Notes under the pieces: generated by a model
Database searches by the model: none
Told to the model about the DNA's origin: nothing
What the model saw: only the letters and a program-made list of their open reading frames with translations
Source: a virus
Virus record (IMG/VR): IMGVR_UViG_3300042535_000048
Location: 1-29,068 of that record
Direction: 5' to 3' (one strand)
Length of the DNA stretch: 29,068 nucleotides
Program-made: the position numbers and the translations under genes
Part shown: positions 1 through 29,068 of the stretch, one piece after another
Layout of the letters: every line of letters starts with the position of its first letter
Position numbering within the stretch: the stretch's first letter is position 1

Positions 1-840
1 ATGGTAATAGAATATAAGAAAGACAGAATTAACTCTAAAGGCAGGGGCCCTAGAGATTTACAACAGAGACACCAAAAACAAGAGTATCCATTACCTCAAC
101 AGGGGGTAGTGGATACTTTTTTAGTTGACGAGCTTAAATCTCATATAGCAGAACTTAAACAAGAACTTACTAAATCAAGAAGTGTTGTTCAAATTCCAGC
201 AGTTTTAGAGTCCACTACAGGTTACTCAGAGGCAGAGTTTGAAATAGAGCTTCTAAAGGCTGTGGACGAGTCCTCATCTAAATTACGTTCTGAATATGAA
301 TCCAAAATAAAACATTTAGAAGAAAAATTATCCCGTGCTAAAGAAGAAGTTCAAATAGTAAGTGAATCTTTTGAATCCTTAACTAAAGCACAAGAAAGGA
401 AGATAAAGGAACTTGAAGCTAACCCATCTAAACTTGATTCTGTAGTTATTGAAGTTGGAAAACTTCGTATAGAGAACGACTCCTTATCCAAAGATAATAT
501 TGCTATAGAAGCTCGTAATAAAGTTTTATTTTCCGAACAATTAACATTAAAACATGAACTTGAACTGTTAAAAACAAAAATTTCTGGCCAAGAGGAAGTA
601 ATAAAATCTAAAGATTTAATGATTGAAACTTTAAAAAACATCCAAGTAGTTTATAAGGGTGGAGAAGAGGTAATATCCACTGACCCTGAGAGGCCCCAAA
701 TGGAAACTACTTATGTAGATCCATCAGTGTCAAATAAAATGGAGTCATTTATTGAAGTTAAGGATGTTGAAACAGAGACTGAGAAGGTTAACATGAACGA
801 CAAGGTCTCGAAATTAAAAGATTTATTAGGGAGGAAGTAA
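1..840 (+). CDS. Coiled-coil protein next to an actin-like ATPase (function unknown)
   Basis: 279 residues if the ATG at the window edge is the true start; no upstream sequence is available to show a ribosome binding site, so the gene could begin earlier. Residues 1-40 are basic and Pro/Gln-rich. Residues about 45-215 are rich in Glu, Lys and Leu with heptad-like spacing and read as long coiled coils. A disordered acidic stretch (about 225-265) is followed by a short C-terminal basic/hydrophobic helix (VSKLKDLLGRK). The gene ends one base before the start of the actin-like gene, and the ribosome binding site of that gene (829-835) lies inside this one, so the two are probably co-translated. 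ParR-type adaptors of ParM filaments use a C-terminal helix to contact the filament; a similar role here is inference only. A coiled-coil virion or scaffold-like protein is the alternative. Confidence 0.75.
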   Translation: MVIEYKKDRINSKGRGPRDLQQRHQKQEYPLPQQGVVDTFLVDELKSHIAELKQELTKSRSVVQIPAVLESTTGYSEAEFEIELLKAVDESSSKLRSEYESKIKHLEEKLSRAKEEVQIVSESFESLTKAQERKIKELEANPSKLDSVVIEVGKLRIENDSLSKDNIAIEARNKVLFSEQLTLKHELELLKTKISGQEEVIKSKDLMIETLKNIQVVYKGGEEVISTDPERPQMETTYVDPSVSNKMESFIEVKDVETETEKVNMNDKVSKLKDLLGRK

Positions 841-841
841 T

Positions 842-1840
842 ATGAGTAATAAAGTATTAGGAGTCGATACTGGAACAAATTCACTTTGCGTCGGTTATTT
901 AGATGAAGATGGTTCTCCAAAATTTAAATTAGAACGTAATGCTTTTTTTCGTATCACCCCAAAATCAGACGTTAATAAACAAGCCATTAGGGGCTCATTG
1001 GAAAAAAGAGGTTGTAATTTTATTGTAGAAGGTGATGACCTGATTGTTGTAGGAGAGCAAAGTTTACATATTGCAATGGAGCGTAATCAAGTGTCAAGTC
1101 GCCCAATGGCGAAAGGTGTAATTTCACCAAAAGACAAAAGCAACCTTCCTATGCTTAAACTTCTTCTATCAAGTTTAATTGGTAAGGGGGATGGCGACAC
1201 CCCCTTAGTTTACGGAATCCCAGGATCGCCCGTAGACGGATCATTTAATGTTGAATACCATAACTCTATTCTGGAAATGTTTTTTAAAGAGCAGGGATTT
1301 GCACCTTCTCCTATAAATGAAGCTTTTGCTATTGCTTTAAGTGAGTTGATAGATCATAACCTCACAGGGATGAGCGTGTCGATGGGTGCAGGCATGTGTA
1401 ACGTTTCAATTATTCACCAAGGTGAGCCTTTGGCAGAGTTCGCAATTTTACGCTCTGGTGATGCTGTTGACCAGCTTGTAGCTGAGGCACTCGACATATC
1501 ACCCTCACTCGTTCAGCTTGAGAAAGAGGCTGGTATCGATTTATACAACCCTTCTAATAAGATAGTAGAAGCTGTGTCAGTTTATTATGCCTCAGTTCTT
1601 AATTACATTATGAAGACTATAGCCTATGAACTTAAACTTAGAGAAAAGACTCTTCCTATTTTTAGAGAGCCTATGCCTATAGTAGTATCTGGCGGGTTAA
1701 CTTTGGCTGAAGGGTTTGTTCGTATGTTTGAAGAAAAATTGGCAGGAGTTTCACTACCTATGAAAATAAAAGAAGTCAGAAGAGTATCTTCGCCTATGAC
1801 TTGTGTAGCAAATGGTGCCCTTTTGGCAGCTCAATTATAA
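842..1840 (+). CDS. Actin-like ATPase (ParM/MreB/FtsA superfamily)
   Basis: 332 residues. Actin-fold signatures occur in order: phosphate-1 loop (LGVDTGTNS, Asp9), a connect-1-like helix (INEAFAIALSE, Glu160), phosphate-2 loop (SMGAGMCNVS, about 180-189) and adenosine loop (IVVSGGLTLAEG, about 280-291). The C-terminal VANGALLAA is typical of the family. Such proteins bind ATP and polymerise to move or position DNA or other cargo; phage and prophage examples are known (for example AlpC). The Asp normally found at the start of the phosphate-2 loop is replaced by Ser/Met, which may affect hydrolysis. A strong AGGGAGGA site precedes the ATG. The upstream coiled-coil gene is a candidate partner. 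The superfamily call is firm; a filament-forming role is inference, and a chaperone-like or reactivase-like member is possible. Confidence 0.85.
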   Translation: MSNKVLGVDTGTNSLCVGYLDEDGSPKFKLERNAFFRITPKSDVNKQAIRGSLEKRGCNFIVEGDDLIVVGEQSLHIAMERNQVSSRPMAKGVISPKDKSNLPMLKLLLSSLIGKGDGDTPLVYGIPGSPVDGSFNVEYHNSILEMFFKEQGFAPSPINEAFAIALSELIDHNLTGMSVSMGAGMCNVSIIHQGEPLAEFAILRSGDAVDQLVAEALDISPSLVQLEKEAGIDLYNPSNKIVEAVSVYYASVLNYIMKTIAYELKLREKTLPIFREPMPIVVSGGLTLAEGFVRMFEEKLAGVSLPMKIKEVRRVSSPMTCVANGALLAAQL

Positions 1841-1851
1841 GGAGTTAATTT

Positions 1852-2304
1852 ATGAGACAAGTTAATAAAGCAGGTGTCGACTTAATAAAAGAGTTTGAAG
1901 GTTTCTTTTCGAAACCGTATTTGTGTCCAGCCAAAATCCCTACTATAGGTTTTGGAAGCACTCATTATGAAGATGGAACTAAAGTGACTCTTAACGATCC
2001 ACCAATTACTATGGAAAGGGCCGAACAACTTACTGCTCACGAACTTTCTACAATAGGGATAGCAGTAGAAAAATTAGTTAAAGTCCCTATTAATGATAAT
2101 CAATTTTCAGCATTATGTTCTTTTGCTTACAATGTCGGAACGGGAAACTTATCAAGTTCCACATTACTTAAGAAACTTAATGCTGTAGACTATCAGGGAG
2201 CCTCAGAGCAGTTCATAAGATGGAATAAGGCTGGAGGTAAGGTTCTTAATGGACTTACCCGTAGGCGCGAAGCAGAGCAAGATTTATTTAGTTTACAAGG
2301 ATAA
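1852..2304 (+). CDS. Endolysin: GH24 (T4/P22-type) lysozyme
   Basis: 150 residues, the usual size of a single-domain phage lysozyme that cleaves the MurNAc-GlcNAc bonds of peptidoglycan. The GH24 catalytic pattern Glu-8x-Asp/Cys-5x-Thr is present as Glu16, Cys25 and Thr31 (from IKEFEGF through PTIGFG), so this is the Cys variant. Further family blocks are QFSALCSFAYNVG, STLLKKLN and the C-terminal LNGLTRRREAEQDLF. There is no signal peptide or N-terminal anchor, so export would need a holin; the two-helix membrane protein directly downstream is the candidate. A GGAG site lies just upstream of the ATG. A virion-associated role is less likely given the free-standing single domain. Confidence 0.93.
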   Translation: MRQVNKAGVDLIKEFEGFFSKPYLCPAKIPTIGFGSTHYEDGTKVTLNDPPITMERAEQLTAHELSTIGIAVEKLVKVPINDNQFSALCSFAYNVGTGNLSSSTLLKKLNAVDYQGASEQFIRWNKAGGKVLNGLTRRREAEQDLFSLQG

Positions 2305-2358
2305 TCAACTACGCAGATGAGAAGCGGAGCGTTTAACTATTTAAAATAGGAGAACGTT

Positions 2359-2655
2359 ATGGACGAACAAGCAGAAGTCTTATCCGTTTTTGGTTTAAAA
2401 TTTTGGGATCTTTGGTTTCAAAAATGTTTTAGAAATGTAGCATCATTAAAGTGTCAATGGTTAGTGGCTTTATATATTCCAATAATTTGGGGAATGTTTA
2501 ACTATCCTCCTGGAGGTAAAGAGCCTTGGATTTCAGCAGTAGTAGGTTTAGGATTTTTAGGTGGTGGTTTTTTAACTTTGGCACTAGGAAGAATAGCTGC
2601 TAATACAAGTTTAACTAAGGATGATGATCCTGCAGTATTAAACACAGATAAATAA
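2359..2655 (+). CDS. Small two-helix membrane protein, candidate holin
   Basis: 98 residues. Hydrophobic segments at about 33-48 (QWLVALYIPIIWGMF) and 57-77 (Gly-rich, VVGLGFLGGGFLTLALG) flank a short loop containing PPGGKEP; the C-terminal 15 residues are polar and charged. Size, topology and position directly after the lysozyme fit a class II-like holin, which would make inner-membrane holes to release the lysozyme. No holin-specific motif is recognised, so the role is inferred from context. The ribosome binding site is AGGAG. An unrelated small phage membrane protein is the alternative. Confidence 0.6.
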   Translation: MDEQAEVLSVFGLKFWDLWFQKCFRNVASLKCQWLVALYIPIIWGMFNYPPGGKEPWISAVVGLGFLGGGFLTLALGRIAANTSLTKDDDPAVLNTDK

Positions 2656-2678
2656 TTAATTATTAAGGAGATTTTATT

Positions 2679-2891
2679 ATGGAGAGAGTATTAGGAAAAG
2701 TAAAATGGTTTTCACCAGAACGTGGCTACGGTTTCGTGACAGTAGATGGAAATGATACAATAGAGTATTTTATTCACTTTACTTCTATCAAGATGGAAGG
2801 ATACAAGACTTTAAAAGCTGATCAAAAGGTTTCCTTTGTGCTTGTAGAAAAAGAAAAAGGTATTCAAGCAACAGACGTTGAATTAGCTTAA
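2679..2891 (+). CDS. Cold-shock domain protein (CspA family)
   Basis: 70 residues, the standard length of a CspA-type protein: a five-stranded OB-fold that binds single-stranded RNA and DNA. The N-terminal GKVKWFSPERGYGFVTV carries the RNP1 motif (GYGFV, residues 16-20), and EYFIHFTSI carries RNP2 (about 29-37). The remaining strands (KVSFVLVEKEKG, QATDVEL) match the family. The basic and aromatic RNA-contact residues (Lys9, Trp10, Phe11, Tyr17, Phe19, Phe31, His33, Phe34) are present. It sits between the lysis genes and the histone-like gene with short spacers and AAGGAG upstream. A role in mRNA structure melting or regulation during infection is inferred from the family. Confidence 0.95.
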   Translation: MERVLGKVKWFSPERGYGFVTVDGNDTIEYFIHFTSIKMEGYKTLKADQKVSFVLVEKEKGIQATDVELA

Positions 2892-2914
2892 TTAAAATTT
2901 AAAGGAGATTTGTT

Positions 2915-3139
2915 ATGACTAAAGATGAAATGTTAGAAGATATGAAAGATGTCGATCAGGAAAATAGTTTGCAATATAAACTTATTGGTATGCAGCAAGA
3001 AATTTTAGAGATGGAAAAAGATGCCATTAAAACTGATCAAGGTAATAAAGCTGCTGGAACTCGACTAAGAAAGGGTATGCAGAAAATTATAGATTTGGCT
3101 AAGGAAGTTCGCAAAGAAGTATTGTTGAAGAGGAATTAA
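2915..3139 (+). CDS. Histone H1-like (Hc1 family) DNA-binding protein
   Basis: 74 residues. The N-terminal half is acidic and helical. The C-terminal half contains QGNKAAGTRLRKGMQKI, then LAKEVRKEVLLKR (about 42-73), which matches the conserved GNKAA-x-R-x-R core and K-L-x-K-x-x-RKE helix of Hc1 histone H1-like proteins known from Chlamydia and Bacteroidota. Those proteins bind and compact DNA. This copy lacks the long Lys/Ala-rich tail of the chlamydial protein and keeps only the core domain. It follows the cold-shock gene, with AAGGAG upstream. The family call rests on recognised motif similarity; its action on phage or host DNA is inference. Confidence 0.75.
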   Translation: MTKDEMLEDMKDVDQENSLQYKLIGMQQEILEMEKDAIKTDQGNKAAGTRLRKGMQKIIDLAKEVRKEVLLKRN

Positions 3140-3151
3140 TTATTTTATCCA

Positions 3152-3189
3152 GGCAGTTTAAAAAAATTAAGCCTTTAACTGCCGGGCTT
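3152..3189 (+). promoter_or_regulatory. Two mutually exclusive intergenic hairpins
   Basis: In the 68-base gap before the next gene, GGCAGTT (3152-3158) can pair with AACTGCC (3177-3183). Alternatively AAGCC (3169-3173) can pair with GGCTT (3185-3189). The two stems share bases and cannot form together. No long T run follows, so a classic terminator is unlikely. It may be a weak terminator, an mRNA processing or stability element, or coincidence. Confidence 0.35.
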
Positions 3190-3207
3190 TAGAAAGGAGA
3201 GTAAAAT

Positions 3208-3954
3208 ATGTTTAAAAATAACTTTATAGTTGCAATTAAGAATAAAGGCAATATCTTAAGAGAAAGAGATGGGGTAGTATCATTACCTTTTAGTTCAGAC
3301 TACTCCATTTTACTTAAGAATGAGGATTCTAAAAAAGCTATAGTAAAAGTATCTATAGATGGTCAAGATGTATTAGATGGTAATTCCTTAATAGTAGTTC
3401 CAGGATCACCTTTGGACCTTAAAGGTTTTATGAAAGGATCTACCGTTAAGAATCGTTTTAGGTTTATTGAAAAGACTAAACAGATATCTAATTACCGAGG
3501 AGATAGAATAGAAGATGGTATAGTTAGGGTTGAGTTTAGATATGAAAAGGCTATTCCAGATATTACTTGGACACCAGCCATTTATCCTACATGGCCAAAT
3601 AATTATCCAGTAGTATACAATGATTGTCCTTATGATAATCAGGCAAGCTTTACTTATAGTTCTTGTGTTAATTCATCTACTTTAAAAAGCAGTAATAATA
3701 TTTTTTCGGCCCAAAATGTAGATGGTATAACTGTTAAAGGAGCCGAGACCAGACAAGATTTTACTGTAGGTAGTGTTAATACATTAGAAAAAAATTCTTA
3801 TGTTATGACTTTATACTTGACAGGAAGGACATATCATGATATGATAGTGAAAAAGCCATTAATAACTAAGGATAAGCTTAAATGTTCCACTTGTGGTGTA
3901 AGATCTAAATCTCATGCAAAGTTCTGTAGTAATTGTGGGACTTTTTTGGAGTAA
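3208..3954 (+). CDS. Phage protein with C-terminal zinc ribbon, probable virion-associated
   Basis: 248 residues. The N-terminal about 115 residues form a beta-rich domain (FIVAIKNKGNILRERDG, VVSLPFSSDYSILLKN, VSIDGQDVLDG, then DRIEDGIVRVEFRYEK) that I recognise as a recurring phage domain of unknown function. The middle (about 120-220) is Thr/Ser/Asn/Tyr-rich. The C-terminus is a zinc ribbon with Cys226, Cys229, Cys240 and Cys243 (CSTCG and CSNCG). AAAGGAGAG precedes the ATG. The architecture suggests a structural or host-contact protein with a zinc-stabilised tail, but no function can be given. The gap upstream carries the alternative hairpins. Confidence 0.7.
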   Translation: MFKNNFIVAIKNKGNILRERDGVVSLPFSSDYSILLKNEDSKKAIVKVSIDGQDVLDGNSLIVVPGSPLDLKGFMKGSTVKNRFRFIEKTKQISNYRGDRIEDGIVRVEFRYEKAIPDITWTPAIYPTWPNNYPVVYNDCPYDNQASFTYSSCVNSSTLKSSNNIFSAQNVDGITVKGAETRQDFTVGSVNTLEKNSYVMTLYLTGRTYHDMIVKKPLITKDKLKCSTCGVRSKSHAKFCSNCGTFLE

Positions 3955-3957
3955 ATC

Positions 3958-4383
3958 ATGCTTGTAGCTGAAGTAGTTATTAGAAAGAGTTACATAGAAG
4001 ATAAAATTAAGGACATAAAGAATTATCTTGCTATTGTAAAGGATTGTAATATTCCTGATGAAAAAAGAATTAATATTTATTCTGAAGGTATGAATTTTCT
4101 TTTTTTATTATATGATGATTTACAATCTTACAAATTATCATTAAGACGATCTAATGATAGTAACACGATACAAATAGGAAAAACAGTTTTAAAAGTATCC
4201 GAGGCTTTAGCTATTTTTAATACGTTTGAAAATAAAATAAAAGTTTTAGATTCAGCTATAGATAATTGCGATCCTGGTATTAATTTATTTGAACTTATTA
4301 AACAGCGTGATAAGACTTTAGAGGAGCAGCTAATGATGCTATCAAGTATTAAAAAAAGTGATTGGTCTACAAATGTTGAATAA
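3958..4383 (+). CDS. Hypothetical helical protein
   Basis: 141 residues, not recognised. The composition suggests an all-alpha fold, with charged helices at about 1-30, 40-65 and 75-140, and no cysteine motif, membrane segment or catalytic signature. The start is supported by GGAG at 3948-3951 inside the end of the preceding gene, with 6-base spacing to the ATG. Its end overlaps the start of the downstream HNH gene. Codon use is very AT-rich, like its neighbours from 3.2 to 5.3 kb. The size and acidic/basic mix would fit a small virion chaperone or regulator, but nothing in the sequence decides this. Confidence 0.65.
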   Translation: MLVAEVVIRKSYIEDKIKDIKNYLAIVKDCNIPDEKRINIYSEGMNFLFLLYDDLQSYKLSLRRSNDSNTIQIGKTVLKVSEALAIFNTFENKIKVLDSAIDNCDPGINLFELIKQRDKTLEEQLMMLSSIKKSDWSTNVE

Positions 4384-4672
4384 AAAAATAAAAAAGAAAG
4401 TTAAGAAAGTAATTAAACCTAAAAGGGTTGTTAATAAAAAAATAAAACCCTCTAAAGAAGAGTATGCTAAATTATTACAGCACCCTAAGTGGCAGAAGAA
4501 GAGATTAAAGATTATGGAACGTGATAAGTGGATGTGTAGAAAATGTAAGAATACAGAGTCAACTTTACATGTTCATCATCTAAGGTATACATCGTATTAT
4601 CCTTGGCAAGAAAAAGATGTTAATTTGGTTACATATTGTAATTCTTGTCATTTTAAAACACATAAGAATTAA
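4373..4672 (+). CDS. Small HNH endonuclease
   Basis: 99 residues from the ATG at 4373; an upstream in-frame GTG at 4358 would add five residues, and neither start has a clear ribosome binding site. The N-terminal 30 residues are extremely Lys-rich and suit DNA binding. The HNH core follows: LKIMERDKWMCRKC (first CxxC), LHVHHLRY (HH), Asn in VNLVTYC, and CNSCHFKTH (second CxxC and final His). These proteins use a beta-beta-alpha metal finger to nick or cut DNA, as homing enzymes or in phage packaging. It overlaps the preceding gene by 11 bases. It lies away from the terminase, so a packaging role is not implied; a selfish or accessory nuclease is more likely. Confidence 0.88.
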   Translation: MLNKKIKKKVKKVIKPKRVVNKKIKPSKEEYAKLLQHPKWQKKRLKIMERDKWMCRKCKNTESTLHVHHLRYTSYYPWQEKDVNLVTYCNSCHFKTHKN

Positions 4673-4691
4673 ATGAAAAGGAAAAGGAATT

Positions 4692-5285
4692 ATGTTAATA
4701 GGAATTTCGGGCAAATCAAGAAATGGGAAGAATGTATCTGGAGAAATACTACAAAAGTATTTGGGACAACTTTATAATACAGAGTTTGTTTTGATGTCTT
4801 ACGCAGATGAGTTAAAGAAAAAGGTTATGATAGACTTTGATTTAACATATGAACAGGCTTATATAGAAAGAGAAATTCCAGACAATAGATATCCTAAAGG
4901 TGATGGAATTTACTGGACACCTAGAGAGATTTTACAATTTATAGGGACTGATGCTTACAGGCATATTGATAATAATTTTTGGGTAAAGAAATTGTTTGAC
5001 AATATTGAAAAAATGTGTTATAGTGATGTGATAATTACTGATGTTAGATTGCCAAATGAAGTAGAGGCCGTTAAGAGTAGAAGTGGTTTTCATATTAGGG
5101 TAGAAAGACCTAATTGTAATATTTTTGTTAATGGTTCAAATCATGCATCAGAAACTTCTTTACTAGAGGAGTATGATTACAAATTAATTAATAATGGTAG
5201 TTTAGAGGATTTAGAAAAAAATATAGTGTATTTCTTAATACCTAAAATCAAAGAGTATTTTGAAAATTCAACTGGAGGAAATTAA
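4692..5285 (+). CDS. Deoxynucleoside monophosphate kinase (T4 gp1-like)
   Basis: 197 residues. The N-terminus LIGISGKSRNGKNVSGE is a P-loop (Gly7 to Lys13) of the phage dNMP-kinase type, and VIITDVRLPNEVEAV (about 116-130) is the hallmark DVR-x-x-NE motif of that family; FHIRVERP follows as in homologues. These enzymes phosphorylate dNMPs to dNDPs to feed phage DNA synthesis in the cytoplasm. In the P-loop, the residues after Gly-Lys are Asn-Val; I expect Asp-Thr or Ser/Thr in relatives, so phosphate binding may differ. Length is normal for the family. The ribosome binding site is AAAGGAAT, and the gene is followed by one with a GGAGG in its last codons. Precise substrate range cannot be read from sequence. 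Confidence 0.87.
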   Translation: MLIGISGKSRNGKNVSGEILQKYLGQLYNTEFVLMSYADELKKKVMIDFDLTYEQAYIEREIPDNRYPKGDGIYWTPREILQFIGTDAYRHIDNNFWVKKLFDNIEKMCYSDVIITDVRLPNEVEAVKSRSGFHIRVERPNCNIFVNGSNHASETSLLEEYDYKLINNGSLEDLEKNIVYFLIPKIKEYFENSTGGN

Positions 5286-5286
5286 A

Positions 5287-5715
5287 ATGGCAGCTAAAGA
5301 TATTGTAATTAAAATTGTTCCATCAGAAATTGCTTATACTAATATAAGTAAAAGTAAGAATTATAAGTATGCAAGTATCTCAGTAAAACGTGCAGATGAT
5401 GAGTATATGAATGTTAGTTATGAGTGGTCTGGGGATAAGATTCCAGATTTTGTTTTAGATATGATGAGTTTTATGCAGGCTAATAAAACTGAAGTAGCTT
5501 CTGCTATAGAAACAAACGTTCCGTCTGATGAATATGTTGAGTATATGGAGTCCAAGAAAGGGTTCATGCCTCCGTGGCTTAATAAAAAGAAAGACAAAGA
5601 TGCCCCAGCTGATGAAGAAGATGATGTGGAAGATGATGAAAAAATGTCGCCAGAAGATAAAAAGAAAATGAAAGACAAAATGAAGAAAAAGACGGACGAT
5701 AAAAAGAAAAAATAA
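5287..5715 (+). CDS. Hypothetical protein with highly charged C-terminal tail
   Basis: 142 residues from the ATG at 5287. This start is chosen because GGAGG in CTGGAGGAAATT lies 8-10 bases upstream; an in-frame ATG at 5260 is inside the kinase gene without a good site. Residues 1-70 look like a small alpha/beta domain (IVIKIVPSEIAYTN, YKYASISVKRADDE, VSYEWSG). Residues about 95-142 are low complexity: an acidic block rich in Asp/Glu, then a nearly all Lys/Asp/Met block ending in KKKK. The first nine residues of the longer reading (MKIQLEEIK) overlap the kinase and are not counted. No family is recognised. The tail resembles disordered nucleic-acid- or protein-binding tails. Confidence 0.7.
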   Translation: MAAKDIVIKIVPSEIAYTNISKSKNYKYASISVKRADDEYMNVSYEWSGDKIPDFVLDMMSFMQANKTEVASAIETNVPSDEYVEYMESKKGFMPPWLNKKKDKDAPADEEDDVEDDEKMSPEDKKKMKDKMKKKTDDKKKK

Positions 5716-5750
5716 ATATTAATTTTTATTTCATTTAGGAGGTGATGGAA

Positions 5751-5798
5751 TTGATCTCTTATAAGAAAAAATGTGGCGGTGGTGGTAAAGGTAAGTAA
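5751..5798 (+). CDS. Possible 15-residue basic Gly-rich peptide
   Basis: A TTG at 5751 follows AGGAGG (5737-5742) with an ideal 8-base spacer and opens a 15-codon frame reading MISYKKKCGGGGKGK, ending in TAA just before a terminator hairpin. An in-frame ATG at 5745 is too close to the AGGAGG to be used easily. Such a strong ribosome binding site with no other gene to serve suggests the peptide is translated. The single Cys, Gly run and Lys clusters are unusual. No known family. It could also be a decayed gene remnant. Confidence 0.45.
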   Translation: MISYKKKCGGGGKGK

Positions 5799-5802
5799 AT
5801 TG

Positions 5803-5833
5803 TTAAGGGGGACTATTAATCCCCCTTAATTTA
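5803..5833 (+). terminator. Rho-independent terminator
   Basis: Perfect 9-bp stem TTAAGGGGG (5803-5811) and CCCCCTTAA (5821-5829) around a 9-base loop, followed by TTTAATAAAA. The five G-C pairs at the loop end make it strong, although the T tract is short. It would separate the upstream block from the gene at 5855. Confidence 0.75.
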
Positions 5834-5854
5834 ATAAAACATGGAGGTAATCAA

Positions 5855-6091
5855 ATGCCTATAGACATAGCGGATTACGCATTACCTAAATGGATTAAAA
5901 TAGATACAAGATATCCATTAAGCGCTAATCAGCTTAGTCGCTTTATGAGATATGAGGATTACCCCAGGAATTACCGCGGGGGAGAAGATGGGAAATCATT
6001 TCCTCAAGGAGGATACAATCCAAACCATCAATCTACTCAGGTAGAAAAGATTAATATGTATACAGATGAATTTACTCTTAAGAAAAGATAA
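5855..6091 (+). CDS. Hypothetical small protein
   Basis: 78 residues, not recognised. It is rich in Tyr, Pro, Arg and Asn (RYEDYPRNYRGGEDG, FPQGGYNPNHQ) with little predicted regular structure and no cysteine or membrane segment. GGAGG stands 8-10 bases upstream of the ATG, so translation is well supported. It is the first gene after the terminator at 5.8 kb and precedes the HD-domain gene by 20 bases with an AAAGGAG site between. The composition would fit a minor virion component or an adaptor, but this is only a guess. Confidence 0.65.
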   Translation: MPIDIADYALPKWIKIDTRYPLSANQLSRFMRYEDYPRNYRGGEDGKSFPQGGYNPNHQSTQVEKINMYTDEFTLKKR

Positions 6092-6111
6092 GAATTAAAG
6101 GAGAATTACAA

Positions 6112-6675
6112 ATGGCTATAACATCACAGGAAAAGGCACAGATATTTGAAAAAGAGTTGGAGTTAATTTTTGACAAGAGTATAAGGGAGTTTACTAAACT
6201 ATGTATTATGAGTGCACCAGATTATGCATTTTTTGATTGTCCATCATCTTCTAGTGGAAAACACCACCCAGTAGATGAGTTATGCGGTCAGGGTAATATT
6301 ATTCATTCTAAAAAAGTATTCACTGTGGCTTATGATTTGTGTAGAGGGCTAGGATGTGAGGATGACAGGGACTCAATTTTGTCCGCATGTCTTTTGCATG
6401 ACCTTGTAAAACAAGGATTTAAGAAAACGGGACATACGGTGTCTAATCACCCAGCCTTATCTGGTAAATTAGTTGACCAGGTTCAAGAAGATACCCAGAT
6501 ATTAGATGAGACCACTTATCTAAAGATTCGTGGATGCACTATTTTTCATTATGGTTTGTGGACTGAGAATTCTTATAAGAAGCCTTTATCTAAATACACT
6601 ATGCCAGAATTGTGTGTTTATTTATCAGACTATGTGGCCAGTAAAAAAAGTTTAGATGTAAAATATAAGCGCTAA
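6112..6675 (+). CDS. HD-domain phosphohydrolase
   Basis: 187 residues. The metal-binding HD signature is complete: His65 (IIHSKKV), His96-Asp97 (CLLHDLVKQG), His113 (SNHPALSG), His146 (IFHYGLW) and Asp173 (YLSDYVASK). The N-terminal FDCPSSSSGKHHP (about 41-53) is a block I recognise from a family of bacterial and phage HD proteins with a PASSTGKYHP-like motif. HD enzymes hydrolyse phosphoesters of nucleotides or signalling nucleotides. The substrate is not readable here; dNMPs, (p)ppGpp-like or cyclic nucleotides are possible. It lies just ahead of the packaging genes with an AAAGGAG site. Family confident, role unknown. Confidence 0.85.
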   Translation: MAITSQEKAQIFEKELELIFDKSIREFTKLCIMSAPDYAFFDCPSSSSGKHHPVDELCGQGNIIHSKKVFTVAYDLCRGLGCEDDRDSILSACLLHDLVKQGFKKTGHTVSNHPALSGKLVDQVQEDTQILDETTYLKIRGCTIFHYGLWTENSYKKPLSKYTMPELCVYLSDYVASKKSLDVKYKR

Positions 6676-6686
6676 GGAGTATATTT

Positions 6687-7019
6687 ATGGCTAATAGTGA
6701 ATTTGTAAAAGATATTTCAAAGTATGTTGCTGGCTCTGATATTGGGGCTAGGGAATTAAAGCCTGGGGAAAAAGGAAGAAGATACGAACCTGATGGTGGT
6801 ATAAAAAAACACAACCAGCGTATCCACCGCGAGTCTAAATTTGCTAATGATAATAAGAATCTTCCATTCCAATTTTCAAAGCCCGCCAAAAATGCTAAAA
6901 ATATGACTGTTAGATGTTTAAATTGTGGATATATAACATCAGCAAATAAAAACACTGTTGGTATTATATGTCCTGATTGTAAAATATATTCAGGTGTAGA
7001 GGAGGTAACTAATGGATAA
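6687..7019 (+). CDS. Small zinc-ribbon protein
   Basis: 110 residues. Residues 1-70 are polar, Lys/Arg-rich and probably unstructured. The C-terminal 35 residues form a zinc ribbon with Cys77, Cys80 (VRCLNCGYI) and Cys95, Cys98 (IICPDCKIY). Such ribbons bind nucleic acid or protein partners. Its stop overlaps the start of the next gene by 8 bases, and AGAGGAGG for that gene lies inside it, so the two are translationally coupled. This points to a shared role, possibly in DNA handling ahead of packaging. Not assigned to a named family. Confidence 0.7.
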   Translation: MANSEFVKDISKYVAGSDIGARELKPGEKGRRYEPDGGIKKHNQRIHRESKFANDNKNLPFQFSKPAKNAKNMTVRCLNCGYITSANKNTVGIICPDCKIYSGVEEVTNG

Positions 7020-7440
7020 AAGAAGAGGTCGCCCTCTAGGATATAAACTTAGTGACTTAAGTAGACAAGCTATTAGTGATTCTAAAAGAGGCCAAAGACA
7101 TTCCCAAGAGACACGTGATAAAATTTCAAAAACACTTTTACTTTATTTTAGAAAGTTAAATCCTATATCTGAAGAAATCACCAATAGATACTGTAGAACA
7201 AATGATGATAAGACTTGTGACTGGATGCAGAGTGTTAGAGAACAACTAGATAATTCTGAAGATGTAATGACAGATAGGCAAATGACTAATGTCAGAAAAA
7301 CTGAAATATCTTATGGCCAAAATATAGAGTATTTTTTTCATGAATTAACACCAGAAACTATACTAATACTAAAAGAGACTTGCATTGAGCAAGGTTTAGA
7401 TTTTAAACAGTTGTTTAAAACTTATGGAATGGATATATAA
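7012..7440 (+). CDS. DNA-binding protein with AT-hook and NUMOD3-like motifs
   Basis: 142 residues. The N-terminus DKRRGRPLGYKLSD contains an AT-hook core (RGRP with flanking basic residues). It is followed by two NUMOD3-like helices: LSRQAISDSKRGQ and HSQETRDKISKTL (to about residue 45). NUMOD3 modules usually provide sequence recognition in homing endonucleases, but no GIY-YIG or HNH catalytic motif is present in the rest, which is an all-helical domain of about 95 residues. It overlaps the probable small terminase by one base (TAATG at 7438-7442). The position directly ahead of the terminase genes suggests a packaging or transcription accessory; it could itself be the small terminase. Confidence 0.7.
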   Translation: MDKRRGRPLGYKLSDLSRQAISDSKRGQRHSQETRDKISKTLLLYFRKLNPISEEITNRYCRTNDDKTCDWMQSVREQLDNSEDVMTDRQMTNVRKTEISYGQNIEYFFHELTPETILILKETCIEQGLDFKQLFKTYGMDI

Positions 7441-8045
7441 TGCCAAAGAAAAAACAAAAATTAGATGATAAAAAAAATTTAGATCCTAAAAATATAGTAA
7501 CAGAGTATTCTCCAATTAAAGCAGCCCCAGCAGGTCGTCCTAAAAATCCCCCCTCGCCAAAAAAAATGCTAAAAGAAATAATTCCTATAGGTGATATATT
7601 TGAGGAAAGAGAGCTTACAATATATAATTCTTTAGTAGACAGCTATATAAAAGATTTCGATGAGGACGAGCTTTCTTATGGAGATGTGGATGATATAATG
7701 ACATTAGCCATGAATAAAGTTTTTGAGATAAGATTATTATCTACTAGTAGAGGGAATGCAAACAAATTGATGGATATTTCCAGAAGTATAGAGGCAATTA
7801 AAAAGCAATCCGAAAAGATTAAAGAAAACTTAGCCCTTCGTAGAAAAGATAGGATTAACCCCAATGAGTTTAAAGGATTTTCTATAGTAGATTTAGCAGT
7901 AGCTTTTGATAATGAAAAGAGAGGTCATTTGGCAGAAAAAATAAAACAAATGAAGGTTGAACAGGAAGTAGCTAAAAAAGAGTTGGCTGACCATCCTGGT
8001 AGTAGATATGATATGGATGGAGACGTAAAACAAGATGCCGAATGA
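7440..8045 (+). CDS. Probable terminase small subunit
   Basis: 201 residues. The call is mainly positional: the gene overlaps the large terminase by 11 bases. The N-terminal 45 residues are Lys/Pro-rich with an AT-hook-like AGRPK. The middle (about 55-140) is helical: an acidic region, then a long coiled-coil-like helix (LMDISRSIEAIKKQSEKI) suited to oligomerisation. A charged C-terminal helix and disordered tail follow. Small terminases recognise the phage DNA, form rings and hand it to the large subunit. It ends with TGA, the only TGA stop in the window, followed at once by TAG. A helix-turn-helix is not obvious, so the family stays unproven. Confidence 0.6.
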   Translation: MPKKKQKLDDKKNLDPKNIVTEYSPIKAAPAGRPKNPPSPKKMLKEIIPIGDIFEERELTIYNSLVDSYIKDFDEDELSYGDVDDIMTLAMNKVFEIRLLSTSRGNANKLMDISRSIEAIKKQSEKIKENLALRRKDRINPNEFKGFSIVDLAVAFDNEKRGHLAEKIKQMKVEQEVAKKELADHPGSRYDMDGDVKQDAE

Positions 8046-9789
8046 TAGAAAAAAGAAAAGAGATTTAGATGCTGTAATGGGTCAAGGGCCCGATCTTATA
8101 AAATTTTATAGAGAGAATCCTTGTATTGCTGCATATGAACTTTTAGGGGTGGATTTAGCTCCCATACAGCGTGTAATATTTGAGGATATGTGGTTTAAAT
8201 CATTTGTATTATTAGTTGCAAGCCGTGGTTTGGGAAAAACTTATTTGAACGGCCTCTTGGCCGCCTTAAGTTGTATGCTAATTCCTGGTTATAGGGTAGG
8301 TTTAATTGGGCCTGCGTTCAGACAGAGCAAAAATATGTTTAATGAGGTTGTTAAACTCTATGATAAATCATCCATACTTAGAGAAGCTACAGAAAAAAGA
8401 CCCATATCTGGATCGGATTCAAGTTATTTAAAATTTAAAGGTATAGGAGATTCAAATGGTTCTTTTATTGAAGCACTTCCACTAGGAACAGACGGTGCAA
8501 AGATTCGTGGTAGTCGTTTCTATTTAGTATGTGTTGATGAGTTAGCACAAGTTCCAAGTAAGATATTAGATATGGTATTGAAACCAATGGGTGCTACCAA
8601 ATTAGATCCTATGAAGCAAGTTAGAGAATTAGAGCGTAAAAAAGTTTTAATAGCTTCTGGTTTAGCTACAGAAGATGATTTTGAAGAAGAGACTGTAAAT
8701 AAGATGATAATGAGTTCTTCTGGATATTATAAATTTAATCATATGTATGCTCGTATGCGTAATTATTGGGATGATATAGAACTTAATGGTGAAAAATCAA
8801 AATATGCTGTTTATCAGATACCTTATACTTTGCTTCCAGATGGTTTCCTAGATTCAACAAACATTGAAGGTGCTAGAAGGACCATGTCTGATATGGAATT
8901 CCGTATGGAGTATATGGCTGAAATGATTTCAGATTCAGAAGGATTTTTTAAAGCCACCTTATTAGAAGCTTGCACCACATCATCTACTCACTTGTTAATG
9001 CCATCAGGAAATCCTGAAAAACAATATATAATGGGTATAGATCCTAATCAGGGTGGTAGTGCCAGTTGTGGTTTAGTTATAGTAGAATTAGGAATACCAA
9101 GCAAGATAGTCAATGTTATGGAATTAAAAAAATATACAACTCAAGAATTAACTATGACTATTCAAGAAATGTGTGATATATATAATATTAAAAGAATATA
9201 TATGGATAAAGGTGGAGGAGGGAATGCTATATGTGATTTATTAGAAGAGGGTTATAATAATAAAGCACCAATCATAGATAGAACAAATCCAGACCATAAG
9301 TTAGTTGATGGTAGGCATATATTAGAATTAGTTAATTTTTCTCCAGGGTGGATATCAGATGCAAATTATGCTACTCTATCCTTATTTGAAGATAGAAAAC
9401 TTATATTTCCAAGGCCACCTTTAAGCACAATAGATGATAAAGTAAATGATAAGATAGAAGATGATTATGAAAAAGTAGTTTTACTTAAAAAGCAATTACT
9501 TAATATAGTAGTTACACAAACATCTAGTGGTTATCTTCATTTTGATACTCCTAAAAAAGGACAAAATAAAGATTTATACTCAGCTCTTATTTTAGCTGGT
9601 TACGGAGTTAGAGCACATGAGAAGGATTTAGATGAGGAACAAAGTATTTTATTCAATAGTAATGGCCTAGTAAGAAGTAATAATCCAGGAAGTTCTTGGG
9701 ATCAAGTAAGAAATGGTGGTGGTATAGGGCCAGTCAATACTTTTGGTGTTTTGCATAAAGCCTTACTTAAAAAGAAGAGAATTAAGTAA
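8035..9789 (+). CDS. Terminase large subunit
   Basis: 584 residues with both domains of the packaging motor. ATPase: Walker A at about 62-69 (ASRGLGKT), Walker B at about 162-169 (FYLVCVDE, Glu169 catalytic), and a coupling-like segment VLIASGLA (about 204-211). RNase H-like nuclease: Asp336 (MGIDPNQGG), Asp391 (IYMDKGGGG) and Asp513 (KDLYSALILAGYG) form the expected metal-binding triad. It cuts concatemeric DNA and pumps it through the portal at the prohead vertex. A C-terminal tail of about 55 residues follows the nuclease. The start overlaps the preceding gene by 11 bases, suggesting translational coupling. All key residues are intact. Confidence 0.96.
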   Translation: MPNDRKKKRDLDAVMGQGPDLIKFYRENPCIAAYELLGVDLAPIQRVIFEDMWFKSFVLLVASRGLGKTYLNGLLAALSCMLIPGYRVGLIGPAFRQSKNMFNEVVKLYDKSSILREATEKRPISGSDSSYLKFKGIGDSNGSFIEALPLGTDGAKIRGSRFYLVCVDELAQVPSKILDMVLKPMGATKLDPMKQVRELERKKVLIASGLATEDDFEEETVNKMIMSSSGYYKFNHMYARMRNYWDDIELNGEKSKYAVYQIPYTLLPDGFLDSTNIEGARRTMSDMEFRMEYMAEMISDSEGFFKATLLEACTTSSTHLLMPSGNPEKQYIMGIDPNQGGSASCGLVIVELGIPSKIVNVMELKKYTTQELTMTIQEMCDIYNIKRIYMDKGGGGNAICDLLEEGYNNKAPIIDRTNPDHKLVDGRHILELVNFSPGWISDANYATLSLFEDRKLIFPRPPLSTIDDKVNDKIEDDYEKVVLLKKQLLNIVVTQTSSGYLHFDTPKKGQNKDLYSALILAGYGVRAHEKDLDEEQSILFNSNGLVRSNNPGSSWDQVRNGGGIGPVNTFGVLHKALLKKKRIK

Positions 9790-9792
9790 CCT
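9780..9792 (+). repeat. Weaker third copy of an intergenic motif
   Basis: AATTAAGTAACCT spans the stop codon of the large terminase and matches, with one change, the first 13 bases of the 15-base word found at 14135 and 18378. A short inverted repeat (TAGTA/TACTA) lies 6 bases further on. Its meaning is unknown; the base composition is AT-rich, so chance is a real alternative. Confidence 0.25.
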
Positions 9793-9837
9793 AATTACTA
9801 GTAGGATATTACTAACATTATTGAGGAAAGGACTGTT

Positions 9838-10842
9838 ATGGATTTGAAAAATTTGAGTATATTGGATGTTACTAAATCAGTAGCCATAATGTTGGGCATA
9901 TTCTTTTTATTTTTTAGAGTTCCAAATATGATAAAAGAAAATTTCGCGCCAAAAGGTGGGCCAGCTGGATTAGATAGAACAGAAATTACTCAGATAGCAG
10001 AGAATATAGTGCAAGTTAAATTAAAAGAAAGTGATAAAGAATTAAAAGTATTAATAGATAAATTAGCTAATTCTGATTCTGAAATATTGAAAATAGTTAA
10101 AAGTAATAAAGATAGGATTGAAGAGGTGGCTGTTATAAGAGGTAAAATAGGTGGAGGTTCAGACCCTACTCCTGATAGTGATATAATTTATGGTGGTGTG
10201 ATTCCAAAGCCAGATATTACTAATACAAAAGATAAGTGTGTTAAATGTCCAGAATATGATCCATTAACTTTAGTATCCTCTTTAGTTAAGGCTGATGTAG
10301 GTGGGGATCAATTACCAATAGCTAGGATATTTTATAGTCCATATACTACGGATGTGAACAAGTGGGGAACACAGTCTTTTCAATTAGAATATCATACATC
10401 AATTATAGAAACAACAGATGAAAAAGGAATACCTAATAGGTATGTAGAGAGTTGGGTAACAAATGATTTTGTTCCAGAATCAAAAGGCAAAAAATATAAA
10501 TTGCCAATTAAAGTAGAGTGGGCAAAAGGCAAAACTTTGGATAAAAAGTTTAGATTTAACACAAGATTTGGAATTTCAGCCATTGCTGGTTCAAAAGGTA
10601 TTTTTCCAGCTTTGGATGGAAGTTTATGGTCTTACGGTAGAACTACCATAGATATGGATTGGAGATTTGTAGATTTATATATCGGAGGAAATGAACAAGG
10701 AACCTATTTAGGGTTTACTCCATTTTTATATAATTTGCACCCATTTTTACCGTTTTTAGGTAACACATTTATTGGACCAACCATATCGGTGGACACTGAA
10801 TTTGAAAAAAACTATGGTTTAAATTTATCAGTAACATTTTAA
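9838..10842 (+). CDS. Membrane-anchored protein with beta-rich C-terminus (unknown)
   Basis: 334 residues. A single hydrophobic segment (about 14-28, SVAIMLGIFFLFFRV) near the N-terminus has no signal-peptidase-like site, so it reads as an uncleaved anchor. Residues 45-100 are a charged helical or coiled region, 105-130 a Gly/Pro/Asp linker, and Cys134/Cys137 form a CxxC (KCVKCPEYD). From about 145 to the end the sequence is beta-rich. The last residues YGLNLSVTF alternate hydrophobic and polar residues and finish with Phe, as in outer-membrane beta-barrels of Gram-negative bacteria. It lies between the large terminase and the portal region, but its topology suggests an envelope role in the host, such as a spanin-like or exclusion protein. 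Function not assigned. Confidence 0.7.
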   Translation: MDLKNLSILDVTKSVAIMLGIFFLFFRVPNMIKENFAPKGGPAGLDRTEITQIAENIVQVKLKESDKELKVLIDKLANSDSEILKIVKSNKDRIEEVAVIRGKIGGGSDPTPDSDIIYGGVIPKPDITNTKDKCVKCPEYDPLTLVSSLVKADVGGDQLPIARIFYSPYTTDVNKWGTQSFQLEYHTSIIETTDEKGIPNRYVESWVTNDFVPESKGKKYKLPIKVEWAKGKTLDKKFRFNTRFGISAIAGSKGIFPALDGSLWSYGRTTIDMDWRFVDLYIGGNEQGTYLGFTPFLYNLHPFLPFLGNTFIGPTISVDTEFEKNYGLNLSVTF

Positions 10843-10856
10843 CTAGGAGATAGAAA

Positions 10857-11213
10857 ATGCCATCAAGAACAGATGATTATACAAAATATAGATCGATAGG
10901 AGTTATTCCTTACGAAGTAGATGATATGATAGGTCGCAATGATAGTATGGATAAAGTTATGACGACTGCCATGACTATTTCAGGTACTGTGGTTTCTTTA
11001 CCAACATCACCTTTACCGAGACGTAATTATATTAGAGTTAATGCCGTAAGTGGTTCTACTATTTCAATATTGTCTTCAGCATCAATGACTTCCTCGGATG
11101 GAGTAACCGTTGTGTCTGGAACCTACTGGGAAGATCACACAGATGCCCCATTGTATGTAGTTTCTACTGGTGCTTCTTCAAGTATACGCGTATATGAACG
11201 CGCGCAAAAATAA
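10857..11213 (+). CDS. Small beta-rich probable virion protein
   Basis: 118 residues, not recognised. Residues 1-40 are polar (DDYTKYRSIGVIPYEVDDM). From 41 on the sequence is Ser/Thr-rich with short strands (MTISGTVVSLP, YIRVNAVSGSTISIL, VTVVSGTYWED, LYVVSTGASSSIRVYERA) typical of small phage beta-sandwich proteins. CTAGGAG precedes the ATG. It sits directly ahead of the portal gene and resembles in style the 123-residue protein at 15298, so a head decoration or connector-associated part is plausible. No domain family can be named. Confidence 0.65.
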   Translation: MPSRTDDYTKYRSIGVIPYEVDDMIGRNDSMDKVMTTAMTISGTVVSLPTSPLPRRNYIRVNAVSGSTISILSSASMTSSDGVTVVSGTYWEDHTDAPLYVVSTGASSSIRVYERAQK

Positions 11214-11225
11214 TAGGGGCAAAAA

Positions 11226-13031
11226 ATGGCATTAAAAAAAATGAATTTAGAGAAAATTACAGCAGATTTAAAAAATAAATATCCAGATATTGGAATTAGA
11301 AGTATAGAGACTAGTGGTGACGGTAAAGCTACATTTTATTTAGATCCTACACAAAAGTCATTAGCGTTTTTGGGCAAAAAAGATGGAACCACGCCTCATT
11401 CAGAAGCAGCATCAACAATAAGGCGTGACGCTTTAGATAGAGGAACTTTAGATTTAATAAAGAAAGATCCTTTTACAGAACCTTATAATGAATCAATAAA
11501 AAGGGCCATTAAATATTACTATACTGAACCCTTGGTTGGGAGCACATTAAATCTTCTAGCTTCTCTATCTGCTAAAGGTTTTGAGAATGATGTAGATGAC
11601 CCAGATATTAAAAATTTCTATGATACTTGGGTATTTGATACTAATTTCGCAGAAGTAATAGAGTGGATATTTCTGGATTTTTTTAAAGTAGGGAATGTTT
11701 ATACTTACAAGGCTGTTCAAAAGTATGAACCCAGAGTTTCATATCTTTCTACGAATCCTGGAAAGAAAGTTAAGAAACCTGGGGCAGCTGCTGCTCAGGA
11801 ATTCGCGGCCAAAAAGAATGTATGGTCAAAAGGATTTTTACCAGTATCTTATACAGTCTTAAATCCAGAATTAGTTAAAGTAGATGGAAATTTACTCTTC
11901 GATAAAACATCCATAACATTAACCCCTCCAACAGAACTAAAAGACCTTCTTAAAAAATCAGGATCAGATCTAAGTGAAGATGAGAAGTTGTTAATAAAAT
12001 CTCTTCCTTCTGAATTAAAGAAAGCGGTTACTGATGGTAAAGATTTTAAATTAGAGTCCAATTTAGTAGGAAGGATTACATATAGAAAGCAACCTTACGA
12101 GCGCTATGCTAAACCAAGGTCTACTAGGATATTTGATAGTATAGAATATTATAAGTCGTTGAGGAATGCAGACTTGTCTACCTTAGATGGTATATCTAAC
12201 TACATTATAAAAGTTACTATAGGTAATGATGAGTACCCTGTAACTACACAAGACGAATTAGAAGCAGTATCTCAATTATTCAACACCCCAAGTAAATCTT
12301 TTTCTGTAGTTTGGAATCACACACTTCAAGTGGAGAAGATAGTAAGTCCAGAGATCGCTTCTATTTTGGGCAAAGAAAAGTATGCTCAAGTTAATGATGA
12401 TATTTCTGGAGGTTTGGGTATTAGTAGGGCTTTAATTGATGGTATGGGTAACGCTAATGCTGCTCAGATATCTCTTATGGTTAAGGGTGTGATGGAAGAG
12501 ATAAACTACGCTCGTAGACAAGTAGAACGTTGGATTTATAATGAATACAGGCAGATAGCTGAGGCGATGGGCTTCACGATGTTTCCTAAAATAAGATGGG
12601 ATGAGGGTGTATTGAAAGACTCCATCCTTTATATGAGTACATTATCACAATTGGTGGATAGACGCATGCTAAGTTATAATACAGCGCTGGAAAGTTTAGG
12701 TTTCGATTATCCTACAGAACTTCAAAACATGAAAACGGAATTACCTTTAGTTGAGGAAGGAATTTTTGGTCTTGCAGGGTCGCCATTTCAACAAGCTAAG
12801 GCAGGTCCTGGTGTTCAACCAGTACAAAAAGCTCCTACTGGAACTCCATCTAGTGGAAGACCGAAGGGGCAAGTTCCAAAAACTAAGCAACCAGTTACTG
12901 ATACAAATAAAAAAGTTAAGAACCCTCCTAAAGCGGAATCTTCAGAAAATTTTGCTTGGGCCAAAGAGATGACAGATGAGGAGTATGAAGTATTTATTTC
13001 AGAATTAGAAAGAGTTAGGGGTGAGGAGTAA
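11226..13031 (+). CDS. Portal protein
   Basis: 601 residues. The N-terminal half has the segments expected of a portal wing and stem: DPFTEPYNESIKRAIKYYYT, EPLVGSTLNLLASLSAKG, and the helix FAEVIEWIFLDFFKVGNVYTYK (in two parts, about 141-162). The C-terminal half has the long helix QISLMVKGVMEEINYARR, VERWIYNEYRQIAEAMGF, then LYMSTLSQLVDRRMLSYNTA with LESLGFD, and a disordered Pro/Gly/Lys-rich tail. Portals form the twelve-subunit DNA entry ring at one capsid vertex and bind the terminase. The gene order terminase, portal, protease, scaffold, capsid supports the call. A homing endonuclease gene follows with a 1-base overlap. Confidence 0.9.
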   Translation: MALKKMNLEKITADLKNKYPDIGIRSIETSGDGKATFYLDPTQKSLAFLGKKDGTTPHSEAASTIRRDALDRGTLDLIKKDPFTEPYNESIKRAIKYYYTEPLVGSTLNLLASLSAKGFENDVDDPDIKNFYDTWVFDTNFAEVIEWIFLDFFKVGNVYTYKAVQKYEPRVSYLSTNPGKKVKKPGAAAAQEFAAKKNVWSKGFLPVSYTVLNPELVKVDGNLLFDKTSITLTPPTELKDLLKKSGSDLSEDEKLLIKSLPSELKKAVTDGKDFKLESNLVGRITYRKQPYERYAKPRSTRIFDSIEYYKSLRNADLSTLDGISNYIIKVTIGNDEYPVTTQDELEAVSQLFNTPSKSFSVVWNHTLQVEKIVSPEIASILGKEKYAQVNDDISGGLGISRALIDGMGNANAAQISLMVKGVMEEINYARRQVERWIYNEYRQIAEAMGFTMFPKIRWDEGVLKDSILYMSTLSQLVDRRMLSYNTALESLGFDYPTELQNMKTELPLVEEGIFGLAGSPFQQAKAGPGVQPVQKAPTGTPSSGRPKGQVPKTKQPVTDTNKKVKNPPKAESSENFAWAKEMTDEEYEVFISELERVRGEE

Positions 13032-14140
13032 TGAAGAAATTAACATATGAATTTGTGAATTTGGAGTTTGAAAAGAAGGGATATAAACTTATTGAGTATA
13101 TAAATAATGATTCTCCTGTAACCTTTGAATGTACTATTTGTAAAAAAGTTAGAACTATATATTGGCCAAATTTTAAATATCTAGTTAAATGTCAATGTAT
13201 ATATAAAAAAGAAATGTTTGAATTTGTTAAAAATGAGTTTGCAAAAAAGGGCTATATTATTTTATCTACAGAGTATATAACTAATAGAATAAAACTTAGT
13301 TATAAATGCTCACATTGTAATAATATTAATAGTATGAATTGGAATAAATTTCAACAAAATCGTGAATGTCCTTATTGTAAGAAAAATGCTAAACCGAATA
13401 TTGAACAAGTAGCACAGTTATTTATTGATAGAAATCTGGAATTGTTATCAACTGAGTATATAAATAACCATACCAAATTAGATTATAAATGTAAAAAATG
13501 TGATACAATACATTCAGTAAAATGGAATAGCCTTAAAGATAGTGGAAGTGGCTGTCCTACATGCGCTATAGAAAAAAATTCAGGTTTAAATCACTATAAT
13601 TCTAAAGGCTGCGTTAGTAAATTAAATTTACCTTTATATGAAACATACTCCCATAAACTTGAGAAGTATGAACAAACTTATTTAGTACAACAAAATGGGT
13701 TAGATTTATTAGGCGTTAACTGTCTGTATTGTGGTAAAGTATTTGTTCCAACAACAACTATGGTAACAAATAGATTTAGGTCTATTAATTGTTTAATAGG
13801 TGAAAATAGATTTTATTGTTCTGAAGGTTGTAAGCATGCATGTCCTACTTACGGAAAAAAAGAATGGCCTGAAGGTTTCAAGCATGCCTCATCTAGAGAA
13901 ATGCAGCCCCAATTCAGAAAGATGGTTTTAGAACGTGATGACTGGACCTGCCAAAAATGCGGAGCCTCAAAAGACATTGATATTGAAATGGAGTTACATG
14001 CCCACCATATTGATCCAGTAGTAAATAACCCTATTGAGAGTTGTGACGTGGACAACGGAATCACTCTATGTAAAATATGTCATGAAGAGGTTCATCAAAT
14101 TCCAGGATGCAGTTATAAGGAATTGAGTTGTACTAATTAA
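13031..14140 (+). CDS. Free-standing HNH homing endonuclease with zinc-finger repeats
   Basis: 369 residues. The N-terminal half contains three related units of about 50-60 residues, each with an FxxxxGYKLIEYIN-like start and a CxxC finger (CTICKK, CSHCNN plus CPYCKK, CKKCDT plus CPTC), a pattern seen in DNA-recognition parts of homing endonucleases. A further finger (CLYCG) follows. The C-terminus is the nuclease: FRKMVLERDDWTCQKCG, ELHAHHIDP, Asn in VDNGITLC and CKICHEEVHQ, a complete HNH with its zinc CxxC pairs. The start codon shares one base with the portal stop. It separates portal from protease without disrupting either, as expected of an intronless homing gene. Base composition shifts sharply at about 13850. 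Confidence 0.9.
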   Translation: MKKLTYEFVNLEFEKKGYKLIEYINNDSPVTFECTICKKVRTIYWPNFKYLVKCQCIYKKEMFEFVKNEFAKKGYIILSTEYITNRIKLSYKCSHCNNINSMNWNKFQQNRECPYCKKNAKPNIEQVAQLFIDRNLELLSTEYINNHTKLDYKCKKCDTIHSVKWNSLKDSGSGCPTCAIEKNSGLNHYNSKGCVSKLNLPLYETYSHKLEKYEQTYLVQQNGLDLLGVNCLYCGKVFVPTTTMVTNRFRSINCLIGENRFYCSEGCKHACPTYGKKEWPEGFKHASSREMQPQFRKMVLERDDWTCQKCGASKDIDIEMELHAHHIDPVVNNPIESCDVDNGITLCKICHEEVHQIPGCSYKELSCTN

Positions 14141-14149
14141 CTAACCTTC
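14135..14149 (+). repeat. Intergenic 15-base motif, copy ahead of the protease gene
   Basis: AATTAACTAACCTTC occurs here and identically at 18378-18392. Each is preceded by a T-x-TAC-x block, extending the match to about 21 bases with two differences. Both copies stand just ahead of a gene start and after a unit end (a homing gene here, a terminator there). It could be part of a phage promoter or leader; AT-rich chance similarity is possible. Confidence 0.3.
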
Positions 14150-14190
14150 TTAAATGTAAGGCTAAATATTAACCCTTGGAGGATATTAGA

Positions 14191-15270
14191 TTGGATAATA
14201 AATATAAAATAGAGTTAGTAACTCCTATAAAGATACAAGAAGAGACCACAGATTTAAAAAAAGCTGTAGCCTCCGTTATTGATTTTCCTGAAGATAAACA
14301 AATGGATTTACTTTATTTTACAGCTATTTACGTAACAACTAATACAAACCTCAACAATGCCCATTTCATGCCATCAGAAGTTTTCGCTGCTAAAGGTACA
14401 ATTTCTTCTAAAGCTTTGGACATAGAACATAAAGAATCAGAAATTATAGGCCATTTATATTCATATTCCTTTATAAATAAAGATGGTAGTAAAATAGAGA
14501 ATCAAGAAATGGCTTCTATGGAAAAAGCAGAATTAGATTCTAAAGAGTTTCATGTAGTAGTTGCTGGCGTAATCTATAAAGCAAGATTCCCAGAAATAGC
14601 CCGTGAAGTTTCAGAAGGTAATTGGAAGGTCAGCATGGAGTGTTACTACGGGGGCTATGATGTTAAAATTGGAGATCTTATCCTTAGTGTGCCAGAAGCG
14701 GAGGCACTTGGTCTCACCTCAGCATCGAAAGAAGATGTTCTAGGTAAAGAAGCTAAAGTAATGAAGGCTGGAAAAGAAGTGGCCGCAGGAAAAGTAGCTA
14801 GAGTGCTTAGAAATATTTGTTTTTCCGGTTGCGGAATAGTTAAATCTCCTGCTAATCCTCCTAGTATTATTTTAGAAACAGCTTCCAAAGATGAGGATAT
14901 CATTGTCTTAAATCAAATCGATAATAATGTATCCTCTGTAAAAGAAGACGACAAAAAAGAAAAATCAGAGTTAGTTTATAATGACTCAGTAGGAATGTGT
15001 ATTAGTTTTAAGAAGACTGTTATTGATAATACAAAGAAAACCGGCGCAGATAATGTAATTCATGAGAACTGGTGTGCTTTGTATGATAAAAATTGTACTT
15101 CATCTTCAAGAGACACAACAGATTCAAAATGTAGAAAAACAGTAGAAGCTATGCAGACAGCTAAAGCGTGTGTAAAAGAATTAATGAAAGCAAAAGTAGT
15201 AAAAGATAATCGAAATAACTTAGTTAAGAAGTTAACAGCTTCAATAACCAAAGCAAAAAAAATTCTATAA
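14191..15270 (+). CDS. Prohead (capsid maturation) protease
   Basis: 359 residues from a TTG at 14191. This start is chosen because GGAGG (14178-14182) lies exactly 8 bases upstream; a TTG at 14176 would overlap that site. Residues 1-215 form the protease: FTAIYVTTNTNLNNAHFMP, His80 in LDIEHKESEIIGH and Ser148 in WKVSMECYYGG match the His and Ser of phage S78/herpes-assemblin-like serine proteases. It would cleave scaffold and capsid termini inside the prohead. Residues about 250-359 are a Lys- and Cys-containing extension (MCISF, NWCALYDKNC, SKCRKT) that may be a scaffold-like or substrate-binding tail. Position between portal and scaffold supports the call. Confidence 0.8.
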   Translation: MDNKYKIELVTPIKIQEETTDLKKAVASVIDFPEDKQMDLLYFTAIYVTTNTNLNNAHFMPSEVFAAKGTISSKALDIEHKESEIIGHLYSYSFINKDGSKIENQEMASMEKAELDSKEFHVVVAGVIYKARFPEIAREVSEGNWKVSMECYYGGYDVKIGDLILSVPEAEALGLTSASKEDVLGKEAKVMKAGKEVAAGKVARVLRNICFSGCGIVKSPANPPSIILETASKDEDIIVLNQIDNNVSSVKEDDKKEKSELVYNDSVGMCISFKKTVIDNTKKTGADNVIHENWCALYDKNCTSSSRDTTDSKCRKTVEAMQTAKACVKELMKAKVVKDNRNNLVKKLTASITKAKKIL

Positions 15271-15297
15271 AAATAGAATAGAAAGGAGGAGATTGTT

Positions 15298-15669
15298 ATG
15301 GGTAATTTAGGTCAAGCACAAACAGGCACTTTAAACAGTACACCTAAGGTAGTTGCACTCAAAGGTTCTGACAGAAATGCCGCTATTTACAAAGTAAAGG
15401 GTAGTAATAGCACTACACCGTTGTTGTGGTCAGACATGGTTTCTATGTCAGGCACCACCTGTGTAATTGCAAGTGGTACAAGTTATAATGGTATGGATTT
15501 AGCTACCTATGGTACAGTAGTGGTAACACCTAAGAGCGATACTGGGGCAGTTCGTTATTGGGTTGACCAGAATACTTCTACCAATGTTGTAAGTATTAAA
15601 TCTTCAGGTTCAATTTCAAATGTTAATTTTAATGTACTTTGTATGCTTGGAGATCACGCATCTTTATAA
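15298..15669 (+). CDS. Small probable virion (capsid-associated) protein
   Basis: 123 residues. Nearly the whole chain is Ser/Thr/Val/Gly-rich with short beta strands (PKVVALKGSDRNAAIYKV, GTTCVIASGTSYNGMDLA, YGTVVVTPKSDTGAVRYW, NVVSIKSSGSISNVNF). There is no membrane segment or enzyme motif. AAAGGAGGAG precedes the ATG at good distance, so expression is likely strong. The position between protease and scaffold fits a small head protein, such as decoration or head fibre. A 96-base gap follows that holds no gene or clear hairpin, only the AAGGAGG site of the scaffold gene. Family unknown. Confidence 0.65.
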   Translation: MGNLGQAQTGTLNSTPKVVALKGSDRNAAIYKVKGSNSTTPLLWSDMVSMSGTTCVIASGTSYNGMDLATYGTVVVTPKSDTGAVRYWVDQNTSTNVVSIKSSGSISNVNFNVLCMLGDHASL

Positions 15670-15765
15670 GCATTAAATAAAAAAAGGAAAAGGAAATAGA
15701 AAATTATCTATATAAGGTTGGTATCAAAAATAGGTAACTAAACAAAATTAAGGAGGTATTTAGAT

Positions 15766-16482
15766 ATGATTGATGAAAAACTAAAAGATGATATTAAGGC
15801 ACTTGTGGCCTCGATATTTTCTGAGAAAGAAGACCTTGATGTCCGTAAAAAGACTGAAGAGGCTCTTAACAAATCAGCAGAAACAATCAATGATCTAACT
15901 GAGGCCCTAGAAGCCAAAAATGTTAGCGTTGAGGAAGCATCAAAGAAAGCCGTAGAGCTAGAGGCTTCTGTAACTTCACTCAAAGTAGAGCTTGAGGCAG
16001 CCCGAAAAGAGAAAGAAGAAGCAGACCAAAAGTTTGAAAAGGCCAACAATGAGTTGCTTGCTATAGCCAAAGAAAAAACCGCTAATGAGAGAATGTCCAC
16101 TCTTGAAACATCTGGTGTAGTTAGGACCGATAAAGCAAGTCAGAAAGCTAAAGTAGCTGATATGACTGAAGATGAATTTGCTGCTTATAAAGATGAACTT
16201 GTATCAATTAAAGCAGATGTTCTAAAGAGTTTGGAAGAGGCTGCTAAAATTGAAGCAGATAAACTAGCCGCTGAGAAAGCTGCTGCTGATAAAGCCGCCG
16301 CTGCCGCAGCTGCTGGTGACACTGGGGATGCTGACATTAAAACTCCTCCAGCTAATGTAGATACCAAGGGTGCTGAGAACGCAGCTCTAAATTTGGAATC
16401 TGCAAGTAATGACATGGTATCAAAATATGCAGCCCTCGGTGCCGCTATGGCAGCGTCAATGAAAGCTGAGTCTAAAAAATAA
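15766..16482 (+). CDS. Capsid scaffolding protein
   Basis: 238 residues. Residues 1-115 are an almost continuous charged coiled coil (LKDDIKALVASIFSEKEDLD, ELEASVTSLKVELEAARKEK). Residues 125-170 are acidic and helical, 165-185 an Ala/Lys run ending in AAAAAAA, then a Gly/Asp/Pro linker and a C-terminal helix (MVSKYAALGAAMAASMKAE). Such a highly helical, Ala/Glu/Lys-rich protein directly between protease and capsid genes is typical of internal scaffolds, which shape the prohead through their C-terminal helix and are then degraded. AAGGAGG lies just upstream of the ATG. Codon use is more GC-rich than in early genes, in keeping with high expression. Confidence 0.8.
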   Translation: MIDEKLKDDIKALVASIFSEKEDLDVRKKTEEALNKSAETINDLTEALEAKNVSVEEASKKAVELEASVTSLKVELEAARKEKEEADQKFEKANNELLAIAKEKTANERMSTLETSGVVRTDKASQKAKVADMTEDEFAAYKDELVSIKADVLKSLEEAAKIEADKLAAEKAAADKAAAAAAAGDTGDADIKTPPANVDTKGAENAALNLESASNDMVSKYAALGAAMAASMKAESKK

Positions 16483-16509
16483 TAATGATGTTTAAGGAGG
16501 AAATATAAT

Positions 16510-17160
16510 ATGTTTATACCAAGACATCCCGTTGTAGAGAATCAATTTTGTCAGTATGTTGCACAGACCGGTACCGGTTCCGCTGGTGTTGGTGGTGTGG
16601 TAGCATATGCTGGTTCAGTTATCAAGTTGAAGACTGATGCAGCTAATCAAGAATCACAGATTTCAAAAATGGCCCATGGTGATAGTGGTACCGTTCCTTT
16701 CGGCTTTTTGATGCAGAAAGTTAAGACCGGTTATCATCAAGTACATCCTACCGGATTCGTTATGCCTGGTGACCTAGGTTCAAGTGATGCTATTGCTCAG
16801 GCTTCTTATGATGCTAATGGTAATATCACTGGTACCAAAGCAGTTCCAGTTGGTGTAGCTCATCTCGGTATTTATGATACAGTTCATTACATTTGTAAGA
16901 TGACAGCCAGTGTAGTTCAGGCCGGTGACGGTATGGACCCTGGTGATAATCTTCTTGCTGCTGCCGATGAAGCTAAAGTAACCAACAATGCTACAAACGC
17001 TTCTACTGGTGTAGCAGCTGACGATAAAGCCAATGGCTCTTACGTTGCAGGTTGTACTACAGTTGTAGCGCGCGTAATGAAGGGCGCAAGTGTTGCTAAG
17101 TGTCAGGCTAACTTTGCTAATACTACACTTTACCCAATTAGAATTAAGTTGTTAGTATAA
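16510..17160 (+). CDS. Probable head decoration protein
   Basis: 216 residues. The sequence is Gly/Ala/Val/Thr-rich and beta-type throughout (GTGSAGVGGVVAYAGSVIKL, MQKVKTGYHQVHPTGFVMPG, AVPVGVAHLGIYDTVHYICK, GCTTVVARVMKGASV). The opening FIPRHPVVENQF and lack of enzyme motifs suggest a structural role. It lies between scaffold and major capsid genes, where many phages encode the decoration (cementing) protein. TAAGGAGG precedes the ATG. Codon use matches the capsid gene, implying abundant expression. It is not a second HK97-type capsid protein by motif or length. The call is based on context and style. Confidence 0.65.
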   Translation: MFIPRHPVVENQFCQYVAQTGTGSAGVGGVVAYAGSVIKLKTDAANQESQISKMAHGDSGTVPFGFLMQKVKTGYHQVHPTGFVMPGDLGSSDAIAQASYDANGNITGTKAVPVGVAHLGIYDTVHYICKMTASVVQAGDGMDPGDNLLAAADEAKVTNNATNASTGVAADDKANGSYVAGCTTVVARVMKGASVAKCQANFANTTLYPIRIKLLV

Positions 17161-17169
17161 TTTAAACTT

Positions 17170-17193
17170 GGATTAAAGCTCAATAGAGCATCC
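17170..17193 (+). promoter_or_regulatory. Short bulged hairpin ahead of the capsid gene
   Basis: GGAT (17170-17173) and GCTC (17178-17181) can pair with GAGC and ATCC (17186-17193) around an AATA loop, leaving a TAAA bulge. No T tract follows. It may stabilise or mark processing of the capsid mRNA leader; weak evidence. Confidence 0.25.
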
Positions 17194-17226
17194 AAAACTA
17201 AATAACAATTAAGGAGGAATTTAATT

Positions 17227-18297
17227 ATGGAAAGAAAAGAAATGCAGGACCTTTTTAAGGCTACTGCTGAAATGCACACCCCAGAAGGACAGGCTGCGTA
17301 TAGAGCTTTTGCTGCTGCTCTTACCACCCCTATTCTTCAGAAGATTGAACTTGAGTCAATTATGCGTCAATTGTTTGCTGTAGAGCGTTTAGCTCCAGGC
17401 GCACAGGCCGTTTATCCAGTAGCTGAGGATTTTGAGATCCCAGTATGGGTTCTACCTGGTCTAGGTTATATGGCTCAGAACTTCATCGAAGGTATTGGTG
17501 AAGAGGTATTCGTTCCTACATTTACCATCAACGCCTCAGCAGATTGGAAGATCGACTATGCTAGAGATTCTCGTATAGACATACCTTCCAGAGCTGCAGC
17601 CCGCGTAGCTAAAGACTTGTCTAACTACGAAGAGGAGTGCGGTTGGAGAGTAATTCTTCCTGCTGTAACTTCCTCATTCTCTGGTAAGGGCCTTTTAGGT
17701 TCTCGTCCAGCACCTATTTATGAGATTAACCCAGCTTCAACTGGTGCTGGTTATCTTTCAAAAGAACTTGTAAATAAGATGATCGTTGGTTTCAAACGAA
17801 CTGGTCGTACTTTGACCGACCTTTATATTTCCCCAGAAGATGCTGCTGATATTCGTGAATGGACTGAGACCGACATCGATCCAGTAACCAGACGTGAAAT
17901 CTTCCAAGCTTCTGGTATGGGTAAGATTTGGAACGTTACCCTTCATGAAGTTCAGCACCTAGGTGCAACTGGACTTTATAATATCAACGGTAATGCCGCT
18001 GAGTATGGTAAGTTTATTGCTGATGGTGGTGATGTGTATAATTCCTACACCATTGAGAATCCCAACTTGACCAACTCTGACGGTACCATCAATACTCTTG
18101 GTGAGACTCAGATTCTTGGTTTTGATATGACAACCAACGATTCTCTGGTCATGCCTATACGACGCGAGTTTGAAGCCCACGACGATCCAACCCTTCTTCG
18201 TTCCCAGAAGCAAGGATTTTTTGGGTCTGCAGTTTTGGGTTTTGCGTGTTTGGATTCACGTATGATGGGTATGGGTATTATAGATAGGTCTCTATAA
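17227..18297 (+). CDS. Major capsid protein (HK97 fold)
   Basis: 356 residues. The N-terminal helix (ERKEMQDLFKATAEMHTPEG) and the segment LTTPILQKIELESIMRQLFA lead to the E-loop region (VYPVAEDFEIPVWVLPGLGY). A spine-helix-like segment (ARVAKDLSNYEEECGWRVIL) and the A-domain (YISPEDAADIREWTETDID) follow, then the C-terminal strands. I recognise the pattern from a family of phage major capsid proteins. The lack of a long N-terminal delta domain fits the separate scaffold. It has the strongest context in the window: protease, scaffold and decoration upstream, a strong terminator immediately downstream, and AAGGAGG at the start. Codons ending in C are enriched (ATC, ACC, AAC, TTC), as in highly expressed phage genes. 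Confidence 0.9.
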   Translation: MERKEMQDLFKATAEMHTPEGQAAYRAFAAALTTPILQKIELESIMRQLFAVERLAPGAQAVYPVAEDFEIPVWVLPGLGYMAQNFIEGIGEEVFVPTFTINASADWKIDYARDSRIDIPSRAAARVAKDLSNYEEECGWRVILPAVTSSFSGKGLLGSRPAPIYEINPASTGAGYLSKELVNKMIVGFKRTGRTLTDLYISPEDAADIREWTETDIDPVTRREIFQASGMGKIWNVTLHEVQHLGATGLYNINGNAAEYGKFIADGGDVYNSYTIENPNLTNSDGTINTLGETQILGFDMTTNDSLVMPIRREFEAHDDPTLLRSQKQGFFGSAVLGFACLDSRMMGMGIIDRSL

Positions 18298-18317
18298 TTT
18301 TTAAAGGTTTAAATAAT

Positions 18318-18360
18318 ATACCCCATAATATTCTTAATTGAATATTATGGGGTATTTTTT
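18318..18360 (+). terminator. Rho-independent terminator after the capsid gene
   Basis: A perfect 16-bp inverted repeat (left arm 18318-18333, right arm 18340-18355, core ACCCCATAAT) with a TTAATT loop is followed by a run of T. It ends the head operon and would limit read-through from the abundant capsid transcript. Confidence 0.92.
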
Positions 18361-18377
18361 ATCAACAACCCTTTACA

Positions 18378-18392
18378 AATTAACTAACCTTC
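18378..18392 (+). repeat. Intergenic 15-base motif, copy after the capsid terminator
   Basis: AATTAACTAACCTTC, identical to 14135-14149. It lies between the terminator and the AGGAGG of the next gene. See the copy ahead of the protease for the shared flank. Confidence 0.3.
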
Positions 18393-18411
18393 CTATTGTT
18401 TAGGAGGATAA

Positions 18412-18759
18412 ATGATAATTAAATTTTTATGTGGAATCATAGTAGTAGAGGCTATAACCGAACTCATTACCAAGTCGGAGATATTTAGTCCAATCAGAGA
18501 ATTCTTCTTTAATAGAAGAGATAAAAAGTTTTTTAATTTTATTTTTAATGCTCTCGATTGTGCCTACTGTTCCTCTGTCTGGGTAGGTTTTTTTATAGCA
18601 ACTTTGTATTTAACAGGAATATATGAGAATTTGACTTGGTTGTTCTACGGACTAATATTACACAGGATGTCAAATCTATTTCATTTTATGATAGATTTAT
18701 TTAAAGTACATTCTCGTGAGGATTTTGGTCCATTACTGGAAAAGGGAAAAGATTTATAA
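18412..18759 (+). CDS. Small membrane protein with CxxC-S-VW motif (DUF1360-like)
   Basis: 115 residues. Hydrophobic segments occur at about 2-18 (IIKFLCGIIVVEAITEL), 55-70 (VWVGFFIATLYLTGIY) and 74-84. The motif LDCAYCSSVWVG (Cys50, Cys53) resembles the conserved C-x-x-C-x-x-x-W of DUF1360-type membrane proteins, which recur in phages with unknown role. AGGAGG precedes the ATG. It is the first gene after the capsid terminator. It is likely an inner-membrane protein of the infected host rather than a virion part. A holin is conceivable but the CxxC motif argues against a simple one. Confidence 0.65.
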   Translation: MIIKFLCGIIVVEAITELITKSEIFSPIREFFFNRRDKKFFNFIFNALDCAYCSSVWVGFFIATLYLTGIYENLTWLFYGLILHRMSNLFHFMIDLFKVHSREDFGPLLEKGKDL

Positions 18760-18781
18760 ATACTAGAAAAGGAGACGTGTT

Positions 18782-19309
18782 ATGAAAGGTTATATCAAAA
18801 ATGTAGCATCAGGTTGGACCCACGCATTTAAAAGAGCAGTAGGTCCAGGACAAGAGATCACCTTGGACGAGTTGTATAAGCAGTACGGAGATAAGCACAA
18901 CTTGAAAGAAGGTCAGGAGTTCGTAGATTGGCTTAAGAATGTTAAGATTAAGAACTCTGATAGGTGGAAGATTGTTTGTGAAGATTTTAACGCAGTAAAA
19001 GAATCAAGCACGGAGGTAGAAGTTCTTAGTGAGTCCCCAAAGAATGAAGAGGTTACCGTAGCTAAAAGTGAGAAAAAAGTCCGAGTTACCAGGAAGAACG
19101 AAGGTGTTACCCCGATTGTCCAAAAAGAATTAACTTCTCACCATATAGCATCAATGACCCCAAGGCAAGCTAAGCCTGTACTACCAAAGATTAATGATTT
19201 AAACATGTTGAAGTATGCTTTATCTGAAGCTAACCCAAAGGCAGGCAGCGATGAACTTTGTAGGCTTATCAGGAAGCGAGTGGATGAATTACAAATGACA
19301 GCTAGGTAA
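18782..19309 (+). CDS. Virion or head-completion protein of unknown function
   Basis: 175 residues. The N-terminal 75 residues form a compact domain (MKGYIKNVASGWTHAFKRAV, EITLDELYKQYGDKHNL, EFVDWLKNVK, DRWKIV) that looks like a short phage structural domain I have a sense of but cannot name. A Ser/Glu/Lys/Val linker (about 78-115) follows, and a helical C-terminus (LNMLKYALSEANPKAGSDEL, then LIRKRVDELQ). AAAGGAG precedes the ATG. The position between capsid and fibre genes suggests a neck or head-completion part. A 66-base gap follows without a hairpin. Confidence 0.6.
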   Translation: MKGYIKNVASGWTHAFKRAVGPGQEITLDELYKQYGDKHNLKEGQEFVDWLKNVKIKNSDRWKIVCEDFNAVKESSTEVEVLSESPKNEEVTVAKSEKKVRVTRKNEGVTPIVQKELTSHHIASMTPRQAKPVLPKINDLNMLKYALSEANPKAGSDELCRLIRKRVDELQMTAR

Positions 19310-19375
19310 TTTTAAGTATTTTTATTAAAGTTCTTTAGTTGTTGTTTCATAATAAACTCATAGGAGGAAGAGACA

Positions 19376-20677
19376 ATGGCTGATAGAAGCTTATTAAGGC
19401 AGTTAGAGCAAATCAGACGTTCTGCCACATATGACGATGCTGTTACTGATGTTAATACATCAGATGTAGCCGAACCTACAGTATCGGGATCACTAGAAGC
19501 GGATCTAAATGTTCTTCGTACTTTAGTAAAAGGTATGAAGGGCACTACTAATTGGTATGATGATTTAGGTAAATATTTTGATCCTACCAATACAACTAGT
19601 GGCACAGCGGAAACTAAAGACTTAAAATTAAGTAATTTAAAAAATAACACTCTTGATTCTAAGACTGTTATTGTAGCGGTAACAGATGATAATTCAGGTT
19701 CTGGTTATACAGTGTCTGGAACATCAGCTGGTGTATTAGTTAATGTGGCTACAGCTTATGCTACTCCAACTAATATTACAGGTTTACCTATCTTCGCCAG
19801 CACTGCTAATACAGGTAGTTACTGGGATGAAGGCGGAAATGATCGTGTAGTTAGAGTAGACATAGTTAATATGGCTACTGACACCGAAGTTCAGGATGCT
19901 AGTGGTAATACCATTTATGCTAAAATGATTGATGGTGCTGACAATGGTGGTACTGGTACTGGTGTAGATGTTTATATGGCATTTTATGCCAATGGTTCTA
20001 CTTGTGATTTAGCTACAGTATCTGGTGGAACCCCAGCTACAGTTAAATTTGTTTATCCAGTTAGAAAACAAATGTCAGCTATGAATGAGTGGGACTGGAT
20101 GAGGACTAATTTTATTAGTTCTTGGGACGGTGACGTTGAGTTGATGGAAGATATTCAAAACTTGTGGGCTTTCATCGGGTCTACAGATGGTACTGAGGAC
20201 GCTTCTTGGACAAATACCACATCTAGTTTTGTTTTAGCTAGCAATCCAGATAATTTGCGAGCCGCAATAGATTTAATTAATACAGCTATTGGTAGCCGTG
20301 ATTTTACTAATGACAACTACCTTACCGACGGACAGAGCCTAACAGCTTCATTAGATGCTCTGAACGTTCAGTTAAAAACAGCCATGAATGATATAGCTAA
20401 TATTTCTGGTGATAAGTATGTTGAATCAGTTGCTGTAACTATCGTTAAAAATACTGAACATACATTACCAGCTGGTTTGACTTATACACCAATATCTACA
20501 GCAGGGCAAGAAGGTAAGAACATGGATGTCTATATAGATGGTCAGTTATTAGCTGCTGATACTGGTGTAGCTGGTGTTAATGCTGATAGGGATTACGGCG
20601 AAACCACTACTTCTGGCATCACATTCCGATTTAATGTTCAGGCAGGAAGAAATATTACTTACAATATTAGAAAATAA
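19376..20677 (+). CDS. Large beta-rich virion protein (head or tail fibre-like)
   Basis: 433 residues. A short N-terminal helix (SLLRQLEQIRRSATYDDAV) is followed by a helical segment (LEADLNVLRTLVKGMKGT) with NWYDDLGKYFDP. A long Thr/Gly/Asp/Val-rich beta region (about 85-230) comes next, then a mixed region with EWDWMRTNFISSWDGD and LNVQLKTAMNDI. The C-terminal beta domain (about 350-433: VESVAVTIVKNTEHTLPAG, MDVYIDGQLL, ITFRFNVQAGRNITYNI) resembles small domains that start many phage fibre-block proteins. There is no enzyme motif. AGGAGGAAG lies upstream of the ATG. It is probably an adaptor or fibre-attachment protein of the virion; assignment to head or tail is not possible. Confidence 0.65.
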   Translation: MADRSLLRQLEQIRRSATYDDAVTDVNTSDVAEPTVSGSLEADLNVLRTLVKGMKGTTNWYDDLGKYFDPTNTTSGTAETKDLKLSNLKNNTLDSKTVIVAVTDDNSGSGYTVSGTSAGVLVNVATAYATPTNITGLPIFASTANTGSYWDEGGNDRVVRVDIVNMATDTEVQDASGNTIYAKMIDGADNGGTGTGVDVYMAFYANGSTCDLATVSGGTPATVKFVYPVRKQMSAMNEWDWMRTNFISSWDGDVELMEDIQNLWAFIGSTDGTEDASWTNTTSSFVLASNPDNLRAAIDLINTAIGSRDFTNDNYLTDGQSLTASLDALNVQLKTAMNDIANISGDKYVESVAVTIVKNTEHTLPAGLTYTPISTAGQEGKNMDVYIDGQLLAADTGVAGVNADRDYGETTTSGITFRFNVQAGRNITYNIRK

Positions 20678-20690
20678 TGATTAATGGCTG

Positions 20691-20725
20691 GACGCCCTAG
20701 GGCAAAACCCCTAGGGTGTCTTGTT
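20691..20725 (+). terminator. Rho-independent terminator-like hairpin
   Basis: GACGCCCTAGGG (20691-20702) pairs with CCCTAGGGTGTC (20709-20720) over 12 bp with one G-T wobble and a 6-base loop, followed by TTGTT. The GC-rich stem is strong; the T tail is short. It lies 13 bases after the virion gene. Confidence 0.75.
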
Positions 20726-20739
20726 ATAAAGGAGATTTT

Positions 20740-21075
20740 ATGGAAAGAGCTGAAGGAAATATACTTAGGCAGGTTATAGATAAAGCAAGTGACAATGAGG
20801 CCATTTCTAAAGCTGAGGCCGGCTTCGTAACAATGTTAGTAGAAAGATTTAGAAGTGATATAGATAAAAAACAAAAAACATTAATGATGCTCCAAGGGGA
20901 GATAGCCCAACTTAAAAATAATGAACAAATCATAATAAATTTATTAGAGAATATTATGGCAGCCAGTGAGCGGGATAAAGCTCGTCAAGAGACAATGGCT
21001 AGATTAAAAGCCGCCAGGGAAGATAATCCACAGGAAGAAGTTAAAGACATTCCTGAAGAAAATATAGAAAAATAA
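20740..21075 (+). CDS. Small coiled-coil protein
   Basis: 111 residues from the ATG at 20740, which follows AAAGGAG at good distance. An in-frame GTG at 20716 lies inside the terminator stem and is rejected. The chain is almost wholly helical: an N-terminal region (AEGNILRQVIDKASDNEAIS), then a coiled coil at about 35-90 (LVERFRSDIDKKQKTLMMLQ, LKNNEQIIINLLENIMAASE), and an acidic Pro/Glu tail. No family is recognised. The position between the terminator and the fibre-repeat genes suggests a fibre-assembly chaperone or a structural spacer, but this rests on context only. Confidence 0.65.
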   Translation: MERAEGNILRQVIDKASDNEAISKAEAGFVTMLVERFRSDIDKKQKTLMMLQGEIAQLKNNEQIIINLLENIMAASERDKARQETMARLKAAREDNPQEEVKDIPEENIEK

Positions 21076-21093
21076 GAATAATTAGGTGCTACT

Positions 21094-21348
21094 ATGATAG
21101 TATTAAGAAAACCAAAAAGATCTTCTTTAATAGCTATCAACAAAGAATTATCCGGCGCTAAAGATGGATCTAATAAAACTTTTAATACGCCAAGTAATTA
21201 TAAATCTGGGCAAATAGCAGTTAAATATAATGGACAAGTTCTTACCACAACAGATTTTTTAGAATCTAATTCTAATGAAATCGTTCTGATTTATGCATCC
21301 CCAAAAGATAATGAGACTTTAACAGCCACCTATGAGATTGAGGTTTAA
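21094..21348 (+). CDS. Small fibre-block virion protein
   Basis: 84 residues. A basic N-terminus (MIVLRKPKRSS) is followed by a compact beta domain: NKELSGAKDGSNKTFNTPSN, IAVKYNGQVLTTTDFLES, EIVLIYASPKDNETLTATYE. This style of domain (an extended strand, a small loop with Y-N-G-Q, and a terminal strand TLTATYEIEV) is common in phage fibre-region proteins. It resembles the C-terminal domain of the 433-residue protein upstream. It ends 3 bases before the next start, and no strong ribosome binding site is visible (only AGGTGCTACT). Probably a minor virion component. Confidence 0.6.
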   Translation: MIVLRKPKRSSLIAINKELSGAKDGSNKTFNTPSNYKSGQIAVKYNGQVLTTTDFLESNSNEIVLIYASPKDNETLTATYEIEV

Positions 21349-21351
21349 TTA

Positions 21352-21837
21352 ATGGCCAGAAGTGTTATAAGAGAAGACCAAGTATTAGATTCTGATTTCC
21401 TATCTGAAGAAGAATTTACCGTTGCATCAGGAGTTTTACAATACCAGATAGACAATAAGTCTGAAATAAATCACACGCACGACGAAAGATACTATACAGA
21501 ACAGGAAGTAGATACCCTAATAAGTGGATCATTGCAGGATTATCTAACCTCTGAAGAGGTAATAACTATCTCTGGTGCATTACAAGAACAGATAGATACA
21601 AAATCAACATCATTTTTAGGACTTACTGATACACCTAATGCTTATTCTGAAGGTGCTTTACTTAAGAGCACAGCTTCAGGTATAGTATTTTCTTCTTATG
21701 AATTTGTAAGGTATTATATAAGTCAAGATATTAATGTCCAAGTTGATGACTACGGTCAATATATAGTAAAAGAGGGGTCGTTAGAACTAGATGGTCTCAT
21801 CGAGTTTGGTCTTGGTGGGATGTTAATAATAGAATAG
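21352..21837 (+). CDS. Tail fibre-type protein with RYYTE repeat
   Basis: 161 residues. After a short N-terminus (ARSVIREDQVLDSDFLSEEE), the chain has the fibre repeat HTHDERYYTEQEVDTLISG (about 41-59) and repeated SGxLQxxID units. A DTP-type motif follows (FLGLTDTPNAYSEGALLKST, then ASGIVFSSYEF), and a beta C-terminus (QYIVKEGSLELDGLIEFGLG). The same repeat types fill the next, larger gene. Such proteins form trimeric, elongated parts of tail or side fibres. The end at TAG is followed by AGGAG for the next gene. It may be a short fibre or an adaptor that joins the long fibre to the virion. Confidence 0.8.
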   Translation: MARSVIREDQVLDSDFLSEEEFTVASGVLQYQIDNKSEINHTHDERYYTEQEVDTLISGSLQDYLTSEEVITISGALQEQIDTKSTSFLGLTDTPNAYSEGALLKSTASGIVFSSYEFVRYYISQDINVQVDDYGQYIVKEGSLELDGLIEFGLGGMLIIE

Positions 21838-21847
21838 GAGACACAAA

Positions 21848-24601
21848 ATGGCTAGTGTTGGTGGAAGAATAATAATGTCTTATGGCGATCCTCCTGGTGC
21901 GCCATCAACAGGAAAAGTAGCTTTTTATGTTAAAAATGATGGTTTGTTTTATTATAAACTAGACACAGGTTCAGAATTTCAAGTAACACAAAGTGGGGCT
22001 GTTGATCATGGGGGACTTTTAGGTTTAGGCGACGATGATCATATTCAATATTTAAATGAAGAGCGTGGCGATGCTAGATACCTTTCAACATCAAGCGGAG
22101 TACTTAATGGAAATAGTCATAATCACAGTGTAGGTGACGGTGGTCCTATTTATTTTGGAACCCTTAGTGGTACAGGAGACGTGGCAACATTAACTGCTTT
22201 AGGATCACAAGATCCAGGATCAGCAGGTGTCGACCTTATAGGTTATGGGCCAGATCATACCCTCAAAGAATGGTTAGATCAATCAATTAATAGTGGTGTT
22301 TTAAGTGGTTGTGTATTAACTAATGAGGGAGTTTTACACCTATCTTGGACATCAGGAACAATATACGACTCAGTTTCTAAAACTATACTTTTTATTTCAT
22401 CTGGCTCAGGAGATGTAGTAGATAATTCAATAAATTATTTAAAATGGACTGTAGCTAATTCCTTAGAATTATCGTTGCAAAAAGCAACGGGTGACGAAAT
22501 TTTTGTGGCCAGAATAGATGCATTTAATAATAAAATTCATATTATAAATCAAACCCCATACATTTCTAATAAAATACCAAGTATAGAAAAAGCCCTTTCA
22601 TCAATGTTCCCATTAATTATAACTGATGGTTTACTAGTGTATGAAAAATCAGGTTGGATGGTAACCTCCTCTTCAGGAACATATTTTGAAAATGGTTTTC
22701 ATGAGGTAGATTTACCTGAATTAGATAGCTCCGTTCCTTTAACTTTATATAGATTTTACCATACTAGTAATGTTTGGGATCAAGACACAAGTAGTGGTAT
22801 AGACCCTACAAAATGGGATAACGGTTCAGATAGAGTAGCAACTAATCCTAATAAGTATTATAAATCTATGTTTTCCTTAGGCCATGACAAAATACATTGG
22901 ATATACCCACAAGCAGAGTATGATTCAGAGGCTGCTGCTATTATAGGACCATTACCAGTTCAACCAGCTGGTATGGCTATGCATCCACAAAGTTCTGCTA
23001 TAGTTTTAAAAGGAGATGCTCCTAATTTTCCTTCCGTAGGTTCTGCTTCTTGGATAGATGCTCGTCCAATGAGGTTAGGAGCAGGAGTAACTTCAGTAAT
23101 AGACCATGGCAGCATTATAGGGTTATCTGATGATGATCATACACAATATTTAAATGAAGCCCGCGGGGACGAAAGGTATTATACTGAGTCTGAGGTGGAT
23201 ACTATATCGGGAACATTAAATAATGAAATAATGGAAAGTATGTCTTCTTTCTTAAAGTTACAGGATGTTCCTACATCTTACTCTGGTGAAGCATTAAAAC
23301 ATGTCATGGTAAATGCCGAAGAGACTGGGTTAAGTTTTATGGATTTTGAGCACGGCCACCAGATTGGTATAGATGGAGAGCCTACTATAACTACTGGCTC
23401 TGGGGCAAATGCTGGAAAATTTAGTGTAGCTTCGGTAGAGGTGTGGTTTTATATAGATAATAATAAATCTGGAGTTTTAAAACATAATATAGTCGAGAGT
23501 GGTTGGTTAGTCCCTGTCGATGACGTAACCGAATATATTTGTGCCGATAGAGATACAGATAGTTGGGTAATGCTAAGTAGTATGGATAGTATTGATTATA
23601 TAAGATACATTCCATATTTTACTTCTTTTAAACGTGCTGGTAGTAATAATTTTCATTTTCAAAAAATGATATTAAAGTTTCATGGAGAATTAGATATTAA
23701 TCACGAAAGATTATTAACAACGACTAGGTATTATAAGACAAACCAGGCTTTAACTGGCTTATCCGTAGATACTTCTTTAAATATAGTTTTGAATGGGGGC
23801 GTAGTTTATAACTCTAATTACAAATACGACTTACCATCAGTAACTGCCTCTACTAGACAATTTAAATGCACTAATATAAGCGGAACTTGGTCAATTACGT
23901 CTAATACTACACCAATATTAAATAATACTCAATATAATACAGTGTCAGGCCTTTCAGATCTTACAGATGGTTATTGGGGCTCTACTTATGTCTATAGAGG
24001 CGTAGAAGATCAGGATCATATGTATACAGTGCTTGGAGCATCCGAGTATCCATCTTTATCTTTAGCCCAAGCAGATAATAGTATACCTAATACTCCTGAA
24101 CTTATTTCTGGTCACGCCATATTTGTTGGGAGAGTAATAGTCCAAAAAAACACTACTTCTGGTATTATTTGTGAGTCTGCTTTTACTAATATTTTTTCAG
24201 CTTCCTCAGCAATATCAGACCATGGAGTGTTGGCCGGACTTTTAGATGATGATCATACACAATATTTAAACGAAGCCCGCGGGGATGAAAGGTATTATAC
24301 CGAGACCGAAATAAATATCATATCAGGAACTTTACAATCAAGTATAGATTTAAAACCTGATTCCTTTATAGATTTAGATACAGTCCCAAATACTTATTCT
24401 GGAGCTTCTGGTTATGTAGTAGTAGTAAAAGAAGGTGAAGATGGTTTAGAGTTTGTTTTACCAGATAGTTTGCATCATTCTGTTTATTATAGTAAAGATG
24501 ATATTAATACTATTTCTGGAGTATTACAGGGAAATATAAATTTAAAACCGGACACATTTTTGGATTTATCTGACACTCCTTTAAATTACTCTGGGGCATA
24601 A
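21848..24601 (+). CDS. Long tail fibre protein, upstream part of a frame broken by TAA
   Basis: 917 residues ending at an in-frame TAA (24599-24601). The N-terminus has SYGDPPGAPSTGKVAFYVKN and LFYYKLDTGSEFQV, a typical fibre start. Fibre repeats of the DHGxLxGLxDDDHTQY type occur near 22001, 23099 and 24217, with RYYTE-x-EVDTISG segments. The last residues DTPLNYSGA match the upstream copy VPNTYSGASGYVVV, where Ser-Gly-Tyr should follow; here TAA replaces that Ser. The same frame stays open for 664 more codons to 26593. AGGAG precedes the ATG. The protein would bind the host surface. Either the gene is truncated or split, or the stop is a sequencing error; see the two following entries. Confidence 0.85.
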   Translation: MASVGGRIIMSYGDPPGAPSTGKVAFYVKNDGLFYYKLDTGSEFQVTQSGAVDHGGLLGLGDDDHIQYLNEERGDARYLSTSSGVLNGNSHNHSVGDGGPIYFGTLSGTGDVATLTALGSQDPGSAGVDLIGYGPDHTLKEWLDQSINSGVLSGCVLTNEGVLHLSWTSGTIYDSVSKTILFISSGSGDVVDNSINYLKWTVANSLELSLQKATGDEIFVARIDAFNNKIHIINQTPYISNKIPSIEKALSSMFPLIITDGLLVYEKSGWMVTSSSGTYFENGFHEVDLPELDSSVPLTLYRFYHTSNVWDQDTSSGIDPTKWDNGSDRVATNPNKYYKSMFSLGHDKIHWIYPQAEYDSEAAAIIGPLPVQPAGMAMHPQSSAIVLKGDAPNFPSVGSASWIDARPMRLGAGVTSVIDHGSIIGLSDDDHTQYLNEARGDERYYTESEVDTISGTLNNEIMESMSSFLKLQDVPTSYSGEALKHVMVNAEETGLSFMDFEHGHQIGIDGEPTITTGSGANAGKFSVASVEVWFYIDNNKSGVLKHNIVESGWLVPVDDVTEYICADRDTDSWVMLSSMDSIDYIRYIPYFTSFKRAGSNNFHFQKMILKFHGELDINHERLLTTTRYYKTNQALTGLSVDTSLNIVLNGGVVYNSNYKYDLPSVTASTRQFKCTNISGTWSITSNTTPILNNTQYNTVSGLSDLTDGYWGSTYVYRGVEDQDHMYTVLGASEYPSLSLAQADNSIPNTPELISGHAIFVGRVIVQKNTTSGIICESAFTNIFSASSAISDHGVLAGLLDDDHTQYLNEARGDERYYTETEINIISGTLQSSIDLKPDSFIDLDTVPNTYSGASGYVVVVKEGEDGLEFVLPDSLHHSVYYSKDDINTISGVLQGNINLKPDTFLDLSDTPLNYSGA
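23129..23183 (+). repeat. Direct repeat copy A inside the fibre gene
   Basis: A 55-base block that recurs at 24245-24299 with only two silent-type changes. It encodes DDDHTQYLNEARGDERYY plus the first bases of the next codon. The DNA-level identity is higher than the protein repeat requires and suggests recent duplication or gene conversion. Confidence 0.9.
24245..24299 (+). repeat. Direct repeat copy B inside the fibre gene
   Basis: Second copy of the 55-base block at 23129-23183 (53 of 55 bases equal), 1116 bases downstream and in the same reading frame. Recombination between copies would delete 1116 bases (372 codons) without shifting the frame. Confidence 0.9.
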
Positions 24602-25069
24602 GGTTATGTTTTAGCAATTAATGCCTCTGGAACTGGCATAGATTTTTATTCCTCACAAGAAATACATAGTGCTACTTTTTATACCAAAACTGAATTAACT
24701 ACAAGCGGGGTTTTAGATACCAGGTATTACACTGAAACAGAAGTAGATACTATATCAGGTTCAATTTATAATTCAATTCCTACAGCACTATCTCAACTAT
24801 CAGAAGATACTACACATAGAGTAGTAACTGATTCTGAAAAGAGTATCTGGTCAGGAAAACAGGATGTAATAGAAGATTATCCTTACATTAGACAATCCGA
24901 TTTAGATAGAAACTGTTCCGGCCTTGGTGGAACCGCTTCAACATCTAGTCTAATTACAACTAATTCAGGAAATACTACCTTTAGTGTTGGTAGTGGTTTT
25001 GGTTATGTTAATAATCATACTGGAGTTCCTGGAACATTTGTATATGTAACTTTTTCCGGAGCCCAAAAT
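24602..25069 (+). other. In-frame coding stretch after the TAA, with no start codon
   Basis: These 156 codons are open in the frame of the flanking fibre segments and contain no ATG, GTG or TTG in frame. They translate as fibre sequence: GYVLAINASGTGIDFYSS continues the DTP-motif, followed by DTRYYTETEVDTISGS, then RVVTDSEKSIWSGKQDVI, and a Gly/Ser-rich beta region leading into the downstream segment. So this is not an intergenic gap but a fibre region that would go untranslated if the TAA is real and no read-through occurs. Confidence 0.85.
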
Positions 25070-26593
25070 GTGGCACATTTAGGAGATGGAAATACTCACA
25101 TTGCTGTTGATATTAATGGTGATGTTGTAACATCCACTTCAGAACCAATAATGGCAAGTCATATATATTTAGGACATATTTATGTTATAAATAATTATAT
25201 TGTGGAGGTATTTAATGTTCCTGAATGGGCAGGTCATTTTAGTGGAAGAGTAAATGGATTTGTTTCACATGGAATAAAAACAATAGTTTCTGCTGGTTTA
25301 GCTGTAAGTGAGCAGGTCACACCTTTAAAATTAAATATATCTTCTGGTAAGTTATATGTTAGACTTTCCGAGGTAAATGTATCTTCACCAATAACATCGT
25401 TTACAAAGATGTATGAAAATGATAATGTTTGGTATACAGATTCAAACAATATAGACTATGTTAATACAACACAGTGGAATAATGTAGCATCAGGTTTGGT
25501 TACTACTACTTCAGGTTATTGGAAAAAAGATCTTGTTTTAATTACCCCATCAAAAAATGTATATTATATTTTTGGTCAAGGAGAGTTTGCTTCAGAAGAT
25601 TTGGCAATTGCTGGGCCTATACCTATAGTTCCTGATGCAATCAGGCAAGATAGTGCCTACTTAGCACTTATAGTAAGCAGGAAAGACGATACTTCTATAG
25701 ACAACAGAATACACATTATATCTCCTAATTTAGATAGAATATTTGGTTATGGCACTAGTGGTGGCGGAACCGTAGTTGATCACGGAACTTTAATTGGTTT
25801 GGGTGATGACGATCATACACAATACTTTAATACTGAAAGAGGCGATGCAAGATATTTTACCGAGACTGAGCTAACTAATGGAGAGTTAGACTCCAGATAC
25901 TATACTGAAACGGAATTAAATTCAGGTCAGTTGGATTCAAGATATTTTACAGAGTCTGAATTAACCACCAGTGGTTCTTTAGATTCTAGGTATTACACTG
26001 AGACAGAGGTTAATACAATTTCCGGCGCAATAAATGCTAAAATAATTACTGCTCATAATGGACTAACTGGTTTATCAGATGATGATCATAACCAATATCT
26101 ATTAACTTCAGGAACAAGAAATTTAACAGGTATACAATCATATAGTTCTGATAATAGTTTTACAACAGCAAGACAGATTCCAGACAAAGGTTACGTAGAT
26201 TCTGTAACTATATTTGGCCAAAATTATTCTCAAAATTCAAGTGAAGGTCAATCCTCTACAACAAGTAATACATATCAAAATAAACTAACATTAACTACAG
26301 CTTCTCTACCATCAGGAAATTATAGAATAAATTGGTATTATGAGTGGACACATTCTTCTATTAGTGATTTTTTTGACGCTCAGGTTCAAGTCAACAATGT
26401 AACTACTATTATGAATCATATACAAGAACCAAAACAGAGTGGAACATCTAACTGGGTATCTTCTTCTGGGTTTTATTATTATTCAGGTATAAGTGGTGTA
26501 TTAACAATAGATTTAGATTATAGGACAAGTACAGCAACAAGTACAACATCCTACATAAGAAGAGCAAGATTAGAACTTTGGAGGATATCTTAA
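25070..26593 (+). CDS. Tail fibre, downstream C-terminal part (separated by the TAA)
   Basis: 508 codons including the stop, from a GTG at 25070 preceded by CCGGAG at 8-base spacing; this is the only usual start in frame after the TAA, but it lies inside what looks like a beta domain (AQNVAHLGDGNTHIAVDING), so it may be fortuitous. The part has DHGTLIGLGDDDHTQY near 25777, four RYxTExEL units at 25841-26011 and GLSDDDHNQYLLTSGTR. A C-terminal beta-sandwich-like tip follows (YRINWYYEWTHSSISDFFDA, then a terminal RARLELWRIS). It is most simply the distal, host-binding end of the preceding fibre. With the upstream part and the bridge it makes a 1581-codon frame with one stop. Confidence 0.75.
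   Translation: MAHLGDGNTHIAVDINGDVVTSTSEPIMASHIYLGHIYVINNYIVEVFNVPEWAGHFSGRVNGFVSHGIKTIVSAGLAVSEQVTPLKLNISSGKLYVRLSEVNVSSPITSFTKMYENDNVWYTDSNNIDYVNTTQWNNVASGLVTTTSGYWKKDLVLITPSKNVYYIFGQGEFASEDLAIAGPIPIVPDAIRQDSAYLALIVSRKDDTSIDNRIHIISPNLDRIFGYGTSGGGTVVDHGTLIGLGDDDHTQYFNTERGDARYFTETELTNGELDSRYYTETELNSGQLDSRYFTESELTTSGSLDSRYYTETEVNTISGAINAKIITAHNGLTGLSDDDHNQYLLTSGTRNLTGIQSYSSDNSFTTARQIPDKGYVDSVTIFGQNYSQNSSEGQSSTTSNTYQNKLTLTTASLPSGNYRINWYYEWTHSSISDFFDAQVQVNNVTTIMNHIQEPKQSGTSNWVSSSGFYYYSGISGVLTIDLDYRTSTATSTTSYIRRARLELWRIS
25841..26011 (+). repeat. Tandem RYxTE units in the fibre
   Basis: Four consecutive units of 12-15 codons: DARYFTETELTNGEL, DSRYYTETELNSGQL, DSRYFTESELTTSGSL and DSRYYTETEV. They vary at the DNA level, unlike the 55-base direct repeat. 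Tandem copies of this motif are typical of trimeric fibre shafts. Confidence 0.85.
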
Positions 26594-27585
26594 TGGCAAT
26601 GACAACTTATACATACTCAATAACAAATGATTTTCTTAATGGTATATTAAATTCTAATAAATTGACCACTGAAATAATTGGTTCAGGAATAGCCACTAAT
26701 TTGTTATATGTTAATACAAATGGGGATTCCTGTGAAATAGTTTTTGTTGATGAATTATCTTCTCCAAATATTACTATTTTAAATGGATTGGTAGCAACTC
26801 ATGATGGCGCTGCTGATGTGGCTCCTATTATGGAAGTTAAGTTGACCGATTTACCAAAAGATATTTCAGGTAAATTAAGAGTGCATCAAACATCTAGACG
26901 TTTAGGAACCAGAATATGTTGGGCAGGAGTAGGGGATGATCAATCAGATCCTCACAAGGTTGGTGGAGGAGTGCCTATTTCTTTTATTCACCATATAGGA
27001 GATCCTGATCCAGATCCTATCTATGTTGATTTCAATATGGTTAATAATGAGACATGGGTTCATGAGGGTTATGTTACTTGGAAGGATGCTATTTTAGACA
27101 CTATAACCTTGGATCTTGTTACAAGAACTACAGGAGTTACAGTTGGTTCTAATACTAACTATAATTTGTATGGTGGATACTTAATAGTTCCGGCGGCAGG
27201 GAATGGGACAGTAAGCATAACTTCCGATATAACTACTCATAGTGGTGGACTAGTTTATATCCCTAATGATGACCTTGGTAATCCGCCAGCAGCTTATTGG
27301 AATGCTACGTGGAATACTTCTACAAAAAGGTATGAAAATATAACTGCAGCACCAACAGGAAATGGAAGGTATAATATGTTTGCTATTGAAATAAATTTGG
27401 CAAAATTTATAAATAAAATGCCTTTACTACATAGTGGTTTTATAGCATTAAATTCCTCAGATTCTGATCAAATAGGTCATGGAATGCGGTTAAAGATTAC
27501 ATCAGATACAAATACAGATACCGCGTCAGATCATGAATGGGCGTTAGCTAGCACGATTTGTTTGCATAGAAAAAAATCAGTATAG
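26593..27585 (+). CDS. Conserved phage virion protein of the fibre block
   Basis: 330 residues from the ATG at 26593, which overlaps the preceding stop by one base (TAATG) and has GGAGG (26580-26584) 8 bases upstream; a longer TTG start would sit on that site. The order SDPHKVGGGVPISFIHHIGD, YVDFNMVNNETWVHEGYVTW, GSNTNYNLYGGYLIVPAAGN, YWNATWNTSTKRYENITAAP and LLHSGFIALNSSDSDQIGHG matches a structural protein type I recall from marine-type phages. It contains no enzyme motif and is beta-rich. It is likely a fibre, receptor-binding or decoration component, but its precise place in the virion is unknown. Translation is likely coupled to the fibre gene. Confidence 0.7.
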   Translation: MAMTTYTYSITNDFLNGILNSNKLTTEIIGSGIATNLLYVNTNGDSCEIVFVDELSSPNITILNGLVATHDGAADVAPIMEVKLTDLPKDISGKLRVHQTSRRLGTRICWAGVGDDQSDPHKVGGGVPISFIHHIGDPDPDPIYVDFNMVNNETWVHEGYVTWKDAILDTITLDLVTRTTGVTVGSNTNYNLYGGYLIVPAAGNGTVSITSDITTHSGGLVYIPNDDLGNPPAAYWNATWNTSTKRYENITAAPTGNGRYNMFAIEINLAKFINKMPLLHSGFIALNSSDSDQIGHGMRLKITSDTNTDTASDHEWALASTICLHRKKSV

Positions 27586-27602
27586 TTTAAGGAGATCACC
27601 AT

Positions 27603-28166
27603 ATGAATGTCTTATATAAGATTAAATCTGTAATTATTAGTTGGTTTGCTGATATAAGAATATACATTGGTGGTTTTATTTTATTCGGTAGTTCGGCATA
27701 TGAAATAAAGGGCGACCATATGCGTGAGATTTTAGATACTTTAGAGCCTGGAGATATTCTATTAAGGCGTTACAGTCATTATATTGGTAGTAGATTGGTT
27801 CCTGGGTATTGGTCACATGTAGCTTTATATGTTGGGGATGGTGAGGTTATACATATGCTCGGTAACGGTATAGCTAAAGAAGATATTTTAACTTTTATGA
27901 GATGTGATGATATAGCAATTTTGCGCGGGGAAGAAAAAGATAGAGCATATAATGCTATCATAGGAGCAAATAATTATTATAACCTCTCTATAAAGTATGA
28001 TTATAGTTTTAATTTTAAAGATAAATCAAAAATGAGTTGCACTGAATTACTTTATGATATTTACGCTGAACCAGAAATAACTAAAAGAATATCAGATAAA
28101 TATATCTGCCCAGATGACTTCCTAAATTCCATATTTAAAGTAATATGGACAAAAGGCGAAAAATAA
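27603..28166 (+). CDS. YiiX/YebB-type permuted NlpC/P60 hydrolase
   Basis: 187 residues. The papain-like permuted fold is shown by EPGDILLRR (about 48-56), GYWSHVALYVGDGEVIHMLG (68-87, His72 catalytic, Glu81 probable third residue) and KMSCTELLYDIYAE (143-156, Cys146 nucleophile). The His-before-Cys order is that of the permuted families. An N-terminal hydrophobic or amphipathic stretch (about 8-29) may touch membrane. Family members cleave amide or thioester bonds in peptides or lipids; the substrate is not readable. Flanked by virion genes, it may act on the cell envelope at entry or exit. AAGGAG lies upstream of the ATG. All catalytic residues appear intact. Confidence 0.8.
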   Translation: MNVLYKIKSVIISWFADIRIYIGGFILFGSSAYEIKGDHMREILDTLEPGDILLRRYSHYIGSRLVPGYWSHVALYVGDGEVIHMLGNGIAKEDILTFMRCDDIAILRGEEKDRAYNAIIGANNYYNLSIKYDYSFNFKDKSKMSCTELLYDIYAEPEITKRISDKYICPDDFLNSIFKVIWTKGEK

Positions 28167-28184
28167 TGACAGAGAGTTGGTTAA

Positions 28185-28718
28185 ATGATTAGAGCTGACC
28201 AATCAGAAAGTTTTCCTATATTAGTTTCTTTATTTGATGAAGAGATAGGTCAATTAAGCTCAGGAGAGTTAGTGTATTACGATATTCGTAATATGGACGA
28301 CACACCTTTATCTCCACCAAAGAATGGTCTTTTAACTGAGTCCACTTTTGAGCCTGGGCTTTATAAAAAAGTGATATCTATAAGTAATCCAGGAATTTAC
28401 ATTTGTTACTCCACATGTTCGGGCTTCTTGACTTCATCGGAGGAGATAATAATTAATGAAACAAGTATTTATGACCTCTTAAAACAAAATAGACATTATA
28501 ATATATCAGTAGAGAACGTATCTCGTTCAAATGATACCCCAACTAATTCACAGACCACAAGAAAAGTTCCTTTAGGAGCCACAGACTATATCATCACTCG
28601 CATAAAGAGGGATCAAGATCCCGATTGGTCTGGTGCACATACAGTAAGCGGTTATGTTTACGCTTGGTATAATTCTGATACAGATGAAGTGCCTTATCGC
28701 ATGGGGAGCCAAACATAA
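28185..28718 (+). CDS. Probable virion protein, fibre block
   Basis: 177 residues. The N-terminal about 95 residues look like an immunoglobulin-like or beta-sandwich domain (FPILVSLFDEEIGQLSSGEL, VYYDIRNMDDTPL, TFEPGLYKKVISISNPG, IYICYSTCSGFL). A helical linker (SIYDLLKQNRHYNISVENVS) and a Thr/Arg-rich end with ATDYIITRIKRDQDPDW and YVYAWYNSDTDEVPYRMG follow. It has no enzyme motif. The ribosome binding site is weak (GAGAG). Its stop overlaps the next start by one base (TAATG), so the two are probably co-translated. A virion or baseplate-type component is likely from context. Confidence 0.6.
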   Translation: MIRADQSESFPILVSLFDEEIGQLSSGELVYYDIRNMDDTPLSPPKNGLLTESTFEPGLYKKVISISNPGIYICYSTCSGFLTSSEEIIINETSIYDLLKQNRHYNISVENVSRSNDTPTNSQTTRKVPLGATDYIITRIKRDQDPDWSGAHTVSGYVYAWYNSDTDEVPYRMGSQT

Positions 28719-29068
28719 TGAATATTTCATTTATAACATGGGCAGGATATCAATTAGCACCTTGTAAGGGCACTGTAGAGGTCGGAGACTGTGAAGAGTT
28801 TGTTTGGAATGGCACAGGTCCTCAGGATATTTACGGTGACTGGAGGCACTCTGGGCACGGTGTAGAGAGTGAAAGGTCAAAACACTCGGGCTCGCGCGGG
28901 CTAGAAGTGCAAGGTCATAATAATATTAGCACTTTGTTCACAAATAATAGCTACGTAGACATTTCAAGATACTCTATATTACTCTTTTGGATTAACGTTC
29001 AAAGATGGGATAACAATGCAGAATTTACTTTGGATTTTACAGACAAAGCAGTAGAGGAAATAGACTAA
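28718..29068 (+). CDS. Small probable carbohydrate-binding or virion beta-sandwich protein
   Basis: 116 residues, with the stop at the window's last bases. The region HGVESERSKHSGSRGLEVQG (about 47-66), then ISTLF, and YVDISRYSILLFWINVQRWD (about 79-98) resembles the start of jelly-roll carbohydrate-binding or concanavalin-type domains, where an HSG motif precedes a strand and a LxFWIN-like strand follows. Such domains are normally about 130-150 residues, and here the chain stops at FTDKAVEEID, so it may be truncated by this TAA or continue in another frame beyond the window. It overlaps the preceding stop by one base. Confidence 0.55.
   Translation: MNISFITWAGYQLAPCKGTVEVGDCEEFVWNGTGPQDIYGDWRHSGHGVESERSKHSGSRGLEVQGHNNISTLFTNNSYVDISRYSILLFWINVQRWDNNAEFTLDFTDKAVEEID

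Follow-up and report, generated by a model that had tools for sequence, protein, structure and literature searches.

Volactin of the haloarchaeon Haloferax volcanii (VolA, HVO_2015) forms dynamic filaments in vivo, has a role in cell shape and contacts the haloarchaeal membrane by its filament tips (Schiller et al., PMC10869688). Crenactin of Pyrobaculum is bound by arcadin-2, which is encoded in the same gene cluster and uses a conserved helix at its C-terminus, preceded by a variable linker; both for arcadin-2 on crenactin and for ParR on ParM, the C-terminal part of the partner enters the groove between actin subdomains IA and IIA (PMC5173319). For ParM/ParR of plasmid R1, the passages cited in PMC5173319 describe an adaptor that docks in a hydrophobic groove of the actin-like protein. 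Corynebacterium prophage CGP3 also encodes an actin-like protein, AlpC, with a co-transcribed adaptor, AlpA; AlpA binds alpS DNA sites in the promoter, and AlpC serves phage DNA transport and replication (PMC5539076).

The window analyzed here is an entire virus record of 29,068 bases. Its first gene (1 – 840, + strand, 279 aa) is an open frame for a coiled-coil protein, called the adaptor below, and ends in the stop codon TAA (838 – 840). A single base (T841) separates this stop from the ATG at 842 of an actin-like ATPase gene (842 – 1840, + strand, 332 aa), whose ribosome binding site, the purine-rich GGGAGGAAG (829 – 837, + strand), lies within the last adaptor codons and is followed by TAA T ATG. 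An earlier reading of the window from its letters alone (the sequence-only reading) had described the same layout, a coiled-coil gene ending one base before an actin-like gene with the ribosome binding site inside it, and these coordinates confirmed it. Although the adaptor frame opens with the first base of the record, relatives begin with the same N-terminal YKK/YNK...GPRDxQ, so that the frame probably contains the whole gene. An endolysin gene (phage lysozyme; 1852 – 2304, + strand; Pfam PF00959, 8.3e-45) follows directly in the same operon and was placed outside the filament pair proper. Actins at least 46% identical to the window actin were grouped as a clade (n = 42), which formed one supported branch of the tree (SH-aLRT 100). 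The usual gene order in this clade was ClpP-like, coiled coil and actin, often followed by endolysin-type and cold-shock genes; an endolysin- or peptidase-like gene lay downstream of actin in part of the clade. The gap between partner and actin was 1 to 31 nt wherever no gene intervened.

Several other features of the record were noted. Homing-endonuclease-like genes of HNH and NUMOD3 type lie at 4358 – 4672, 7012 – 7440 and 13031 – 14140, the last of which (CapR + HNH) comes after the portal gene, and L046, L051, L066 and L076 have similar-looking genes next to the partner and actin genes or separating them. A repetitive fibre-like gene (21848 – 26593) runs in a single frame that is interrupted once, by a TAA at 24599 – 24601 (GGGGCATAAGGT), where a neighboring repeat has Ser (GASGYV vs GA*GYV); this TAA may be a nonsense mutation, an assembly error or a recoding site. 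A permuted papain-like amidase (Peptidase_C92, 5e-12) is encoded downstream of the fibre-like genes (27603 – 28166).

The window actin was assigned to the Pfam family Volactin (PF25216; 6.4e-57, 193.9 bits against a cut-off of 35), which also contains VolA; haloarchaeal members are about 31 – 34% identical. The Volactin profile was matched by 12/12 aligned relatives (alignment A2), and matches of the window actin to the Salactin and MreB profiles stayed below threshold. A 12-member actin profile searched against the PDB matched MamK, MreB, FtsA and BeeR, with FtsA, PilM and EutJ among the weaker matches. The modeled fold of a relative with 54% identity matched MamK, MreB and actin folds, MamK best, and the nearest solved folds by Foldseek were MamK, MreB and BeeR filaments (5ljv, E 3e-13; 8r2n, E 3e-12). 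These three have the nearest folds but belong to different families, and no equivalent tail-bearing adaptor was identified for them in this comparison. The sequence-only reading had named phosphate-1, connect-1 and adenosine signatures in the ATPase; the signatures located here all have invariant columns over the 12 relatives: the phosphate-1 motif GVDTGT (aa 7 – 12; 860 – 877, + strand; G7, D9, G11 and T12 invariant), the phosphate-2 motif SMGAGMCN (aa 180 – 187; 1379 – 1402, + strand; S180, G182, G184 and N187 invariant) and the adenosine motif VVSGGLTLAEGF (aa 281 – 292; 1682 – 1717, + strand; G284, G285 and G291 invariant). E160 of an INEAFA signature was likewise invariant. The actins of L035 (2112 – 4202) and L036 (2112 – 4202) are split at the phosphate-2 motif by a large intein-like insert (SC...HNCGAGMTN). 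Inteins usually occupy conserved active sites, and the position of this insert therefore suggests a working volactin-like ATPase.

Profile scans recovered 515 volactin relatives in viral contigs (IMG/VR) and 326 in genome contigs, and loci were collected around the best 80 of each set. Among 50,697 phage records, a volactin-like actin was found in two only, both huge phages without annotation (485 and 595 kb), and BFVD gave one match at E ≤0.001. No phage volactin member and no link between volactin and phages was found in the literature searched. Volactin-like genes with different neighbors also occur in bacterial MAGs (L133, L138, L180, L193 and L204, from Nitrospirota, Desulfobulbaceae and others), beside which no tail-type partner was noticed; these are possibly a separate cellular bacterial branch. 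The actins of L063 (4812 – 5984) and L064 (4818 – 5984) carry an N-terminal extension of ~57 aa, which in L064 includes NKTSGPQDR and RPKIEDP, partner-like motifs; the extension looks as if a shortened partner copy had been fused to actin.

The adaptor has no transmembrane segment, and matched no Pfam family over the cut-off, no PHROG significantly and not the profile of DUF7139 (PF23600), the multi-TM family to which the partner of H. volcanii volactin belongs. In that archaeon, as here, the gene upstream of the actin encodes a protein with a tail of similar type; there, however, the actin is a cellular protein and the partner spans the membrane, whereas here the actin gene is a phage gene and its partner a coiled coil. 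Four parts of the adaptor were delimited (all + strand). An N-terminal GPRDLQ motif (46 – 63), a possible cargo contact, is present as GPRDxQ or a close variant in 25/29 unique clade partners (regex). It is followed by a coiled-coil rod of variable length (118 – 645, approximate boundaries), drawn from the variation in partner length and from helix 61 – 130 of the L064 partner. Further on come a conserved RP...(Y/F/I)VDP...I segment (694 – 753; P232, D240, P241 and I251 invariant in alignment A3) and the proposed actin-binding tail, MNDKVSKLKDLLGRK (793 – 837; K271, L272, K273 and G277 invariant in A3). Tail-bearing clade partners (n = 36) ranged from 185 to 450 aa, and what they kept was the N-terminal GPRDxQ, the [VI]DP segment and the last ~12 residues (V.KLK.L.G).

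A single-sequence search with the window coiled coil found no relative in viral contigs; relatives were recovered through terminase and actin searches instead. The terminase search gave 26 viral loci, and 18 terminase-related viral records were searched over their whole length. Actin was present in 6 of these 18 and the coiled-coil profile in 5 of the 6, in each case directly upstream of actin, while the coiled coil was absent from all 12 records that lack actin (0 of 18 with coiled coil only). The sequence-only reading had named independent occurrence of the two genes as an observation that would speak against a pair, and this check did not refute the pairing. In the sixth actin-bearing record, L046, the partner is a small protein of TM type, encoded one gene farther upstream. 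Other viral partners, in T4-like and other phages, are N-terminal single-TM proteins of about 100 – 150 aa; Lys/Arg are mostly more frequent on their C-side, which by the positive-inside rule makes a cytosolic tail likely. Soluble partners of different build were found in L086, L089, L091 and L092. In a viral subgroup (L118, L120 and L124), the product of the upstream gene carries (P/T)xIETSFG(D/N)xRIG toward its end in place of the KLKxL tail and is a possible alternative adaptor.

The tail was then counted against background. The motif is short, was first spotted by inspecting these loci and was counted on the same collections, against background genes and shuffles: it occurred within three genes upstream of actin in 28/30 clade representatives vs 28/439 background triples (p 3e-27), and in 22/42 representatives from other viruses vs 18/346 (p 5e-14). 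In the nearest upstream gene, the tail regex fitted 25/29 clade members and 15/42 other viruses, with 2.9 expected from composition-matched shuffles in either set. Alignment on the KLK anchor gave high information at positions beyond the search pattern (2.7 bits at -3, 2.8 at +5 and 3.1 at +6). About half of the distant viral representatives had no regex match in the three upstream genes, several of them being near-misses. Scoring by a PSSM restricted to the single nearest gene gave a weak result at distant loci, because other genes can lie in between and because ORFs, called as longest frames, are unreliable in GC-rich archaea. The sequence-only reading had also described a short amphipathic basic C-terminal helix. 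The window tail, which contains KLKDLLG, is indeed basic (net charge +3) and is helical in models of a relative, but its amphipathy is weak by itself: the hydrophobic moment (0.45) was reached by 13% of composition shuffles and is not unusual. On the alignments, conservation rather than amphipathy is the real evidence for the tail.

The pair was modeled with AlphaFold2 (AF2) in a relative, L064, in which partner and actin were joined into one chain by reading the in-frame TAG stop as Gly, a computational device that provides a long linker. Rows L019 and L020, which come from public phage records, were left out of the alignment, and very-low-identity partner-only rows that looked misaligned were dropped. 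As control, the L064 partner was modeled by itself from the identical 13 partner rows; the joint alignment had more actin rows. In the joint chain, pLDDT was mostly >90 for actin and about 40 for the linkers, and partner residues 161 – 190 reached 88 – 89, with strands at 168 – 170 and 174 – 177 and a helix at 183 – 193. In the partner alone, residues 161 – 180 stayed at 52 – 53 and 181 – 190 at 74, and no strands were formed. The VDP segment before the tail was ordered only when actin was present, and the remainder of the partner, including helix 61 – 130 (pLDDT mostly 83 – 96), changed little. The comparison is one of per-residue confidence and gives no site; read from pLDDT and secondary structure, it suggests that the last ~45 residues of the partner fold upon docking on actin. 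Together, the conserved tail, the co-occurrence and the controlled AF2 comparison upheld the idea that the actin-like ATPase has a coiled-coil partner of its own, which structure prediction of the pair had been proposed to probe, and make it very likely that the tail binds actin.

The archaeal relatives were surveyed for comparison. By profile, the haloarchaeal protein upstream of volactin is DUF7139, a multi-TM membrane protein. Of the best 80 (of 326) genome loci, 58 contain a homolog, in most cases encoded by the gene just before volactin; the pair nearly abuts or overlaps in Archaeoglobaceae. No mention of DUF7139 was found in the literature searched. Three segments of haloarchaeal DUF7139 resemble the motif: VDxxVxxLxxLxGG, DDQxxxLxELRxQ and the C-terminal end (for example VVDRIRGLFS). 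Of 39 haloarchaeal tails, 20 fitted the regex vs 1.5 expected from shuffles, a looser match than in phages; those of Archaeoglobaceae did not fit. In 17 genomes picked for carrying volactin, 1 – 5 DUF7139 copies were present per genome, and copies away from any actin gene had other C-termini and lacked the tail (0/6). Five of these six actin-unlinked haloarchaeal paralogs (L208 – L213) end in a conserved Cys-rich stretch (YCGNC..F.YV...PYC..H...DMDACEEW). The contact of volactin filaments with the membrane by their tips fits a membrane-anchored, tip-binding adaptor.

From these data we favor, at a probability of roughly 0.6, a phage cytoskeletal unit in which a volactin-family actin is served by a dedicated coiled-coil adaptor that docks by its C-terminal tail and links the filament to cargo. 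The actin (842 – 1840) would polymerize with ATP. The last ~45 residues of the adaptor, made up of the VDP segment and the C-terminal KLKxLLG helix, are predicted to dock on the actin, probably in the same IA/IIA groove as ParR and arcadin-2. A coiled-coil dimer or oligomer could offer several tails at the filament end, which the adaptor would then nucleate, cap or tether, and the variable rod with its N-terminal GPRDxQ motif may connect the filament to cargo. A late role is suggested by the position of the pair among ClpP-like, endolysin and structural genes; our guess from gene order is that the unit may place assembling particles or a phage compartment, or reshape the cell before lysis.

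A different use of the same contact, in which the adaptor is chiefly a depolymerizer or monomer sequesterer whose tail fills the groove meant for the next subunit while the coiled coil merely oligomerizes the tail, is rather unlikely. It draws on arcadin-2, which has a similar architecture (a conserved C-terminal helix after a variable part) and depolymerizes crenactin (Kd 31 nM; PMC5173319), and on free AlpA, which likewise disassembles AlpC (PMC5539076). The likeness to arcadin-2 is one of architecture, crenactin belonging to a different actin family; it nevertheless qualifies the statement of the sequence-only reading that no such pair was known, since arcadin-2 binds crenactin by its conserved C-terminal helix (PMC5173319). 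The membrane anchoring of the tail in relatives and the several motif-like helices of haloarchaeal DUF7139 are better suited to tethering or nucleation.

DNA positioning of the ParMRC or AlpAC type, with the coiled coil bound to phage centromere DNA and the tail to actin, is highly improbable. An actin-like ATPase with an adaptor ending in a C-terminal helix would be the expected equipment, and AlpC/AlpA of prophage CGP3 works in this way (PMC5539076). The kinship with ParM/AlpC proposed in the sequence-only reading was nevertheless not borne out by the Volactin assignment: ParM was absent from the Pfam matches of the window actin, from the PDB profile matches and from the top 50 fold matches, the closest solved relatives being MamK and MreB. 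The adaptor has no DNA-binding domain such as the ribbon-helix-helix of ParR (Pfam; none in the L064 partner either), and no array of centromere- or alpS-type repeats was found in window 1 – 2700, the promoter region lying outside the window. In relatives there is almost no intergenic space upstream of the partner (ClpP-like-to-partner gap mostly -1 to 21 nt), and some partners are membrane-anchored. On these sequence tests, with ParM match, DNA-binding domain and repeat array all absent, the pair is not a ParMRC system, and the proposed role in positioning DNA is unsupported. It also differs from AlpC/AlpA in adjoining endolysin and structural genes.

We consider it very unlikely that the actin forms no filament and instead serves lysis or virion assembly as an ATP switch or assembly factor, as PilM or FtsA can be, scaffolded by the coiled coil. 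The setting of the genes between ClpP-like, endolysin and structural genes and the presence of FtsA, PilM and EutJ among the weaker profile matches would agree with such a role, but MamK, MreB and BeeR, its best matches of solved structure, are filament formers, as is volactin in vivo (PMC10869688). That the two genes are chance or operon neighbors whose products never meet is extremely improbable given the conserved order, the conserved tail, the same tail type in unrelated partners, its absence from unlinked DUF7139 copies and the AF2 ordering seen only with actin.

The phage cytoskeletal unit with a docking adaptor may be one case of a wider arrangement. Because membrane-anchored proteins of relatives carry the same tail type, the tail would be the fixed part and the anchor interchangeable. 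We give about even odds to a single adaptor principle across archaeal and bacterial-virus volactins, in which a short C-terminal actin-binding tail (V.KLKxL.G type) is borne on interchangeable anchors; within that proposal, and held no more firmly, the anchors would be phage coiled-coil rods, phage single-TM proteins and haloarchaeal DUF7139 with up to three motif-like helices. Judging by the volactin relatives in viral contigs, phages have numerous actins distinct from ParM/AlpC that were apparently not described before, and these come with a defined partner and tail. DUF7139 is a candidate membrane tether of volactin filaments in haloarchaea; if the shared principle is true, it would be the missing tip anchor of these filaments, and the phage system would be a virus-borne version of it. 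The shared tail on differently built neighbors points to an unrecognized, widespread mode of actin-filament attachment.
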